The notes under the pieces were generated by a model. That model worked only from the letters and a program-made list of their open reading frames with translations, searched no databases and was not told where the DNA came from. A stretch of 64,000 bases of DNA from Oleiphilus sp. (GTDB taxonomy: Bacteria; Pseudomonadota; Gammaproteobacteria; Pseudomonadales; Oleiphilaceae). Each line of letters begins with the position of its first letter. Position 1 is the stretch's first letter. Positions 1 to 64,000 of this stretch are shown piece by piece. The translations under genes were made by a program, and so were the position numbers. The stretch lies in contig PZPK01000014.1 of NCBI GenBank assembly GCA_006212045.1, positions 1 to 64,000 on the forward strand. Direction: 5' to 3'.

Positions 1-113
1 TGTTCTACAACTCAAAACGCCGACATGGTTTTAATGACGGGCTGCCACCGGTAGAGTATGAGAAGCAGTATTTAATGAGGCTGGGAAGTGTCTAGTTAGT
101 TAGTGGCGATTCA
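1..113 (+). mobile_element. IS3-family insertion sequence, right end only
   Basis: The open frame 3..95 is the last 30 codons of an IS3-family OrfB transposase (FYNSKRRHGFNDGLPPVEYE then KQYLMRLGSV). The FYNxKRRH motif followed by a PxEYE/PxEFE tail is typical of these rve-type integrases. After the stop at 93-95 the sequence ends in GTGGCGATTCA at about 113, resembling the ...GGGCGATTCA terminal inverted repeats of IS3-subgroup elements. The left part of the element, including the DDE residues, lies upstream of the window. The exact boundary at 113 is inferred, since the partner repeat and target duplication are not visible. Confidence 0.75.
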
Positions 114-438
114 ATATTATTTCCAACGATACGCTTATAACGCTAAATGGTTAGTTCAGCGGAGGACTATTTTTTATCTATAATTGGGCGTATCACTATA
201 ATTCTGAGCAACAATTGGCCTAGGAAAACAGGGAAGAACAGAAGAGCATAAACTAACTCGACAGAACCTAGAAACTCAACGTGCGGTGAATAAGGCCAAA
301 ATAAAATCTGATGGTATTGAAGCAAAGGCAAGCTACCTTCATTTCTAATATATTAATATAAAGTAAGTTGTTTTTTACGAGAAACCCCAGCACTCTGCCA
401 TAATCCGTAATAACTATATTTGCTTTGCAAGACGCTTA
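114..438. other. AT-rich intergenic stretch, no gene recognised
   Basis: This 325-base stretch lies between the IS3 end and the CzcI-like gene. The only open frame of note is 208..348 (46 codons, charged, ending AKASYLHF). It has no start codon and opens after a stop at 205-207, so it is at best a degenerate remnant, and I do not recognise its parent. No clear promoter or ribosome-binding site is visible ahead of the gene at 439. Confidence 0.5.
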
Positions 439-756
439 ATGAAATCATTGATTATTAGATTTATGGCCTTTATCATTTTGGCAAACTCACTATCTTGGAT
501 TATAGATGGTGATATTGAGGCTGTTGTTAATAACCATGAGATTCATGAAATGCAATCTGAACATGAGCATCTCACAGCATCAAGTACACTCGATGATCAT
601 CATTGTCAGATATCGTCACACTTCGCTCCTGCTGTTTTGAACAATACCTTCGCCCCACTTGGGCAAGCCTCTAGACAAGAATTATTCCATTCAAAGAATA
701 ACTACTTATCAACCATTTTAAAACTCCCTAAACGCCCTCCGATAGCTATTTCCTAG
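439..756 (+). CDS. Small secreted His-rich protein, CzcI-like
   Basis: A 105-residue protein with a hydrophobic N-terminal signal-like segment (residues 1-20). A His-rich middle follows (HEIHEM, EHEH, DDHHC) with a single Cys, and the C-terminus is basic and proline-containing (KLPKRPP). Size, secretion signal, His clusters and tail resemble the CzcI-type proteins found ahead of czcCBA efflux operons, which are thought to be periplasmic metal-binding or regulatory factors. A CzcA fragment 0.75 kb downstream strengthens this. The start has no good Shine-Dalgarno, and Met9 (463) is an alternative. No catalytic domain is seen. The CzcI assignment is inference; it could also be an unrelated small His-rich periplasmic protein. 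Confidence 0.45.
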   Translation: MKSLIIRFMAFIILANSLSWIIDGDIEAVVNNHEIHEMQSEHEHLTASSTLDDHHCQISSHFAPAVLNNTFAPLGQASRQELFHSKNNYLSTILKLPKRPPIAIS

Positions 757-873
757 TTTTCCATTAATTCAACGAACAGTTAGAAACATATATATAAAAC
801 GTATGATTTTGTCCGATTCTGGGTGATATCGATGTGTTTGCTGGCCGGTGTATTTAGAGAGAAGCAGGGAATC

Positions 874-902
874 GATTATCAGCATCTTCCACTCTGATAA
901 TC
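874..902. repeat. 8-bp perfect inverted repeat (hairpin)
   Basis: GATTATCA (874-881) and TGATAATC (895-902) form a perfect 8-bp stem with a 13-base loop, 63 bases ahead of the tandem-repeat gene. The bases that follow are pyrimidine-rich but not a clean U tract. It could be an operator, an attenuator or a terminator remnant. Confidence 0.4.
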
Positions 903-964
903 ACCTCTTCGTTTGTCTCGCTATTCATACCGCCCCGTAAACAAATAATTTACAGGTGAATGAG

Positions 965-1294
965 ATGAAAAAAACAAATTCTATTTTATTAGTTGCACTA
1001 AGCCTTATTTCAAGTACGGCTTTCGCGGAATCAACGTTCCGCAAAGGAGAAAGAATCAATAATACAAAGGAAGAAGCATCTAATGCTTACTACAGCGGAA
1101 AATATCTGTTAAGGAAAGGAGAAAGAATTGAGCAAGATCCCAAGCCGAAGTCAATTCCTGACGGCCGTTACAGCGGAAAATACCTTTCAAGGCAAGGTCA
1201 AAAAATTGAACTAGAGCCTCAACCAAAACACATCCCAGATGGCAGCTATAGTGGCAAATACATTTTAAGACAAGGAACACGAACTCCGTCTTAA
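965..1294 (+). CDS. Secreted protein with 26-residue tandem repeats
   Basis: I do not recognise the family. The 109-residue product begins with a clear Sec signal peptide (MKKTNSILLVALSLISSTAFA, cleavage before Glu22). The mature part is almost entirely a repeat of 26 residues: two full units start with YSGKYL and end in IPDGR/IPDGS, a third partial unit is YSGKYILRQGTRTPS, and a degenerate first unit (FRKGERINN) leads in. Each unit carries an (R)xGxxI core followed by a Pro/Lys linker, so the protein is basic and probably periplasmic or secreted. The start at 965 is preferred over 956 because AGGTGA lies at proper distance upstream. It sits inside the mobile scar between a CzcI-like gene and a CzcA fragment, so it may have come with them. 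Confidence 0.7.
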   Translation: MKKTNSILLVALSLISSTAFAESTFRKGERINNTKEEASNAYYSGKYLLRKGERIEQDPKPKSIPDGRYSGKYLSRQGQKIELEPQPKHIPDGSYSGKYILRQGTRTPS

Positions 1295-1357
1295 TTATAA
1301 GCAAGTACGACAAGCAGTAAAAACTAAAACGTCCTAATAGTTCAGAATAAACTGGAA

Positions 1358-1385
1358 GTGATGAGGCATCGCGGTGTCTCATCAC
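1358..1385. repeat. 8-bp perfect inverted repeat after the tandem-repeat gene
   Basis: GTGATGAG (1358-1365) and CTCATCAC (1378-1385) form a perfect 8-bp stem with a 12-base loop, 64 bases after the stop of the repeat-protein gene. There is no U tract after it, so an intrinsic terminator is not certain. Confidence 0.4.
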
Positions 1386-1489
1386 ACTCTCTCAATTGGA
1401 CGTTGGATTCTTGTGGCCGAAAGAAATGTGGAGCTGCAGACTTTACTCATAAATATACTTTGGAACAATAATGACACTATCCCGACTAT

Positions 1490-1653
1490 TGACTAGAACT
1501 CATGACAACAACCATTACTACTCTTGGTTTAATCCCACTACTACTGTCAATGGGTGTGGATCTGAAATCCAAAAAACTACTCGTATAGGTGAGCCCGTCT
1601 CATCTACTTTATTAAAACTTTATGTTTTACCAGCTCTATTTGATGCTTTTTAG
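1490..1653 (+). pseudogene. czcA-type RND efflux pump, frameshifted C-terminal fragment
   Basis: Two adjacent frames together spell the C-terminal transmembrane region of a heavy-metal RND pump (CzcA/CusA family). The frame ending at 1586-1588 reads LMTTTITTLGLIPLLLSMGV. The frame ending at 1651-1653 continues with GSEIQKTTRIGEPVSSTLLK and LYVLPALFDAF, matching the family's LGxIPxxLSxGxGSEIQRPL...GGxxSSTLLTLxVLPALY pattern. The break falls at about 1555-1560 and is explained by loss of one base. The upstream nine-tenths of the gene and any czcB/czcC are missing, and the fragment runs straight into a transposase remnant. It cannot make a functional pump. The 5' edge is approximate. Confidence 0.75.
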
Positions 1654-1656
1654 TAA

Positions 1657-2340
1657 ACGTACGGCTCAAGAAAGCTTAAAGAGGTAAGCCCCTATGACCA
1701 ATTTGAGATCGTTTTCGGTAAAGAGATATCGATTAAACTCAAGAAGCCGATAAATACTAAGCTGATCATCGAAGAGTGGGATGAAATTCAGCGCATCATC
1801 TGCTCCTTGAGCCGTAAAACGACGACGCAAAGTACGATTGTCAAAAAGCTTTCAAACAACAAACAGAACTATAGAACGTTGGCTGCCCTACACGAATATG
1901 ACAGGCTCATTAAGTGCCTATATCTTCTCGATTACGTAGACAATAAAACACTTCGACAATTCGTACAGCAAGCTCTTAACCGTGGAGAGGCGTATCATCA
2001 GCTAAGAAAGGCGATTTCGTCTATCAATGGTAATCAATTTCGGGGTGGTAACGACTATGATGTTGCTAAGTGGAATGACTGTGCGCGGTTAATTGCTAAT
2101 TGTATCATTTACTATAACTGCGCTTTGCTATCTGGCCTGGTCGAGAAATTTGATAAGGTCAATCAACAGAGCCTTGTCGATATGATAACCAATCTATCAC
2201 CAGTAGCATGGCGGCATATTCAGTTATCCGGGCATTATGATTTTGGGGGAGCTAAAGAAGGAATTGATGTGGCGCTGTTACTAGAGGATATTGATCCGTA
2301 TTCGATAAATGCTGACTTAGATGAGACGGAAGCTGCTTAA
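1657..2340 (+). pseudogene. tnpA: Tn3-family transposase, 5'-truncated
   Basis: The frame opens after a stop at 1654 and encodes 227 residues matching the C-terminal catalytic domain of Tn3-family TnpA. Recognisable blocks are PYDQF..FGKEI.IKLKKPINT, IIEEWDEIQRI, KTTTQSTIVKKLS, LYLLDYVDN, ALNRGEAYHQLRKAI, NDCARLIANCIIYYN and ISPVAW-like NLSPVAWRHI. The full-length enzyme is about 1000 residues, so over three quarters is lost, including most of the DDE triad. There is no resolvase nearby. The junction with the czcA fragment is at about 1654-1680. The reading frame is intact to its natural stop, which lies within the terminal inverted repeat, as usual in this family. Confidence 0.9.
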
Positions 2341-2372
2341 GTGCTTTGACAGGTTTTTGAACGTGAAGCCCC
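2336..2372. repeat. Tn3-family terminal inverted repeat (right end)
   Basis: Read toward the transposon the 37 bases begin GGGGCTTCACG and end CACTTAAG, which is the GGGG...TAAG architecture of Tn3-family ends (usually 38 bp). It overlaps the last codon and stop of the tnpA remnant. The mate is outside the window or deleted. The five bases that follow (2373-2377, GTTAT) would be the candidate target duplication. Confidence 0.8.
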
Positions 2373-2376
2373 GTTA

Positions 2377-2706
2377 TCAAAGGGCTTCAGCCAATCCATT
2401 GGACTTTTCGAGGAAATGGGCGCAAAACCCCTGTATCTCGCGCCGAATGGCGGCGTCCGGATGCTCACCTGCTTCCAGAAACCCGGTTACCAGACCCAGC
2501 ATCTTGGGTGGCCAGTCAACATGATGCACCAGCATGGCCTGCCCCTCGATTAAAATAATTGCCGCAACCACTGGCGTCGGGTTATTCCAGAACACGAAGT
2601 TGCAGGCTCCGCTCGAACAGCGCAATCGCTTACGGCCTTCAGTACAGGTTTCTGCTTTCATATCGCTTTGGCAAACAGGGCAAAAACGCATTTGTTTCAA
2701 TAACAT
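2377..2706 (-). pseudogene. Zinc-ribbon Nudix hydrolase, truncated in the Nudix box
   Basis: The 109-residue product has an N-terminal zinc ribbon (FCPVC and RCSSGAC), then the WNNPTPVVAAII strand and MLGLVTGFLEAGE loop of the Nudix fold. The Nudix box starts correctly (GFLEAGEHPDAAIRREI, i.e. Gx5Ex7RE) but then reads QGFCAHFL instead of the metal-binding EExG. The remaining 60-70 residues normal for this family are absent. The stop lies 4 bases from the Tn3 terminal repeat, so damage linked to transposition is the likely cause. The start at 2706 is chosen because dctM ends TGA-T-ATG there; an upstream in-frame start at 2724 would overlap dctM. It is the last gene of the TRAP operon and is probably inactive. 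Confidence 0.75.
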
Positions 2707-2707
2707 A

Positions 2708-3994
2708 TCATGCCACCAATCCAAACCATTCCGGCTTGATCAACAGCACCAACACGACCAGAATCTGGATCGCTATAAATGGCAACACTCCCCGATAAAT
2801 GTCCACTGTCCGGATACCGGGAGGCGCAACACCCTTCAGATAAAACAGACTAAAACCGAAAGGAGGTGTCAGAAAACTCGTTTGCAGATTCATCGCAATC
2901 AGGATAGCAAACCAGAGCATCCCAATGCCCATAGCCTCCGCAACTGGCGCCAGCACGGGGACAATAATAAAGGAGATTTCGACAAAATCGATAAAGAACC
3001 CAAGGACCAGAATGACAAGCATGGTCAGAATCAGGAAACCCCATTTTTCTCCAGGCAGTTCCAATAGCCACTCTTCCAGTAAAAGGTCACCGCCGGTGTA
3101 ACTGAAGCTCATTGAAAATGCGGTCGCACCCAACAGAATTGCAAAAACCATGGCCGTAACCGTTACCGTTTCACGTGCACTTTGCCAAAGCATCTGAAAG
3201 CTGAACTGGCGGTAAAGCATCGCCAGAATCAGGGCCCCCACGCCACCCAACGCTGAACTTTCCGTGGGAGTAGCAATGCCCGTAAAAATCGAACCCAGCA
3301 CAACACTGATCAAGGCCAATGGCGGAACAATGGATATCAGTGCCGAACGTACTTTTATTCCGAACGATTCATTGGTCTGGGGCATTGCCGGCGCTTTCTG
3401 AGGATCTCGGATGGTCACAAACAGAATGTAGCCAATATACAGCCCTATCAGCAGCACTCCCGGTGCCAGGGCGGCCTGAAACAGATCACCAACCGGAAGT
3501 CCAAGCACATCCCCCAGGATGATCAGAATAATCGAGGGAGGAATAATCTGCCCAAGCGTGCCTGACGCACAGATCGTTCCACAAGCCAGCTTTTTGTCGT
3601 AGTTGTACTTCAGCATGCAAGGAAGGGAGATCAAGCCCATCGCTACTACACTGGCACCGACCACGCCGGTGGATGCAGCCAGCAGGGCTCCCACCAGAAT
3701 TGCACTGATCGCAACACCGCCACTGACCCGGCCAAATAGCTGAGCCATGGACTCAAGTAGCTGCTCGGCCAAGCGCGTCTTCTGCAAAACCACTCCCATA
3801 AAAATGAACAAAGGGATTGCCATCAGAATCGTGTTCTGCATGACGCTCTGGATTCTGAAAGGCATAAAAGCGAACAGCTCCCAGCCTTCGCTCCAGACAC
3901 CAAAGGCCAGCGCCACACCGGCAAAAGTAAATGCGACAGGAAACCCCAGCATCAACATGAGCAGCGCACACGCGAACATCACGATACCGGTCAT
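2708..3994 (-). CDS. dctM: TRAP transporter large permease (DctM/SiaM type)
   Basis: The 428-residue, very hydrophobic protein has about a dozen membrane segments and the usual length of the DctM large subunit, an ion-transporter-superfamily permease that moves organic acids inward using a sodium or proton gradient. Family-typical stretches include the N-terminal FAGVALAFGVW, the GALLAASTGVVGASVVAMGL loop and the IDFVEISFIIVPVLAP region. It starts inside dctQ (ATGA overlap at 3991-3994), showing translational coupling, and is followed at once by the Nudix remnant. The substrate cannot be read from this subunit. Confidence 0.93.
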   Translation of the reverse strand: MTGIVMFACALLMLMLGFPVAFTFAGVALAFGVWSEGWELFAFMPFRIQSVMQNTILMAIPLFIFMGVVLQKTRLAEQLLESMAQLFGRVSGGVAISAILVGALLAASTGVVGASVVAMGLISLPCMLKYNYDKKLACGTICASGTLGQIIPPSIILIILGDVLGLPVGDLFQAALAPGVLLIGLYIGYILFVTIRDPQKAPAMPQTNESFGIKVRSALISIVPPLALISVVLGSIFTGIATPTESSALGGVGALILAMLYRQFSFQMLWQSARETVTVTAMVFAILLGATAFSMSFSYTGGDLLLEEWLLELPGEKWGFLILTMLVILVLGFFIDFVEISFIIVPVLAPVAEAMGIGMLWFAILIAMNLQTSFLTPPFGFSLFYLKGVAPPGIRTVDIYRGVLPFIAIQILVVLVLLIKPEWFGLVA

Positions 3995-4557
3995 GCCAAA
4001 CCATCCTTTTTGCGCACTTGATAATGCGATTGCCCGGTTAACACAAAGATGGCTTGCGTCATCATCCCCAAACCCGCCAGCGCCATTAGACCAAAGGACA
4101 AAGGAATCGCGGACTTGATAATCCAGCGATAGGGCAGTCCACCCGGATCACCACTGCCCTCATTGATTTCATAGGCTTCGTAAGCGAAGTCAATGCCATA
4201 CCAGGCAACCAATAGCGTAAAGGGAAGTACGAAACACAGAGCTCCCACCAGGTTAATCACAGCCTTGCTTTTCTCACTCCAACGCTCGAACAGAATATCG
4301 ACTCTGACGTGCCCGTCCTGCTGCATTGCGTAGGGAGTACCAAGAAGAAATACAAGCGCAAATAAATGCCATTCAAGCTCCTGCATCCCGATCGAGACAT
4401 CGTTAAAACCGTACCGCATCACCACATCAATAAATACATTCAGAAGCAACAGCACCATTGCCAGGCAAGCAATAACGCCACACATACCCGTCACCCATTT
4501 ACATAGGACATCAAGTGCGGTTAGTAAACGCATACTAATGCGGAACAACGGTCTCAC
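3991..4557 (-). CDS. dctQ: TRAP transporter small permease (DctQ type)
   Basis: The 188-residue inner-membrane protein has four predicted membrane helices and matches the DctQ family in length. The ELEWHLFALVFLLGTPYAMQQDGHVRVDI block is characteristic: the helix with W/H followed by HVRVDI. It forms the membrane complex with dctM, whose start it overlaps. The first codon is probably GTG at 4557, with GGGTGG six bases upstream; ATG at 4533 is an alternative that removes eight residues. The 36-base gap to dctP indicates one operon. Confidence 0.9.
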   Translation of the reverse strand: MRPLFRISMRLLTALDVLCKWVTGMCGVIACLAMVLLLLNVFIDVVMRYGFNDVSIGMQELEWHLFALVFLLGTPYAMQQDGHVRVDILFERWSEKSKAVINLVGALCFVLPFTLLVAWYGIDFAYEAYEINEGSGDPGGLPYRWIIKSAIPLSFGLMALAGLGMMTQAIFVLTGQSHYQVRKKDGLA

Positions 4558-4593
4558 AGGGCCACCCGTAAGCGACCTTGTGAGATCTGTGGC

Positions 4594-5664
4594 CTAGCGT
4601 GCAACACTGTCCAGATAGGCCTTGTCTGACATGAGCGTCCATTGACGGACCTTGTCCATGTAAGCCTGCTGCGAGGCCAGGACTTTGGCGGCAAAAGCAT
4701 CGTTAGCAGCATTTTCTTTCAGCAGCGCATCATTGGCTTCACGAATTGCCTGCATGACCGGTTCCGGGAAGGTTTTCACCTTGATGTTCGGGTACTCCTG
4801 CTTCATGGTCGACCAGTTTTTCCCGCTTTCATGCATTGACTGTGTATACATATCATAGGCAGATGCCTTCATCCCCACGCGAAGAATCTCCTGCAAATCT
4901 GCAGGTAGTGAATCAAATTTTTTGCGGTTTACCAGGAACTGCAGTTCTGCTCCGGGCTCATGCCAGCCGGTGTAGTAATAAGGTGCAATTTTGTGAAATC
5001 CCATGCGTAGATCCAATGAAGGGCCGACCCATTCCAAAGCATCGATAGTACCGCGATCCAAAGCCGTATAAAGCTCACCCGGAGGGATATTGGTCGGCTT
5101 GGCCCCGAGCTTGGCGAGAACCTCTCCGGCAAATCCGGGAATACGCATCTTCAAGCCCTGAAGATCCTCTACCGTGTTGATTTCCTTTTGGAACCAGCCT
5201 CCCATCTGATTGGCGGTATTGCCCCCGGGAAACGACATCAGATTATGTTGCGCATAGAGCTCGTCCATCAGCTCCATACCGCCGCCATAATAGAACCAGG
5301 CATATTGTTCCGGCGCGATCATGCCGAAAGGCATGGTAGTAAAGTACATGGTGGCAGGCACCTTGCCTTTCCAGTAATAGGACGCGGAATGGCCCATGTC
5401 ATACTGGCCGGACTTCACCATATCAAAGACACCAAACGGTGCTTTATGTTTATTTGATGAATCAATGGTGATTTTCAGGCGGCCATTCGACATTTTCTCG
5501 ACCATTGCAGCCAGATTTTTGGTGGTATCACCAAAAATGGGAAAGTTGGGGCCCCACGTTTCCGCAAGCCGCAATCGATAGGTTTTATCTGCCTGGGCCA
5601 AGCCGGAAAACAGCAGCAAAGGTACAAGTACCATTAAACTCAAGAAGCGATTCGTCTGACGCAT
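4594..5664 (-). CDS. dctP: TRAP transporter solute-binding protein (DctP/TakP-like)
   Basis: The 356-residue periplasmic protein starts with a Sec signal peptide (MRQTNRFLSLMVLVPLLLFS...GLAQA). It has the DctP fold: YRLRLAETWG at the mature N-terminus, the RIPGFAGEVLAKLGA segment carrying the carboxylate-binding Arg, and GTIDALEWVGPSLDLRMGFH followed by WHEPG. The last motif resembles TakP-type binders of keto acids, so a keto acid or related hydroxy/keto carboxylate is a reasonable guess, not a demonstration. The start at 5664 is set by AAGGA nine bases upstream; the longer open frame to 5757 lacks support. The leader carries an AACAACAA Crc-type motif, suggesting catabolite repression. Confidence 0.9.
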   Translation of the reverse strand: MRQTNRFLSLMVLVPLLLFSGLAQADKTYRLRLAETWGPNFPIFGDTTKNLAAMVEKMSNGRLKITIDSSNKHKAPFGVFDMVKSGQYDMGHSASYYWKGKVPATMYFTTMPFGMIAPEQYAWFYYGGGMELMDELYAQHNLMSFPGGNTANQMGGWFQKEINTVEDLQGLKMRIPGFAGEVLAKLGAKPTNIPPGELYTALDRGTIDALEWVGPSLDLRMGFHKIAPYYYTGWHEPGAELQFLVNRKKFDSLPADLQEILRVGMKASAYDMYTQSMHESGKNWSTMKQEYPNIKVKTFPEPVMQAIREANDALLKENAANDAFAAKVLASQQAYMDKVRQWTLMSDKAYLDSVAR

Positions 5665-5678
5665 ATCAATATCCTTTC

Positions 5679-5686
5679 TTGTTGTT
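5679..5686 (-). promoter_or_regulatory. Hfq/Crc catabolite-repression (CA) motif in the dctP leader
   Basis: On the coding strand the dctP leader reads AACAACAAGAAAGGATATTG just before the ATG. AACAACAA matches the AANAANAA consensus bound by Hfq with Crc in pseudomonads, and it abuts the Shine-Dalgarno, the position where such sites block translation. A crc homologue is present at 18253. Function here is inferred. Confidence 0.5.
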
Positions 5687-5765
5687 AGACACATAGTGAA
5701 ACTGTTGCATGAGTGCTGACACTCAGAACAATCTTTGGGTGTAGGTCGCTCACCCAAAAACCAAA

Positions 5766-7175
5766 TTATCTATACTTACCGGTCGCCTCAAATTGCGGCG
5801 CTTCGGCCGTTTTTGAGGCGAAACGCAGATAGGCCAAAGCTTTCCGGTGTTCACTGAATTCTTCGTGTAAAATTTTCCCGGCACAGCGATACATTTCAAC
5901 GATCGCATCCGGTGATTCGGGAAATCTCAGATGGGCATCCTGTACCAGCCACAATAGCAGTCTTGGCTCATTACAGCGTACGCAGCAACGCACTGCATCC
6001 AGACAAAGCTCCACATCACGAATACGGTAGTCCGGATTATGGCGACACAAATTCTTTAGAAAGACCGTCAGTTCGTTTAAGCGCCCGCGATTCAAAAATA
6101 AGGTAATAATTGCGTAACTGTATTTCTGCAAGGCTGTCCAGTTTCCTTGTGCCAATAAGAGACGAAACAGCTGCTCCAGGCGAAAGTCCGGCACCTGGCT
6201 TCGAAAATAGGCGCTTTCAAGGAGAGAAACCGCCTCCTCGTAATCGCCTCGCAGCAGCGCCAGATCGAGCCTTGCATCCAGCTCTCGTACGGTCGAAGAT
6301 CTGTTTGGCAGACGCGGCGCGGACACTTGTTGTTTGTTAATTTCATGCGCTGCATAACCAATCACACCAGCCCATATCACGGCGGCCTGCCAAATCAACC
6401 AGACGGCCAATGATGCATAAATACCGGGAGCCGCGTAAAAGGACGTCAGATCAAGCAGCACCAGCAAACTACCAGAAATCAGCGCACCCATCGCGCTCAT
6501 GGCCATATAGTCTGACTCCAGGTGCGCAATTGTTCTGACCAAACGATTGACCAGAGCCGTATCCTTTTTTACGGTCAGGTTGAAGGGCAGAATCATCGCC
6601 ACAGGCAATGCGAAAAAACTCAACAGAAGCACAACGCTCAAAGACAGCCACGACGACTGCAGCGCCAGGATGATGCTGGTCGCAGATGCCAGTGCCATCA
6701 ATCCGACAAAGGCCAGCAATGACGTTCTTGTCAGATGACGACTTAATCGACGCAAGGAAGGGAGAACAAAAGTCTGGCCTTTGAAATGCGCCAGCGCATT
6801 AGCCAACATGGCGCCGTAACTGAGTGAAAGCGCCGCCGAGACCGCCATAACCACCAGCACTGGCACCCCCAACCATACTGCAAGGAATCCGGTCAGCGCC
6901 AACAAACCACCGAATAAAAACGTCATTTTCTGCAAGGGCAAGGAGAGGATTGCGGCACCATGCTGCCAGAGAGAATAACGCTTTGATTTCACGGAAACAG
7001 ACGCCAAGCGTGCCTTACAGTGCGGGCAGGTCAATTCGTCCCGGTGTGCAAATGATGCACACGATGCAGATAAACAATCCTGACACACCCCGTTCCGGCA
7101 TTGCTCGCAACGCCAGTGCGCCTGGTTAACGGGATGAAAGTCGCAGTAAAGTTTCACGTTGGCAGGCCCGTTCAT
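5766..7175 (-). CDS. Zinc-finger (B-box-like) polytopic membrane protein with helical-repeat tail
   Basis: I do not recognise a named family. The 469-residue protein has three parts. Residues 1-60 carry paired Cys/His motifs (YCDFH, WRCEQCRNGVCQDCL, CPHCKARL), a B-box-type zinc finger followed by a CxxC ribbon. Residues about 75-275 hold roughly six membrane helices. Residues 290-469 are soluble and helical with TPR-like spacing (LDARLDLALLRGDYEEAVSLL and later units), probably cytoplasmic. It stands alone, transcribed away from the gene at 7359, and ends about 100 bases before dctP begins; co-transcription with the TRAP genes is possible but unproven. The layout suggests a membrane scaffold or assembly factor, which is inference. 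Confidence 0.7.
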   Translation of the reverse strand: MNGPANVKLYCDFHPVNQAHWRCEQCRNGVCQDCLSASCASFAHRDELTCPHCKARLASVSVKSKRYSLWQHGAAILSLPLQKMTFLFGGLLALTGFLAVWLGVPVLVVMAVSAALSLSYGAMLANALAHFKGQTFVLPSLRRLSRHLTRTSLLAFVGLMALASATSIILALQSSWLSLSVVLLLSFFALPVAMILPFNLTVKKDTALVNRLVRTIAHLESDYMAMSAMGALISGSLLVLLDLTSFYAAPGIYASLAVWLIWQAAVIWAGVIGYAAHEINKQQVSAPRLPNRSSTVRELDARLDLALLRGDYEEAVSLLESAYFRSQVPDFRLEQLFRLLLAQGNWTALQKYSYAIITLFLNRGRLNELTVFLKNLCRHNPDYRIRDVELCLDAVRCCVRCNEPRLLLWLVQDAHLRFPESPDAIVEMYRCAGKILHEEFSEHRKALAYLRFASKTAEAPQFEATGKYR

Positions 7176-7358
7176 CGATTAAATTATTATTGTTCGTTGA
7201 CAGCAAGCATACCCGAATCATTGTTAAATCTGCACCTGTTTTTAAGCCTTTGTAAAATCCGTAAACAAGCGTGAAACCAAGGAACGGGCGCTCTTTTTTC
7301 CGAAGCGTATTTCCTACACTGGCAACTCAACCATCAACCGGCTGAAAAGGGCAATTTT

Positions 7359-7712
7359 TTGAAAGATATCATTCAAGCCATTTTATTGTTTATTGCACTG
7401 ATCATTGTGGCTACGCGCTCAAGCGCCGATACCATTGATCAAGCCTTTCAGTTTCATTTTGAAGACGCGTCCGACGTCGAATATATACAATACGAAAGCG
7501 TTCAGTATCAGGCCGCTTCAGATAAAACGGGCATCAAGTACCTGGTACTGGACTTCAAACCAGTGCTTGCTCTGACGGCCATTCAGCCAACCGTTCATCA
7601 CATATGCCGAACTATTCTGAAGGATATTCCCCTGGTCACGCAACTGTCCTACGAAGGCTACGGCATGATTTCAGTTTCGTTTGATGAAAGGCATCAATAC
7701 GACTGCCTCTAA
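7359..7712 (+). CDS. Small exported protein of unknown function
   Basis: The 117-residue product has a hydrophobic N-terminus (IIQAILLFIALIIVATRSSA) that looks like a signal peptide ending near residue 23. A mature domain of about 95 residues follows, with two Cys (HHICRT and the YDCL C-terminus) that could form a disulfide. I recognise no domain. The start is TTG at 7359 because no ATG occurs in the first 80 codons; AAGGGC lies about nine bases upstream. It is divergent from the zinc-finger membrane gene and faces trpC. Confidence 0.55.
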   Translation: MKDIIQAILLFIALIIVATRSSADTIDQAFQFHFEDASDVEYIQYESVQYQAASDKTGIKYLVLDFKPVLALTAIQPTVHHICRTILKDIPLVTQLSYEGYGMISVSFDERHQYDCL

Positions 7713-7737
7713 CAGGCCCTTGCCACCTTCTGGCTGA

Positions 7738-8544
7738 TCAAGCCCGGTCAAAAAACAATTCTTGAAGCGCCTTGCCCGGCTCCGGTGCTTTCATAAAGGC
7801 CTCTCCAACCAGAAAACTATTTACCCCCCGCACCTGCATGGCAGCAACGTCCTCTCGCGTGTGAATACCACTTTCGGTCACGACAATCCGGTTGTCGGGG
7901 ATGGCGTCGAGCAAAGCAAAGGTATTCTCAAGGGACACTTCGAAGCTATGCAAGTCTCTATTGTTGATCCCGATCAGTCGGGTATCGAGTGTAAGCGCGG
8001 CACTGAGTTCAGCGGCATTGTGCACCTCTACCAGGACATCCAGACCCAATTCATGCGCGATGCCAGCCAATTCCTGCATCTGATCTTGGGTCAGGCAGGC
8101 CGCGATCAACAGTACACAGTCGGCTTCAACAACCCGGCTCTCGTATATCTGATAGGGCGCAACCATAAAGTCTTTACGTATCACCGGTAGATGACAATTA
8201 TCACGAGCTTCTTTCAAATAACGCTCATGGCCCTGAAAAAAGTCCTGATCGGTCAGAACCGACAAACAGGCCGCCCCTGCTTCGGCATAGGACGCGGCAA
8301 TTTCCCGTGGCTCAAAGTGCTCCCGGATGACTCCCTTACTGGGTGAAGCTTTCTTGATTTCTGCAATAACCGCGGGCTGCTGTTGCTCCAGCTTGCCCGC
8401 AACCGCATTCACGAAACCGCGCGTATCAGGCATATCCCTGGCTTTCGACACGAGCTCAGCCAACGCCACTTTGCGTGATCTCGCCTCTATTTCCTGCCAT
8501 TTTCGTTCGACAATCGTCTTCAGTATTGTGGGCGTGTTCGCCAT
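7738..8544 (-). CDS. trpC: Indole-3-glycerol-phosphate synthase
   Basis: The 268-residue monofunctional TrpC converts CdRP to indole-3-glycerol phosphate in tryptophan synthesis. It is a TIM barrel with the family signatures [17 protein letters not shown] (about residue 60; catalytic Lys and Glu of the EIKKxSPS motif), [47 protein letters not shown] and VTESGIH. No PRAI (TrpF) domain is fused, as is usual in this group. It lies 73 bases after trpD in the same direction, completing the trpE-G-D-C run. Confidence 0.97.
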
Positions 8545-8617
8545 GGGTCATTCTGCTCACTGTCAATAAAATTCAAAACTGTAGTGCGCCGGACATCGCA
8601 AATCTCATGCTGCCGGC

Positions 8618-9652
8618 CTATTCTTCAAATACGCGCGTAAAACTGGCCAAGTCATTCATTTTGCCCAACGCGAGACCACTGCCAATCGCGTCTGCGGCAC
8701 GGTCCACACCTTCTGCCAGCGTTACTGCAAGCCCCGATGCATAAATGGCCGCCCCGGCATTCAGGGTAATGATATGTCTGGCTTTGACGGCGATGTCGGA
8801 GTCATCCTTGCCTAGCGCACTTTTGATAAGCGCCAAACTTTGCTCGGCACTTTCCACCGAAAGTCCAAGCAGACTCTCACTGCTTAGACCAAAGTCTTCC
8901 GGTTGCACGCTGTATTCAGTAATGTCACCGTTTTTAAGTTCTGCGATCCGCGTTTTGCTGGCCAGACTGATTTCATCCAGCCCATCATCTGCATGCACCA
9001 CCAGAACATGTTCACTTCCCAGACGCTTCAGCACCTCAGCCATGGGCCGACAAAGGCTTCCGGAAAAGACCCCAATCACCTGGCGCGTGACGCCAGCCGG
9101 ATTGGTCATTGGTCCAAGCATATTAAATATGGTCCGAATTGCCATTTCCTTGCGGGGGCCAATAGCATGCTTCATCGCGCTATGGTGCGCTGGCGCAAAC
9201 ATAAAACCCACACCGATCTCTTCCACACAGCGGGCAACCTGTTCTGGAGAAATATTCAAATTGATACCAGCTGTTTCAAGCACGTCGGCACTTCCGGTGC
9301 TACTTGATACACTGCGGTTACCATGTTTTGCGACACGGCCACCGGCAGCGGCTACGACAAAGGCACTGGCTGTAGAGACATTAAACAGGTTGGCGCCGTC
9401 TCCGCCAGTGCCGCAGGTATCGACAAGATGAGGCCCTGAAACGCTGACTTTGGTAGACAGGTCGCGCATGACACTTGCGGCACCCGTAATCTCTTCGATG
9501 CTTTCGCCCTTCATCCGCAGCGCCACCAGAAACCCGCCGATCTGGGCCTCGGTCGCTCCGCCCGTCATAATTAACTGCATGACGTTCTGCATTTCTTCTG
9601 TCGTCAAGTCCCTTCGATCTACAACAGTTGCAATTGCGTTCTTCATATCCAT
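8618..9652 (-). CDS. trpD: Anthranilate phosphoribosyltransferase
   Basis: The 344-residue enzyme transfers phosphoribosyl from PRPP to anthranilate. Signatures: [20 protein letters not shown] at the N-terminal helical domain, [17 protein letters not shown] (the PRPP/Mg-binding glycine loop, about residue 78), [29 protein letters not shown] and [14 protein letters not shown]. The start at 9652 (MDMKNA) is chosen by GGAG eight bases upstream and by fit to the family; the open frame extends to 9673. It follows trpG after 46 bases. Confidence 0.96.
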
Positions 9653-9698
9653 GCTGCTTGCTCCAGTGTGCATTTGTTATTGTTTTCGGAAGTTCCGC

Positions 9699-10277
9699 CT
9701 AGCGTTCCAAAAAGTTCTTTAACAAGTCGTGGCCAAACTCGGTCAGGATCGACTCAGGGTGAAACTGCACGCCCTCAATATCGAGTGTTTTGTGGCGAAC
9801 GCCCATAATCTCTTCCATCGAACCATCTGTATTTTCGGTCCAGGCGCTGATCTCCAGACAATCAGGCAAACTGGCCTTTTCGATCACAAGTGAATGATAA
9901 CGGGTTGCCGTGAAGGGGTTGCGCAAGCCCTTGAATACACCTTCATTGATATGGTGCACTTCAGAAGTTTTTCCATGCATGACCTGACCGGCTCGCACAA
10001 TTTTGCCCCCAAACGCCTGACCGATGCTCTGGTGCCCCAGGCAAATCCCCAAAAGCGGCAGTTTACCCTTGAAAAAGTCGATGACCTCCAACGAAATGCC
10101 GGCTTTATCGGGTGTACACGGGCCGGGCGATATCACGATTTTCTCCGGTTTTAGTCTGGCAAGTTCCGGCACGCTGATTTCATCGTTGCGAAAGACCCTG
10201 ACCTCGGCCCCCAACTCTCCCAGATACTGCACAACGTTGTATGTAAAGGAGTCATAATTATCGATCATTACAAGCAT
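9699..10277 (-). CDS. trpG: Anthranilate synthase glutamine amidotransferase
   Basis: The 192-residue class-I glutamine amidotransferase supplies ammonia to TrpE. The [14 protein letters not shown] start, oxyanion region [13 protein letters not shown], nucleophile elbow [15 protein letters not shown] (Cys about residue 79) and HPESILTE (catalytic His/Glu) are all intact. The start is fixed at 10277 by AAGGAG eight bases upstream; its ATG lies one base past the trpE stop (TGA-T-ATG), so translation is probably coupled. As in many relatives it may also serve PabB in folate synthesis. Confidence 0.96.
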
Positions 10278-10278
10278 A

Positions 10279-11790
10279 TCAGGCTCCTTTTTCCGGTCGG
10301 CCAGCAACGGCATCGTGCAGACCTGAACAGGCCATGGCTACAGCACGAAATACAGCCCGCCCCTTATTCATCGTTTCGTCCCATTCATTCAAGGGTACCG
10401 AATCTGCGACCACTCCCGCGCCTGCCTGTATGTGCAAAACATCATCCTGAATAACCGCGGTACGGATCGCGATGGCGGTATCCATATTCCCGTTCCATGA
10501 CAGGTAGCCAACGGCCCCTCCGTAAATACCACGTTTGACTGGCTCCAGCTCATCAATGATTTCCATTGCCCGGATCTTCGGCGCGCCGCTGAGCGTCCCG
10601 GCCGGGAAGGTGGCCCGCAAGACATCAATGGCCGAGAACCCGTTTTTGAGTTTTCCCATCACGTTGGAAACAATATGCATGACATGCGAGTAGCGCTCGA
10701 TCACCATTTTATCGGTCAGCACAACCGAGCCAGCCTCCGCCACGCGACCGATATCATTCCGCCCCAAATCAATCAGCATCAAATGCTCTGCCAGCTCTTT
10801 CGGATCAGAAAGAAGGTCTTCTTCCAGGGCCATATCTTCCGCTTCCGAATGCCCTCGCTTTCGGGTGCCGGCGATGGGCCTTACAGTCACATCATCGCCC
10901 TCTACGCGCGCCAGAATCTCCGGTGACGACCCTACTACGTAGAAGCCCCCCAGATTCAGATAGTACATGTATGGAGAGGGATTCAGGCAGCGCAGGGAAC
11001 GATAGAGGTCCAGCGGTTGCGCCTTGAACGGGATCGACATGCGCTGGGCCAACACCGTTTGCATCACATCCCCTGCCAAAACATAGTCTTTGATTTTGTC
11101 GACGGCCGCCTCAAACTGCGGCTGTGGAAAGCCCGAAACAAAATCTTTCTCCTCAACCTCGATCGCATCGTTGGGCGCGAGGACGTTGAGATCAAGCCCC
11201 TCTCTCAAGCGGTAAACCAAACTGTCGAGAACCGTATTCGCTACGGTGAGCGCATCGTCTTCACTCGGGTCCACGTGGTGAATCAGCGTTAACTTACCGC
11301 TCAGATTATCAAATACCACCAATGAATCCGACACCATCAGCAGAATATCGGGTGTTCCCAATGGGTCTTCCGGACAGGAGTCTGCCAGTCTCGGCTCTAC
11401 ATAACGAATGGTGTCGTATGCAAAATAGCCAACCAGCCCTCCGTTAAACCGGGGGAGATTCGTTAATTCGGGCACCTTAAAACGCTGTTGGAACTCTTCG
11501 ACGAAAGCCAGAGGGTCATCACAGACGCGCTCTTCGACAATCTGCCCCTGTAATTCTACCTGAACCTTGTGACCATAGACTTTGAGGACTTGTTCGCAGG
11601 GCAGGCCAATGATTGAGTAACGCCCCCATTTTTCACCGCCATGTACCGACTCAAGCAAGTAGGAATACTCACCATTGGCCAGCTTAAGATAGGTGCTAAG
11701 CGGCGTATCGAGATCTGCCAGGACCTCCCGATAGACGGGAACCCGGTTAAAACCCTGTCGGGCAAGAGAAGAAAACTGTTCGGGGGTCAT
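10279..11790 (-). CDS. trpE: Anthranilate synthase component I
   Basis: The 503-residue chorismate-using enzyme makes anthranilate together with TrpG. The [15 protein letters not shown] segment near residue 55 is the tryptophan feedback-inhibition site (LLES). The chorismate domain is complete: [80 protein letters not shown] and [12 protein letters not shown]. The start at 11790 is set by AGGAAG before ATG; the frame stays open to 11853. The 259-base upstream gap shows no Trp-codon leader peptide or attenuator hairpin that I can see. Confidence 0.97.
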
Positions 11791-12049
11791 GATACTTCCT
11801 GATTCTGGTTCGATGGCGGCCATTGCCGATCGCATGCCTGCCGGTGTTGACACGGATTTGTTTTGACGAAAAGACTTTTAGCCTCGCCAACGAACAAGGA
11901 AGGGCGCACATCTCGAGGTGTGGCGGATTGAGGCAGAATGAGTCACGCGTCTATTCTCTTAAACGTCATATCACCGGGCATACAAAAACCGGAAAAATCT
12001 ATCGGCGCCAGCATGACTGGGGCGAGCACCGACCATCAAAGGCAGAAGA

Positions 12050-12730
12050 CTAACTTAGCTCTGTCAGTGAATCAACAATCAGGTCCGGCTTAAGTTCAGA
12101 AATTGAGACACCATGATTGTATCCATAGCTGACGCCGACGCTTTTCAGGCCTGCGGCCTTGGCCGCCAATATATCGCTCGAAGAATCCCCTACCATGACT
12201 GCCTCATCAGGCGAGCATTCAAAGTGATCAAGACAGGTCAGCAGCGGCAGTGGATGAGGCTTTTTATGCGCCAGACTGTCACCTGATAACACGAACGGGA
12301 CTTGCAGCCCCAGCTGATCGAGCAATGGCCCGGTGAAACGGGCGGGCTTATTGGTCACAATAGCAACCGCAACCGAAGCCGCTTGAAGCCGTGAAACCAG
12401 TTCCAGGGCCCCTTCATACAACTCCGCCGCCTCGCCATTGTGCTGCCGGTAGGCCTCCAAAAACAGCTGATAGGCTTGCGCATAACGCTCTTCATCCAGA
12501 GGGGAGGGCTCCAGATCGTAACTCAAGGCACGCCTGACCAGCATCTGCGCGCCGTTACCAACCCAGCGGCGCACCTGTTCTGTGTCGGCCAATGGCATTC
12601 CCAATGCGTGATGCATGTCGTCCAGAGCGCTTTTGAGATCCCGGACGCTGTCGACCAGCGTGCCATCCAAATCAAAAATGACCAGCCTTGGTGGCTGAGG
12701 GGCGAGCAGTTTTTTTAGGGCTGCTAACAC
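12050..12730 (-). CDS. gph: Phosphoglycolate phosphatase (HAD family)
   Basis: The 226-residue HAD-superfamily phosphatase removes 2-phosphoglycolate. Motif I is [12 protein letters not shown] (nucleophile Asp), motif II is AIVTNKPA, and motif III/IV is HKKPHPLP...[17 protein letters not shown]. The start is GTG at 12730, overlapping the end of rpe, so the two genes are translationally linked; this rpe-gph-trpE order is common in pseudomonads. A related HAD specificity cannot be excluded from sequence alone. Confidence 0.9.
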
Positions 12731-13407
12731 GCCTGCATTTTCGCCAGTGCCAGCTCATCCCGCATCGCTTGAATGGTAGCGACGTAGTCGTCGGTATTGA
12801 ATACGGCCGAACCGGCAACAAATGTGTCCGCGCCGGCTTCTGCAATGGCGCGAATATTATCCAGCTTGACACCACCATCCACCTCAAGCCGGATATCATA
12901 AGGACTCTGGTCAATGATCTTGCGCGCCTGCTTCAGCTTTTCCAGTGTCTCAGGAATAAATTTCTGGCCTCCGAAACCCGGGTTAACGGACATTAAAAGT
13001 ATCATATCCAATCGTGACATGACGTGCTCCAAATGGTGCAAAGGCGTCGCAGGATTGAACACTAACCCGGCTTTGCAACCACCGTCCTGAATCAACTGCA
13101 ATGAGCGATCAATATGCTCCGAGGCTTCCGGGTGGAAGGTAATATAGGTGGCACCTGCATCGATAAAACTACGAATCATATCGTCGACAGGCTTGACCAT
13201 CAGATGTACATCAATCGGCGCGGTAATACCAAAATCGCGCAGTGCCTGACAAACCATGGGACCAATCGTCAGGTTTGGGACATAGTGGTTGTCCATAACA
13301 TCGAAATGCACGATATCTGCACCGGCCTCCAACACGGAACTAACTTCCTCCCCGAGCCTGGCGAAGTCGGCGGAAAGAATAGACGGAGCGATTTTGTAGT
13401 CTGGCAT
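12724..13407 (-). CDS. rpe: Ribulose-phosphate 3-epimerase
   Basis: The 227-residue TIM-barrel enzyme interconverts ribulose-5-phosphate and xylulose-5-phosphate in the pentose phosphate pathway. Signatures: [17 protein letters not shown] at the N-terminus, [18 protein letters not shown] (metal and catalytic Asp), [35 protein letters not shown] and the second Asp in [11 protein letters not shown]. Full length. It overlaps gph by seven bases and is divergent from the DUF3530 gene. Confidence 0.97.
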
Positions 13408-13490
13408 GTTATCCTCGAAAAGCGACGCCCTTGTTTATGGAAATGCAGAGCAGGCGTATAAATGATCCGCTATTCTAACTGAAAGCCTTT

Positions 13491-14639
13491 ATGAACTTCG
13501 AGTCCAGACATCGACCGACCATGCAGAAAACGCCGCAACTCTTTTCAGCCCGCACTTCCCTTCGTCGTCTTGTCCTGGCCTGGCTGGGATTAATTGCTTT
13601 TGGACTTGCCGCCCCTTGCCTCGCCAAAGACGAATCAGAAACCGAGGAAGACCCGGTCTCACCATCTCGCATTACGCCAGATACGGCTTTTCAGAGACAA
13701 GCCGCCTTAACCGCAGAGGTCCCGGCTTCGGAATTGATCCTGCTGGAGACTAACTACCCCCGACAAAGCGAGCCTGTCCAGGTTCTCGGTTTACAACAGG
13801 AGCCCCGAAAGCCGAACGCACAGGGTGCAGTCCTGATTCTTCCGGATAAAGGACAACATGCGGACTGGCCCGGACTGGTGCGCCAATTACGCAGCGCTTT
13901 ACCCGATTCAGGCTGGTACACTTTTTCCGTTAATTTGCCGGTGAGTTCGGATACCGACTTGCCGAAACGTTCTCAGGGACCAAAACAAAACGATGAGATT
14001 GTCTTAACCACAGCACTGAAAAGTGCGTTGGCGAAGCCTCCAGCGCGGATCGAAAAAACCGGGACGGAAAGCGAAGCGGAAGAGGGACAGATTCCATTGG
14101 ACACCAGCAATGACGCCACAGCCAATTCGGAAAACGTAGATATCAATCTGGAAGAACAACAAACCGGCGGGGAACAGCTTCCCAGTTACCAGGAACGCGC
14201 ACTGGCGCACCTGAAAGCCGCGATGGACCACGTTACAGCCAAGGGCTACCGCAATATTGTGATGATTGCCATCGGGAGCAGCAGCGATCTGGCCTTGCAA
14301 TACATTCAGCCGATGGCATCTGAGTTCCGCAATCAGGGATTCGTCCTGATTTTGGTTGACGCCCAGTTATCCGCGCAGTTTAACCAGGACATCGGCGAAG
14401 CGCTGGGGGAGGAGTTTCAGGCACCGGTACTGGATATTGTTAACGGCGCACAGCATGCCAGACGACACCACTACCAGCGCCGCAAACTCATGGCGGCAGC
14501 AAGCAATACCAGAACCTATCAACAACTGGAATTGCCTTCAATCGCTCGCGAACAGGAACACAAAACCCTGCTCAAGCGCATAGATTCATGGCTGAAAGTG
14601 CATGCTCCCGGTATGGCGGCACAAAAACTTAGGAAATAA
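13491..14639 (+). CDS. DUF3530-type exported alpha/beta-hydrolase-like protein
   Basis: The 382-residue protein has an N-terminal signal peptide (LVLAWLGLIAFGLAAPCLA) followed by an acidic linker. Its domain resembles the DUF3530 family: LILLETNYPRQSEPVQVLGL, then GAVLILPDKGQHADWPGLV and LPDSGWYTFSVNLP, then a low-complexity acidic insert (residues about 185-230). The C-terminal half contains NIVMIAIGSSSD, a degenerate hydrolase elbow in which the usual GxSxG is altered. Function is unknown. ATG at 13521 is an alternative start giving a more ordinary signal peptide. It converges with the methyltransferase gene only seven bases away. Confidence 0.75.
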   Translation: MNFESRHRPTMQKTPQLFSARTSLRRLVLAWLGLIAFGLAAPCLAKDESETEEDPVSPSRITPDTAFQRQAALTAEVPASELILLETNYPRQSEPVQVLGLQQEPRKPNAQGAVLILPDKGQHADWPGLVRQLRSALPDSGWYTFSVNLPVSSDTDLPKRSQGPKQNDEIVLTTALKSALAKPPARIEKTGTESEAEEGQIPLDTSNDATANSENVDINLEEQQTGGEQLPSYQERALAHLKAAMDHVTAKGYRNIVMIAIGSSSDLALQYIQPMASEFRNQGFVLILVDAQLSAQFNQDIGEALGEEFQAPVLDIVNGAQHARRHHYQRRKLMAAASNTRTYQQLELPSIAREQEHKTLLKRIDSWLKVHAPGMAAQKLRK

Positions 14640-14646
14640 AAAGCCC

Positions 14647-15177
14647 CTAGGCGCCTTTTTTCACTGCTGTCACGTTGAGACTGATCGGCACACCGGCAAA
14701 TTTCATGTCGCTGGTGTCATCAAACAGCCCAAAGGATTTAACCCGCTTTATGTCGGTATAACCGATTTCATGGAGAATACCGCCCAGGAATTCCAGATTC
14801 AGACCCACCTTATGGTAGTCATATTCATCCACGTGGCCACCAAACATCATCGTCATAATCTTCCAGCGGGCATTCGGGTCCAACTGCTTTTTGTCTACCA
14901 TCATGGCACACAGGATATCGAGATCCGGCACGCTAATGTAAACCCTTCCTCCGGGCTTCAGCACACGATGCCATTCTTCCATTGTTGGCAGCAGCTCACC
15001 GGCAAAATCAAAATGCTCAACCACATGTGACGCATAGATTTCGTCAAACGTGCCCTCATCAAATGCAGAAAGGTCATTGGCATTCATGAGATGATCCACA
15101 CCCTCCAACTCCATGGCATTGAGCAATTCCCAACCTTCTTTTACCTGCTTGCCACCAATATGCAGTCTTCTTTCCAT
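14647..15177 (-). CDS. SAM-dependent methyltransferase (class I)
   Basis: The 176-residue protein has the class-I methyltransferase core of the type-11 kind. It shows FDEIYASHVVEHF (motif II region), the LKPGGRVYISVPD strand-turn (motif III) and a C-terminal GYTDIKRVKSF strand. The usual N-terminal glycine-rich motif I is reduced to RLHIGGKQ. The protein may act on a small molecule or glycan; the target is unknown. The start at 15177 has GGAGA upstream, whereas the open frame begins with TTG one codon earlier. It lies 20 bases after the FkbM-type gene in the same direction, suggesting joint function in modifying a surface or secreted glycan. Confidence 0.75.
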   Translation of the reverse strand: MERRLHIGGKQVKEGWELLNAMELEGVDHLMNANDLSAFDEGTFDEIYASHVVEHFDFAGELLPTMEEWHRVLKPGGRVYISVPDLDILCAMMVDKKQLDPNARWKIMTMMFGGHVDEYDYHKVGLNLEFLGGILHEIGYTDIKRVKSFGLFDDTSDMKFAGVPISLNVTAVKKGA

Positions 15178-15197
15178 CAACCTGTCTCCAAATAAAG

Positions 15198-16574
15198 CTA
15201 TTTTGATCCGCCAGTCTGCATTGCTGCAGCGCGTGCCAGAGCGACTTTTTCCCGGCGTGCCATATCAGGCGAAAGTGCACCGAGTTGTTTTAATACCTTG
15301 AAATGCGGTATCAGCGAAGATCCCGCAAAATATCCCGACCGATGTCCCATTCTGATGAACGACTCCACCATCGAGGCACATAAATTCACCCCAGGATCCT
15401 CTGCCAGCGGCCGGCCATCAAGCGCACGATGCGGAGCCATATATGATTCAGTCACCTCCGGCAACTTGCCTTGAGCCACAAACTGGCGAAGAAACCGCTC
15501 CAGCATACCAAGACCCGCCTCGCGCTGCCCGATATGAAACGAAAGCCTTGCGGCCGTTGCAAGCATTTCGGGCGAAGCATCTTCTACACCCGCCTCGCCA
15601 AGCAGCTGATAGCCTTCGCTCAGGCTTTGGTAGCGCGCCTGCATTGGTTGTTCTTTGTTCATTGCCGCGGCGAGGTGGAGCATGATTCGCCCATGCTTGC
15701 TCTCGGGGTCGGGCAGACCGCTTGGTCCGGCTACCAGTGCCTTACAACGCTCGACATATTCGTTCCCGGGAGGCTCGTTCACACTTTCTGCCCTACCCAC
15801 CAGGACACCTTCCTGTTCATAACCGGGAATCCGGTCAAGCGGCACCGCAAACAAATTCAGTAAAAATCGGTCAAAGCCTTTGTCCTGCTCAAATGGCGCC
15901 AAGGTATTCAGGCCCGGAATCAGATAATACAGAGCAAAATTCATGGCTTTGAATTCGTTCAGCAGCGCCTGATTCACCTTATCCACATGCATCAGCTCAA
16001 ACATCACCAAGGGTGCATGCCGCTCGAAAAAGGCCTTGCCCCCGCGCAGGATATTCAGCTCTTCACCTTCGGCATCCAACTTGATGAAATCAATCGTCGG
16101 CAGGCTGTGCTGCGACATGAAGTCGTCCAGAGTGGTCAGCTCAATCGTCTGCTTGCGGGTGAAGGCACCTTCTGTCGGCTCCAATGAATTCAGCTCAGCG
16201 TTTGGAGACATGTAAAAAGTCGCGCTACCCGCCTGATCCGACAGCCCATACTCCAGTACTTTCACTCGCCCCTTATATTTGTTGCGCTTGATCGTGGCCC
16301 GCAAAGCCTCAGCGGTATTGGGTGTTGGCTCAAAGCACCATAGCCGCCCTTTTGGCCCGAGTTTCTTTGCGATGGCGTTACTGTACAAACCATAATTGGC
16401 GCCGATGTCGAGTGCAGCCATGCTGGGTTTGGTAAAGACTCTGGCGAAGCGAATTTCATCTTCGAACCAGTCACCCTGCTCCCACAGCACATAAGCCGTC
16501 ATCAGGGTAATGTTGGAGGGCGCGCAGATCTGCGAACCGTCTTTTAGGGGGATAAACTCTGTCTGAAGCTTCAT
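15198..16574 (-). CDS. FkbM-family methyltransferase with C-terminal helical extension
   Basis: The 458-residue protein has an FkbM methyltransferase domain in residues about 40-215: ALDIGANYGLYSNAIAKKLG (motif I), WCFEPTPNTAEALRATI, NKYKGRVKVLEYGLSD and IDFIKLDAEGEELNILRGG. The last is the FkbM hallmark (hxhKhDxEGxE). Residues 270-458 form a separate alpha-helical region rich in Ala/Leu with repeat-like spacing, not recognised. FkbM enzymes O-methylate sugars or polyketides, so with the adjacent methyltransferase a glycan role is likely but unproven. Confidence 0.82.
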   Translation of the reverse strand: MKLQTEFIPLKDGSQICAPSNITLMTAYVLWEQGDWFEDEIRFARVFTKPSMAALDIGANYGLYSNAIAKKLGPKGRLWCFEPTPNTAEALRATIKRNKYKGRVKVLEYGLSDQAGSATFYMSPNAELNSLEPTEGAFTRKQTIELTTLDDFMSQHSLPTIDFIKLDAEGEELNILRGGKAFFERHAPLVMFELMHVDKVNQALLNEFKAMNFALYYLIPGLNTLAPFEQDKGFDRFLLNLFAVPLDRIPGYEQEGVLVGRAESVNEPPGNEYVERCKALVAGPSGLPDPESKHGRIMLHLAAAMNKEQPMQARYQSLSEGYQLLGEAGVEDASPEMLATAARLSFHIGQREAGLGMLERFLRQFVAQGKLPEVTESYMAPHRALDGRPLAEDPGVNLCASMVESFIRMGHRSGYFAGSSLIPHFKVLKQLGALSPDMARREKVALARAAAMQTGGSK

Positions 16575-16661
16575 TGTGTTCTGGTACCATCACCATCGCC
16601 GGAACGCGCGATACTACTAAAACTCGATGTTCAAGAAACTTCGGGGCAATGCAGATGTGAA

Positions 16662-17363
16662 CTAATTATCTATTTTTATCTTTTGTTTAGATTCCAGCAG
16701 CTGGTCTCGTACCGATTCATACTGCGTCGCCTTTTTTTGAGTGATCACTTCAAGCCGGGTGACAATTTCTCCAAATTCAGCCAGCAAGCGGTCAAGGTCT
16801 TTTGAACGTTCGGCAATATCGATACGGGCATTATCTATATCAGTTTTCAGCGCTTTGATCTGCGCTTCGAAGCGTTCTGGTACTACGCGTCCGTTGCGCT
16901 GCATCTCAGCCGCTTTCTGCTCCAGCTCGATAATCTGTTTGGCAGAAAATTCAATTTGATTCTGCTTTGCCTCCATCACATTCAGATTATCGGTAGCTTT
17001 TCGCTGCAAAATTCGAACGGCGTCATCCGGGTGACTGTAGAGCAGACGCAACTCTGCATCCAATTCAGCTTGACGGGCAAGTTCCTGTTCTCGTTTTTTC
17101 TGCCGCTCCAGTTCCAAATCTCGCGCCAAAATCTGCTCAGGCGTCAGTGCCGGCGGCACCGTTTCAACGACTCGGCCTTTTTCATTCAGCACTTCATAGC
17201 CCTTGCCGACGAATTCCGGAGGAATGGTTCTTCCAAGCACCGTTTTTCCATCCTGATCCTTAAACCGATATAGCTGAGCGGCATTGGTCAGATTGGAAAA
17301 AGCCAGTACAAGGCCTAGAAAAAAGATAGCGAATACAGATTTTTTCGGAGGTATAAGGGTCAT
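16662..17363 (-). CDS. Exported coiled-coil protein with N-terminal DUF4124-like domain
   Basis: The 233-residue protein has a signal peptide (VFAIFFLGLVLAFSNLTNA), then AQLYRFKDQDGKTVLGRTIPPEFVGKGYEVLNEKGRVVETVPP, the small beta domain seen in DUF4124 proteins (YRWxDxxGxxxY pattern). From residue 75 on it is a long, highly charged coiled coil (Lys/Glu/Arg/Gln-rich). It is probably a periplasmic, envelope-associated structural protein; no enzymatic motif is seen. The gene stands alone between the FkbM gene and pyrE. Confidence 0.65.
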   Translation of the reverse strand: MTLIPPKKSVFAIFFLGLVLAFSNLTNAAQLYRFKDQDGKTVLGRTIPPEFVGKGYEVLNEKGRVVETVPPALTPEQILARDLELERQKKREQELARQAELDAELRLLYSHPDDAVRILQRKATDNLNVMEAKQNQIEFSAKQIIELEQKAAEMQRNGRVVPERFEAQIKALKTDIDNARIDIAERSKDLDRLLAEFGEIVTRLEVITQKKATQYESVRDQLLESKQKIKIDN

Positions 17364-17492
17364 TCCCGGAGTAGCCAGTTACTTGAACGCTTGTTATTTA
17401 TACATTCTAGTTGTTTTTTGTTGGCGGGCCAATTCACGATACCACCAAAGCTCGGAAGAGTGTCTTGGTTCACAGCAAGGCCCGCATCATCT

Positions 17493-18161
17493 TCAACTCT
17501 GCCCGACACCATAGCGGGCGCGATAATCAGCAACCGCCTGGGCATGAACAGACAAACTTGCATCATCGCGAATGTAGTCCAATACTTGTGACAAGTTGAC
17601 GATACTCAGAACAGGAATATCGAATTCTCGCTCCAGCTCCTGAATCGCTGAGAATTCTCCCTGACCTCGCTCCTGGCGATCCAGGGCAACGATAACACCG
17701 GCAAGTTCGGCGCCAGCGTCCTTAATCAGACCGATGACCTCCCGGATAGCCGTACCTGCCGTAATCACATCGTCAATGATCATGACCCGGCCCGAAACCG
17801 GAGCTCCCACCAGGGTACCTCCTTCGCCGTGCGCCTTTGCCTCTTTACGATTAAAAGCAAACGGGGTAGGGCGCAGATGGTTTGTGGCCAAGCTAACCGC
17901 GGTAGCCGTGCCGACAGGGATGCCTTTATAAGCAGGGCCAAAAAGAACATCAAACGAAATATTGGAGTCTTTCAATGCCTGTGCGTAGGCATTTCCCAAC
18001 TGTGCCAGGGATGCGCCGTCACTGAACAGGCCGGCATTGAAAAAGTAGGGGCTGATACGGCCGGACTTCAGCGTGAATTCGCCAAACTTGAGTACATTAT
18101 TTTCAATGGCTCGGGCAATAAATTCCCGCTGATAAGGCTGTAAAGACTTATTTTCTAGCAT
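17493..18161 (-). CDS. pyrE: Orotate phosphoribosyltransferase
   Basis: The 222-residue enzyme makes OMP from orotate and PRPP in pyrimidine synthesis. It shows [16 protein letters not shown] (about residue 28), [31 protein letters not shown] (catalytic loop) and the PRPP-binding motif [14 protein letters not shown] (about residue 125). Full length. It is divergent from crc, the same arrangement as in Pseudomonas. Confidence 0.97.
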
Positions 18162-18252
18162 TTGTTATGCCTATTTGTAATTGTTACAGAGTTTTTCTTT
18201 TCAAAAAGTGTGAAATAAGTATCATACCACGCGATTAAATTGAGAGGCAGTT

Positions 18253-19026
18253 ATGCGAGTAGTATCAGTTAGCGTTAACGGGCTAAAAAGTGCCGCCGAA
18301 AAGGGCTTTTTCGACTGGATGCGTGAAATAGATGCCGACGTGGTATGCATTCAGGATATCAAGGGCAAAGTCTATGATTTTGATGACGCCATCTACCATC
18401 CCGAGGGCTATGAAGCGTACTTTATCGATGCTGAAAACCCGGAAGATGGCGGTGTCGGCATCTATACACGGCATTTTCCTAAAGCGATTATGTACGGCTT
18501 CGCCTACGAACCCGCGGATCGTCAGGGTAGATTCATTCAGGCAGATTTTGAGAACGTCAGCGTTGCCTCGATGCTGAGCCCTTGCGCGCTCGGCAAGTCG
18601 GAACTGCAGCAACCCAAAGACGAATTCTATGCAGCGTTCAAGCATCACCTTGAAAAAACCCTACGCAAACGCAGGCAGTTCATCTTTACCGGCGCGATGC
18701 ATTCGGCCCACTTGGTCATGGATGCCAGCCCTAAATTTCATGAAATGGAAGTGAGCGGATTTCTTGCTCATGAGCGCGCATGGTTTGATGAGGTTTTTGA
18801 TGACCTGGGTTATGTCGATGCTTTTCGCAAAATCAATGTTCAGAAAAACGAGTACACCTGGTGGCCCGAGTGGGCAGAAGGCTGGCGCAAGGACGCTGGC
18901 TGGCGCACGGATTACCAGATAACCAGCCAAAGCGTAAAGAATCTGATTCTCGACGGCTTTATCGATTACGACACGCGCTTCTCTGATCATGCACCGCTGA
19001 TTATCGACTACGACATTATCATGTAG
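18253..19026 (+). CDS. crc: Catabolite repression control protein Crc
   Basis: The 257-residue protein has the exonuclease III/APE fold but lacks nuclease catalytic residues, as Crc does. Asn9 is kept (SVSVNG), the catalytic Glu of CLQE is Asp35 (CIQD), and the GDFN motif is replaced by TGAMHSAH, while RTDYQI and SDHAPLIIDYD remain. Further Crc-like blocks are ENPEDGGVGIYTRHFPKAI, ADRQGRFIQADF, PGFLAPERAW-like SGFLAHERAWFDEVFDDLGYVDAFR and WWPEW. Crc works with Hfq to repress translation of catabolic mRNAs bearing AANAANAA motifs. Position between pyrE and rph matches Pseudomonas. A degenerate exonuclease III of other function is the alternative. Confidence 0.88.
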   Translation: MRVVSVSVNGLKSAAEKGFFDWMREIDADVVCIQDIKGKVYDFDDAIYHPEGYEAYFIDAENPEDGGVGIYTRHFPKAIMYGFAYEPADRQGRFIQADFENVSVASMLSPCALGKSELQQPKDEFYAAFKHHLEKTLRKRRQFIFTGAMHSAHLVMDASPKFHEMEVSGFLAHERAWFDEVFDDLGYVDAFRKINVQKNEYTWWPEWAEGWRKDAGWRTDYQITSQSVKNLILDGFIDYDTRFSDHAPLIIDYDIIM

Positions 19027-19110
19027 ATTCGGCGCGCAATCGACGCCCGCAAGCCTTTCCTAAAGAAGCCCGGCACTTATTCAGCGTGACGGGCGATGAG
19101 CCGTTATAAC

Positions 19111-19833
19111 TCAGTTTTTTACCAACGCAGCTTCCTGCAAGGCAAATATTTCGTCGATGCCTTTACGCGCCAGCGCCAACATCTGATCAAACTCTTCCTG
19201 ATTGAATGGCTCTCCTTCAGCCGTTCCCTGCACCTCGATAAAGCCTCCTTTATCAGTCATGATGACGTTCATGTCCGTCTCCGCCGCTGAATCTTCAGGA
19301 TAATCCAGATCCAGAACAGCCTGACCTTCAAATATGCCCACTGAAATCGCCGCCACTTTCTGCTTCATCGGCAGTGCCTTCAATTTGCCCTGGTCGACCA
19401 GACCTTGCAGCGCGTCAATCAGTGCGACACAACCGCCTGTAATGGAAGCAGTCCGGGTACCACCATCAGCCTGAATGACATCACAATCGACAATCACAGT
19501 GCGTTCACCCAAAGCCTTCATATCAACCGCCGCTCGCAGAGAGCGCCCGATCAATCGCTGAATTTCAACCGTTCGTCCCCCTTGTTTGCCACGTGCGGCC
19601 TCCCTTCCCATCCTGGACCCGGTAGAGCGAGGCAGCATCCCGTATTCGGCCGTCAACCAGCCCTGACCCTGACCTTTCAGAAAACGGGGGACGCCGTCTT
19701 CAACCGTCGCATTACAAATAACTTTGGTATCGCCAAACTCGATCAGCACGGAGCCTTCAGCATGCCTGGTATAGTTTCGATTGATCTTGATGGTGCGTGA
19801 TTCATCCGCTGCGCGGCCACTCGGTCTGCTCAT
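19111..19833 (-). CDS. rph: Ribonuclease PH
   Basis: The 240-residue phosphorolytic 3'-to-5' exoribonuclease trims tRNA 3' ends. Signatures: [36 protein letters not shown] at the N-terminus, [60 protein letters not shown] and [19 protein letters not shown] (phosphate/metal site). Full length. It converges with crc. Confidence 0.97.
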
Positions 19834-19994
19834 AGTGTTTGTTCTACCCCTGATTGAACTGCCTGAAAAAATGCTGGCGAGTGTACCACCATCTCCTTAT
19901 CCAAGCGATGCTGATATGCGCTGCTGGGCTTATCAGAGAGCAAGGTTTAGAATAGATCGCTTTTAGGAAGTCAGAGTAACTATCAGGGGGCCGC

Positions 19995-21523
<1,529 letters not shown>

Positions 21524-21601
21524 GCCGCAAGTTTCCGTAAAATGCGCGGTCCTTTCTCACGAACCAACGTGAGTCTGTTCTGACAAGAGGTTTTGCAAAG
21601 A

Positions 21602-21814
21602 ATGGCTAGAGTTACCGTAGAAGATTGCCTGGACAATGTTGATAACCGCTTTGAGCTGGTAATGGTCGCCACCAAACGAGCCCGTCAATTGGCGAACACA
21701 GCACAAGAACCACTGGTAGAGTGGAATAATGACAAGCCTACGGTGGTTGCCTTGCGTGAAATTGCAGAAGGCCTCATCACCAACAAAACGCTGGACACCG
21801 GCGAAGCAGAGTAA
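21602..21814 (+). CDS. rpoZ: RNA polymerase omega subunit
   Basis: The 70-residue protein [20 protein letters not shown]... with the [11 protein letters not shown] helix and [16 protein letters not shown] matches omega, which helps assemble RNA polymerase and forms part of a ppGpp site. The start at 21602 is used because AGAGGTTTTG precedes it; three codons upstream an alternative TTG exists. A strong intrinsic terminator follows at 21854. Confidence 0.96.
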
Positions 21815-21853
21815 CATCGCACCCGCATCGACCGACAATCGGTTCGATCAGTC

Positions 21854-21881
21854 AAAAGGCGACAGTAAAGTCGCCTTTTTT
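21854..21881 (+). terminator. Intrinsic terminator after rpoZ
   Basis: AAAAGGCGAC (21854-21863), a 6-base loop and GTCGCCTTTTTT form a GC-rich 8-10-bp stem followed by a T run. It ends the yicC-gmk-rpoZ unit, so spoT probably needs its own promoter or read-through. Confidence 0.9.
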
Positions 21882-22066
21882 GTTCCCCCTCCTTCCATAT
21901 TCTGTACTTCGCAAATCGTCGATCGCAGCAAAGTACCGCCCCTTCAGCCTTTAAGCGTAAAATAGCGCTTGAAATATCCTGCACCGCTTCAATACACTAT
22001 GGAGTAGCGCGCTCAAACTGACGGAGCCCCTTCTTTGACCCTGGCGTTAACCTAAACGGGAACATT

Positions 22067-24187
22067 GTGCCCACCATTGACAAGCTGACCGAATCTCTTA
22101 GCACCTACCTTGACCAGGACAAGATCGTTTTGGTCAGGCAAGCTTACGAAAAAGCAAAAACCGCGCATGAAGGCCAGTATCGCCGCAGTGGAGACCCCTA
22201 CATTGTTCACCCTGTTGCCGTCGCTAATATTCTCTCCGAACTGCAAATGGACCATCAGACGCTTATGGCGGCCCTGCTGCATGACGTCATCGAAGACACC
22301 AGCGTCACCAAAGAAGAGCTTGCAAGCGAGTTTGGTGACTCCGTAGCCGAGCTTGTCGACGGCGTGAGTAAACTGACACAGATTGAATTCAAATCCAAAG
22401 CTGAAGCCCAGGCTCACAATTTTCAGAAAATGACGCTGGCCATGGCCAAGGATATCCGGGTTATTCTGGTCAAACTGGCCGACCGGCTGCACAACATGCG
22501 CACACTGGGCCCATTGCACCATGAGAAGCGCCGCCGTATCGCTATCGAAACACTGGACATCTACGCCCCTATCGCCAATCGGCTGGGTATCAACAGCATT
22601 CGAGTTGAACTTGAAGATCTGGGCTTCGCGGCCCTGTACCCCATGCGGGCAAAATACATCAAAAAAGCGGTCAAAAAACTGCGCGGCAATCACAATCAGA
22701 TTATTGAGGATATACAAAGCAGCCTTGAAAAGTGCCTGAAAGATCGCAACATCGACGGCAAAATCCTTGGACGCGAAAAGCACTTGTACAGCATCTACAA
22801 CAAGATGAAATACAAGCACAAATCTTTTCATGAAATTATGGATGTCTATGCGTTTCGCGTGATCACACATAGCGAGGAAGACTGTTATCGAACGCTTGGC
22901 GCCGTGCATAGTGCCTATAAGCCGCTGCCTTTTCGCTTCAAGGACTATATCGCTGTGCCCAAAGTGAATGGTTATCAGTCTTTACACACCACGCTATTCG
23001 GTAAACATGTCAATATTGAAATTCAGATCCGCACGGTTGAAATGGAGGAGCTGGCGAATCATGGCATTGCCGCACACTGGCAATACAAAGGAGAGTCCAG
23101 TCTTGCGCTGGCCAATCAGGCCCGCATAGACCGCTGGCTGAGCGGGCTGAAACAGATGCGCGAGCATGCCGATGACTCGATGGAATTTATCGAACACGTA
23201 AAAATTGACTTGTTCCCGGATGAGATTTACGTGTTCACGCCCAAAGGCTCCATTCTGGAGCTACCGGCAGGCGCTACTGCCATTGATTTCGCCTATGCCA
23301 TTCATACAGACATTGGCAATGCCTGCGTGGCCTGCCGCATTAATAAAAAGCTGGCGTCCCTGAGCGAACCGCTTCAAAGCGGTCAAACCGTTGAAATCAT
23401 CACCGCACCTGGCGCCAAGCCCAGCAAGGCATGGCTGAACATTGTGGTGACCGGGAAAGCCAAAAGCAGCATCAGGCATTACCTGAAACAGCACAGCAAA
23501 GAAGAAAGCCATGCCCTTGGAAAAACGCTCATCGAACGTTCTCTGGCCGGCATCAAAAAAACCTGGGACGATATCAGCGATGAACACTTGTCAAAGGTGC
23601 TGAAGCACAATCAGGCTGAATCATTTGAACAACTGCTGATCAATGTCGGACAGGGCAATCGCATGCCTTATATCATCGCACGGCAGCTGGTTGCAGACGA
23701 AGATGAAGTGATCGATGCAGACCAGGAAGTCACTCATGCCAAACAACAGCTGATGATCAAGGGCACGGAAGGACTGAACCTTTCCTTCGCCAAATGCTGC
23801 CACCCTATCCCCGGTGACCCCATTGTCGGGGTCGCTGCTGGCGCATCCGGCCTGGTGATACACTCGGAAGGCTGCACGAAAGTCATGGCGAAAACCCAGA
23901 ATCACGCAAAAATTCATTTGTCCTGGGTCAAAGATATTACGGACGAATTCGTCGTAGAATTGCGCGTTGAGCTTGAACGACAGCGTGGCATCATCGCAGA
24001 ACTGGCATCGGCATTAACCAGAGCTGAAGCCAATATCGAGCGGATCGGCGTTGTTGAGCAAAATGCCAAAATGAGTGTCGTGAACGTTGTCCTGCATGTG
24101 CAGGGCAGGCGCCATCTGGCGCGAGTAATCAAGAAAGTACGTGCGATCAAGGCGGTGATACGTTTGAATAGAGTCATTAACCACTAA
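22067..24187 (+). CDS. spoT: Bifunctional (p)ppGpp synthetase/hydrolase
   Basis: The 706-residue protein has all SpoT parts in order. The HD hydrolase domain (residues about 25-180) carries YIVHPVAVANIL, LLHDVIEDT and KLADRLHNMRTL. The synthetase domain (about 240-350) carries DVYAFRVI, FRFKDYIAVPKVNGYQSLHT and EIQIRTVEMEELANHGIAAHW. Then come a TGS domain (IYVFTPKGSILELPAGATAIDFAYAIHT), a zinc-binding-like region (SFAKCCHPIPGDPIVG) and a C-terminal ACT domain. The RFKD motif marks the hydrolase-competent class. The start is GTG at 22067, giving MPTIDKLTESLS, which fits Pseudomonas SpoT. Confidence 0.96.
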   Translation: MPTIDKLTESLSTYLDQDKIVLVRQAYEKAKTAHEGQYRRSGDPYIVHPVAVANILSELQMDHQTLMAALLHDVIEDTSVTKEELASEFGDSVAELVDGVSKLTQIEFKSKAEAQAHNFQKMTLAMAKDIRVILVKLADRLHNMRTLGPLHHEKRRRIAIETLDIYAPIANRLGINSIRVELEDLGFAALYPMRAKYIKKAVKKLRGNHNQIIEDIQSSLEKCLKDRNIDGKILGREKHLYSIYNKMKYKHKSFHEIMDVYAFRVITHSEEDCYRTLGAVHSAYKPLPFRFKDYIAVPKVNGYQSLHTTLFGKHVNIEIQIRTVEMEELANHGIAAHWQYKGESSLALANQARIDRWLSGLKQMREHADDSMEFIEHVKIDLFPDEIYVFTPKGSILELPAGATAIDFAYAIHTDIGNACVACRINKKLASLSEPLQSGQTVEIITAPGAKPSKAWLNIVVTGKAKSSIRHYLKQHSKEESHALGKTLIERSLAGIKKTWDDISDEHLSKVLKHNQAESFEQLLINVGQGNRMPYIIARQLVADEDEVIDADQEVTHAKQQLMIKGTEGLNLSFAKCCHPIPGDPIVGVAAGASGLVIHSEGCTKVMAKTQNHAKIHLSWVKDITDEFVVELRVELERQRGIIAELASALTRAEANIERIGVVEQNAKMSVVNVVLHVQGRRHLARVIKKVRAIKAVIRLNRVINH

Positions 24188-24324
24188 TGTAAAAAGACAT
24201 CAACCATTCATGTGAAAAGCCATCAATCACGGCAACGATCGACGACTCACAAGACAGTCCGTGGTATGTGACCATTGACGGCCACACACAAAGGCAACCA
24301 AGACCCTGATCGGCGAGGCACCTT

Positions 24325-24711
24325 ATGAGCAACAAGTCCATTATTCAGACCTCCGATGCACCTGCTGCAATCGGCACTTACTCTCAGGCCGTCAAAGCGG
24401 GCGACACCATTTACCTTTCGGGCCAGATCCCTTTGGACCCACAAAGCATGAAACTCGTCAGCGGCGAGATAGATCTTCAGATCAAGCAAGTATTCGAAAA
24501 CCTGAAAGCCGTGTGCGATGCTGCAGGCGGTAGCATTCAGGACATCGTCAAGCTCAACATCTACCTGACAGATCTCGATAATTTCGCTACGGTTAACGAG
24601 ATTATGGCCACTGTTTTCGAAACGCCTTATCCGGCCCGTGCCGCCATTGGCGTATCGGCATTACCAAAAGGTGCCGGCGTCGAAATGGACGGTATTATGG
24701 TGCTGAGTTAG
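24325..24711 (+). CDS. ridA: Enamine/imine deaminase RidA
   Basis: The 128-residue RidA (YjgF/UK114) protein deaminates reactive enamines such as 2-aminoacrylate produced by PLP enzymes. Signatures: [60 protein letters not shown] and [24 protein letters not shown], which includes the key Arg. It follows spoT by 137 bases, a common neighbour. Confidence 0.95.
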
Positions 24712-24723
24712 TAGCGATCGAAA

Positions 24724-25581
24724 CTAACTTTGCGATTCCGGGCTCAACTTTCGGTACCCCTCGCGATAACTGGGATAGCGCAAACGGTACCCCGTAGACA
24801 GCATTCTGTGATTATTGCAGCGCTTGTTTCCCGCCCGTCTTCTCACCGGTAATTTGCCAGTTGCCAACGCCAAGTCGTTTTCAGTCGCAATAAACCTCAG
24901 CACCTCATTCATTTCCACCGGACAACTGTCGGTCGCCAGGTAACAGCTATCCAGCTCAACCCCCTGAATCGACAGGCTGATCAAGTGCAGTAGAAAGCCG
25001 ACACAGTCATCTTCATGGATACGGTTCGTCAAATGCATGCCCGGCGCTAGCGCACGATCACCCGTACGCACCTGCTCAATCAGCTTGCTGCGCCCGCCAC
25101 CGTAAATGCCGCTAAAGCGCACACAGGTGCTTTTGATATCGCTGCCAGATAACAAGGCCTCGGCTTCCAGCAGGATTTGACCCGCAAAAGTGGCGGGTTG
25201 AGTGGCCGAACTTTCATCCACGACCGAGCCATCATCCTGATGATAAACACTGGTACTGGAAACAAAGATCAGTCGCCTGGGTTGTGATCCGGTACGCAAC
25301 GCTGTCAGCACATTCCCCAGACCCGTCACAAACGTTGCCCGGTATGCCGCCTCTTCCCGCCGGCCAGGGCTCAGACAGTACACAACAATGTCCGGATCTG
25401 TCGGCATTTGCGCTGACAGCTCTTCCGGTTTACATACATCTACCTGCCGGTAGTCCATGTCCGGCCCGGTCACCCGAGCAGACCTTGCCATCGCCCAAAC
25501 CTTGTATTGGCCAGCCAAAGCCATTGCCGCCCGGGAGGCAATTTTCCCGTAACCAATAAAGAGAATACTCGGGTCCTGCAT
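24724..25581 (-). CDS. NAD(P)-binding SDR-type epimerase (YeeZ-like)
   Basis: The 285-residue extended short-chain dehydrogenase-like protein has an altered dinucleotide loop (LFIGYGKIASRAAMAL), a DMDYRQVDVC strand, RLIFVSSTSVYHQDDGSVVDESS (active-site Ser and Tyr) and CVRFSGIYGGGRSKLI. It resembles E. coli YeeZ and the homologue near oxyR in Pseudomonas. The substrate is unknown. It converges with ridA 12 bases away and is divergent from oxyR. Confidence 0.8.
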   Translation of the reverse strand: MQDPSILFIGYGKIASRAAMALAGQYKVWAMARSARVTGPDMDYRQVDVCKPEELSAQMPTDPDIVVYCLSPGRREEAAYRATFVTGLGNVLTALRTGSQPRRLIFVSSTSVYHQDDGSVVDESSATQPATFAGQILLEAEALLSGSDIKSTCVRFSGIYGGGRSKLIEQVRTGDRALAPGMHLTNRIHEDDCVGFLLHLISLSIQGVELDSCYLATDSCPVEMNEVLRFIATENDLALATGKLPVRRRAGNKRCNNHRMLSTGYRLRYPSYREGYRKLSPESQS

Positions 25582-25665
25582 TGCGCTTTGTCCTGTCGAA
25601 TTTTAAGATGTCTGCCATTAACAAAAACTAACAACTTCACCCAAGCGATTGGCAGGCCATATATC

Positions 25666-26607
25666 ATGACGCTCACCGAACTACGCTACATTGTGATGCT
25701 GGCTCAGGAAAAGCATTTCGGAAAAGCCGCCGAGCGTTGCTACGTCAGCCAGCCGACACTCAGTGTTGCTGTCAAAAAGCTTGAAGACGAACTGGGCATG
25801 CCTTTGTTTGAACGACACAAGGGCAATATCAGTGTCACGGACCTAGGCCAGCGATTGGTGCAGCAAGCCCAGAATATTCTGGACCAGGTCAGTATTTTCA
25901 AGGATATGGCCAAAGAAGGTCAGCAACAACTAAATTATCCGTTCAAGCTTGGTGCCATCTATACCATTGGCCCCTATTTATTTCCGCATTTAATGCCTCA
26001 GCTCAACAGTATCGCGCCAGACATGCCACTCTATATCGAGGAAAACTATACGGCGGTACTGAAACGCAAGCTAAAAGAATGCGAGCTGGATGCCATTATC
26101 ATTGCATTACCCTTCGAAGAGCCGGATGTGGTGACCCTGCCCATCTATGATGAACCCTTTGTTGTAGTGCTGCCCAAGGGCCACCATCTGTGCCGGCACC
26201 GGCACATCGAAGCGCACATGCTGAGCGAGGATAACCTGCTGATGCTCGGACCGGGTCACTGCTTTCGGGACCAGGTGCTGGACACCAACCCGACGCTAAA
26301 AAACCTGATGAATCCGTCACGTCCGGGTGCCAACAAGCCTTTAATGACAGAGGGCAGCTCATTGGAAACGATTCGCCATATGGTGGCTTCTGGCTTTGGT
26401 ATCAGTGTACTTCCGATGTCGGCCATGCTCGCAAGCCCGGACCACGCACAACAGATCGAAGTCAGACACTTCAAGTCTCCCGCACCTTTCAGAACAGTGG
26501 CGCTGGCCTGGCGAGTCACCTTTCCCCGACCAAAAGCGATCGAAACTGTAAAACAAAGCATTCAACACTGCCGGGTTTTAGAAGAACCCGTCCCCGCCGA
26601 CACGTAA
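25666..26607 (+). CDS. oxyR: OxyR-like LysR-family redox regulator lacking the resolving cysteine
   Basis: The 313-residue protein has the OxyR winged-helix domain (MTLTELRYIVMLAQEKHFGKAAERCYVSQPTLSVAVKKLE) and the regulatory domain. The peroxide-sensing Cys199 is present (MLGPGHCFRDQVLD, at exactly residue 199), but position 208, the resolving Cys that forms the disulfide in E. coli and Pseudomonas OxyR, is Asn (codon AAC; LDTNP instead of LEACP). Cys25, Cys139 and Cys176 remain. The start at 25666 is chosen by domain fit; the open frame to 25507 is not supported. recG follows after 4 bases. Identity as OxyR by homology is secure; redox mechanism is uncertain. Confidence 0.9.
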   Translation: MTLTELRYIVMLAQEKHFGKAAERCYVSQPTLSVAVKKLEDELGMPLFERHKGNISVTDLGQRLVQQAQNILDQVSIFKDMAKEGQQQLNYPFKLGAIYTIGPYLFPHLMPQLNSIAPDMPLYIEENYTAVLKRKLKECELDAIIIALPFEEPDVVTLPIYDEPFVVVLPKGHHLCRHRHIEAHMLSEDNLLMLGPGHCFRDQVLDTNPTLKNLMNPSRPGANKPLMTEGSSLETIRHMVASGFGISVLPMSAMLASPDHAQQIEVRHFKSPAPFRTVALAWRVTFPRPKAIETVKQSIQHCRVLEEPVPADT

Positions 26608-26611
26608 TGCC

Positions 26612-28684
26612 ATGACGCGTCTGGACGAAATACCACTCACGCAATTGAAAGGCGTTGGCGAAAAGCTGGCGCAAACCCTTTCAAAACTGGACATTTTTTC
26701 CGTGCAGGATTTACTGTTTCACCTGCCGTATCGCTATGAGGATCGCACCCGCATCGTCCCTCTGAACCAGTTTCGTCCGCAAATGCCGGGGCTGTTTGAA
26801 GCCAGCATCGTCAGCCACCGGGTTGTTTATGGCAGGCGTCGCAGCCTGGAAGTGATCGTTGAAGATAGCACCGGCGCAGTGACGCTCCGTTTCTATCATT
26901 TTTCTGCCGCACAGACCCGGCAACTTGAAACTGGCCAATCAATCCGCGCGTTTGGTGAAGCAAGGCTGGGCAAAAACGGCATCGAGTTCTACCACCCGGA
27001 ATACAGCCTGATCACCAGTGCCGACAAACATGAAATCCCTGACCGTCTGACGCCGTTGTATCCGCTCACAGAAGGCATTCAGCAGCCCCGCATGCGCGCC
27101 ATCTGCCAACAGGCAATACAGTGGCTGGATCGCGCACAAGTCAATGAGTTACTGCCAACCAGGGTACTTGAGTTACTCCAGTTACCCGAGCTGAATACCG
27201 CCCTGCGATTTCTGCATCAGCCCCCCACAGATGCCGACCAGCAAGCCTTGCTGGAGGGCCGACACCGCTGTCAGCAACGATTAATCGTGGAAGAGTTGTT
27301 GGCACATCATTTAAGCCTGTTAAAACTGCGGCACAGCATTCGCAGTCACACGGCTCTGGCATGCAAGCTTTCAGACAATGCCCTTGCGCTGCGCCAGCAC
27401 TTTCTAGAGGCATTGCCGTTCGCACTAACCTCGGCACAAGAGCGTGTGCAACAGGAAATAAGCAACGACCTGCAACACCCCGTACCAATGCTTCGTCTGG
27501 TACAAGGCGACGTCGGTTCCGGTAAAACAGTGCTGGCGGCGCTGGCGGCTTTGCAGGCATGCGGGGCTGGCGCACAAGTCGCTCTGATGGCTCCGACAGA
27601 AATTCTGGCCGAACAACACTATCAGAACTTTGCCGCCTGGTTAGCGGACCAACCGGTCCGGCTGGCCTGGTTGGGCGGCAAGACCAAAGGCACGCAACGC
27701 AAGAACGTATTGAATGACGTTCGTGCCGGAGACGTGGATATTGTGATTGGAACACATGCTCTGTTCCAGGACGATGTCATCTTCCACAAACTCGCGCTGG
27801 CGATCATCGATGAACAGCATCGCTTTGGTGTCCACCAGCGATTGGCGCTGAAGGATAAAGGCCGCAATGCGGGACTGGTTCCCCACCAGCTCATCATGAC
27901 CGCTACCCCAATTCCCCGCACGCTCGCCATGAGTGCCTATGCAGACCTGGACACTTCCGTCATCGATGAATTGCCGCCAGGTCGGCAATCAATTGAAACC
28001 TTTGTCATTCCCGACACGCGAAGGCAGGAAATGCTGGAGAGAGTCAGGACGATCTGTCAGTCCGGCGACCAGGCTTACTGGGTTTGCACGTTGATTGAAG
28101 ATTCCGAAAGCCTGCAATGCCAAGCCGCAGAAGACACGGCGGCATGGCTGTCAGAGTCTCTTTCGGAGCTGGCAATCGGGCTTGTGCATGGTCGAATGAA
28201 GGCACAGGACAAGGCCCTGATGATGGAGGCATTTGTTGCCGGAAAACTGGATCTGCTGGTCGCCACAACGGTGATCGAAGTCGGTGTGGATGTGCCGAAT
28301 GCCAGCCTGATCGTGATCGAAAATCCGGAACGACTGGGACTCGCCCAGCTACACCAGCTGCGGGGCCGCGTTGGCCGGGGAGAAAAACAGAGTTACTGCG
28401 CGTTGATGTACCACCCCCCGCTCTCGGTCAATGGCAAGGCTCGTCTACAGGTGATGCGCGAAAGTAATGACGGTTTTGTCATTGCTGAAAAAGACCTGGA
28501 ATTGCGCGGCCCCGGCGAAGTCCTGGGCACCAAACAAACCGGGCTGGTTGATTTCAGAATAGCCGACCTGCAAAGAGACAAGCACTGGCTTGAGCAGATC
28601 AAAACCATCGCCCCCATGATTTCAAACCCTCAGGCTTTGATCGATCGCTGGGTTGGTCAGGGCGAGAAATACGCGGAAGTTTAG
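26612..28684 (+). CDS. recG: ATP-dependent DNA helicase RecG
   Basis: The 690-residue helicase remodels stalled replication forks and branched DNA. The N-terminal wedge/OB domain (residues 1-150, YEDRTRIVPLNQF) is followed by helicase motifs: LVQGDVGSGKTVLAALAAL (Walker A), MAPTEILAEQHYQNF (Ia), IIDEQHRFGVHQR (II, DEQH as in RecG), MTATPIPRTLA (III) and VIEVGVDVPNASLIVIENPERLGLAQLHQLRGRVGRG (V/VI). Full length. It is coupled to oxyR (4-base gap), an arrangement also seen in Pseudomonas. Confidence 0.97.
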   Translation: MTRLDEIPLTQLKGVGEKLAQTLSKLDIFSVQDLLFHLPYRYEDRTRIVPLNQFRPQMPGLFEASIVSHRVVYGRRRSLEVIVEDSTGAVTLRFYHFSAAQTRQLETGQSIRAFGEARLGKNGIEFYHPEYSLITSADKHEIPDRLTPLYPLTEGIQQPRMRAICQQAIQWLDRAQVNELLPTRVLELLQLPELNTALRFLHQPPTDADQQALLEGRHRCQQRLIVEELLAHHLSLLKLRHSIRSHTALACKLSDNALALRQHFLEALPFALTSAQERVQQEISNDLQHPVPMLRLVQGDVGSGKTVLAALAALQACGAGAQVALMAPTEILAEQHYQNFAAWLADQPVRLAWLGGKTKGTQRKNVLNDVRAGDVDIVIGTHALFQDDVIFHKLALAIIDEQHRFGVHQRLALKDKGRNAGLVPHQLIMTATPIPRTLAMSAYADLDTSVIDELPPGRQSIETFVIPDTRRQEMLERVRTICQSGDQAYWVCTLIEDSESLQCQAAEDTAAWLSESLSELAIGLVHGRMKAQDKALMMEAFVAGKLDLLVATTVIEVGVDVPNASLIVIENPERLGLAQLHQLRGRVGRGEKQSYCALMYHPPLSVNGKARLQVMRESNDGFVIAEKDLELRGPGEVLGTKQTGLVDFRIADLQRDKHWLEQIKTIAPMISNPQALIDRWVGQGEKYAEV

Positions 28685-28924
28685 GGATTCAGATTTCTTA
28701 TACCGAATTTTGTTCTACACTAAAAACAAACCCTGCAACTTCTATCGTCGCGTTTCCCGGAACACTCATCCTCCAGTCATCTGGCACCTGCGTGTGATTC
28801 CCGACCGGCACCCTGACAGCGTCGCCCGGACCGTGAAATGCAACATCGGATCCAGACGAGCACAAACCAGGCTCAACCGGCGCCAGAACTTGCACGCATG
28901 ACTCAATGGAGAAGAGAATCTAGC

Positions 28925-30316
28925 ATGATACCTGCTGCTGTTAACAAAATATTCGAACATTACCAAAGCCTTGAAGATGAAGGACTCGACGCCAATTGCC
29001 AGCCCAGTCTTGTAGCACGTGAGGGAGTGTCAGCCGGCCATATTGTCAAAATGGTTTTGATGAGCGACACGCTGGGCCGATTGCAAATACTGTTCCCGGC
29101 CGATTGCATGCTGGATGTTGATGCCCTGAACAAAGTACTGGGACGTGCACTGGTCGCGCTTCCGGGAGATGACCTCGACAGCATCAAGGCACGTCATAGC
29201 CTGACAGAACTGCCGGCCATTCCGGATATTACCGGATTGCCCGCGATCATCGACAAGCGCTTGCTGGAACTGGATGAATACTATGTTGAGTCCGGGGATG
29301 CGGGGCAATTGATCAGTCTGAGTAAAGACTTCTTTGAACTGTCCACCCGCAAAGCCAAACCTGAATCTTTCACGGTGCCTCTGAGCGACATTCCCTACAA
29401 TCAGAATGCCCCTGAAACAGATATCATCGAGATCAATCAGGCCATTGAGAAATTTACCACGCTCAGAATCAAGAAACGCCTGGAAGATACACTGGAAATT
29501 CCGCCTCTGCCGCAAAGCGCCCAGGATATCATCAAACTGCGCGCAAACCCTGAAGCGGATTCGGACGAACTGGCTACCATCGTGGAACGTGACCCTAGTC
29601 TTTCAGCCCAGGTCGTCAGCTGGGCGTCCAGCTCCTTCTATAACGCGCCCGGAAAAATCAGATCCGTGCATGATGCGATTATTCGCGTACTCGGGTTCGA
29701 TATGGTTATGAATCTGTCCATGGGACTATCGCTTGGCCGCACCCTGAATGTACCGAAAGAGCAGCCAGAGGGATATGCGCCTTACTGGCATCAAGCCATG
29801 TGGGCGGCCTTGGGTACCACCAGCCTGATCAGCAAAATGGAGCCTGCCTATCGCCCCAGTTTCGGGCTCGCGTATCTGTCAGGCTTGTTGCATAACTTCG
29901 GTTATCTGGTGCTGGCACATGTCTTTCCGCCGCACTTTTCTTTGATCTGCCGTTACATTGAAGCCAATCCGCACCTGGACTCCTCCGTGATCGAGCACTT
30001 TTTGCTGGGCATCACCAAGGAACAGATCGGCAGCCAATTGATGTCTGTCTGGAATATGCCGCCCGAGGTCATCACGGCACTCAGACATCAGAAAAACAGA
30101 ACCTACGAAGGCCCCCATGCAGAATTTGCAAATCTGCTCTGTCTGACCGAACAAATGCTGGCGCGCCACGGCATACTCAATTCTGCAACCGGACCACTGT
30201 CCGCTTCGCTGCTTGAAAAATTTCATCTTACCGAAGAAGATGCTGACGCAGCGATTCTGGCATTGCTGGAAAATAAAAATGAAGTCAGTGGTGTGGCCAA
30301 TATGATGGCACAGTAA
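28925..30316 (+). CDS. YbaK-like deacylase domain fused to an HDOD domain
   Basis: The 463-residue protein has an N-terminal aminoacyl-tRNA-deacylase-like (YbaK) domain (residues about 1-145: AREGVSAGHIVKMVLMSD, ILFPADCMLDVDALNKVLG, DITGLPAIIDKRLLE) and a C-terminal HDOD domain (about 205-410: LPPLPQ-like IPPLPQSAQDIIKL, IVERDPSLSAQVVSWASSSFYN, SVHDAIIRVLGFDMVMNL, GLLHNFGYLVLAH). HDOD domains are non-catalytic HD relatives with signalling roles. The start at 28925 is a choice; the frame is open from 28838. Its stop directly abuts that of convergent ksgA. Role unknown, possibly stress signalling. Confidence 0.82.
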   Translation: MIPAAVNKIFEHYQSLEDEGLDANCQPSLVAREGVSAGHIVKMVLMSDTLGRLQILFPADCMLDVDALNKVLGRALVALPGDDLDSIKARHSLTELPAIPDITGLPAIIDKRLLELDEYYVESGDAGQLISLSKDFFELSTRKAKPESFTVPLSDIPYNQNAPETDIIEINQAIEKFTTLRIKKRLEDTLEIPPLPQSAQDIIKLRANPEADSDELATIVERDPSLSAQVVSWASSSFYNAPGKIRSVHDAIIRVLGFDMVMNLSMGLSLGRTLNVPKEQPEGYAPYWHQAMWAALGTTSLISKMEPAYRPSFGLAYLSGLLHNFGYLVLAHVFPPHFSLICRYIEANPHLDSSVIEHFLLGITKEQIGSQLMSVWNMPPEVITALRHQKNRTYEGPHAEFANLLCLTEQMLARHGILNSATGPLSASLLEKFHLTEEDADAAILALLENKNEVSGVANMMAQ

Positions 30317-31135
30317 TCAATCGCTGTGATTGTAATTGCTCAAGCGCACAAAATCGGACAGGCTAAGATTTTCGGGCCGTAAACCCGCATCGATACCCAG
30401 AGCGTCCAGGGCCTCCAGAGGAATGACGCCCGCAAGCGCATTGCGCAGCGTTTTGCGCCGCTTGGTGAAAGCCTGTTTGACGATCCCCTGCAGGCGACTG
30501 ACTGACTCAGCCGGATACGGCAGTTCAGTGTAGGGGCTCAGACGCACGATTGCCGAATCCACTTTAGGGCTCGGTGAAAACGCCTCCGGCCCAACAACAA
30601 ACAAGGGCTGCACGCGACAATAATACTGGCACATAATACCAAGTCTTCCGTAGCTGGAATCTCCCGGCTGCGCCACCATTCTCTCAACCACTTCTTTCTG
30701 CAGCATAAAATGCATGTCTTTCAGACAATGAATGTTTTCCAGCAAGTGGAAAATAAGCGGCGTCGAAATATTATAGGGGAGGTTGCCAACCACACGCAGG
30801 GGGGCGTCTTCACTTGCCAGGGCATTGAAATCAAATTTCAATGCATCCGCTTCATGTATTTGGAACTCTGGATAGTTGAAGAATTTGGTTCTGAGTACTG
30901 GCACCAGATCACGATCCAGCTCGACCACATTCAGTCGGCCATCCAAGGCCTCAAGCAGGTGCTCCGTTAGGGCGCCAAGTCCGGGGCCAATCTCCACCAT
31001 ATTGTCAGCAGGGCGCGGATGAATGCCACTGATGATTTGCTCAATGACCGCTTCGTCATCCAGAAAGTTCTGCCCGAAACGCTTGCGCGCCTGGTGTCCC
31101 GGTTTCGATGCGGATTTCTTGCCATTATGCTTCAT
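30317..31135 (-). CDS. ksgA: 16S rRNA dimethyladenosine transferase
   Basis: The 272-residue enzyme dimethylates two adjacent adenosines near the 3' end of 16S rRNA during small-subunit maturation. Signatures: KRFGQNFLDDEAVIEQII, VEIGPGLGALTEHLLE (SAM binding), VVGNLPYNISTPLIFHLL (catalytic NLPY), ERMVAQPGDSSYGRLGI and PSPKVDSAIVRL. The start at 31135 places MKHNGKK first; the open frame to 31267 would add a non-family extension. It lies 10 bases after pdxA. Confidence 0.96.
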   Translation of the reverse strand: MKHNGKKSASKPGHQARKRFGQNFLDDEAVIEQIISGIHPRPADNMVEIGPGLGALTEHLLEALDGRLNVVELDRDLVPVLRTKFFNYPEFQIHEADALKFDFNALASEDAPLRVVGNLPYNISTPLIFHLLENIHCLKDMHFMLQKEVVERMVAQPGDSSYGRLGIMCQYYCRVQPLFVVGPEAFSPSPKVDSAIVRLSPYTELPYPAESVSRLQGIVKQAFTKRRKTLRNALAGVIPLEALDALGIDAGLRPENLSLSDFVRLSNYNHSD

Positions 31136-31145
31136 AAATAATGTC

Positions 31146-32162
31146 TCACGCCGACGACCTTGCGCCAGATTCTGCGGAGCGGGCCATGCTGGCCGCCTCC
31201 GAAATAGCGCACAAAAGGCTGCCGCAATCAGCTTTGCCTGTACCTGCAAGATCCAGAGCTGTGCCATGATCCACCGAGGTGCGGATAAAGGGCAAACCCA
31301 GTGTAATGTTCACGGCCTCGCCAAAGCCCTGAAACTTCAAAACGGGTAGCCCCTGATCATGGTACATGGCCAGAACAGCATCGGCAGACTCCAGATATTT
31401 GGGTGTAAACAGGGTATCGGCAGGCAAGGGGCCTTGCACATCCGCACCACGTTCACGAAATTCTTCCAGCACCGGGGTAATGACATCGATTTCTTCGGTC
31501 CCCATGTGACCATTTTCACCCGCATGAGGGTTCAGTCCGGCCACCAGAAGACGCGGCCGGCTGCAGGAAAAATACTTTTCGAGATCGTCCATCAGAATTG
31601 TCAGCACCTGCCTGAGCAGTGCCGGTGTAATCTCGTCCGGAACATCCCTGAGAGGTAAATGCGTGGTTGCCAATGCGACCCTGAGACCAGGACTGGCCAG
31701 CATCATAACCACCCGCTCCAATTCGCAGCGGTGTTGCAGATATTCAGTATGCCCGCTAAACGCAATCCCCGCATCGTTGATAATGCCTTTATGCACGGGC
31801 CCGGTGACCATGGCACTGTAACGACTGGCCAGCACGCCATCAATGGCCTCGTCCAGGCAGTTCAGAACATACGCTGCATTCTGTGGGTTCAATTCACCCG
31901 GGCGCGCGGGAACCTCCAGCGCAACATCCTTCACCCAAAGCGTACCAGCCTCTGCGGTTTCAATCGGCTCGCCTTTCCAATGCCTGATTTCCAGACAATG
32001 ATTCAAAAGCCTGGCCCGCTCGGCGATCAACTGGGCATTACCAACCACAACCAAGGGAACATCGACCCCCTGACTTGCCATCCTTACCACCAGATCAGGA
32101 CCGATGCCTGCGGGTTCTCCACTGGTCACCGCTAACGGTGCCGTGCCAGATGCACTGTTCAT
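31146..32162 (-). CDS. pdxA: 4-hydroxythreonine-4-phosphate dehydrogenase
   Basis: The 338-residue metal-dependent enzyme acts in the DXP-dependent pyridoxal phosphate pathway. Signatures: [39 protein letters not shown] (metal His), [70 protein letters not shown]. The start overlaps the surA stop (ATGA), so the two are coupled. Confidence 0.97.
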
Positions 32163-33475
32163 TCGTTTTCCAGCGCTTCAAAGCGCTCGTCTTTGACAGA
32201 AATAAACGCCTCGCCTTTGATTTCCTGAAGCCAGCTCACCAGCTCTTCTTCATATTTGCGTCGATGAATCACCTGTCGCGCCTGGTTCGCCTGCAACAAC
32301 GCGCCGACGTCCTGTTTCCGCGTCTCCGTCACCTGCAGGATGTGCCAGCCAAAAGATGACTTGAATGGCTGGCTAATCGTTCCCAAAGTACTTTCAAGCA
32401 TGACTTGCTCGAACTCAGGCACCATTTGCCCCTCGCTGACCCAATTAAGATCGCCACCATCAATTGCTGACACAGGGTCATCCGAGTTGGAGCGAGCCAG
32501 TGTCGCAAAGTCCTCACCGTCAACCAGGCGCTCATACAGTTTTTCGCTGATCGCTCTGGCTTCTTCATCCGTGCGAATTTCACTGGGCGAAATCAATATG
32601 TGACGGACCCGGTACTGATCAATGATTCTTTCTTCTCCGCCACGCTTGTCGAGCGGCGAAATGATATGGAAACCACTTCCCGATTGCAGTATGCCGGAGG
32701 GTTCCCCCACCTTCAGTGATGGCAACACACCCGCGGCAATGGAAGGCAGCTCATTCTCTTTACGCCAACCGATCACGCCACCCTCCAGCGCTTGCCGTCC
32801 ATCCGATTCAGCCACCGCAATTTGGCGAAAATCTGCACCATTCTGCAATTTTTCCAGTATTTGCCCGGCCCGCTGACGCGCCGATTCCAGCTCTGACTCT
32901 GTGGCAGATTCCTGAACTGCTATCAGAATATGCCCTATCAGGTATTCGACCCCGCTTTGTGAGCGCCCTTCTTTTGAGGCAAGAAAGGTCTCAATCTCCT
33001 GCTCGGTGACTCTAACGCGCCGGTCCACAGAACTTTGCTGTATACGCGTCACGATCATTTCCCGCCGAATCTGCTCACGGGCACTGGCATAGGTTTCACC
33101 TTCCATAGCCAACTGCGCTTCAAACTCCTCTAGCGTCATGTTGTTGCTACGGGCGATGTTATTAATGGTCTGATTCAACTGGTCGTCGCTGATACGAATA
33201 CCCGCTCGCTCGGCACGCTGCAACTGGATGCTCTCCAGAATCAGCTGATTGAGCACACGCATTTCCAGAACCGACCTGGCAGGAGCAGGCGTACCCTGAC
33301 GCTGCAGGCGGTTTGCGATTGCCTTAACGCGGCGGTCAAGTTCGGACTGCATCACAATGTCATCATCGACAATCGCAACAATGCGATCCAGCAATACCTC
33401 TTTTGCGGCATGGGAAACACCACCAGCCAGCAACAACACGCACATGCCCAGCATGCACAACAACTTCTTCAACAC
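32159..33475 (-). CDS. surA: Periplasmic chaperone / peptidyl-prolyl isomerase SurA
   Basis: The 438-residue periplasmic chaperone helps fold outer-membrane proteins, including LptD. It has a signal peptide (ending VSHAAKEV), the N-terminal chaperone domain ([22 protein letters not shown]), two parvulin domains (beginning [12 protein letters not shown] and [13 protein letters not shown]) and a C-terminal helix ([18 protein letters not shown]). The start is GTG at 33475, supported by GGAG seven bases upstream. It lies 90 bases after lptD. Confidence 0.96.
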
Positions 33476-33565
33476 CAGTATTCTCCAGATTTAATGGCCA
33501 AGGCCTAAAGTAAGGCGGATCTGCGCTCACCTCTTTGATAGCAGTATGCACTGCATTGATGGGCG

Positions 33566-35929
33566 CTACCGGAAATACGCTTCCCGTGATTTATAACCGG
33601 GAATTTGCGCATCAAGGCTGTCCAGTTCGGCACCGGTTCCACCCAGTCCAACGAGCTGCACGCGGAACAGGATACCGCTATCAATATCGGAATCCTCCGT
33701 AAGATATTGCTGAGTCAGAATCTGTACGCGCCAGCAACAGCTATTGTACTCCAATCCCGCCAGGGAACCGATACTTCGTTCTGCGTTCAGGTCGTAACGC
33801 CAGCGCGCCAGCAATCCGAAGCGCTCGTTCACCGGCAGAATAAACGAGGCGTCGGTTTGTTCCAGCTCTGCTTCCCGATAGCGGTGCATCAGATTCAATA
33901 CCGGCCCGCCCTTTTCACCCCGGTACGCCAGCTTGGTAATACTTTCTCGGGTGCCATTTTCACGCGCATCCCAAGTGCCTGCATAGCCAAGCGTTAAGGT
34001 GCTATTGGGACGGTAGGTCGCTTCGGTGATAATAAACGAATCCTTCCGGGAAGACGCGCCCAACAGAGCGCCGGAACTATCACTGGCACTGTCCTGCAGT
34101 TCTTCCGATGTCCTCTCAACCCCTACCTTTCGGTTGGCATAATGAAACACTTGTCCGACGCTGAACACAAACCGGTCAATACCGCTGGCCCAATCGGTCC
34201 AGCGGCTGGTCAGACCAAGCGTTGCCCGGTTACTGTCTGCGACCCGGTCGCCACCACTAAAACGATTTGGATGATACAAGCGCTGAAAACTGAAACTGGG
34301 CAAAGAAGCATCAAAGTTGGGAATACCGCTTTGATCTTCGTATGGGCTGTATACGTAGTACAGCCTTGGCTCAAGCGAATGCAGATAGGTCTGACCAAAG
34401 CGTTCTACGCGACGGTCAAGAAACAGACCGGTATCAAGCTCGTACACGGGAACGGTTCGGGAGATATGGTTGTCCTGCGGCGGATAGGCCGTCAGAGCAT
34501 AATCAGTGTGATCCAGAGTCACGCTCGGTTTCACAAAGGCCCAGCTGCTGGACCAGGGCAGGGAGAGCTTGGTGATATGGCGCAAGCGTGAACCATAGGC
34601 CTGGTCTTCAGACGACAATCGCTCGGAATCACGGTAGAAATAGGCATACTGCGAGCGCCAATCGAGTTCCAGATTGTCATAGTAAAAAAAGGCCTGGTAA
34701 TTGATCTCCGGCAAGCGTTGAAAGGCCTCTTCATTAGCCGGCAAGGTCTGATCCAGATTCTTGTATTGCTGCGCAACAACTTCCAGCTGCCAGCTTTGCT
34801 GCACATAGTTGAAACTGGCTCGACGGTCGAGATAGTCTTTGCTTTCGATGCGCAGGCCCTGATTCAGATCATCCAGATAATCACTGTCACTGATTTCAGC
34901 AAAATCAATACGACCATATAGCGGTTGGTCCCAGTAAGAAAAGTCGTAGTCCTGCTCAAAACTCAGGCCCCAGCGCTCACCGTCCTCATGTACATGGCCG
35001 GTCAGTCGCTCTTCGCCCAGAAAACTTTCATCGCGTCTCAAATACCCAAGGCCCAATTCTGTATTGCTGAAACGGCTCAAATGCCGCAATTCCAGCTCTG
35101 AATGCAGGCCTCTCCCTCCGATAAAAGACGGCGTGTACGTAGCATCGAAAGCAGGTGCAATATTGAAATAGTAGGGGGTTGAAACAAACATCCCTTCACC
35201 CGTATTTGACGAGCCAAACTCGGGATAAAGGAAGCCGGATTTGCGTCGATTATCGATCGGAAAACGGAAATAGGGGATATACAAAACCGGCACATCGGCC
35301 ACTTCAAAACGGGAGTGGTAAGCCTCTCCGTAACCTCGCTCCTGCCCCAGAATCACTTCCGAAGCACGTATCGACCAGGAATTATCTCCCGGTGCGCAGG
35401 TGGTGAAAGCACTTTGTTCCAACACCACCAGATCCTGGTCGGCCTGCCGGATGGTTTCCGCTTCGCCACGCAGACGCGTCTTGGCATTAATAAACGAGGC
35501 CTGCTCTACATAGGCTTCGTTTTCAGACATATTCACGGAAGCGTTTTTCCCCCGTATCTGCAATGCCGGGGAGTCGATGCGGATATCACCAAGCATTTCA
35601 GCCTGCCCATTATTCTGGTCCAATAGCGCCTGCTCACTCCGCACACTGAATCCTGGCTGTCTGATCCATACATCTCCGTCCAGTTTCAGAACACCACTTT
35701 CGGACAATTCTGCCCGGTCTGCTTCGATTTCAATTTCCTGAGACTTTTCGCTAATGCCTTCTCCGGCCAGATAAAAATCATCCGCATCGGTATTTCGAGC
35801 CTCAACACCGGTATAGCAGGAGGCTGGCATGCGCGAAAAAGGGACGGTGTCATCCGCTTGTTCCGCAACGCTCACGGAAGCCAGAAACATCAACAAAAAT
35901 AACACGTGATTCTTGGGCTGGATATGCAT
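33566..35929 (-). CDS. lptD: LPS-assembly outer-membrane protein LptD
   Basis: The 787-residue protein inserts lipopolysaccharide into the outer leaflet together with LptE. It has a signal peptide (LFLLMFLASVSVA), a periplasmic OstA/LptA-like jellyroll (residues about 40-160: EIEIEADRAELSESGVLKLDGDVWIRQ) and a large beta-barrel. The start at 35929 gives a normal signal peptide; the frame is open 12 codons earlier. A Cys pair (SCCWR near the C-terminus) and early cysteines (SCYTG, TTCAPG) could form the inter-domain disulfides known for this protein. It heads the lptD-surA-pdxA-ksgA operon and is divergent from amgK. Confidence 0.95.
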   Translation of the reverse strand: MHIQPKNHVLFLLMFLASVSVAEQADDTVPFSRMPASCYTGVEARNTDADDFYLAGEGISEKSQEIEIEADRAELSESGVLKLDGDVWIRQPGFSVRSEQALLDQNNGQAEMLGDIRIDSPALQIRGKNASVNMSENEAYVEQASFINAKTRLRGEAETIRQADQDLVVLEQSAFTTCAPGDNSWSIRASEVILGQERGYGEAYHSRFEVADVPVLYIPYFRFPIDNRRKSGFLYPEFGSSNTGEGMFVSTPYYFNIAPAFDATYTPSFIGGRGLHSELELRHLSRFSNTELGLGYLRRDESFLGEERLTGHVHEDGERWGLSFEQDYDFSYWDQPLYGRIDFAEISDSDYLDDLNQGLRIESKDYLDRRASFNYVQQSWQLEVVAQQYKNLDQTLPANEEAFQRLPEINYQAFFYYDNLELDWRSQYAYFYRDSERLSSEDQAYGSRLRHITKLSLPWSSSWAFVKPSVTLDHTDYALTAYPPQDNHISRTVPVYELDTGLFLDRRVERFGQTYLHSLEPRLYYVYSPYEDQSGIPNFDASLPSFSFQRLYHPNRFSGGDRVADSNRATLGLTSRWTDWASGIDRFVFSVGQVFHYANRKVGVERTSEELQDSASDSSGALLGASSRKDSFIITEATYRPNSTLTLGYAGTWDARENGTRESITKLAYRGEKGGPVLNLMHRYREAELEQTDASFILPVNERFGLLARWRYDLNAERSIGSLAGLEYNSCCWRVQILTQQYLTEDSDIDSGILFRVQLVGLGGTGAELDSLDAQIPGYKSREAYFR

Positions 35930-36097
35930 GAATAGCTTTAGAGTAATGCCGTATTGAATGGACATGAACTAACCAGAGATTCCCTGTATAGCTGCGCGGT
36001 CATGATAAACGCAGCTCTCTTTGATGTCATTTAACTTTTTGATTAGGATGGCTTCTCTCATCAGACCTGATCTCAAGCGGAGCTCACACTCACATCT

Positions 36098-37117
36098 ATG
36101 GACGCCAGACAAGAAACCCTTACTCAGTGGTGTGCTGCACACTTTTCGAAACCTGAAGTTACGCTGCGCATGGTTTCAGGAGATGCCAGTTTTCGCAGAT
36201 ACTTCAGATGCTCCGTGAATGGCCGCCACTACATCGTAATGGATGCGCCCCCGGACAAAGAGGACTCCGAAAGCTTTGTACAGATTGCAACACACTGGCA
36301 TGAAGCCGGCATTCATGTCCCGACGCTGATTGCCATCGATTTAAACCAGGGCTTTTTGTTGCTGGAAGATTTTGGTGATCATCTCCTGCTGAACGCACTG
36401 AATCCAGACCAACCGGACACCGAAGCGGGTAACACTTACTACGGGCAGGCGATTCAGGAATTGCTGGAAATCCAGCAATCCGGCCAGCGCAATGTACATC
36501 TGCCGGACTATGACACAGCGCTGCTGCAACGGGAGATGGACCTGTTCCGTGACTGGCTTCTGGAAAAGAAACTGGGGTTGATTCTGACGCCCTCCGACCA
36601 TGACATGCTCACACATTGTGAACAGCTACTGATTCGAAACGCTCTGGAGCAGCCGACAGTGCCGGTACACAGGGACTACCATTCCAGAAACCTGATGATT
36701 ACCGAAACTTGCGCACTTGGCGTACTCGATTTTCAGGATGCCGTGCTCGGACCGATCAGCTACGATTTGGTGTCCCTGTTACGCGACTGCTACATTGTTT
36801 GGCCAGACAGTGACGTTGAACGCTGGTGCCGGCAGTATCATCAGGACGCCATAAAAAGGGGCTTGCTGAACACAAGTTTCGAGCAGTTTTACGAGTGGTT
36901 CGATTTGATGGGATTGCAGCGTCACCTGAAAGCTGCCGGCATCTTTGCCCGTCTGTCCCTGCGGGACGGCAAACATGCCTATCTGGAAGATATTCCTCGC
37001 ACACTCGACTACCTGTGCAGAATCGCAAAGCGGCGCACTAGCACCCGAACATTGGGCAACTGGATTGAAACTCGCGTCATGCCCGTCATTTCCGAACACT
37101 TAAGTACCGGCACATGA
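36098..37117 (+). CDS. amgK: Anomeric N-acetylmuramate/N-acetylglucosamine kinase
   Basis: The 339-residue aminoglycoside-phosphotransferase-fold kinase phosphorylates MurNAc at C1 in the peptidoglycan-recycling shortcut. It shows MVSGDASFRRYFR, YIVMDAPPDKED, LLLEDFGDHLLL, PVHRDYHSRNLMI (catalytic HRDxHxxN) and GVLDFQDAVLGPISYDLVSLLRDC (DFQD metal motif). It overlaps murU by four bases (ATGA). The pathway yields UDP-MurNAc without de novo synthesis; in pseudomonads it also gives intrinsic fosfomycin tolerance. This is known of the family, not tested here. Confidence 0.93.
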   Translation: MDARQETLTQWCAAHFSKPEVTLRMVSGDASFRRYFRCSVNGRHYIVMDAPPDKEDSESFVQIATHWHEAGIHVPTLIAIDLNQGFLLLEDFGDHLLLNALNPDQPDTEAGNTYYGQAIQELLEIQQSGQRNVHLPDYDTALLQREMDLFRDWLLEKKLGLILTPSDHDMLTHCEQLLIRNALEQPTVPVHRDYHSRNLMITETCALGVLDFQDAVLGPISYDLVSLLRDCYIVWPDSDVERWCRQYHQDAIKRGLLNTSFEQFYEWFDLMGLQRHLKAAGIFARLSLRDGKHAYLEDIPRTLDYLCRIAKRRTSTRTLGNWIETRVMPVISEHLSTGT

Positions 37118-37833
37118 AAGCGATGATTCTGGCCGCGGGGCTTGGCAAGCGCATGCGCCCACTGACCGACAACATGCCCAAACCGCTTCTGAAAGCAGGC
37201 GGAAAGGCCCTGATTGACTACCATCTGGAAGCGCTTCAGAAAGCGGGCATTCAAGAGCTTGTCATCAACACGCACTGGTGCGCAGACAAGCTCGAGCAAA
37301 CCCTGGGTTCCGGCTCACGCTGGCAACTGAAAATACACTATAGCCGCGAAACCAAATTGCTGGAAACCGCAGGCGGCATCGTGCAAGCGCTGCCCCGGCT
37401 TGGCCAGCAAGCCGACGACCTTTTTTTGCTCATCAACGGGGATATTTTCTGCGACCTCTCCATCAGCGACTGGCTGGCACGTAATCAGGCATTTGAAGCG
37501 ACTCAAAATGCCTGTCTGGCAATGGTGAAGAACCCGGATCATCATCCGGCAGGGGACTTCGCACTCGATGGCGACCGGGGATGGCTGCGCCTGAAAGAAC
37601 ACAGTGGGCTTCCAAGCTACACTTACGCAGGCATCGCTCTTTTCCGGCTGCGTTTATTTGATGCGCTGCGCTGCCGGACTGGAGAGGCGCTGCCATTGGC
37701 ACCGCTGTTACGCCAAGCGATCGCCAACAAGGAAGTAAAAGGGGAGTTGCTGACAAACACAACCTGGATGGACGTCGGAACGCCTGAAAGGCTGGCCACC
37801 TTATCTCAAGAGCTGATGAAATTTTCCCGATAG
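37114..37833 (+). CDS. murU: N-acetylmuramate-1-phosphate uridylyltransferase
   Basis: The 239-residue sugar nucleotidyltransferase converts MurNAc-1-phosphate to UDP-MurNAc. The N-terminal signature MKAMILAAGLGKRMRPLTDN plus PKPLLKAGGKALIDYHLE is the nucleotide-binding loop; LLINGDIFCDL holds the metal Asp, and TWMDVGTPERL is the C-terminal Asp motif. Its start overlaps amgK. An intrinsic terminator follows at 37912. Confidence 0.93.
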   Translation: MKAMILAAGLGKRMRPLTDNMPKPLLKAGGKALIDYHLEALQKAGIQELVINTHWCADKLEQTLGSGSRWQLKIHYSRETKLLETAGGIVQALPRLGQQADDLFLLINGDIFCDLSISDWLARNQAFEATQNACLAMVKNPDHHPAGDFALDGDRGWLRLKEHSGLPSYTYAGIALFRLRLFDALRCRTGEALPLAPLLRQAIANKEVKGELLTNTTWMDVGTPERLATLSQELMKFSR

Positions 37834-37911
37834 CGAAACGGATCTCAAAAGCGACAACCGCCACAACAAAGAGGCAAACCTTTTCCGCCTGCACCAAGTT
37901 CAAGTTCCCTC

Positions 37912-37935
37912 AAAGCCCTTCATTGAGGGCTTTTA
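37912..37935 (+). terminator. Intrinsic terminator after murU
   Basis: AAAGCCCT, a 6-base loop and AGGGCTTTT form an 8-bp stem followed by a short T run, 79 bases after the murU stop. Confidence 0.8.
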
Positions 37936-38038
37936 TACCGAAAAACCCGCCACGGCCCAATTTTTGCTCAATGTTAGTTCAAAGACCCATGTGTCGCTGT
38001 TTTTGCCATCCGTAACTCCATACGAGCGAGTGAACCAT

Positions 38039-38860
38039 ATGAAGCTTTATCATTCTGCAGGCATTATTTTTGCGCTGACTTTCCTGGCGCTTGCAATCGG
38101 CCTCTCGGCCGACAACCCAGGTGCATTTATCAACATACCGGGCTTGCTGATCGTGGTAGGCGGCACATTCACGGCCATCCTTGTCAGTTTCCCGATCAAA
38201 GATGCGCTCAGGGCCTTCAGGCAGGCGCGCGTGCTGACAGAATCCACTCAACTGGAAGTCAACAAAGACATCAATACCCTGGTTGCATTCAGCAAACTCT
38301 GGTTTCGCCATCAGTACAAGCAAATCGATAGCGAGCTGGAACAGCTCAATAACAGCTTTATGCAGAAAGGTCTGCAAATGGTGAGAGACCGACAATCCCA
38401 TGAAGATGTCATGGCCATGCTGAACTGGAAAATATCCCAATATCGATCCTCCGAAACGGCGGTGATCAATATTTTCAGGTCGATGGCGACCTTCGCTCCG
38501 GCATTCGGTATGGTCGGCTCACTGGTCGGACTGGTCAATATGCTGCAAGGCATGGAAGGTGGCGAAATTTCCTCGGTCACCAGCGACATGGCGATCGCCC
38601 TGATTACCACTTTTTACGGCTTGCTGATGTCGAATCTGATATTCAAGCCCATCGCCACCAAGCTGGAGCAACGCCGCAACGCAAAAACCGTGCAGTTAAG
38701 CATGATTGCAGAAGGAATTGCATTGATTCAGCAGCAACGCACCCCATCCGTGATTCAGGACACACTGAACTCCTTCATTCAGGGACAGCAGTATCAGCAA
38801 GAGAACCCCATGCCAGAAAACAAAAGCCTGATGAACAAACTTGGCCTGAAACCGGTATAG
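38039..38860 (+). CDS. MotA/PomA-like proton or sodium channel subunit
   Basis: The 273-residue inner-membrane protein has the MotA layout: helices 1-2 near the N-terminus (HSAGIIFALTFLALAIGLS and INIPGLLIVVGGTFTAILVSF), a long cytoplasmic loop (residues 60-160) and helices 3-4 (MATFAPAFGMVGSLVGLVNM, MAIALITTFYGLLMSNLIF). The PAFGMVGSLVGLV motif is the MotA/PomA/ExbB signature. The start at 38039 is used; the frame is open from 37964. The next gene encodes the MotB-type partner. No flagellar genes are nearby, so it may drive flagellar rotation from a remote locus or power another envelope process. Confidence 0.85.
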   Translation: MKLYHSAGIIFALTFLALAIGLSADNPGAFINIPGLLIVVGGTFTAILVSFPIKDALRAFRQARVLTESTQLEVNKDINTLVAFSKLWFRHQYKQIDSELEQLNNSFMQKGLQMVRDRQSHEDVMAMLNWKISQYRSSETAVINIFRSMATFAPAFGMVGSLVGLVNMLQGMEGGEISSVTSDMAIALITTFYGLLMSNLIFKPIATKLEQRRNAKTVQLSMIAEGIALIQQQRTPSVIQDTLNSFIQGQQYQQENPMPENKSLMNKLGLKPV

Positions 38861-38872
38861 GATACTGCCGCC

Positions 38873-39643
38873 ATGCGCCCATCCTCTCACTTGAAAACGC
38901 TGGTAGAAGACAGCCATGTCGCTCAGGATGATAACTGGATGCTCAGTTATATTGACGTGTTCGTTCTGATCACAACCCTGTTTCTGATGCTTCTGGTGAT
39001 GAATAGAAGCAGCTTTGGCACCACCGACATGCTGGAGAAGCCTCCTGCACATTTTCCTGAAAGCCAGATCCCCTTGCCGGCAATATCAGAGTCACCGGCG
39101 TTGCTGAGCCAGGACATCATCCCTGTTTCCAAACCATATCAACCGCTGGATGCCCCCGGTTCTGAATCATCCCTGGCTCTTTATACGAATCTGAAGAGCG
39201 CCATTGAGACGCATGGCCTTGACAACCATATTCAGCTGGCCCGCGAGTCCAACCGAACCCGCCTCGAAATTCAGTCTCGGGTTCTGTTTGATTCAGGCGA
39301 TGCCTTTTTAACCCGGCCCGGAGAAGCCGTGCTGGAAAAGCTGCTGCCTCTGCTCGAAACCGTTGAGGGTGAAATTGTTATCGAAGGCCATACGGACAAC
39401 CAGCCCATCAGTACGCGGCGCTTCCCATCCAACTGGAGTCTGGCTGCGGCAAGAGCCACTGAAGTTCTGCAGTTCTTTGTCACAGAAGGCCTCGATCAGG
39501 ATCGCTTTCGCGCTGTCAGTTACGGTGACACCCGACCAATTACAGGCAACACAACGGAAAATGAAAGAAGCAAAAACCGGCGCGTCACTTTGGTACTCGA
39601 AACACGCTCAACATCACCTGACTCTTATGAAGTGTCTTTATAA
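38873..39643 (+). CDS. MotB/OmpA-type stator or energizing subunit
   Basis: The 256-residue protein has one N-terminal membrane helix (WMLSYIDVFVLITTLFLMLLVMN) whose Asp fits the ion-binding residue of MotB. A Pro/Ser-rich linker follows, then a C-terminal OmpA-like peptidoglycan-binding domain (RVLFDSGDAFLTRPGEAVLEK, IEGHTDNQPI, NWSLAAARATEVLQFF, GDTRPI, NRRVTLVLE). It starts 12 bases after the MotA-like gene. Together they should form a stator-like ion channel anchored to the cell wall. Confidence 0.85.
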   Translation: MRPSSHLKTLVEDSHVAQDDNWMLSYIDVFVLITTLFLMLLVMNRSSFGTTDMLEKPPAHFPESQIPLPAISESPALLSQDIIPVSKPYQPLDAPGSESSLALYTNLKSAIETHGLDNHIQLARESNRTRLEIQSRVLFDSGDAFLTRPGEAVLEKLLPLLETVEGEIVIEGHTDNQPISTRRFPSNWSLAAARATEVLQFFVTEGLDQDRFRAVSYGDTRPITGNTTENERSKNRRVTLVLETRSTSPDSYEVSL

Positions 39644-39727
39644 CGATCACTCCAGAGCCTTCGTAAGCCGCACCTAATTAACGGGTTGACTCATTGTTTG
39701 AGTATTCGCCGAAAAAGCCACAGGCAT

Positions 39728-39750
39728 AAAAAAACCCGCCTAAGCGGGTT
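39728..39750 (-). terminator. Intrinsic terminator after the phasin-like gene
   Basis: On the minus strand AACCCGC, a 4-base loop and GCGGGTT form a 7-bp stem followed by seven T residues, 57 bases past the phasin-like stop. The plus strand has no U tract, so it serves the minus-strand gene. Confidence 0.9.
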
Positions 39751-39806
39751 CAAAAAAGAGTGCCGATGATACTGCGATCGGCCTCCCTACAAACTAGAAG
39801 TCCAGA

Positions 39807-40154
39807 CTAAGCTGCTGCTGTGCTTTTAGCGGCTGGCTTTTTAGCCGCTGCCTTTTTGGCTGCAGGCTTCTTCGCTGCTGTTTTCTTGGCTGGCGCTTTT
39901 TTGGCAACAGGCTTCTCGTATTTTGTGATGATTTCACCAGCAAAATCGGCAACAACCTTGTTTGCTTCACGCGCTTTGTCATAAGCCAGAGTCGCTACTT
40001 CATCATGCTTGGCTTTTGCAGTTTCCAGCTTGTACAGCTTCTCTGCATAACCGAATGATGCTTCTGCAATTGCTTTGTGCTGACTTTCAACGGCATCAAT
40101 TGCTTTTGCAACGATGTCCTGGATTTGTTCTTGATAAGATTTGATCTTAGCCAT
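39807..40154 (-). CDS. Phasin-like protein with lysine/alanine-rich histone-like tail
   Basis: The 115-residue protein has an amphipathic helical domain (residues 1-75, IQDIVAKAIDAVESQHKAIAEASFGYAEKLYKLETAKAKHDE), like phasins that coat polyhydroxyalkanoate granules. Its tail has AKK/PAAKK repeats (residues 80-115), like the DNA-binding tails of PhaF and histone H1-like proteins. It may link granules to the nucleoid. No pha genes are in the window, so this is inference; a nucleoid-associated role alone is possible. It has its own terminator and is transcribed toward the MotB-like gene. Confidence 0.6.
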   Translation of the reverse strand: MAKIKSYQEQIQDIVAKAIDAVESQHKAIAEASFGYAEKLYKLETAKAKHDEVATLAYDKAREANKVVADFAGEIITKYEKPVAKKAPAKKTAAKKPAAKKAAAKKPAAKSTAAA

Positions 40155-40402
40155 TTCAATGTTCCTTCTTTGATTGAATGTAAGTGGACTTGCTATCCAC
40201 TATCTCTGAATCTCGGAGAAACAATACGCGCTAAAATTAGAATATTCATACTAAGAAAACCCTCAAGTTTTAAGATGGACAAAGTTTAATCACAGGGCGT
40301 GCAAAGGCTGGTGAAACTCAGGGAAACAGGGTTGGCTAAACCGTTTAGAGGGGAGGATTTTCTTTTAAGCCTGAAGGGAAAAGGAATAATGGCCGTAGGC
40401 CA

Positions 40403-40708
40403 TCACCACTCGAACAGTTTCCATTGCGGAACCAGTACCTGAGACTTCTCTTCACGAATCCAGCCGCCGCCATCAGAAGGCACCAGATAGTATGGCCGAC
40501 CGACTTTTGGAACGACTTTGATTTCTTTCAGAACGCCATTCACACGATGCTCATAGAAGGTCGCATCTTCGCCCTGCTCAATTCTGATTTCCGGCTCTAC
40601 CGCCAAGCGCCCCTCTTCCGCGATTAAAATCTGGGGCAGCAGCAGACCACTGGAAAGCAACAATACACGCATACTCTGGCCAAGACCCTGCTGAATCAAA
40701 CTCATCAT
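40403..40708 (-). CDS. DUF2782 exported protein
   Basis: The 101-residue protein matches DUF2782: signal peptide (MRVLLLSSGLLLPQILIAEE) then EPEIRIEQGEDATFYEHRVNGVLKEIKVVPKVGRPYYLVPSDGGGW. The family commonly lies next to polA in pseudomonads, as here (divergent). Function unknown. The start at 40708 has AAGGAAAACAC upstream; Met13 is an alternative giving a tidier signal peptide. Confidence 0.8.
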   Translation of the reverse strand: MMSLIQQGLGQSMRVLLLSSGLLLPQILIAEEGRLAVEPEIRIEQGEDATFYEHRVNGVLKEIKVVPKVGRPYYLVPSDGGGWIREEKSQVLVPQWKLFEW

Positions 40709-40880
40709 GTGTTTTCCTTAAACTGATAACCTTTTGGGTGCCTGCCCATCAGTGCGATAAACGGCTACCACTCCGACCAGCAATCGCCACTATATAATTT
40801 TGACGGCCACTGTTTATGCTTGCCTTCAAATTCCCTACTATAGCATGCCACTTGCTGCTAACACTGAATACGATTGATCT

Positions 40881-43595
40881 ATGGATAAAAAAACTGCTCC
40901 ACCCACGATTCTGGTCGACGGGTCTTCCTATCTTTTCCGGGCCTACCACGCCTTACCACCGCTGGTGAACTCCAAAGGCCACCCTACCGGCGCCATTAAA
41001 GGCGTGATTAACATGATTCGCCGGCTGGAAAAAGACTATCCGCAGTCCAAACTGGTCATCGTTTTTGACGCCAAAGGAAAAAATTTCAGGCATGACCTGT
41101 ATCCGGAATACAAAGCCAATCGCCCGCCAATGCCGGACGATCTGCGCTGTCAGATTGAACCGATCCATCAGATCATACGCGCGATGGGGCTGCCGCTTCT
41201 GATCGTACCGGATGTCGAGGCCGATGATGTGATTGGGGCTCTTGCACAGCAGGCAACAGACAGGCAGTCCCCGGTCATTATTTCTACCGGTGACAAGGAT
41301 ATGGCGCAGCTGGTGAATGAACACGTGACTCTGATCAACACCATGACCGACACCACCATGGATCCGGAAGGCGTAGTTGAAAAGTTTGGCGTCCGGCCCG
41401 ATCAGATTATCGACTATCTGGCCTTGGTGGGAGACTCCGTCGATAACATTCCCGGCGTACCCAAGTGCGGCCCCAAAACCGCGGTAAAATGGCTGAAAAG
41501 TTATGAGTCTCTGCAGGGGGTTATCGACAACGCCGGCGAAATCGGTGGAAAGATAGGCGAGCACTTACGAAACAGCCTCGCATCACTTCCCCTGTCCTAC
41601 GAGCTGGCCACCATACGCACAAACGTTGAGCTCCCGCACCCTCTGGATGAAATAGAGCACAAGGATGTTGAAGTCGCCGAGTTACTGGCGCTGTATGAGG
41701 AATATGAATTCAAGACCTGGGTACGCGAGCTGGAAAGCGGGCAGGGTGCCGAAACACTGCACGCCGCCGCCAGCCAGGCCGAAGTCGAGAAAGACTATCA
41801 AATCATTCTGAGCGATAACGACTTTGAAGCATGGCTGCAGAAGCTGGAAACCTCCGAAATTTTTGCCTTTGATACCGAGACCACCAGCCTTAACTATATG
41901 GAAGCACAACTCGTCGGCGTCTCTTTTGCAACCCAGGCCAATGAGGCGGCCTATCTCCCTTTCGGACATGATTATCTGGACGCTCCGGAGCAGCTCGATA
42001 AAACCGAAGTGCTGGCGCGCCTGAAACCGCTGTTGGAAGACCCGTCAAAACTGAAAGTGGGCCAGAACCTCAAATATGACAAGAACGTGCTGGTCAACCA
42101 CGGTATTGATTTACAGGGGATTGCCCATGACACCATGGTTGAGTCTTACGTATTGAATTCGACGGCCTCCCGGCATGACATGGACACCCTGGCGGAGCGC
42201 TATCTCGGGCGCAAAACCGTTCATTTTGAAGACATCGCCGGCAAGGGCGCCAAGCAACTTACGTTTAACCAGATTGCGCTGGAACAGGCAGGTCCTTATG
42301 CCGCCGAAGATGCCGACATCACCCTGCAATTGCACCAGAAGCTGTATCCCGAGCTGGAAGCCGTGCCCTCGCTCCAGCAAGTGTACCTGGAGATCGACCA
42401 GCCTCTGGTACCGGTCATTTCCCGCATTGAACGCTTTGGCGCCCAGGTGGACGCACACCTGCTGGGCCAACAGAGTCAGGAACTGGCGAAGCGTATTGCG
42501 GAATTGGAACAGGAAGCCCATGAAATGGCCGGGGAAGCGTTCAACCTCGGGTCTCCCAAACAGCTGCAGGCAATCTTCTTTGAAAAACTCGGCCTGCCCG
42601 TGATCAAGAAAACACCAAAAGGGCAGCCCTCCACGGCAGAACCCGTGCTGCAGGAACTGGCGCATTCGTATCCGCTACCCAAGCTGATTCTCGAACATCG
42701 CAGCTTGTCCAAACTCAAGTCCACTTATACGGACAAGCTACCGCAGTTGATCAACCCCGGAACAGGCCGGATCCACACGTCCTATCATCAGGCTGTTACC
42801 GCAACCGGGCGGCTCTCATCCAGCGATCCGAATCTGCAGAACATTCCGATCCGTACCAGCGAAGGCCGCCGCATACGCCAAGCCTTCGTCGCGCCAAAAG
42901 GATATAAACTGATTGCGGCAGATTACTCACAAATTGAATTACGTATCATGGCGCACCTGTCTCGTGACGAAGGCTTGCTCGGCGCTTTCGGAAACAACGA
43001 GGATGTCCATAGGGCCACCGCAGCCGAAGTATTTGATGTCGCACCCGGCGATGTTTCCACAGAACAACGACGCAAAGCCAAGGCTATTAATTTCGGTCTG
43101 ATTTATGGCATGTCGGCCTTTGGTCTGGCCAAACAGATTCAGGTTGAACGCAAGGAAGCCCAAGCCTATATCGATCGCTATTTCGAGCGTTATCCGGGCG
43201 TCCTGGAATATATGGACAATACCCGCAAGCAGGCCCATGAAGATGGTTTTGTTGAAACCCTGTTTGGACGACGCCTGTATCTGCCGGACATCAATGCGCG
43301 CAACAAGATGTTGCAACAGGCGGCTGAACGCACCGCGATTAATGCGCCCATGCAGGGAACCGCGGCAGATATCATCAAGAAGGCGATGTTATCGGTAGAC
43401 CAGTGGTTGGCTGACGCGCAGCTGGATGCGCGCATGATCATGCAGGTACATGATGAACTGGTAGTGGAAGTAGTGCAGGATCAGGCCGAAGAGGTCGCGT
43501 CCAGATTATCGGACATCATGATGCAGGCAGCGCGTCTGGATGTCCCCTTATTGGTAGAAGCAGGTATCGGCGACAACTGGGATCAAGCGCATTAG
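40881..43595 (+). CDS. polA: DNA polymerase I
   Basis: The 904-residue polymerase has all three activities. The 5' nuclease domain (residues 1-290: TILVDGSSYLFRAYHALPPL, ISTGDKDMAQLV, VGDSVDNIPGVPKCGPKTA) is intact. So is the 3'-5' proofreading domain (FAFDTETTSLNYMEAQLVG and YAAEDADITLQLH, metal-binding residues present). The polymerase domain shows motif A DYSQIELRIMAHLSRDE, motif B RRKAKAINFGLIYGMSAFGLA and motif C MQVHDELVVEV. It fills Okazaki gaps and acts in repair. It is followed by a 7-bp hairpin (43605-43623). Confidence 0.98.
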   Translation: MDKKTAPPTILVDGSSYLFRAYHALPPLVNSKGHPTGAIKGVINMIRRLEKDYPQSKLVIVFDAKGKNFRHDLYPEYKANRPPMPDDLRCQIEPIHQIIRAMGLPLLIVPDVEADDVIGALAQQATDRQSPVIISTGDKDMAQLVNEHVTLINTMTDTTMDPEGVVEKFGVRPDQIIDYLALVGDSVDNIPGVPKCGPKTAVKWLKSYESLQGVIDNAGEIGGKIGEHLRNSLASLPLSYELATIRTNVELPHPLDEIEHKDVEVAELLALYEEYEFKTWVRELESGQGAETLHAAASQAEVEKDYQIILSDNDFEAWLQKLETSEIFAFDTETTSLNYMEAQLVGVSFATQANEAAYLPFGHDYLDAPEQLDKTEVLARLKPLLEDPSKLKVGQNLKYDKNVLVNHGIDLQGIAHDTMVESYVLNSTASRHDMDTLAERYLGRKTVHFEDIAGKGAKQLTFNQIALEQAGPYAAEDADITLQLHQKLYPELEAVPSLQQVYLEIDQPLVPVISRIERFGAQVDAHLLGQQSQELAKRIAELEQEAHEMAGEAFNLGSPKQLQAIFFEKLGLPVIKKTPKGQPSTAEPVLQELAHSYPLPKLILEHRSLSKLKSTYTDKLPQLINPGTGRIHTSYHQAVTATGRLSSSDPNLQNIPIRTSEGRRIRQAFVAPKGYKLIAADYSQIELRIMAHLSRDEGLLGAFGNNEDVHRATAAEVFDVAPGDVSTEQRRKAKAINFGLIYGMSAFGLAKQIQVERKEAQAYIDRYFERYPGVLEYMDNTRKQAHEDGFVETLFGRRLYLPDINARNKMLQQAAERTAINAPMQGTAADIIKKAMLSVDQWLADAQLDARMIMQVHDELVVEVVQDQAEEVASRLSDIMMQAARLDVPLLVEAGIGDNWDQAH

Positions 43596-43604
43596 AAGCG
43601 TAAC

Positions 43605-43623
43605 GGCCGGGTAGCTCCCGGCC
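43605..43623. other. GC-rich hairpin between convergent polA and outer-membrane gene
   Basis: GGCCGGG (43605-43611), loop TAGCT, CCCGGCC (43617-43623) form a perfect 7-bp stem. No T run follows on either strand, so it may be a barrier or factor-dependent end rather than a classical terminator. Confidence 0.45.
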
Positions 43624-43641
43624 GGGCATTCGCTAAACAGC

Positions 43642-44385
43642 CTAGAATCCCGCGTTAATACGTACCATACCGGGGAAACCGATGCGGTCACCTTTACTGA
43701 ATACGAATGGCACAAAGTCCAGAGTCACACGCTCGTTGTAGGCCCAGCGCCCGCCAATGGCATAACTGTGATCGACATCGTCCTCGGTTGTGAAAAGCGC
43801 CTCGACACCCATCGAGAACAGACCCGAATGCGTGTCAATAATACCGACATAGGCGCCAACATCGGTGGTCACGAAGGTATCTTCTTTAATATTGCCGTCA
43901 ACATAAACCAGTGCAGGCGTCAGGGTAAAGGTGGCAGCATCCACGGCCACAGTGGCCGCTGCGCCGATCTTGGCGTTGGTTTGATCCGTTCCCTTGTTGC
44001 CGTTTTCGTCTTCATTGTCTACATGTGAGACCGCCACAATCGCCGCAAAATCAAATTCGGCATCGGACTGTGAGCTTTGCTCAAGCAAGTCAGGCAAGCC
44101 CCACTTCAATTTTACTTCGTTACCATCATAGGCACTGATACCGCTATTGATAATCAGCTCGGCATTTGGCAAGCCAAGACGAATACCGCCACCTGAATCA
44201 ACATCATCACTGCCACTATGCAGTTCAGCTGATACTTTGCCCTTACCCGAGACCATGCCGTGCTCAATAAAAAAGCCGCGTGTCGGTTCGTTGTATTTTT
44301 GCGCGTGGTTGTCTGCAAAACTCTCGGCGCTGAATAACAGCATCGGAACGAGACCTGAAATCGCAATACACTTGAATAGTTTCAA
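43642..44385 (-). CDS. Exported beta-barrel outer-membrane protein
   Basis: The 247-residue protein has a signal peptide (FKCIAISGLVPMLLFSAESFA) and alternating polar/hydrophobic strands typical of a small outer-membrane barrel: VSAELHSGSDD, GIRLGLPNAELIINSG, VTLDFVPFVF. It ends in Phe (MVRINAGF), the barrel-assembly signal. An acidic loop (NEDENGNKGTDQ, about residue 125) looks surface exposed. I recognise no named porin. The start is TTG at 44385, backed by a strong AGGAG six bases upstream; no ATG is suitably placed. Confidence 0.7.
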   Translation of the reverse strand: MKLFKCIAISGLVPMLLFSAESFADNHAQKYNEPTRGFFIEHGMVSGKGKVSAELHSGSDDVDSGGGIRLGLPNAELIINSGISAYDGNEVKLKWGLPDLLEQSSQSDAEFDFAAIVAVSHVDNEDENGNKGTDQTNAKIGAAATVAVDAATFTLTPALVYVDGNIKEDTFVTTDVGAYVGIIDTHSGLFSMGVEALFTTEDDVDHSYAIGGRWAYNERVTLDFVPFVFSKGDRIGFPGMVRINAGF

Positions 44386-44527
44386 TGGGAGCTCCTTTCT
44401 TTACACATGATGCCGCGTCTCGAAGAGTGACGCGTCACATCGTTGATGTTTTGGGGTTTACGGCAATCAATTACCCGGGAGGGTGTGCAGCCATGACGCT
44501 CGTTCATCGCGTCTCGTCTTAGGGGTA

Positions 44528-44788
44528 TCAAGTGACGAATCTTAAACCCACACCCGCCGGTTCTACCCTGACAATTTCGAGCTGCACGACGGGAGCCTCT
44601 ACCGGCATTCCCTGTACCTGCCCTGTGAGGATGGTGCCTATCGGCGGCATTTCAATATCCTCGGTCAGTAGAAATATGCCCCCGTCCGAGATATCCCGGG
44701 TATTGACCAGAATGTCTCCAATCGCTGGGTGTGACACCTTCACCTGACATTTCATCGGGGTTCTGGGGCTACTGCGATGTTCGGGCAT
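44528..44788 (-). CDS. Single-domain PilZ protein
   Basis: The 86-residue protein is a stand-alone PilZ domain, a cyclic-di-GMP receptor. It has the RSSPR motif (RxxxR) near the N-terminus and DISDGGIFL (D/NxSxxG) at residue 32, both needed for ligand binding. It acts in the cytosol, probably by binding a partner. It stands alone between the outer-membrane gene and dnaE2; a GGDEF-EAL protein is encoded 6.5 kb downstream. Confidence 0.88.
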   Translation of the reverse strand: MPEHRSSPRTPMKCQVKVSHPAIGDILVNTRDISDGGIFLLTEDIEMPPIGTILTGQVQGMPVEAPVVQLEIVRVEPAGVGLRFVT

Positions 44789-44928
44789 AGGGTTATTTGT
44801 GTAATTTTTGGAATTTGGACGCAGCCAGACTGCGCTTCTGGCAGTCTATTATTCATATTTCTGACAGACTTGCCTTAAATTTTTAGTAAGGTGCGGAACT
44901 GTAGCCCGAGAGTATCAGGCCTTCTGAC

Positions 44929-47900
44929 CTAGTGAAAGTCCCGTGAACGTGTATCCAGGTCAGCCATCAGGTGGCTCAAATCCTGCAATCTACCGGCAAT
45001 GACATGGATCACCTCACCCTCTTTTTCAACAATGCCTACGACCTCAAGAATTCTGGCTGTCAGGTATGCCTGCTTCTGTGCCCGCGCCGTTGCTTTCCAG
45101 ACCACCACATTAATATTCCCGGTATCATCCTCCAGGGTAAAAAAAGTCACACCAGCAGCAGAGCCAGGACTTTGCTTGCCTGTCACCACACCAACCACTT
45201 TTACCCACGACTTGTGTGCCAGCTTCGCCAGCTCAGTGGACCGCGTATACCCATCGATGCAACCTGCGCATCTTAACAGCGATATCGGATGATGCGTCAA
45301 CGATACACCGGTCGAGGCATAATCCTCCTGCAGATTCTGCCAGTCATCCGGGGCCGGCAATTGTATCGCCGAGGCATCCGCTGCCAAATGCGTAAACATC
45401 GGCACTTTACAGGCATCATCCAGCATATCCCAGCGTGCCTGATAACGATTGCCGGACAAACCTGCAAAGGCATTGGCACTGGCCAGCGCCTCCAGATCCC
45501 GCTTGTCCAGAGCGCAAGCCTGAATTTGAGCCATCCCGTCAAAGCCCTGATCCGGACGCTGCTCCAGCAGTTGCTCGACGCCCTTGCGCGACAAGCCCCT
45601 GACCAGACGAAAACCAAGGCGAAGCGCCTCTTTGCCACCCTCCTCAAGCGCCTCGACCTGGTGATCATACTGGCTCTGATTGACACACACAGGCCTGACG
45701 AGAACATCATGCCGGACAGCATCCTGCAGTAATTGGGACGGAGAATAAAAGCCCATAGGCAGACTGTTCAGAAGGCCACAGTAAAATGCCAAAGGATAAT
45801 AGTGTTTGAGCCAGGCAGAGACATAGGCCAACACGGCAAAACTGGCCGAATGACTCTCAGGAAACCCATATTCACCAAAGCCGCATATCTGCTGAAACAG
45901 GCGCTCGGCGAACTCCGTTTCGTAACCACGTTCTCGCATGCCAGCCACCAGTTTGTGCCGAAACTGTTGTAACTGTCCGGTCTTCTTCCAGCTCGCCATG
46001 GCCCGGCGTAACTGGTCAGCTTCGCCACCACTGAAACCGGCAGCGACCATGGCCAGCTTGATGACCTGCTCCTGAAAAATCGGCACGCCCAGAGTGCGCT
46101 CCAGAACCGCCCTGACCTCTTTGGACGGGTAATCCACCTCTTCCTTGCCTGAGCGCCGACGCAGATAGGGGTGCACCATATCTCCCTGAATTGGGCCCGG
46201 CCGCACAATGGCAATCTGGATCACGAGATCATAATAGCAACGCGGCTTCAGGCGGGGCAGCATACTCATTTGTGCGCGTGACTCGACCTGAAAAACCCCA
46301 ATACTATCGGCTTGCTGTAGACGGGCATAGACGGCGGGGTCATCCTGCAAGCGGGTAATATCCGCAATACTCAGAACCCGGCCATAGCGTTGCCGGATCA
46401 TGTCAAAACTGCGCCTGATCGCACTCAACATGCCCAGCGCCAGCACATCGACTTTCAACAAACCAAGTGTTTCCAGGTCATCCTTGTCCCACTGGATCAC
46501 GGTCCGCTCGGCCATCGCAGCATTTTCCACCGGCACCAGTTCCGATAAGGGCCCTGAGGAAATAATAAACCCGCCCACGTGCTGTGACAGGTGCCGGGGA
46601 AAACCGATGACTTCCTGTGTCAGACGCACTAGATGACGACTTACAGGCGACTGCTGATCCAAACCCAGCGATGCGAGCTGCACCTCCCAGCCCAATTCCC
46701 GGTCCCTGCGATTAATGTTTTTGATGTAATAATCCAGGCGGGACTCATTCATCCCTAACGCCTTCCCGATGCCACGCAAGGCACTTTTGAATTTGAAGCT
46801 GATCACCGTCGCAGCCAGGGCGGCACGTGTACGACCATACTTTTGATAAATGTACTGGAATACCTCCTCCCGCCGCTGATGTTCAAAATCAACATCGATA
46901 TCCGGAGGTTCATTACGCTCTTTGGAAATAAAACGTTCGAACAGAACATCGATCTGCCTGGGATCTACCGAAGTGATTTCCAGGCAATAGCACACCACCG
47001 AATTCGCCGCCGAACCACGGCCCTGATAAAGGATGCCTCGCCGTTTGGCAAACTGGACAATGTCGTAGGTTGTCAGAAAAAAATATTCGTAACCCTGCTC
47101 CTGAATCAGCGTCAGTTCCTGGCGTATGGTGCGCTGAATCTGAAGGGAAACCCCCTGCGGGAAACGTCTGGTCATCCCTTGCTCTACCAGCTGTTTCAAA
47201 TAACGTGACGGGCTCAAGCCTTCAGGCACCAGTTCGCGAGGATATTCATAACGCAGTGAACCCAGGTCAAACTGGCAACGCTCTGCAATCTTCAGCGTCT
47301 CCGCCCGCCAGCTTTCCGGATACAGTTTACGCAACTTGTGTAGGGGGCGCATGGCATGCTCGGCGTTGGCATACAGCTTTAGACCCAGTTCCTGTACCTG
47401 GCAGTTCAGGCGAATAGCCGTCAGTACATCCTGCAGGGGCTGTCGATCAGGACAGTGCATATGTACATTGCCTGCGGCACATACCGGTAGCTGCACCCGG
47501 GCACCTAGATCACAGAGATAACTGCGTTTGTTAAAGCCGGCACCTGCTTCGTGAGCGTCGAGCAAGCGCTCATACAACAACCATGTCCGCCCCTGAAAAT
47601 GATCATTCAGCCAATGCGCAAAAGGCTCGTCCTGCTCAGATGACAATGTTGGTAACCAAAGCACCAGAGCGTTTTCCATCTGTTCAAGGTCGGCACGAGC
47701 AACACGATATTGCCCTTTTTCGCAGCGCCTGCGCGCCACCGTAATCACACGGCATATCTCTGCATAGGCCGTCCGGCATGGCGCCAGCAGTACAACTTTC
47801 TGGCCACACTCCAGGTTTAACTCGGTACCGACAATCAGCTTGAATGGCTCTGTTTTTCCAGCGTGATCCGTTGCTACGGGCGACAGATCCAAGGCCTTTA

Positions 47901-48063
47901 AAGCCGCATAGGCACGGACCACACCTGCCATTGAGCATTCATCAGTGATGGCCACCGCACAATAGCCCAGCGCATGCGCCTGAGACACCAGCTCTTCCGG
48001 ATGAGAAGCCCCTCGCAAGAAGGTAAAATTACTCAGACAATGTAATTCGGCATAACCTGTCAT
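44929..48063 (-). CDS. dnaE2: Error-prone DNA polymerase (ImuC/DnaE2)
   Basis: The 1044-residue C-family polymerase performs damage-induced mutagenic translesion synthesis. The N-terminal PHP domain (AELHCLSNFTFLRGASHPEEL, AITDECSMAGVVRAY) is followed by the polymerase core: GRGSAANSVVCYCLEI, PPDIDVDFEHQRREEVFQYIY (catalytic Asp pair) and KVDVLALGMLSAI, then QEQVIKLAMVAAGFSGGEAD and a C-terminal OB domain (GVVTGKQSPGSAAGVTFFTLEDDTG). Start at 48063 (MTGYAELHC) is preferred to GTG at 48072 by family fit. It is the last gene of the imuA-imuB-dnaE2 cassette. Confidence 0.96.
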   Translation of the reverse strand: MTGYAELHCLSNFTFLRGASHPEELVSQAHALGYCAVAITDECSMAGVVRAYAALKALDLSPVATDHAGKTEPFKLIVGTELNLECGQKVVLLAPCRTAYAEICRVITVARRRCEKGQYRVARADLEQMENALVLWLPTLSSEQDEPFAHWLNDHFQGRTWLLYERLLDAHEAGAGFNKRSYLCDLGARVQLPVCAAGNVHMHCPDRQPLQDVLTAIRLNCQVQELGLKLYANAEHAMRPLHKLRKLYPESWRAETLKIAERCQFDLGSLRYEYPRELVPEGLSPSRYLKQLVEQGMTRRFPQGVSLQIQRTIRQELTLIQEQGYEYFFLTTYDIVQFAKRRGILYQGRGSAANSVVCYCLEITSVDPRQIDVLFERFISKERNEPPDIDVDFEHQRREEVFQYIYQKYGRTRAALAATVISFKFKSALRGIGKALGMNESRLDYYIKNINRRDRELGWEVQLASLGLDQQSPVSRHLVRLTQEVIGFPRHLSQHVGGFIISSGPLSELVPVENAAMAERTVIQWDKDDLETLGLLKVDVLALGMLSAIRRSFDMIRQRYGRVLSIADITRLQDDPAVYARLQQADSIGVFQVESRAQMSMLPRLKPRCYYDLVIQIAIVRPGPIQGDMVHPYLRRRSGKEEVDYPSKEVRAVLERTLGVPIFQEQVIKLAMVAAGFSGGEADQLRRAMASWKKTGQLQQFRHKLVAGMRERGYETEFAERLFQQICGFGEYGFPESHSASFAVLAYVSAWLKHYYPLAFYCGLLNSLPMGFYSPSQLLQDAVRHDVLVRPVCVNQSQYDHQVEALEEGGKEALRLGFRLVRGLSRKGVEQLLEQRPDQGFDGMAQIQACALDKRDLEALASANAFAGLSGNRYQARWDMLDDACKVPMFTHLAADASAIQLPAPDDWQNLQEDYASTGVSLTHHPISLLRCAGCIDGYTRSTELAKLAHKSWVKVVGVVTGKQSPGSAAGVTFFTLEDDTGNINVVVWKATARAQKQAYLTARILEVVGIVEKEGEVIHVIAGRLQDLSHLMADLDTRSRDFH

Positions 48064-48075
48064 CGCGCACACTCG

Positions 48076-49551
48076 CTAGGCGAAGAGACCATGCACAAAC
48101 CAATGACGCTGGGCATCGCGAAATACCCATAATGTCTGCTGTTCGGTATTCCGTGCGACAAAATAATCCCGGCATACCGGTGTATCACTCCACCAGCCGC
48201 TCTGTATACGCTCCGGGCCATGTACAATGCGAATCCCTTCGGACAACGGCACAGGCACTTCAAACAACAGGCTCGGCCTTAGTGATAGCGAGCACTTACT
48301 ATAATGGCTGTCATCGGCATATCCCTCCTTTAATTCGCCATACTTCGGAAGCGCTGAATACCGAAAAGCATGCTCCGGGCGATGATCACCTTGCAGGTGA
48401 ACGCACTTTAAGGCCTCGTCCCCAAGGCGCGCCTGCAATCTGCCAAGCAATTGCGACGGAGATGAAGCGCGTACCGGCTCAAAGATATCCTGTGTGCAGA
48501 CATGCTCTTCCAGCAACTTTAAAGCCTCCAGTCGTACCGCCGTCACCGGCGCAGACAACTGCACACTTTCCAGTTTCAGTTGCAAGAGACTCAACCAGAC
48601 CTCACTGGCACGCTCAGGCTCGGCACCACTCAACGCAATCACCTGCGTGTCACCCTCTCGTCCCGACAGCAACAAACGAAGGTGCTGTACCCGACATGCA
48701 CGCCGTTGCAGATAGGCCTGCATGTGCTGCAAGAGATTCTTGACCGGGAAAAGCAGACTTTGGCTGGTATGCAGCTCATGCTCCAGCAAAATGCTCTGCC
48801 GAAATACGTCTTCCGGTCTGAAGTAATCCAAAGGCCGAATATGGTGCCCCAATACCTGGTCCAGGTAATCGAGCAACTCCCGACCCAGACGCTGCGCCAG
48901 CTCTTTCCTGCCCTTGGACTTCTGCAGCAGGCTACGTACATGCCCCAGACGGGATAAGCCAAGACGCTCAAGTTGTGCTTGCTGACGCGGTGTTATATCC
49001 AGCTGCCCGACCTGCAGCGCGTCCAATGCCGGCATCAGCCAGCCCTCCTGGGCAAACTGCTGTTCGAGTGGTACCGAACAGAAGCCTGCGCGCGCCAGCA
49101 CACATGCTGCCAAAGGCGAATGTCCCAGCGCAGCCTTATAGTGCAGCGTCTGCGCCGCTAACACCTGTTGCAGATCCCGCCAGTAATGCTTGAAACAGCC
49201 ATATAATTTCAGCATGCCTGACACCTCGAAAATCAGGGCGTCAGGCTCCAGAAAGGCAATATTGGCACTGACCTGGTAGCATATTTCCGCCAGCTCCAGC
49301 GCACGTGCACGCTCAAAGCCGGGATCATGCTGCACAAATGACACATCCCGGTTCAGTGCCGATGCCGTGCCCAGCTTCATACCCGGGCGAATGCCTGCAG
49401 CCATCGCCTGAGCATTGAGCTGGCACACTTGCTGTCCGCCATCAATGACCACTACAGCGCCCGTCGTCGCGTCCGGGTTTTGCACTTGCTCGGTAACCGG
49501 ACACACACTATCCAGCTGCAGTTGCGGGAACACCAGGGCCAGCCAGCGCAT
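48076..49551 (-). CDS. imuB: Y-family-like mutasome protein ImuB
   Basis: The 491-residue Y-family-polymerase relative lacks the catalytic acidic residues (the N-terminus reads RWLALVFPQLQLDSV instead of the usual FxHxD), as ImuB does. It bridges the sliding clamp, DnaE2 and ImuA. The helix-hairpin-helix segment (QLERLGLSRLGHVRSLLQKSKGRKELAQRLG) and a little-finger-like region follow. The SLRPSLLFEVPVPLS stretch near the C-terminus resembles the RPxWLLPxP segment of ImuB. ATG at 49551 overlaps the imuA stop by one base (TGATG); GTG at 49554 is an alternative. Confidence 0.92.
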   Translation of the reverse strand: MRWLALVFPQLQLDSVCPVTEQVQNPDATTGAVVVIDGGQQVCQLNAQAMAAGIRPGMKLGTASALNRDVSFVQHDPGFERARALELAEICYQVSANIAFLEPDALIFEVSGMLKLYGCFKHYWRDLQQVLAAQTLHYKAALGHSPLAACVLARAGFCSVPLEQQFAQEGWLMPALDALQVGQLDITPRQQAQLERLGLSRLGHVRSLLQKSKGRKELAQRLGRELLDYLDQVLGHHIRPLDYFRPEDVFRQSILLEHELHTSQSLLFPVKNLLQHMQAYLQRRACRVQHLRLLLSGREGDTQVIALSGAEPERASEVWLSLLQLKLESVQLSAPVTAVRLEALKLLEEHVCTQDIFEPVRASSPSQLLGRLQARLGDEALKCVHLQGDHRPEHAFRYSALPKYGELKEGYADDSHYSKCSLSLRPSLLFEVPVPLSEGIRIVHGPERIQSGWWSDTPVCRDYFVARNTEQQTLWVFRDAQRHWFVHGLFA

Positions 49552-50273
49552 CACTCACCTCGAGGTTCCCTGCAGACAGGAAAAGACAGCACATTATCCG
49601 GTTGCCGGGCGACTATCTCCCGACGCTTCCGTTCAATCAGTTGGGGGAAACGGTCCGATAAATCGACCTCAAATGGTGCCACGGGCCAACCATTCTGACG
49701 TTTCAACACCACTACTTTCAGGCCGTTATCGACAACACCCAGATGCAAACGCAAACTGACTGGCAGTGACTGACTCACATCAGGTTGCTGGCGAATAACA
49801 AACACCAGCGTTCCGCTCTCCTTCGCAATAACCTGCAAGCGCCTGGCCTGTGCAAGTGACAACTCATCCATCCAGCACACCACCGTGGAACAACAGGCAC
49901 TGGCTAACAATTGCTCCAACACCCAATGCATTTGCTGTCGCTTCGGCCATATCAGCAAACAGCGCTCCAAACTGGTAACAGACAAATTGTGAGGTGTCAG
50001 GCAGGCAGGCGCGCCAACCCAGGCTTGCAAGGGACGTGTGCCGGCCAGCTCCGTCACCACGGGCAACAGCAGGCGTAACTCTCCAATTCCCAAATGCACC
50101 GGTGTCAGTTCTACCAGGCCACTGGCAGGCCAGCCTCCCGACAAAGCATGATCAAACGCAGCATAACCAGACGCAAGGCAAGCAGGCTTTTGCTCCGAAA
50201 GTCGTCGGCCTTGCCATATCAATTGCTGTTCTTTCAGCGACTGTAAGGTGGTCAGGGGTGGAGGGTGAGGCAT
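49551..50273 (-). CDS. imuA: Mutasome accessory protein ImuA (SulA/RecA-like)
   Basis: The 240-residue RecA-fold-like protein is the first gene of the imuA-imuB-dnaE2 cassette. It shows the conserved ACLASGYAAFDHALSGGWPASGLVELTP segment (a degenerate Walker A region) and GIGELRLLLPVV. A LexA box lies about 40 bases upstream, so expression is induced by DNA damage through RecA-mediated LexA cleavage. No second lexA gene precedes it, unlike some relatives. Confidence 0.9.
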   Translation of the reverse strand: MPHPPPLTTLQSLKEQQLIWQGRRLSEQKPACLASGYAAFDHALSGGWPASGLVELTPVHLGIGELRLLLPVVTELAGTRPLQAWVGAPACLTPHNLSVTSLERCLLIWPKRQQMHWVLEQLLASACCSTVVCWMDELSLAQARRLQVIAKESGTLVFVIRQQPDVSQSLPVSLRLHLGVVDNGLKVVVLKRQNGWPVAPFEVDLSDRFPQLIERKRREIVARQPDNVLSFPVCREPRGE

Positions 50274-50313
50274 ACATTCAACCTTGCTTTTCTCAACAGG
50301 GAGAGAAAATATA

Positions 50314-50329
50314 CTGTATATACATACAG
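50314..50329. promoter_or_regulatory. LexA (SOS) box ahead of imuA
   Basis: CTGTATATACATACAG matches the gammaproteobacterial LexA consensus CTGT-N8-ACAG exactly at both half-sites. It sits 41 bases upstream of the imuA start codon, where it would cover the promoter of the imuA-imuB-dnaE2 operon. Confidence 0.93.
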
Positions 50330-50360
50330 CATTACAAGAGTTAAATGCTTCCGTAAAACA

Positions 50361-51182
50361 CTAGTAGCGCTCGGAGCGGCGTCTAAAATCCTGAATGAAG
50401 GGAGGGTCCGTGTATTTATCGACAATACTTCGGGTAAACCCCGTATCCTCGAGCAATTGCAAAGTCTCTGTGATGCGTTGTTGCCAGGCTTGCCGGTCCT
50501 GATCGTCCATCGGGTACTGTTTTGAAATAACGAAAAAGGCACCTCTGGACTCCTGAACAGGCTTTGGCAACATTATCAGCTCATCCTTTTCCGCGATCGA
50601 CTGCAACCATTGACCCAACTGATATCTGATCACCAGCTCATTACCGGCAAAAGCCGAAATGCCATCTTTTCGCAGCCGGTTAAAAGCATCCTGGTAATCA
50701 AACAGCTCCACCACATCGATATCCCCTCGCTCCCGTGCTTGATCAAAGGCCTCGCTGATGGCAAAACCGGCATCAATTCCGATGCGCTTATGATAAAGAT
50801 CTTCGATGCTGTCAAAACGCAAGTCCTTGCTTTTCATCGTAAACAGCCGGTAGGTGCTGTAATGCACAGGATGGGTGAACAAGGCATATTCCTCACGCGC
50901 CGGTGTTTTAAACAGCGCAAAGCTGCCGAACACATCGCCTCTCTTCGTCACCAGCAACAGACGCTTCCAGGGCATCAGACGAATATCAAACTGGATATCC
51001 AGGCGCCGTGCGACTTCCTGAAGTATTTCCACATCAATCCCGGCGGCAGCCTGCCGCTCCCCATAGACGAAACTATAGGGAGGAAAATTGTCATCACCGA
51101 CCACCGTCAACGCGGTCGCCCGGGACAGCACTGGCCAGATCAACAGACCGACCAACACACTGATATGTACATACTTGTTCAT
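50361..51182 (-). CDS. Periplasmic solute-binding protein (SBP_bac_3 type)
   Basis: The 273-residue protein has a signal peptide (MNKYVHISVLVGLLIWPVLSRATA) and the bacterial extracellular solute-binding family-3 fold (LTVVGDDNFPPYSFV at the mature N-terminus, GIDVEILQEVARRLDIQF, IGIDAGFAISEAFDQ). No ABC permease or ATPase genes are adjacent, so it may act as a free binding or sensory protein. The start at 51182 is chosen for the signal peptide; the frame is open to 51203. It is close to the imuA promoter but in a separate unit. Confidence 0.8.
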   Translation of the reverse strand: MNKYVHISVLVGLLIWPVLSRATALTVVGDDNFPPYSFVYGERQAAAGIDVEILQEVARRLDIQFDIRLMPWKRLLLVTKRGDVFGSFALFKTPAREEYALFTHPVHYSTYRLFTMKSKDLRFDSIEDLYHKRIGIDAGFAISEAFDQARERGDIDVVELFDYQDAFNRLRKDGISAFAGNELVIRYQLGQWLQSIAEKDELIMLPKPVQESRGAFFVISKQYPMDDQDRQAWQQRITETLQLLEDTGFTRSIVDKYTDPPFIQDFRRRSERY

Positions 51183-51309
51183 TGATAAATCCAACACAAA
51201 CAAGAAAGCAAGAGGGGGTATCTATCCACTATAGTCCGTTTCCGGCTGGCCCGCGCCCGGACAGGCAAACAAAATAACAGCTCAAACGGCACTTCCCGCA
51301 GACAGCGCG

Positions 51310-53310
51310 CTATTCAAAACATGCAATGTAGCGTTGAAGTTCTTCAACAGGCACCGGACGACTGTAGAGATAGCCCTGATAAACCCGGCACTGCAGCTGA
51401 CTTAGAAAATTCTTCTGCGTTTCGGTTTCCACGCCTTCAGCGACAGTGATGAGATTAAACTGGTGTGCGATATTAATAATGGTACGAACCAGCATGGCGT
51501 TATGCTCATCATCTTCGACATCCATCACGAAAGACCGGTCAATTTTCAATTCATCAATAGGCAAACGTTTCAAATAGCTCAGGGATGAATACCCGGTCCC
51601 GAAATCATCCAGAGACACCATCACGCCCAATGCCCTGAGCTGCTGCAAACGTTCGATGGTATTTTCCAGATCATTAATGACAACGCCTTCCGTGATTTCC
51701 AGCACCAGAAATCTATCCGGCAACTGGTACTGCCTGATCAGGCCCGAAATCGTTTCCAGGAAATGGCTATGCCGGAATTCGTAGGGACTGATATTGACCG
51801 AAAGTTTTGGCGGCCGCTCCGGGAGCGCCATGATCTGCTCGATGCTGGTACGCAGCACAAACTCACCCAACGCATAGATAATACCGCTATCCTCGGCAAT
51901 CGCGATAAATTCCTCAGGACTCACAAAACCATGCTCCGGGTGCTGCCAGCGTACCAGCGCCTCGACCCCGGCCAGCATATTGTCCGACGAAATCTGGGGC
52001 TGAAAGTACACTTGCAACTGGCGATCGTTCACGGCCTGTCGCAAATCCTTCTCCAGTGTCAGGCGTTTGACCACCGCCTCCTGCATGGTGGACTGAAAAA
52101 ATGCGATCTGGTTACGTCCGCTTTCCTTGGCACTATACATGGCGGTATCTGCCTGCTTGATAATGTCGTCCAGCGTCTCCTCCTGACCAGGAAACAAATA
52201 GATGCCGATACTGGAACTGACGTGAATGCTGTGGTGTTCAATCGTATAAGTCGATGAGATGCTCTGTTGCAGATCCTCGGCCAGTCGCTCGGCTCTCAGG
52301 CTTGCCGCATCTTTCTCCATCCCCAAATGCTTAAAAAGAATGACAAACTCATCACCACCAAAGCGTGCAACCGTATCCTCTTCCCTGACAACTTGTCGCA
52401 GTGTATCGGCAACCTGTTTTAACAGGGCATCACCCACGGAATGCCCAAGCGAATCATTGATAAACTTGAACCGGTCCAGATCCACGAACAACAGGGCATT
52501 GAAATATTCATGCCGGCGGCTACTGATCAGCGCCTGACTGATACGGTCCAGCATCAGGCGTCGATTGGGTAAGCCGGTCAGGCTATCGTAATAGGCCTGA
52601 TGACGAATCTCCTGCTCAGCCTTCTTGCGCTCCGTAATATCGCGGACAATCGCACACAGGGCGACGCCACCTTGCCGATCAATCGCAGTCAGAAGCACTT
52701 CTGCAGGAAACGCTTCCCCTTGCCTTGTTTGATGCAACCATTCAAAACGATGACTGCCATGCACCATGGCATGGCGGATCATTTCTTCTGCCTTTTCCTT
52801 GGAAGAACTGCCATCCGCCTGCACTGGCGGCGACAGTTCCGAGGGATGCACCCCGCGAAGCTCATCCAGCCCCTGGCAGCCAAAAAGTTTCAGACACGCC
52901 GGATTACCTTCAGTGAAAGCCCCATCCTCCAAAATCATCAATGCATCGGCCGTGCGCTCAAACAAAGTCTGGTATTGTTTTCTACTGGCCAACAGATCAC
53001 GCTCGGTATCACTGAGCCGCTTCGTCTGCTCTGCAATAAGAGCGTCTTTCATGCTGCTATTGGATGCTTGCTCCTGTGCGAGCTGCCGTTCTGCATCCGC
53101 TATCCGATACAAAAAGGAACGATTGATGTGCCAGTATACATACAGCACCAGCAGCAGTATGAATAGGCTGAGACCCAATAGACTCCAGAGATGACCGGGA
53201 GACTCCCGGATATCAGTGGCTTCCATGACCAGCAGAAGCCCAAGGCCGTAGAGCACTACCAGAGCTACAGGGAACATCCAATTGCCAAGTGCCGGTTTAA
53301 TTTGCTTCAC
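51310..53310 (-). CDS. PAS-GGDEF-EAL cyclic-di-GMP regulator
   Basis: The 666-residue membrane protein has two N-terminal helices (residues about 12-65), a short coiled coil, then a PAS sensor (RKQYQTLFERTADALMILEDGAF). The GGDEF domain shows LTGLPNRRLMLD, ARFGGDEFVIL and an RxxD I-site (REED) five residues upstream. The EAL domain shows GVEALVRWQHPEHGF, NISPYEFRHSHF, EITEGVVIND, DDFGTGYSSLSYLKRL, KIDRSFV and AEGVETE. Both catalytic sites look complete, so it could make and degrade c-di-GMP depending on signal. The start is GTG at 53310 with AAGGTC upstream. Confidence 0.93.
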   Translation of the reverse strand: MKQIKPALGNWMFPVALVVLYGLGLLLVMEATDIRESPGHLWSLLGLSLFILLLVLYVYWHINRSFLYRIADAERQLAQEQASNSSMKDALIAEQTKRLSDTERDLLASRKQYQTLFERTADALMILEDGAFTEGNPACLKLFGCQGLDELRGVHPSELSPPVQADGSSSKEKAEEMIRHAMVHGSHRFEWLHQTRQGEAFPAEVLLTAIDRQGGVALCAIVRDITERKKAEQEIRHQAYYDSLTGLPNRRLMLDRISQALISSRRHEYFNALLFVDLDRFKFINDSLGHSVGDALLKQVADTLRQVVREEDTVARFGGDEFVILFKHLGMEKDAASLRAERLAEDLQQSISSTYTIEHHSIHVSSSIGIYLFPGQEETLDDIIKQADTAMYSAKESGRNQIAFFQSTMQEAVVKRLTLEKDLRQAVNDRQLQVYFQPQISSDNMLAGVEALVRWQHPEHGFVSPEEFIAIAEDSGIIYALGEFVLRTSIEQIMALPERPPKLSVNISPYEFRHSHFLETISGLIRQYQLPDRFLVLEITEGVVINDLENTIERLQQLRALGVMVSLDDFGTGYSSLSYLKRLPIDELKIDRSFVMDVEDDEHNAMLVRTIINIAHQFNLITVAEGVETETQKNFLSQLQCRVYQGYLYSRPVPVEELQRYIACFE

Positions 53311-53489
53311 GCTTAGACCTTTTTGTCCATCTCACCAAAAAATTCGGTAAATAGTTAGTGTAGTGTCATCTGTCTGGATTGTCCGATCAGTCGAAAAAAA
53401 CGGGGCCGGCAGGCCAGTTAAATAGGCTTTCTTCCGGACAGGGTGATTGTTATAGTCCCGGGTCATGCAAACCAAGCAAGGGAATTCCT

Positions 53490-54542
53490 ATGTCCTCTAG
53501 TACCACAATCTCGGGCGCCTCCAGAGTCCTGTTCGTACTGGCTGCATTCACCATCGTGGTCGCAGGAATGCGCGCAGCAGAATCATTGATGGTCACCTTT
53601 TTACTGTCCGGTTTTTTTGCCATCATCTGTGCGCCCCCTTTCATGTTTATGCAACGCCGGGGGCTGCCGGCCTGGGCGTCCCTGATACTGGTCGTCATAT
53701 TTATCTGTCTGATACAGCTGCTTTTACTCACCATTGTGACCACCTCACTGAGCGACTTTTCAAATGATTTGCCCAATTATCAAAAACGCCTCAATGCGCT
53801 GACCGGAGATACCTTTAACCTCCTGGCATCCTGGGGCTTTGATATTCCGAGAGAGCAACTGAAAAGCAATTTTGATCCTTCAGCCATCTTCAAACTGGCT
53901 GTCAATGCGCTAGGCAATCTGGGTACCGTACTTTCAAACTCGTTCCTGATCATACTAACGGTGATTTTCATGCTCTTTGAAGGCGCCTCCCTGCCGGCGA
54001 AATTACAACACGCCTTTGGCGAAGATAGCCGCCATATGGAACATATCGAGCGTTTTCTGGAAACGGTCAAGCAATATATGACGATCAAAACCATTATCAG
54101 TCTGGCCACCGGCCTAATGATCTACATCTGGCTTCTGATACTGGGAGTGGATTATCCGCTGCTCTGGGCACTGCTGGCGTTTCTGTTCAATTTTGTTCCG
54201 AATATCGGCTCCATTATCGCAGCCGTCCCGACCGTTTTACTGGCGCTGATACAGCTGGGTCCGCTATCGGCCCTGTTAACGGCTTCCGGCTACGTGGCAG
54301 CGAATATGATCATGGGGAATGTGGTCGAGCCCCGCTTTCTGGGCAAGGGGCTTGGTTTGTCGACTCTGATCGTATTTTTGTCTCTGGTTTTCTGGGGCTG
54401 GGTATTCGGCCCGGTAGGCATGCTGCTATCAGTTCCACTGACAATGTTGCTCAAAATTGCCTTTGAAAGCAGCTCCGATACGCAATGGCTGGCGATTCTG
54501 ATGGGACCTGATCAGCCGGAAAACAGCGAAGCCAAACGATGA
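53490..54542 (+). CDS. AI-2E-family permease (PerM-like)
   Basis: The 350-residue inner-membrane protein has about seven to eight helices and the AI-2E family pattern: the paired N-terminal helices, the amphipathic region LPNYQKRLNALTGDTFNLL, then DYPLLWALLAFLFNFVPNIGSIIAAVPTVLLALIQ, and VVEPRFLGKGLGLSTLIVFLSLVFWGWVFGPVGMLLSVPLTML. The VPNIGS and GKGLGLS blocks are diagnostic. Transport substrate unknown; relatives have been implicated in export or ion exchange. The start at 53490 fits the first helix. A 33-codon ORF overlaps its stop. Confidence 0.87.
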   Translation: MSSSTTISGASRVLFVLAAFTIVVAGMRAAESLMVTFLLSGFFAIICAPPFMFMQRRGLPAWASLILVVIFICLIQLLLLTIVTTSLSDFSNDLPNYQKRLNALTGDTFNLLASWGFDIPREQLKSNFDPSAIFKLAVNALGNLGTVLSNSFLIILTVIFMLFEGASLPAKLQHAFGEDSRHMEHIERFLETVKQYMTIKTIISLATGLMIYIWLLILGVDYPLLWALLAFLFNFVPNIGSIIAAVPTVLLALIQLGPLSALLTASGYVAANMIMGNVVEPRFLGKGLGLSTLIVFLSLVFWGWVFGPVGMLLSVPLTMLLKIAFESSSDTQWLAILMGPDQPENSEAKR

Positions 54543-54640
54543 CAACCTGCCGCAAGTGCCGCATCCTGCGCACGCTTGTCATACTAGGCATGCTGGGGCT
54601 GATTGTCGTATTGGTCAATCTGGACAAACTGCCGACCTAA
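54539..54640 (+). CDS. 33-residue single-span membrane micro-protein
   Basis: ATG at 54539 overlaps the permease stop (ATGA), implying translational coupling. The product begins MTTCRKCRI (a CxxC motif), has one strong membrane helix (ILRTLVILGMLGLIVVLVNL) and ends DKLPT at a TAA. This looks like a small inner-membrane accessory subunit of the permease, with positive N-terminal residues suggesting N-in topology. I recognise no family. Its stop overlaps the convergent stop of the next gene. Expression is inferred from the overlap and composition. Confidence 0.55.
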   Translation: MTTCRKCRILRTLVILGMLGLIVVLVNLDKLPT

Positions 54641-55194
54641 AAATCTCCAAAAAACGACTCGGCATTCTCGTCCGTGGTTTGAATATTCTTGAGACGTTGC
54701 ACGCGCTCCGTGCTGTGCGCAAGTGACTGATCGATCTGGTCACTGTACAGCTCAAGCCATGCGCGTGAACCGGGCACCATGTGGGCCAGATCATACACCG
54801 CTGAGCGTAAGGAGGTCAGGAAGGTTTGAAAATTGGCTTCCTGGTCGATCAGGGTCGACTGAATCATCCGGTTACTGCTGTTGGCCAACTTGATCTCCTG
54901 CAGCTCCATATCTGCATTCAGCTTCGCCAACCGGGTATCGAGCCCCAACAACTGCTCTTTGATCTGATCAATATCGGACTGGATCGTTGTAAACACTTCT
55001 GTATTGGCAGAGTCCTGCTCTTCACCACCAGACAAGCCTAATGCTGCAATCGTGACAGAGACAGAAATTACGATAATCAGGAACAGGGCCAAGCCCAATA
55101 AAATGAGCTTGTTGGAGCCCACTTTTTTTTCCAGAATATCCAGCCGCTGCTCCGGGCTTAAAGGTTCTTGCTCTTCCTGTTTATCATCCGCCAT
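54637..55194 (-). CDS. Single-span membrane protein with coiled-coil domain
   Basis: The 185-residue protein has a charged N-terminus (EQEPLSPEQRLDILEKKVGSNK), one membrane helix (LILLGLALFLIIVISVSVTIAALGL, residues about 30-55) and a long extracytoplasmic coiled coil (TIQSDIDQIKEQLLGLDTRLAKLNADMELQEIKLA) ending in SFFGDF. It recalls small ion-channel or septum-associated bitopic proteins but no family is recognised. The start at 55194 is preferred to 55206. Its stop overlaps the micro-protein stop. Confidence 0.65.
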   Translation of the reverse strand: MADDKQEEQEPLSPEQRLDILEKKVGSNKLILLGLALFLIIVISVSVTIAALGLSGGEEQDSANTEVFTTIQSDIDQIKEQLLGLDTRLAKLNADMELQEIKLANSSNRMIQSTLIDQEANFQTFLTSLRSAVYDLAHMVPGSRAWLELYSDQIDQSLAHSTERVQRLKNIQTTDENAESFFGDF

Positions 55195-55319
55195 GTTGTA
55201 CTCCACCGCGCTAGACGAAAATATCGTATTCCTGACAGAAACCAGGGAGGCTCAACTAAGGCCTGCCAACACGGGTTTCTACCGGCTATTTCTATTAGTG
55301 TAGTACAGATTTTTAAATA

Positions 55320-55356
55320 AAATTAAAGAGATAGCATTGCAAGTTAATGTTATCTC
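55320..55356 (-). terminator. Intrinsic terminator after the ferredoxin gene
   Basis: On the minus strand GAGATAACATT (reading from 55356), a 7-base loop and AATGCTATCTC form an 11-bp stem (one wobble) followed by TTTAATTTTA. It lies 36 bases past the ferredoxin stop. Confidence 0.8.
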
Positions 55357-55391
55357 ACGGGGATGGAGGGAACGAGACTTGAGGCTGTGTT

Positions 55392-55658
<267 letters not shown>

Positions 55659-55676
55659 CTACGGCGCGAAAACTGA

Positions 55677-56219
<543 letters not shown>

Positions 56220-56242
56220 TTAACAAACAATCGCTATTCTGT

Positions 56243-57826
56243 TCACGTGAGCTTTTTGGCCAGTGCAGAGGCCTGCATCGCCACCATGCCGTAAATTGAC
56301 AACTGCGGATTCGCTCCAATACTGGTCGGAAAGGTAGAGCCATCCAGAATACTGAGATTCGGGAGCTGGTGATGTTCGCCCAGACTGTTCACCACCGAGC
56401 GACGCGGGTCCTCTCCCATCACACATCCACCCATCACGTGCGCAGAAAACAATCCAGCCCGCAACTCGGCCATCGGCAATTTGGCAATTTCGCTTCGTGC
56501 CTCGGCCCAGGAGGAGTAATCCCGGGCATCATGATGCACCGGCGATACCGTTCTTGCACCTGCCGCAAACTGTATTTCGGTCATGGTGAGGTAGGCTTTG
56601 CGAAGCCCCTCCCAGACATAATCGTTGAGTTCGTAATCCAGTACGGGGCTACCATCATCGCGCAATTTGACTTGCCCGCCGGGCGATTCCTCATGAAAAC
56701 CATCTCTCTGTAAAGCGATCATCGAGTTGGTATAGGGAAGTTCTCGCATACGCTGCGCAAGACGATTTCCATAAGACGCTTCCTGAGCCGCCAGGCTACC
56801 CGGGTGCACAGGGGCAACCTCCAGCTTAAAGCCTGCAGCCCCCGCAACACCGTCACGCCAAAGAAATTCATCAGAATAAACGCTTTGTGGCGCCCCTTCA
56901 TAACCCTTGACGGGCTCCGTCATAGTCGCGGTTGTGGAATTCACCGGATGCAGGAAGGTTCGTTTGCCCAGAGTGTCGTAGGGGTCCGGCGCTTCGGATC
57001 GCAATAACACAGCCGGGCTGCCAATCGCGCCCGCCGCCAGCACAAAATGCCGGGCTCTAACGTGTATTTTCGAACCGGTCAGCAGATTGGCGTCGGCATC
57101 CAGAGCACTGCACTCAAGCGTCTGAATCTGATCCGCTTTGAAATGAAAACGCTCAACACGAGCACCACTCAAAAGGACCGCCTGACGATCCAGCGCTGAA
57201 GGAATCGAAGTGACCAGCATGGATTGCTTGGCATTGGTCGGACAACCGAAACCACAGTAACCCAGATCCCAACAGCCATTGACGTTACGCACCATCACTT
57301 CCGCACTGTAACCCAGGGCTTCACAGCCTTTTTTAAGAACGGAATTATTGCCATTGGGCGGAACCAGCCATTTCTGCATATTCAATGCGCGTTCACGCTC
57401 TTCAAACCAGGGCGCCATCTGTTCCTTGCTGAATCCATTCAAACCATGCGTTTCGGTCCAATGGGCCAGGGTCTGTTCAGGCGTGCGAAAGGTGGAAGTC
57501 CAGTTAACTGTGGTCGAACCGCCGACCGTGCGGCCCTGGTAGATCGCGATAGCGCCATCGCTGGTTTTTCGAGCCGTACCTTCCTGATAGAGAGACGAAA
57601 ACGCATCAAGTTCGTCCATTTTAAAGTGCTTTTGGTAGCGTAACTTGCCTTCTTCTATCAGCAAAACACGCAATCCCGCCTTACTCAGGAACTCTGCGGC
57701 TGTCGCGCCTCCCGCACCGGAACCTACGATAGCCACATCAGCTTCCAATGTGGTCGAGTCAGGCTGCTCATGAGCCGCCAGTACCTTCCAGCCTTTCTCA
57801 AGACCTTGTGCAAAAATATCTTTCAT
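56243..57826 (-). CDS. GMC-family FAD-dependent oxidoreductase
   Basis: The 527-residue flavoprotein probably oxidises a primary alcohol or sugar alcohol. The FAD-binding DVAIVGSGAGGATAAEFLSKAGLRVLLIEEG motif begins near residue 30; GRTVGGSTTVNWTSTFRTP and the Cys-rich GCWDLGYCGFGCPTNAKQSML loop mark the subgroup that includes long-chain alcohol and gluconate-type dehydrogenases. The catalytic His-Asn pair is in SAHVMGGCVMG and SIGANPQLS. It lies 15 bases after a Tat-exported gluconate-dehydrogenase-subunit-3-like gene and about 720 bases past the stop of an aldehyde dehydrogenase gene in the same orientation. Substrate unproven. Confidence 0.85.
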   Translation of the reverse strand: MKDIFAQGLEKGWKVLAAHEQPDSTTLEADVAIVGSGAGGATAAEFLSKAGLRVLLIEEGKLRYQKHFKMDELDAFSSLYQEGTARKTSDGAIAIYQGRTVGGSTTVNWTSTFRTPEQTLAHWTETHGLNGFSKEQMAPWFEERERALNMQKWLVPPNGNNSVLKKGCEALGYSAEVMVRNVNGCWDLGYCGFGCPTNAKQSMLVTSIPSALDRQAVLLSGARVERFHFKADQIQTLECSALDADANLLTGSKIHVRARHFVLAAGAIGSPAVLLRSEAPDPYDTLGKRTFLHPVNSTTATMTEPVKGYEGAPQSVYSDEFLWRDGVAGAAGFKLEVAPVHPGSLAAQEASYGNRLAQRMRELPYTNSMIALQRDGFHEESPGGQVKLRDDGSPVLDYELNDYVWEGLRKAYLTMTEIQFAAGARTVSPVHHDARDYSSWAEARSEIAKLPMAELRAGLFSAHVMGGCVMGEDPRRSVVNSLGEHHQLPNLSILDGSTFPTSIGANPQLSIYGMVAMQASALAKKLT

Positions 57827-57841
57827 GATGGCCTTTATCGT

Positions 57842-58447
57842 TTATGTCTGTTGGAACTGGGGTAATGCGGCGCGGAGTGTGTCAGTGACGCCGCTGTAAC
57901 CCAAGGGCCCGGAAACATCCGGATTGCTGTACCACGCAAACCCGATAATATCGGTAAAAGCATTATGGGCGTTGTTAAACAAAGCCAGTGAGCTATGTTT
58001 CCAGGACTGCATAAATGCAGCGATGTCTTCCGCCGGAGCCTCGCTCCAATCCTGCCAAACGCCTGTTGTCAGCCCCCGGGCAACACGCATGTGCAATAAA
58101 TCAAATAACTGCCGGATTTCCTTACGGTTAAAATCGCCCAATCGATATAGGAACAGGTCAATACGCGGCAAGGTTTGATCAATCGCGGACCGTTGCTGTT
58201 CCGGCGCAGCCGGAAAACTATCGCCGGCAATCACCGGAATCAGGGCCGCGACCATACTCACATCCTCCTTGTTCAGAAAGCGGTATACCGCTTTATCCGA
58301 CGCATTCAAGGGGTAAGACACTGGCTTGCTGGAGCAACCCGATATGACTGAAAGCGCACTACCGAAACTCAGAGCAGCACTGCCCATTAATCCGGCTTTG
58401 AGAAAAGACCTTCGGCTACTTTTACTGACAGGAGAACTTCGCATCAT
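57842..58447 (-). CDS. Tat-exported protein resembling gluconate 2-dehydrogenase subunit 3
   Basis: The 201-residue protein starts with a twin-arginine signal (SKSSRRSFLKAGLMGSAALSF; RRSFLK motif), and a following Cys (SGCSS) could be a lipobox. The mature part (KAVYRFLNKEDVSMVAALIPVIAGDSFP) resembles the small subunit partnered with GMC flavoproteins. Co-occurrence with the adjacent GMC gene supports a complex, perhaps folding together and crossing by Tat. The GMC protein itself shows no signal, so hitch-hiker export is possible but inferred. Confidence 0.75.
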   Translation of the reverse strand: MMRSSPVSKSSRRSFLKAGLMGSAALSFGSALSVISGCSSKPVSYPLNASDKAVYRFLNKEDVSMVAALIPVIAGDSFPAAPEQQRSAIDQTLPRIDLFLYRLGDFNRKEIRQLFDLLHMRVARGLTTGVWQDWSEAPAEDIAAFMQSWKHSSLALFNNAHNAFTDIIGFAWYSNPDVSGPLGYSGVTDTLRAALPQFQQT

Positions 58448-58548
58448 GTTTTTGACTCAGGCGGCCATCGACGAAATGAAAAAAATGGCAAGCCAGAGTC
58501 GTCTGACTTGCCATTACACAGGGTATCAACACACTCGCCAGTTTGCGA

Positions 58549-59994
58549 CTAACGCAAAAATACCGAGAAAATCAATTTGTGAATTGCAGTACCGAAAGGC
58601 GGGTACGCGAACTTGGTACTATTGAAGCGATTCTTTACAAACACTGACTTGGCATGTGAGAAAGTCAGGAAACCATCCTGCCCGTGATAGGCACCCATGC
58701 CGGACTCGCCCACACCACCAAAGTGCAGATCTTCCTGCGCAAAATGGGACAGCGTATCATTGATGCACACACCGCCTGCACGCACCTGCTCCAACACATG
58801 CTTCTGCTCGGACTTGTCCGACCCAAAATAGTACAACGCCAGAGGCGAGGGCCGGTCATTGATAAACGCAAGCGCGTCGTCCACCGAGCGCGTGGCCACG
58901 ATAGGCAGTATCGGACCGAAGATTTCTTCCTGCATCACCTTCATATCACTGGTGGCATTGAGCACCAGGTGAATCGGCAATTTACGCGTTCCCGAGGCCA
59001 TATCCTCATCGGAATGGTTACAGGCAATAATCGTCGCGCCCTTTTTCTCGGCATCGTCCAGGTAGGACTGCAGCCGGTTGTACTGTCGCTCGTTCACAAC
59101 ACTCGAATAGTCGTCATTGTGCTTCAGGGTCGGATACATTTTCGCGTAAAAGTACTGGATACGATCAACCAGGTGGTCCAGTCGCTGTTCAGGACACAGA
59201 ATGTAGTCAGGTGCAATGCAGGTTTGCCCGGCATTGAAGGCCTTGCCGAATACAATCGGCTGCACCGCTTCGTCCATATCTACATGATCCGAAATAATGG
59301 TAGGTGACTTGCCGCCCAGCTCCAGTGTTACCGGGGTCAGGTTGGCGGCTGCCACTCGCATCACATGGCGGCCAACGGCGGTAGACCCGGTAAACAACAG
59401 GTGGTTCCAGGGGATACCTGAAAACTCGGTTGCGACCTCGGCATCGCCATTAACGATCGCGACCAGATCTTCGGAGAAAGTATTGGAAATCATCTGCTCG
59501 ACGTAAGCTGAGGTCGCAGGTGTAAACTCGGACATCTTGATCATTGCGCGATTTCCGGCGGCCAAGGCTGCCACCAAGGGACCCATCGACAGCGAGATGG
59601 TGTAGTTCCACGGCGATATAATCCCGATGACGCCTAAAGGCTGATATTCCACACGAGCCGAGGCTGGCTGAAAGAGGGGAGATACCTTACGCTTAACAGG
59701 CGCCATCCAGTCACGCAAATTCTTGATCGAATAATCAATGCCATGGATGACCGGCATAATATCTGCCAATTTCGTCTCGGTAGATGAGCGGCATGAAAAA
59801 TCGGTATCGATACATTCGACCAGGGTATCGATGTTGTCCATCAACATTGTCCGGAGCTTTTTCAGGTTGGCAACGCGCTCATCGAAAGAAGGCATCGGGT
59901 TCTTCCGGAAGGCCGCTTGCTGGGCATCGAACAACTGATGCATCCGCTGTATTTGTTTTTTGCTTTCAGTTATCTGAACCACTTTTGCACCCAT
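58549..59994 (-). CDS. Coniferyl-aldehyde-type NAD(P)+ aldehyde dehydrogenase
   Basis: The 481-residue enzyme shows the ALDH signatures: GVIGIISPWNYTISLSMGPLVAALAAGN, FTGSTAVGRHVMRVAAANLTPVTLELGGKSPTII (catalytic Glu), FNAGQTCIAPDYILCPE (catalytic Cys) and EIFGPILPIV. The length and hydrophobic C-terminal tail (AIHKLIFSVFLR) match the coniferyl/long-chain aldehyde subgroup. It is driven by a divergent promoter shared with the TetR gene and containing an 18-bp palindrome. Together with the GMC protein it suggests alcohol-to-acid oxidation. Fatty rather than aromatic aldehydes are possible. Confidence 0.88.
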   Translation of the reverse strand: MGAKVVQITESKKQIQRMHQLFDAQQAAFRKNPMPSFDERVANLKKLRTMLMDNIDTLVECIDTDFSCRSSTETKLADIMPVIHGIDYSIKNLRDWMAPVKRKVSPLFQPASARVEYQPLGVIGIISPWNYTISLSMGPLVAALAAGNRAMIKMSEFTPATSAYVEQMISNTFSEDLVAIVNGDAEVATEFSGIPWNHLLFTGSTAVGRHVMRVAAANLTPVTLELGGKSPTIISDHVDMDEAVQPIVFGKAFNAGQTCIAPDYILCPEQRLDHLVDRIQYFYAKMYPTLKHNDDYSSVVNERQYNRLQSYLDDAEKKGATIIACNHSDEDMASGTRKLPIHLVLNATSDMKVMQEEIFGPILPIVATRSVDDALAFINDRPSPLALYYFGSDKSEQKHVLEQVRAGGVCINDTLSHFAQEDLHFGGVGESGMGAYHGQDGFLTFSHAKSVFVKNRFNSTKFAYPPFGTAIHKLIFSVFLR

Positions 59995-60067
59995 TGTCTG
60001 TCTCCTCTCGTGGTTAATGTTGCCTCATAACGGCCGATACAACTGTGCCCGGCATTGTTCTCTGCGC

Positions 60068-60097
60068 ATTATTAGAGTATATACTCTAACAAGTCAA
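60068..60097 (-). promoter_or_regulatory. Sigma-70-type promoter of the aldehyde dehydrogenase operon
   Basis: On the minus strand TTGACT (60097-60092) and AATAAT (60073-60068) are spaced by 18 bases, close to the sigma-70 consensus. Transcription would start near 60061 and give a leader of about 66 bases to the dehydrogenase ATG at 59994. The palindrome at 60072-60089 occupies the spacer. Confidence 0.65.
60072..60089. promoter_or_regulatory. 18-bp perfect palindrome, probable TetR operator
   Basis: TTAGAGTATATACTCTAA is an exact palindrome lying inside the spacer of the dehydrogenase promoter and in the intergenic region shared with a divergent TetR-family gene. This is the usual site and symmetry for autoregulated TetR operators. 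Binding is inferred. Confidence 0.7.
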
Positions 60098-60251
60098 CGG
60101 CTGGAAACTATTTTATGACTCGCAGTCACAGAAAATATTTCGCAAACCAGCCAGGGAATCGAGACAGAGTTCCTTGAAGCATCGACTATAAACGCTAGTA
60201 TCCGCAGCCGATTTGGCCCTCAACCACTACAACCAAGATGACAGCAGATTG

Positions 60252-60911
60252 ATGAAAACCAAAGATCGCATTATTCTCGCCAGCCTTGACCTGTTTAACG
60301 AAAAAGGCGAGCGCAATATTTCGACCAACCATATTGCCGCGCACCTGAATATGTCACCAGGAAACCTCTACTACCACTTCCGGAACAAAAGCGACATCAT
60401 TTACGAGATATTCAAGAACTATCAGCTGCTGGTTGTCACTTATCTTAAAATACCCGAAAACCGTCCGATCCAGCTGCATGACCTGATCGCGTATCTGGAT
60501 TCTGTGTTCAATGGGCTCTGGGCTTACCGCTTTCTGCACCGGGATCTGGAACACCTTCTGGCCAGTGATGAACGCCTGCGACATGACTATCGCAACTTTA
60601 CCCTTTACTGCCTGAATTCGATCAAGGCCATCGCCATGGCTCTGGAAGACAGCGAAATCTATTTACCGATGGAAGACAGCCAGCGAGACTCAAACGCCCT
60701 CAATACCTGGCTTATCGTGACTAACTGGATGACTTTCCTGAAGAGTGTGCATGAAGACGACGGCGACAGCACAGTCAATCGCGAAGTTATCAAACACGGC
60801 GTGTTCCTGATTCTGGATTACCTGATGCCCTATATCCGACCGGAAAAACGTGAAACGATCTGCGCATTGCAGGAAGAATACCGTTTCGACAATATTATTC
60901 CGGAGCAATAA
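60252..60911 (+). CDS. TetR-family transcriptional regulator
   Basis: The 219-residue regulator has a TetR helix-turn-helix (TKDRIILASLDLFNEKGERNISTNHIAAHLNMSPGNLYYHFRNKSDIIYEIF, residues 2-53) and an all-helical ligand domain. It is divergent from the aldehyde dehydrogenase and probably represses it through the palindrome at 60072. The ATG at 60252 is preferred to TTG at 60213. Its end overlaps the convergent engB gene by 17 bases. Confidence 0.9.
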   Translation: MKTKDRIILASLDLFNEKGERNISTNHIAAHLNMSPGNLYYHFRNKSDIIYEIFKNYQLLVVTYLKIPENRPIQLHDLIAYLDSVFNGLWAYRFLHRDLEHLLASDERLRHDYRNFTLYCLNSIKAIAMALEDSEIYLPMEDSQRDSNALNTWLIVTNWMTFLKSVHEDDGDSTVNREVIKHGVFLILDYLMPYIRPEKRETICALQEEYRFDNIIPEQ

Positions 60912-61533
60912 GGCGGGACTGGCAGAACGCGATAATGCTCTGACGGCACGCTTCGACACCGTCCTTGGAAGTACTGGAAAACAGTTGCACAGAAAGTATG
61001 GCGTCGTGCTCTTCCAGCTCCTTGACCACCTTGAAATACACCTGTTTGGCCGCGCCCCGTTTCAGCTTGTCGGCCTTGGTCAGCAAGATCAGGGTCGGCA
61101 TCTGCGAACGATGACTCCAGTCCAGCAGCATGCGATCAAAGTCCGTCAGTGGTTTGCGTATGTCCATAATCAGAACAAGCGCTGAAAGACAGGCCCGGTT
61201 CTGCAAATAGTCGTCGAGATGTTGTCCCCATGCCTCCTTCAGATCCAGAGAGACCTTGGCATAGCCGTAACCCGGCAAATCAACCAAGCGGACGCGCGGC
61301 TCACTCAGCGAGAAAAAATTAATCAGCTGGGTGCGCCCCGGCGTCTTGCTTGTTCGTGCCAGCTTCTTGTTATTGCAAAGGGCATTGATTGCGGAAGACT
61401 TGCCCGCATTTGAACGCCCTGCAAAGGCGATTTCAATCTCGGTCTCGGCCGGACTATTGGAGAGTTTCGAGGCACTCTGCAAAAAGCGGGCGGAATTGAA
61501 AGAGAGTGTTAAGGGTTTGGGTTCAGAAGACAT
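60895..61533 (-). CDS. engB: Ribosome-biogenesis GTPase EngB (YsxC/YihA)
   Basis: The 212-residue GTPase helps large-subunit assembly. G1 is AFAGRSNAGKSSAINAL (residue about 37), G2 SKTPGRTQLINFF, G3 LVDLPGYGYAKV, G4 ILLTKADKL, and the C-terminal SVQLFSSTSKDGVE holds G5. Full length. It overlaps the 3' end of the TetR gene tail to tail and is divergent from cytochrome c4, the Pseudomonas arrangement. Confidence 0.97.
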   Translation of the reverse strand: MSSEPKPLTLSFNSARFLQSASKLSNSPAETEIEIAFAGRSNAGKSSAINALCNNKKLARTSKTPGRTQLINFFSLSEPRVRLVDLPGYGYAKVSLDLKEAWGQHLDDYLQNRACLSALVLIMDIRKPLTDFDRMLLDWSHRSQMPTLILLTKADKLKRGAAKQVYFKVVKELEEHDAILSVQLFSSTSKDGVEACRQSIIAFCQSRLIAPE

Positions 61534-61598
61534 AAAGAGAATTGAAATCGATTAGTTCCCGAAGGATGTTAAAGGCTTTTATCAAGTGAACCATAGTG

Positions 61599-61604
61599 TA
61601 TAAT
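61599..61604 (+). promoter_or_regulatory. Perfect -10 element ahead of cytochrome c4
   Basis: TATAAT lies 153 bases upstream of the cytochrome c4 ATG and is preceded by TG, giving TGTATAAT. No good -35 hexamer is visible 16-18 bases upstream, so it may be activator-dependent or weak. Confidence 0.45.
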
Positions 61605-61757
61605 AGCCAACCGATTTTTGCCTGATCTTTCTTTTAAGGCACAAAGCACTGAAGGGCGGCGCCAATGCCCGGCCGGGCAAGGTACCGGCCAGATAAGAAT
61701 AACCAGAACAATTCGATTCCAGCTTATACAAATCAGATGAGAGTGAGCGCGACAACA

Positions 61758-62372
61758 ATGAATAAACGTTTCTTAAGTATGTTGATGGCTGCGGGCCTGA
61801 CCTTTTCTTTTGGTGTTGCGGCTCAGGGCAATGCCGAAGCAGGCAAGGATAAAGTGGCTGTATGTGCTGCCTGCCACGGCGCCGATGGCAATAGTGCGGC
61901 CGCCAACTTTCCGAAACTTGCTGGCCAGGGCGAAAAATATTTGCTGAAGCAACTGATCGACATCAAGACCGGCACCCGCCCAGTGGTCGAAATGACCGGT
62001 CTGCTCGACAATTCAAGTGAGCAGGATCTTAAAGACATGGCCGCGTTCTACGCATCACAAACCATCAGTATCGGCCAGGCCAACAAGGAACTGGCTGAAG
62101 AAGGCCGAACTATCTATCAGGCCGGCATTCCAGCGAAAAATGTGGCAGCCTGCACAGCCTGTCATGGCCCCGCAGGCAAGGGCATAGCGCTGGCCGGCTT
62201 CCCGGCACTTGGCGGGCAACACGCCGATTACACAGCAAGCCAGCTGAAAAAATTCCGCTCGGGCGAGCGCGTCAATGACGGCGAATCACGCATAATGCGC
62301 TCAATAGCGGCACGCCTGAGTGATCGCGAAATCGAAGCCGTCAGCTCCTATATATCCGGCCTGTATCAATAG
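61758..62372 (+). CDS. Diheme cytochrome c4
   Basis: The 204-residue periplasmic protein has a signal peptide (MNKRFLSMLMAAGLTFSFGVAAQ) and two haem sites, CAACHG (about residue 37) and CTACHG (about residue 132), with conserved NFPKLAGQGEKYLLKQL and GFPALGGQHADYTASQL in each half. It carries electrons to terminal oxidases. The start at 61758 gives the best signal peptide. It is followed by a terminator and then dsbA, a conserved order. Confidence 0.95.
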   Translation: MNKRFLSMLMAAGLTFSFGVAAQGNAEAGKDKVAVCAACHGADGNSAAANFPKLAGQGEKYLLKQLIDIKTGTRPVVEMTGLLDNSSEQDLKDMAAFYASQTISIGQANKELAEEGRTIYQAGIPAKNVAACTACHGPAGKGIALAGFPALGGQHADYTASQLKKFRSGERVNDGESRIMRSIAARLSDREIEAVSSYISGLYQ

Positions 62373-62404
62373 CCGAATCTGTATACCTACACCAGCCGTT
62401 TCGG

Positions 62405-62430
62405 AAAGCCCTCTTTTGAGGGCTTTTTTA
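62405..62430 (+). terminator. Intrinsic terminator after cytochrome c4
   Basis: AAAGCCCTC, loop TTTT, GAGGGCTTTTTTA form a 9-bp stem with a T run, 33 bases after the stop. Confidence 0.92.
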
Positions 62431-62560
62431 TTCTACGTTGCTTCCCGCCTTCACATCCCTGCCTGATTTAATGAAATGGTCATCAAGCGCGGCTTGAGAC
62501 TCCAAGTTCTTCGGGGCTATGATGGCCCTCCGAAATTTTACAGAGACGAGGACACCAGAC

Positions 62561-63232
62561 ATGCGCCAATCTTTACTGTCTTATTTGGCACTGGCATTTT
62601 TCAGCCTGGCGATGGCCAGCGCAACACAAGCATCCGGTATGTGGGAAAAGGGCCGGCACTACAAGGAATTGCCATTTCCTGTCGCCACGGCAAATCCCGA
62701 CAAAATCGAAGTGGTTGAAGTGTTCTGGTACGGCTGTCCGCACTGCTATGAATTCGCCAAAGACCATCTGCCTGCCTGGGAAGAGAATCTGCCCGAAGAC
62801 GTTGATTTCGTGTTGTTGCCCGCCACGTTCAGCAATTGGCAGACACATGCCAAAGCTTTTTTTGCAGCAGACGCTCTGGGAGTTGTCGAACAACTTCACC
62901 GCCCGCTGTTTGATGCCATCGTACCTAACCCGAGAGCTGTCGGCAGCATTGATGACTTCAAGGAAGTATTTCTGAATAACGGTGTCAGCGCCGAAGATTT
63001 TGAATCGGTATTCAAGGCTTCCGGCTTTAGAAAAATCTCCAAAGTCGACGAAGCCATGAAAAAAGCGCAGGACAAGATCAAGGCCTATCGCCTTACGGGT
63101 GTACCGGGGTTGATCGTCAATGGCAAATATTCCATTTCGGTCAGCGATGCAGGAAGTTTTGGCAACATGCTCAAGATTGCCAACTACCTGATTAGCCAGG
63201 AACGTCAAAAAATGGCAACTAAAGCGAACTAA
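62561..63232 (+). CDS. dsbA: Thiol:disulfide oxidoreductase DsbA
   Basis: The 223-residue periplasmic oxidase introduces disulfide bonds. Signal peptide MRQSLLSYLALAFFSLAMAS, thioredoxin fold with VEVFWYGCPHCYEF (active-site CPHC, about residue 60) and the cis-Pro loop LTGVPGLIVNGKY. The start at 62561 is supported by GAGGA eight bases upstream; the frame is open from 62519. Its partner DsbB is not in the window. Likely clients here include LptD and the small Cys-containing exported proteins. Confidence 0.96.
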   Translation: MRQSLLSYLALAFFSLAMASATQASGMWEKGRHYKELPFPVATANPDKIEVVEVFWYGCPHCYEFAKDHLPAWEENLPEDVDFVLLPATFSNWQTHAKAFFAADALGVVEQLHRPLFDAIVPNPRAVGSIDDFKEVFLNNGVSAEDFESVFKASGFRKISKVDEAMKKAQDKIKAYRLTGVPGLIVNGKYSISVSDAGSFGNMLKIANYLISQERQKMATKAN

Positions 63233-63282
63233 ACTAAAGTAGTATCTACTGATCGTTTTTCGCCAAGGCCAAGTTTGTCATC

Positions 63283-64000
63283 ATGTATGAGCGCCTGAAG
63301 TACCGAATCAATCGCATACTAGCCCCACTGGAAGCTGTTTCCAGACGCGCGGATGCGGCGCTCATTGAGCAAATCCCCTACCTGAGCGAATCCCGCACGA
63401 TTCGCCTGCTGACCTATAACATTCAGGTAGGCATCTCGACATCGGCGTATCGCCACTATCTGACACGCAGCTGGCAGCATGTGCTTCCTCACAAGAATCG
63501 TAAAGGCAATCTGGACAAAATTGCTGCCTTACTGAAGGACTATGATGTTGTCGCTTTGCAGGAAGTTGACGGAGGCAGTCTTCGTAGCGGCTTTATCAAT
63601 CAGGTCGAATACCTCGCGATGGCCGCCGATTTCCCTTTCTGGTATCAGCAACTGAATCGAAATTTCGGACCAATTGCCAAGCATAGTAATGGACTGCTCA
63701 GTAAGTTTCGGCCCATCGAAGTCACCGAATACACCTTGCCCTCTCTGATTCCCGGCAGGGGCGTGATCGTTGCAAAATACGGGCTTAAGGAAGACCCCAT
63801 CGTACTGGTGATCATGCATTTGTCTCTCAGCAAGGCCGCACAAAACACCCAACTGCACTTTATCCGCGACCTGATCGAAGGCTATCAGCACGTTATCCTG
63901 ATGGGCGATATGAATACCCATGCCGAATCCATACTGCATGACTCCCCAATCAAGTCGGCGGGACTGGTGCCATTGCCAGGCGTCAGTCATACCTTCCCAA
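63283..64000 (+). CDS. Endonuclease/exonuclease/phosphatase (EEP) family protein, 3'-truncated by the window
   Basis: The open frame from ATG at 63283 runs off the window (239 codons seen). It has the EEP motifs IRLLTYNIQVG (Asn), DYDVVALQEVDGGSL (catalytic Glu), VLVIMHLSLSK and VILMGDMNTHAES (GDxN). It follows dsbA by 50 bases, as in Pseudomonas. Family members cleave phosphodiesters or dephosphorylate lipids or nucleotides; the substrate is unknown. Confidence 0.88.
   Translation, partial: MYERLKYRINRILAPLEAVSRRADAALIEQIPYLSESRTIRLLTYNIQVGISTSAYRHYLTRSWQHVLPHKNRKGNLDKIAALLKDYDVVALQEVDGGSLRSGFINQVEYLAMAADFPFWYQQLNRNFGPIAKHSNGLLSKFRPIEVTEYTLPSLIPGRGVIVAKYGLKEDPIVLVIMHLSLSKAAQNTQLHFIRDLIEGYQHVILMGDMNTHAESILHDSPIKSAGLVPLPGVSHTFP

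Follow-up and report, generated by a model that had tools for sequence, protein, structure and literature searches.

The recG-linked OxyR encoded in the window (the whole stretch of 64,000 nucleotides of an Oleiphilus sp. contig that was analysed) retains the peroxidatic cysteine, Cys199, and carries asparagine in place of the resolving cysteine, Cys208. Alignments show Cys199 and the peroxide pocket intact with Cys208 gone, and the loss is placed about ten times on a tree of OxyR from the order. The favoured reading is that the window protein is a functional OxyR turned into a '1-Cys' sensor that would signal through Cys199 alone; this is given about an even chance.

The gene lies at 25666..26607 on the + strand (open reading frame 25666-26604, then the stop), and encodes, from the start at 25666, an OxyR of 313 residues that contains GHCFRDQVLDTN. 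Sequence and fold both place the protein in the OxyR family. The best PDB match by sequence is an OxyR (E 5e-111), as is the best by fold (Foldseek), with 58% identity to Pseudomonas aeruginosa OxyR 4x6g_A over the Foldseek alignment, and the top NCBIfam model is OxyR (PRK11151), at 231 bits, under the model's cut-off of 329. Cys199 is present together with the pocket residues Thr100, Thr129 and His198, and the full list of cysteines is 25, 139, 176, 199 and 302. The codon of Cys199 is TGC (26260..26262, + strand) and that of Asn208 is AAC (26287..26289, + strand). Residues 199-208 align without gaps to P. aeruginosa OxyR (4y0m) in phmmer, with Asn208 opposite Cys, so that both residue assignments of the sequence-only reading are confirmed by translation and alignment; past 208, its loop exceeds that of P. 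aeruginosa OxyR by about six residues. In the canonical two-Cys arrangement Cys208 lies nine residues past Cys199. As Cys208 is missing here, the canonical Cys199-Cys208 disulfide is impossible for the encoded protein, and the disulfide-driven switch is unavailable to it, as had been proposed.

The frame is open and recG (26612..28684, + strand) begins 4 bp downstream, in agreement with the earlier description of an intact gene coupled to recG. The same arrangement, with recG 3' of oxyR on the same strand, is found in 24/24 loci tested. On the other side, the upstream landmark of the locus is a gene that we take to be RidA-like (24325..24711, + strand), followed by one that is presumably NAD-dependent epimerase-like (24724..25581, - strand) and divergent from oxyR, giving the order RidA-like, epimerase-like, oxyR, recG. 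A consensus scan for an OxyR box at the genome's own katG, in the ahpC-oxyR2 intergenic stretch and upstream of oxyR gave scores at the level of shuffles. katG was detected in the window genome (G000), G003, G004 and G012, and was not found in G001, G002 or G031.

A base-calling error at codon 208 is very unlikely, because TGY and AAY differ at two bases and because G003 of the same genus, the nearest relative found (L015, 75% identical OxyR), also has Asn208 encoded by AAC. Nor does this strain alone differ in a degraded gene, the other outcome that would have undone the sequence-only reading, as G003 shares Asn208 and G001, also of the genus, has Tyr208; G002 of the same genus has Cys208. 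The protein of L040, from an 'uncultured Oleiphilus' MAG, is identical to that of G001 (L018). A recG-type OxyR was not found in G004, a further member of the genus. At its locus (L347:111-3582) the RidA-like and epimerase-like genes and recG are all present, with no oxyR between the last two, and the sole OxyR found in this genome is the ahpC-linked one.

Residue 208 was surveyed in 302 OxyR-like sequences sampled from the family and order, 301 of which cover the site; these represent only part of the 390 genomes of the order and are mostly the best-scoring ones. Position 199 is Cys in all 301. At position 208, 255 sequences have Cys and 46 (one of these a duplicate) have something else, namely Leu in 22, Val in 5, Phe in 5, Met in 4, Ser in 3, Asn in 2, Tyr in 2 (one a duplicate), Asp in 2 and His in 1. 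The ratio 46/301 overstates the frequency of one-Cys forms, because late sampling was aimed at groups in which they had already been seen; before this targeted sampling, 21/166 recG-type sequences were one-Cys. A separate set of 80 loci, mostly from Marinobacter, Pseudomonas and Stutzerimonas and overlapping in genomes with the rest of the sample, has Cys208 in 79 and a non-Cys residue in 1. Val208 is found in 5/5 species of genus g9, Phe208 in five genomes of genus g12, and Leu or Met208 in 24/26 matches from family f41, where the exceptions are L343 (38% identical and perhaps of another type) and L336 (outside the f41 clade, on a long and unsure branch). Within f41, 35/61 genomes gave no match to the window-type OxyR at E<=1e-58. 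Judged from these alignments, loss of Cys208 is not peculiar to the window protein. Asn208 itself, which the earlier reading had suggested checking for a clade-wide distribution, is shared by the nearest relative and seen in two species only.

The number of losses was estimated from a tree of 123 sequences, built from the protein's own columns without column 208 and with partial resolution of the deeper branches. One-Cys sequences were thinned at 95% identity and most two-Cys ones at 84%. This thinning can inflate the steps counted at column 208, where interchanges among non-Cys residues also count, but not the number of Cys/non-Cys changes. The Cys/non-Cys label changes 10 times on this tree, with 9 changes forced by the starred branches and a bootstrap 5%-95% range of 10-10. 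A quick tree made earlier, which this one supersedes, likewise had 10, of which 7 were forced. The changes are read as putative losses because the outgroup sequences and most of the tree have Cys. They fall in the window genus (Asn/Tyr), g9 (Val), the g12 clade (Phe), G031 (Ser), G027 (Ser), G277 (Leu), G282 (Ser), family f41 (Leu/Met), f42 (Asp/His) and G248 (Met). In the sampled order, Cys208 thus seems to have been lost on about ten occasions, with Cys199 retained every time. Parsimony over the 121 ingroup sequences gives 0 steps at positions 199, 25, 129, 197 and 276, 1 step at 100 and 198, 19 at 302, and 14 at 208 vs a median of 15 over 299 columns. Within the sample, therefore, position 208 appears to vary about as often as a typical column, with the peroxidatic cysteine invariant.

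Conservation around the reactive site was counted in 288 recG-type sequences (45 one-Cys, 243 two-Cys), leaving out nine of <45% identity (L002, L158-L160, L162-L164, L272, L343), the duplicate L040 and the partial sequences L156, L157, L161 and L273. Thr129 of the peroxide pocket (26050..26052, + strand), Gly197, Cys199 and Arg276 are invariant, as is Cys25 of the DNA-binding domain (25738..25740, + strand). Thr100 (25963..25965, + strand), which we take to be a residue of the peroxide pocket, is Thr in 44/45 one-Cys and 243/243 two-Cys sequences. The pocket residue His198 (26257..26259, + strand), which adjoins Cys199, is His in 44/45 and 239/243, respectively, and Asn in the other five, all from genus g7 (L023, L146, L148, L149, L151; four with Cys208, one with Ser208). 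Arg201 is changed in 10/45 one-Cys sequences, nine of these being Arg201Gly in genus g56, vs 2/243 two-Cys sequences. The g56 OxyRs concerned, from family f41 (L261, L320, L321, L322, L335, L337, L339, L341, L342), combine Leu208 with Gly201 and Arg205 (GHCFGDQVR), a further alteration of the helix past Cys199.

Among a few hand-picked pairs, the comparison of which is no formal test, dN/dS is 0.011-0.125 in the 13/15 one-Cys pairs with unsaturated dS and 0.005-0.032 in four two-Cys pairs (2/6 saturated). The one mixed pair is saturated, and the Asn208 pair is among the two one-Cys pairs with saturated dS and so gives no usable dN/dS. These values indicate strong purifying selection on OxyR, with a hint of slight relaxation in one-Cys forms. 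The Arg201 changes and the higher one-Cys dN/dS together hint at relaxation in some lineages.

If the window protein is a Cys199-only sensor, H2O2 (or sulfane sulfur) would still attack Cys199, and the oxidised cysteine would not be tied up in a disulfide to residue 208 of the same chain. The active form would be Cys199-SOH, Cys199 with a small-thiol cap (a glutathione mixed disulfide) or a persulfide, and this single-site change would move the 199-207 helix region and the tetramer. A gshA gene (glutamate-cysteine ligase family) is present in 26/26 one-Cys genomes searched, so glutathione is likely to be available in them. A Cys199-only switch is the likeliest reading, given a reactive site kept through the ten apparent losses, the presence of gshA, and two published observations: Cys199 of P. 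aeruginosa OxyR is reported to be persulfidated in vivo, in what is termed a 'single-Cys activated state' (PMC13295329), and a precedent exists in a Deinococcus one-cysteine OxyR reported to act via sulfenic acid (PMC2225504). Also in its favour are the low dN/dS of the one-Cys pairs, the 17/21 one-Cys genomes in which no second OxyR was detected, and the reported behaviour of P. aeruginosa mutants, of which C208A leaves basal katA/ahpC at the wild-type level and C199A lowers it (PMC13295329). The active signal in OxyR generally, disulfide vs Cys199-only modification, is described as disputed (PMC2881104, PMC6831875).

The canonical disulfide switch could be supplied in this strain by a second OxyR, of the E. 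coli type (L002, G000:C2:17659-18552), which is 33% identical and has both cysteines. It is divergent from ahpC and ahpF (L116:7146-10556, on G000:C2), and ahpC adjoins the E. coli-type oxyR in 7/9 loci tested, the window genome's own included. The two OxyRs of this strain would therefore probably split the work. A second OxyR was found in 4/21 one-Cys genomes (G000, G003, G293, G337); the other 17 gave none at E<=1e-30 with the E. coli-type query, and among the 21, G001 (85%) and G041 (68%) are clearly incomplete. In most of the other one-Cys genomes tested, then, the 1-Cys protein would sense alone. Two of eight two-Cys genomes also have a second OxyR, and three further genomes of the set have no recG-type OxyR. 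With 4/21 vs 2/8, a backup OxyR was rejected as a general explanation of Cys208 loss.

The strongest counter-evidence to a Cys199-only sensor is experimental. The C208A mutant of P. aeruginosa is reported to show no H2O2 response (PMC13295329). P. aeruginosa Cys208 mutants are termed locked repressors in another report (PMC8289212), and hypersensitivity to H2O2 is cited for C199S, C208S and C296S (PMC5101826). N. meningitidis C208A is described as repressing with no activation (PMC2881104), and E. coli C208S as no longer regulated by H2Sn (PMC6831875). That Cys199 is conserved is no proof of sensing, because Cys199 mutants are themselves abnormal in P. aeruginosa, N. meningitidis and E. coli. 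Also counting against the 1-Cys sensor are the higher one-Cys dN/dS, the Arg201 changes, the retention of Cys208 in 79/80 loci and the fact that no OxyR box stands out. The natural one-Cys proteins, however, have had time to adapt, and the engineered mutants had none.

The dilemma posed by the sequence-only reading, of a protein that senses differently or is locked in one state, is therefore a real one, as mutants lacking Cys208 are reported to be unresponsive or to repress only (PMC8289212, PMC13295329, PMC2881104). It is rather unlikely, and still a serious contender, that the window protein is locked in the reduced state, without peroxide activation, as a permanent repressor or basal activator, with the ahpCF-linked OxyR doing the sensing in this strain. 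The engineered mutants behave in this way, both Asn208 genomes (G000, G003) have a second two-Cys OxyR beside ahpC, and G004 has only the ahpC-linked gene. The AlphaFold2 model (mean pLDDT 83.6 from 26 sequences, with low confidence at about 211-230) shows an OxyR fold in which residues 199-207 form a helix, like the reduced form, and the next helix starts at 209, although one predicted state cannot decide between the readings. In reduced Neisseria OxyR, one helix reportedly has Cys199 at one end and Cys208 at the other, 18 A apart (PMC2881104), and the modelled 199-208 region appears close to this arrangement. P. aeruginosa OxyR ranks first in Foldseek, its reduced regulatory domain reaching a TM score (by target) of up to 0.90; the best 50 Foldseek rows include no oxidised regulatory domain alone, and hence the ranking holds no reduced-vs-oxidised comparison. 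Against a locked regulator, the 17/21 one-Cys genomes without a detected second OxyR would have to have lost OxyR peroxide sensing, in many lineages, and the checked pocket positions are equally conserved in one-Cys and two-Cys sequences, Arg201 excepted.

A relocated resolving cysteine, with Cys176, Cys139, Cys302, Cys25 or a second subunit as the partner of Cys199, is improbable. The partners named in the sequence-only reading (Cys25, Cys139 and Cys176) are all present, although that list omitted Cys302. Cys139 (26080..26082, + strand) and Cys176 (26191..26193, + strand) are both found in the two Asn208 proteins, which favours relocation. Cys139 occurs in 4/288 sequences, all from the window's genus, and appears to be no simple replacement for Cys208, because one of the four, L016, has both. 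Cys302, near the C-terminus (26569..26571, + strand), is found in only 19/45 one-Cys vs 221/243 two-Cys sequences. As for its possible role, the C-terminal cysteine of P. aeruginosa is the one changed in the hypersensitive C296S mutant (PMC5101826), but the Neisseria counterpart of Cys302 is said to face the opposite side (PMC2881104). Neither Cys302 nor Cys139 was accepted as a general substitute. Cysteine at 176 or 178 is in excess among one-Cys forms, with 9/21 vs 6/225 two-Cys sequences in the first set and 10/45 vs 6/243 in the larger one (Cys178 in L153, L154, L177, L180, L181, L182, L248 and L299; Cys176 in L001 and L015). Over independent pairs on the tree, however, Cys176-178 goes with the loss in a mean of 1.4/9 and against it in 0.1, too few pairs for significance, and it is absent from 23/24 one-Cys sequences added later, so that a general compensating cysteine at these positions was rejected. 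Furthermore, 5/45 one-Cys sequences have no cysteine past residue 60 except Cys199. For the window lineage, Cys176 as the relocated resolving cysteine is possible, with no significant phylogenetic support.

Decay of a redundant regulator, drifting once the second OxyR took over, is highly unlikely: the window genome does have a second OxyR and the recG-linked oxyR is missing from its locus in G004, but the frame is open, the recG linkage and the pocket residues of the window protein are kept, G003 shares Asn208 at 75% identity, and dN/dS is low in other one-Cys clades. Strain-specific decay was rejected as the main account for the same reasons.

H2O2 sensing by OxyR is conventionally explained by the Cys199-Cys208 disulfide, on which OxyR-derived H2O2 probes rest. 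With Cys208 apparently lost about ten times in nature, and Cys199 never within the sample, the one-Cys OxyRs are a ready-made set of proteins for testing the disputed signal, including the five whose only cysteine past residue 60 is Cys199 (e.g. L313, L340). If one-Cys OxyRs respond to peroxide, the disulfide is inessential to OxyR logic; if they do not, whole lineages are without canonical OxyR activation. More tentatively, with a chance somewhat short of even, the loss of Cys208 may be a recurrent and selected rewiring to a Cys199-only switch in about ten lineages, altering the signal read, its threshold or its duration. If so, the textbook disulfide would be one of several working modes of OxyR, and the rewired lineages would include nearly all recG-type OxyR read in family f41.

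An analogy to the window protein is seen in 1-Cys peroxiredoxins, which keep the peroxidatic cysteine and have lost the resolving one; these are enzymes and not transcription factors, and the likeness is one of analogy only. A literature search, with most subscription journals outside its reach, found no report of a natural OxyR of this order with Cys199 and without Cys208. The ahpCF-linked E. coli-type protein of the same genome belongs to the OxyR family and keeps the GHC motif, but is a two-Cys form, with its second cysteine nine residues past the first, at another locus and with 33% identity. P. aeruginosa OxyR (4x6g, 4y0m) is 58% identical to the window protein and shares the pocket, Cys25, Cys199 and a C-terminal cysteine; unlike the window protein it has Cys208, reported to be necessary for its H2O2 response (PMC13295329). 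Mycobacterial OxyS is likewise an OxyR-like LysR regulator whose cysteine mechanism departs from the canonical one, but is reported to act via Cys25 in the DNA-binding domain (PMC3260234). D. radiodurans DrOxyR, the published 1-Cys OxyR, resembles the window protein in having one cysteine of the pair and no intramolecular disulfide. However, DrOxyR is reported to retain the equivalent of Cys208 (Cys210; PMC2881104), whereas the window protein and its one-Cys relatives retain Cys199, and so do not belong to the Deinococcus type, in which only the Cys208 equivalent is present. The Cys199-only OxyR is thus a real and recurrent variant of a known regulator, and the one-Cys OxyR previously named in D. 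radiodurans is its reverse case.
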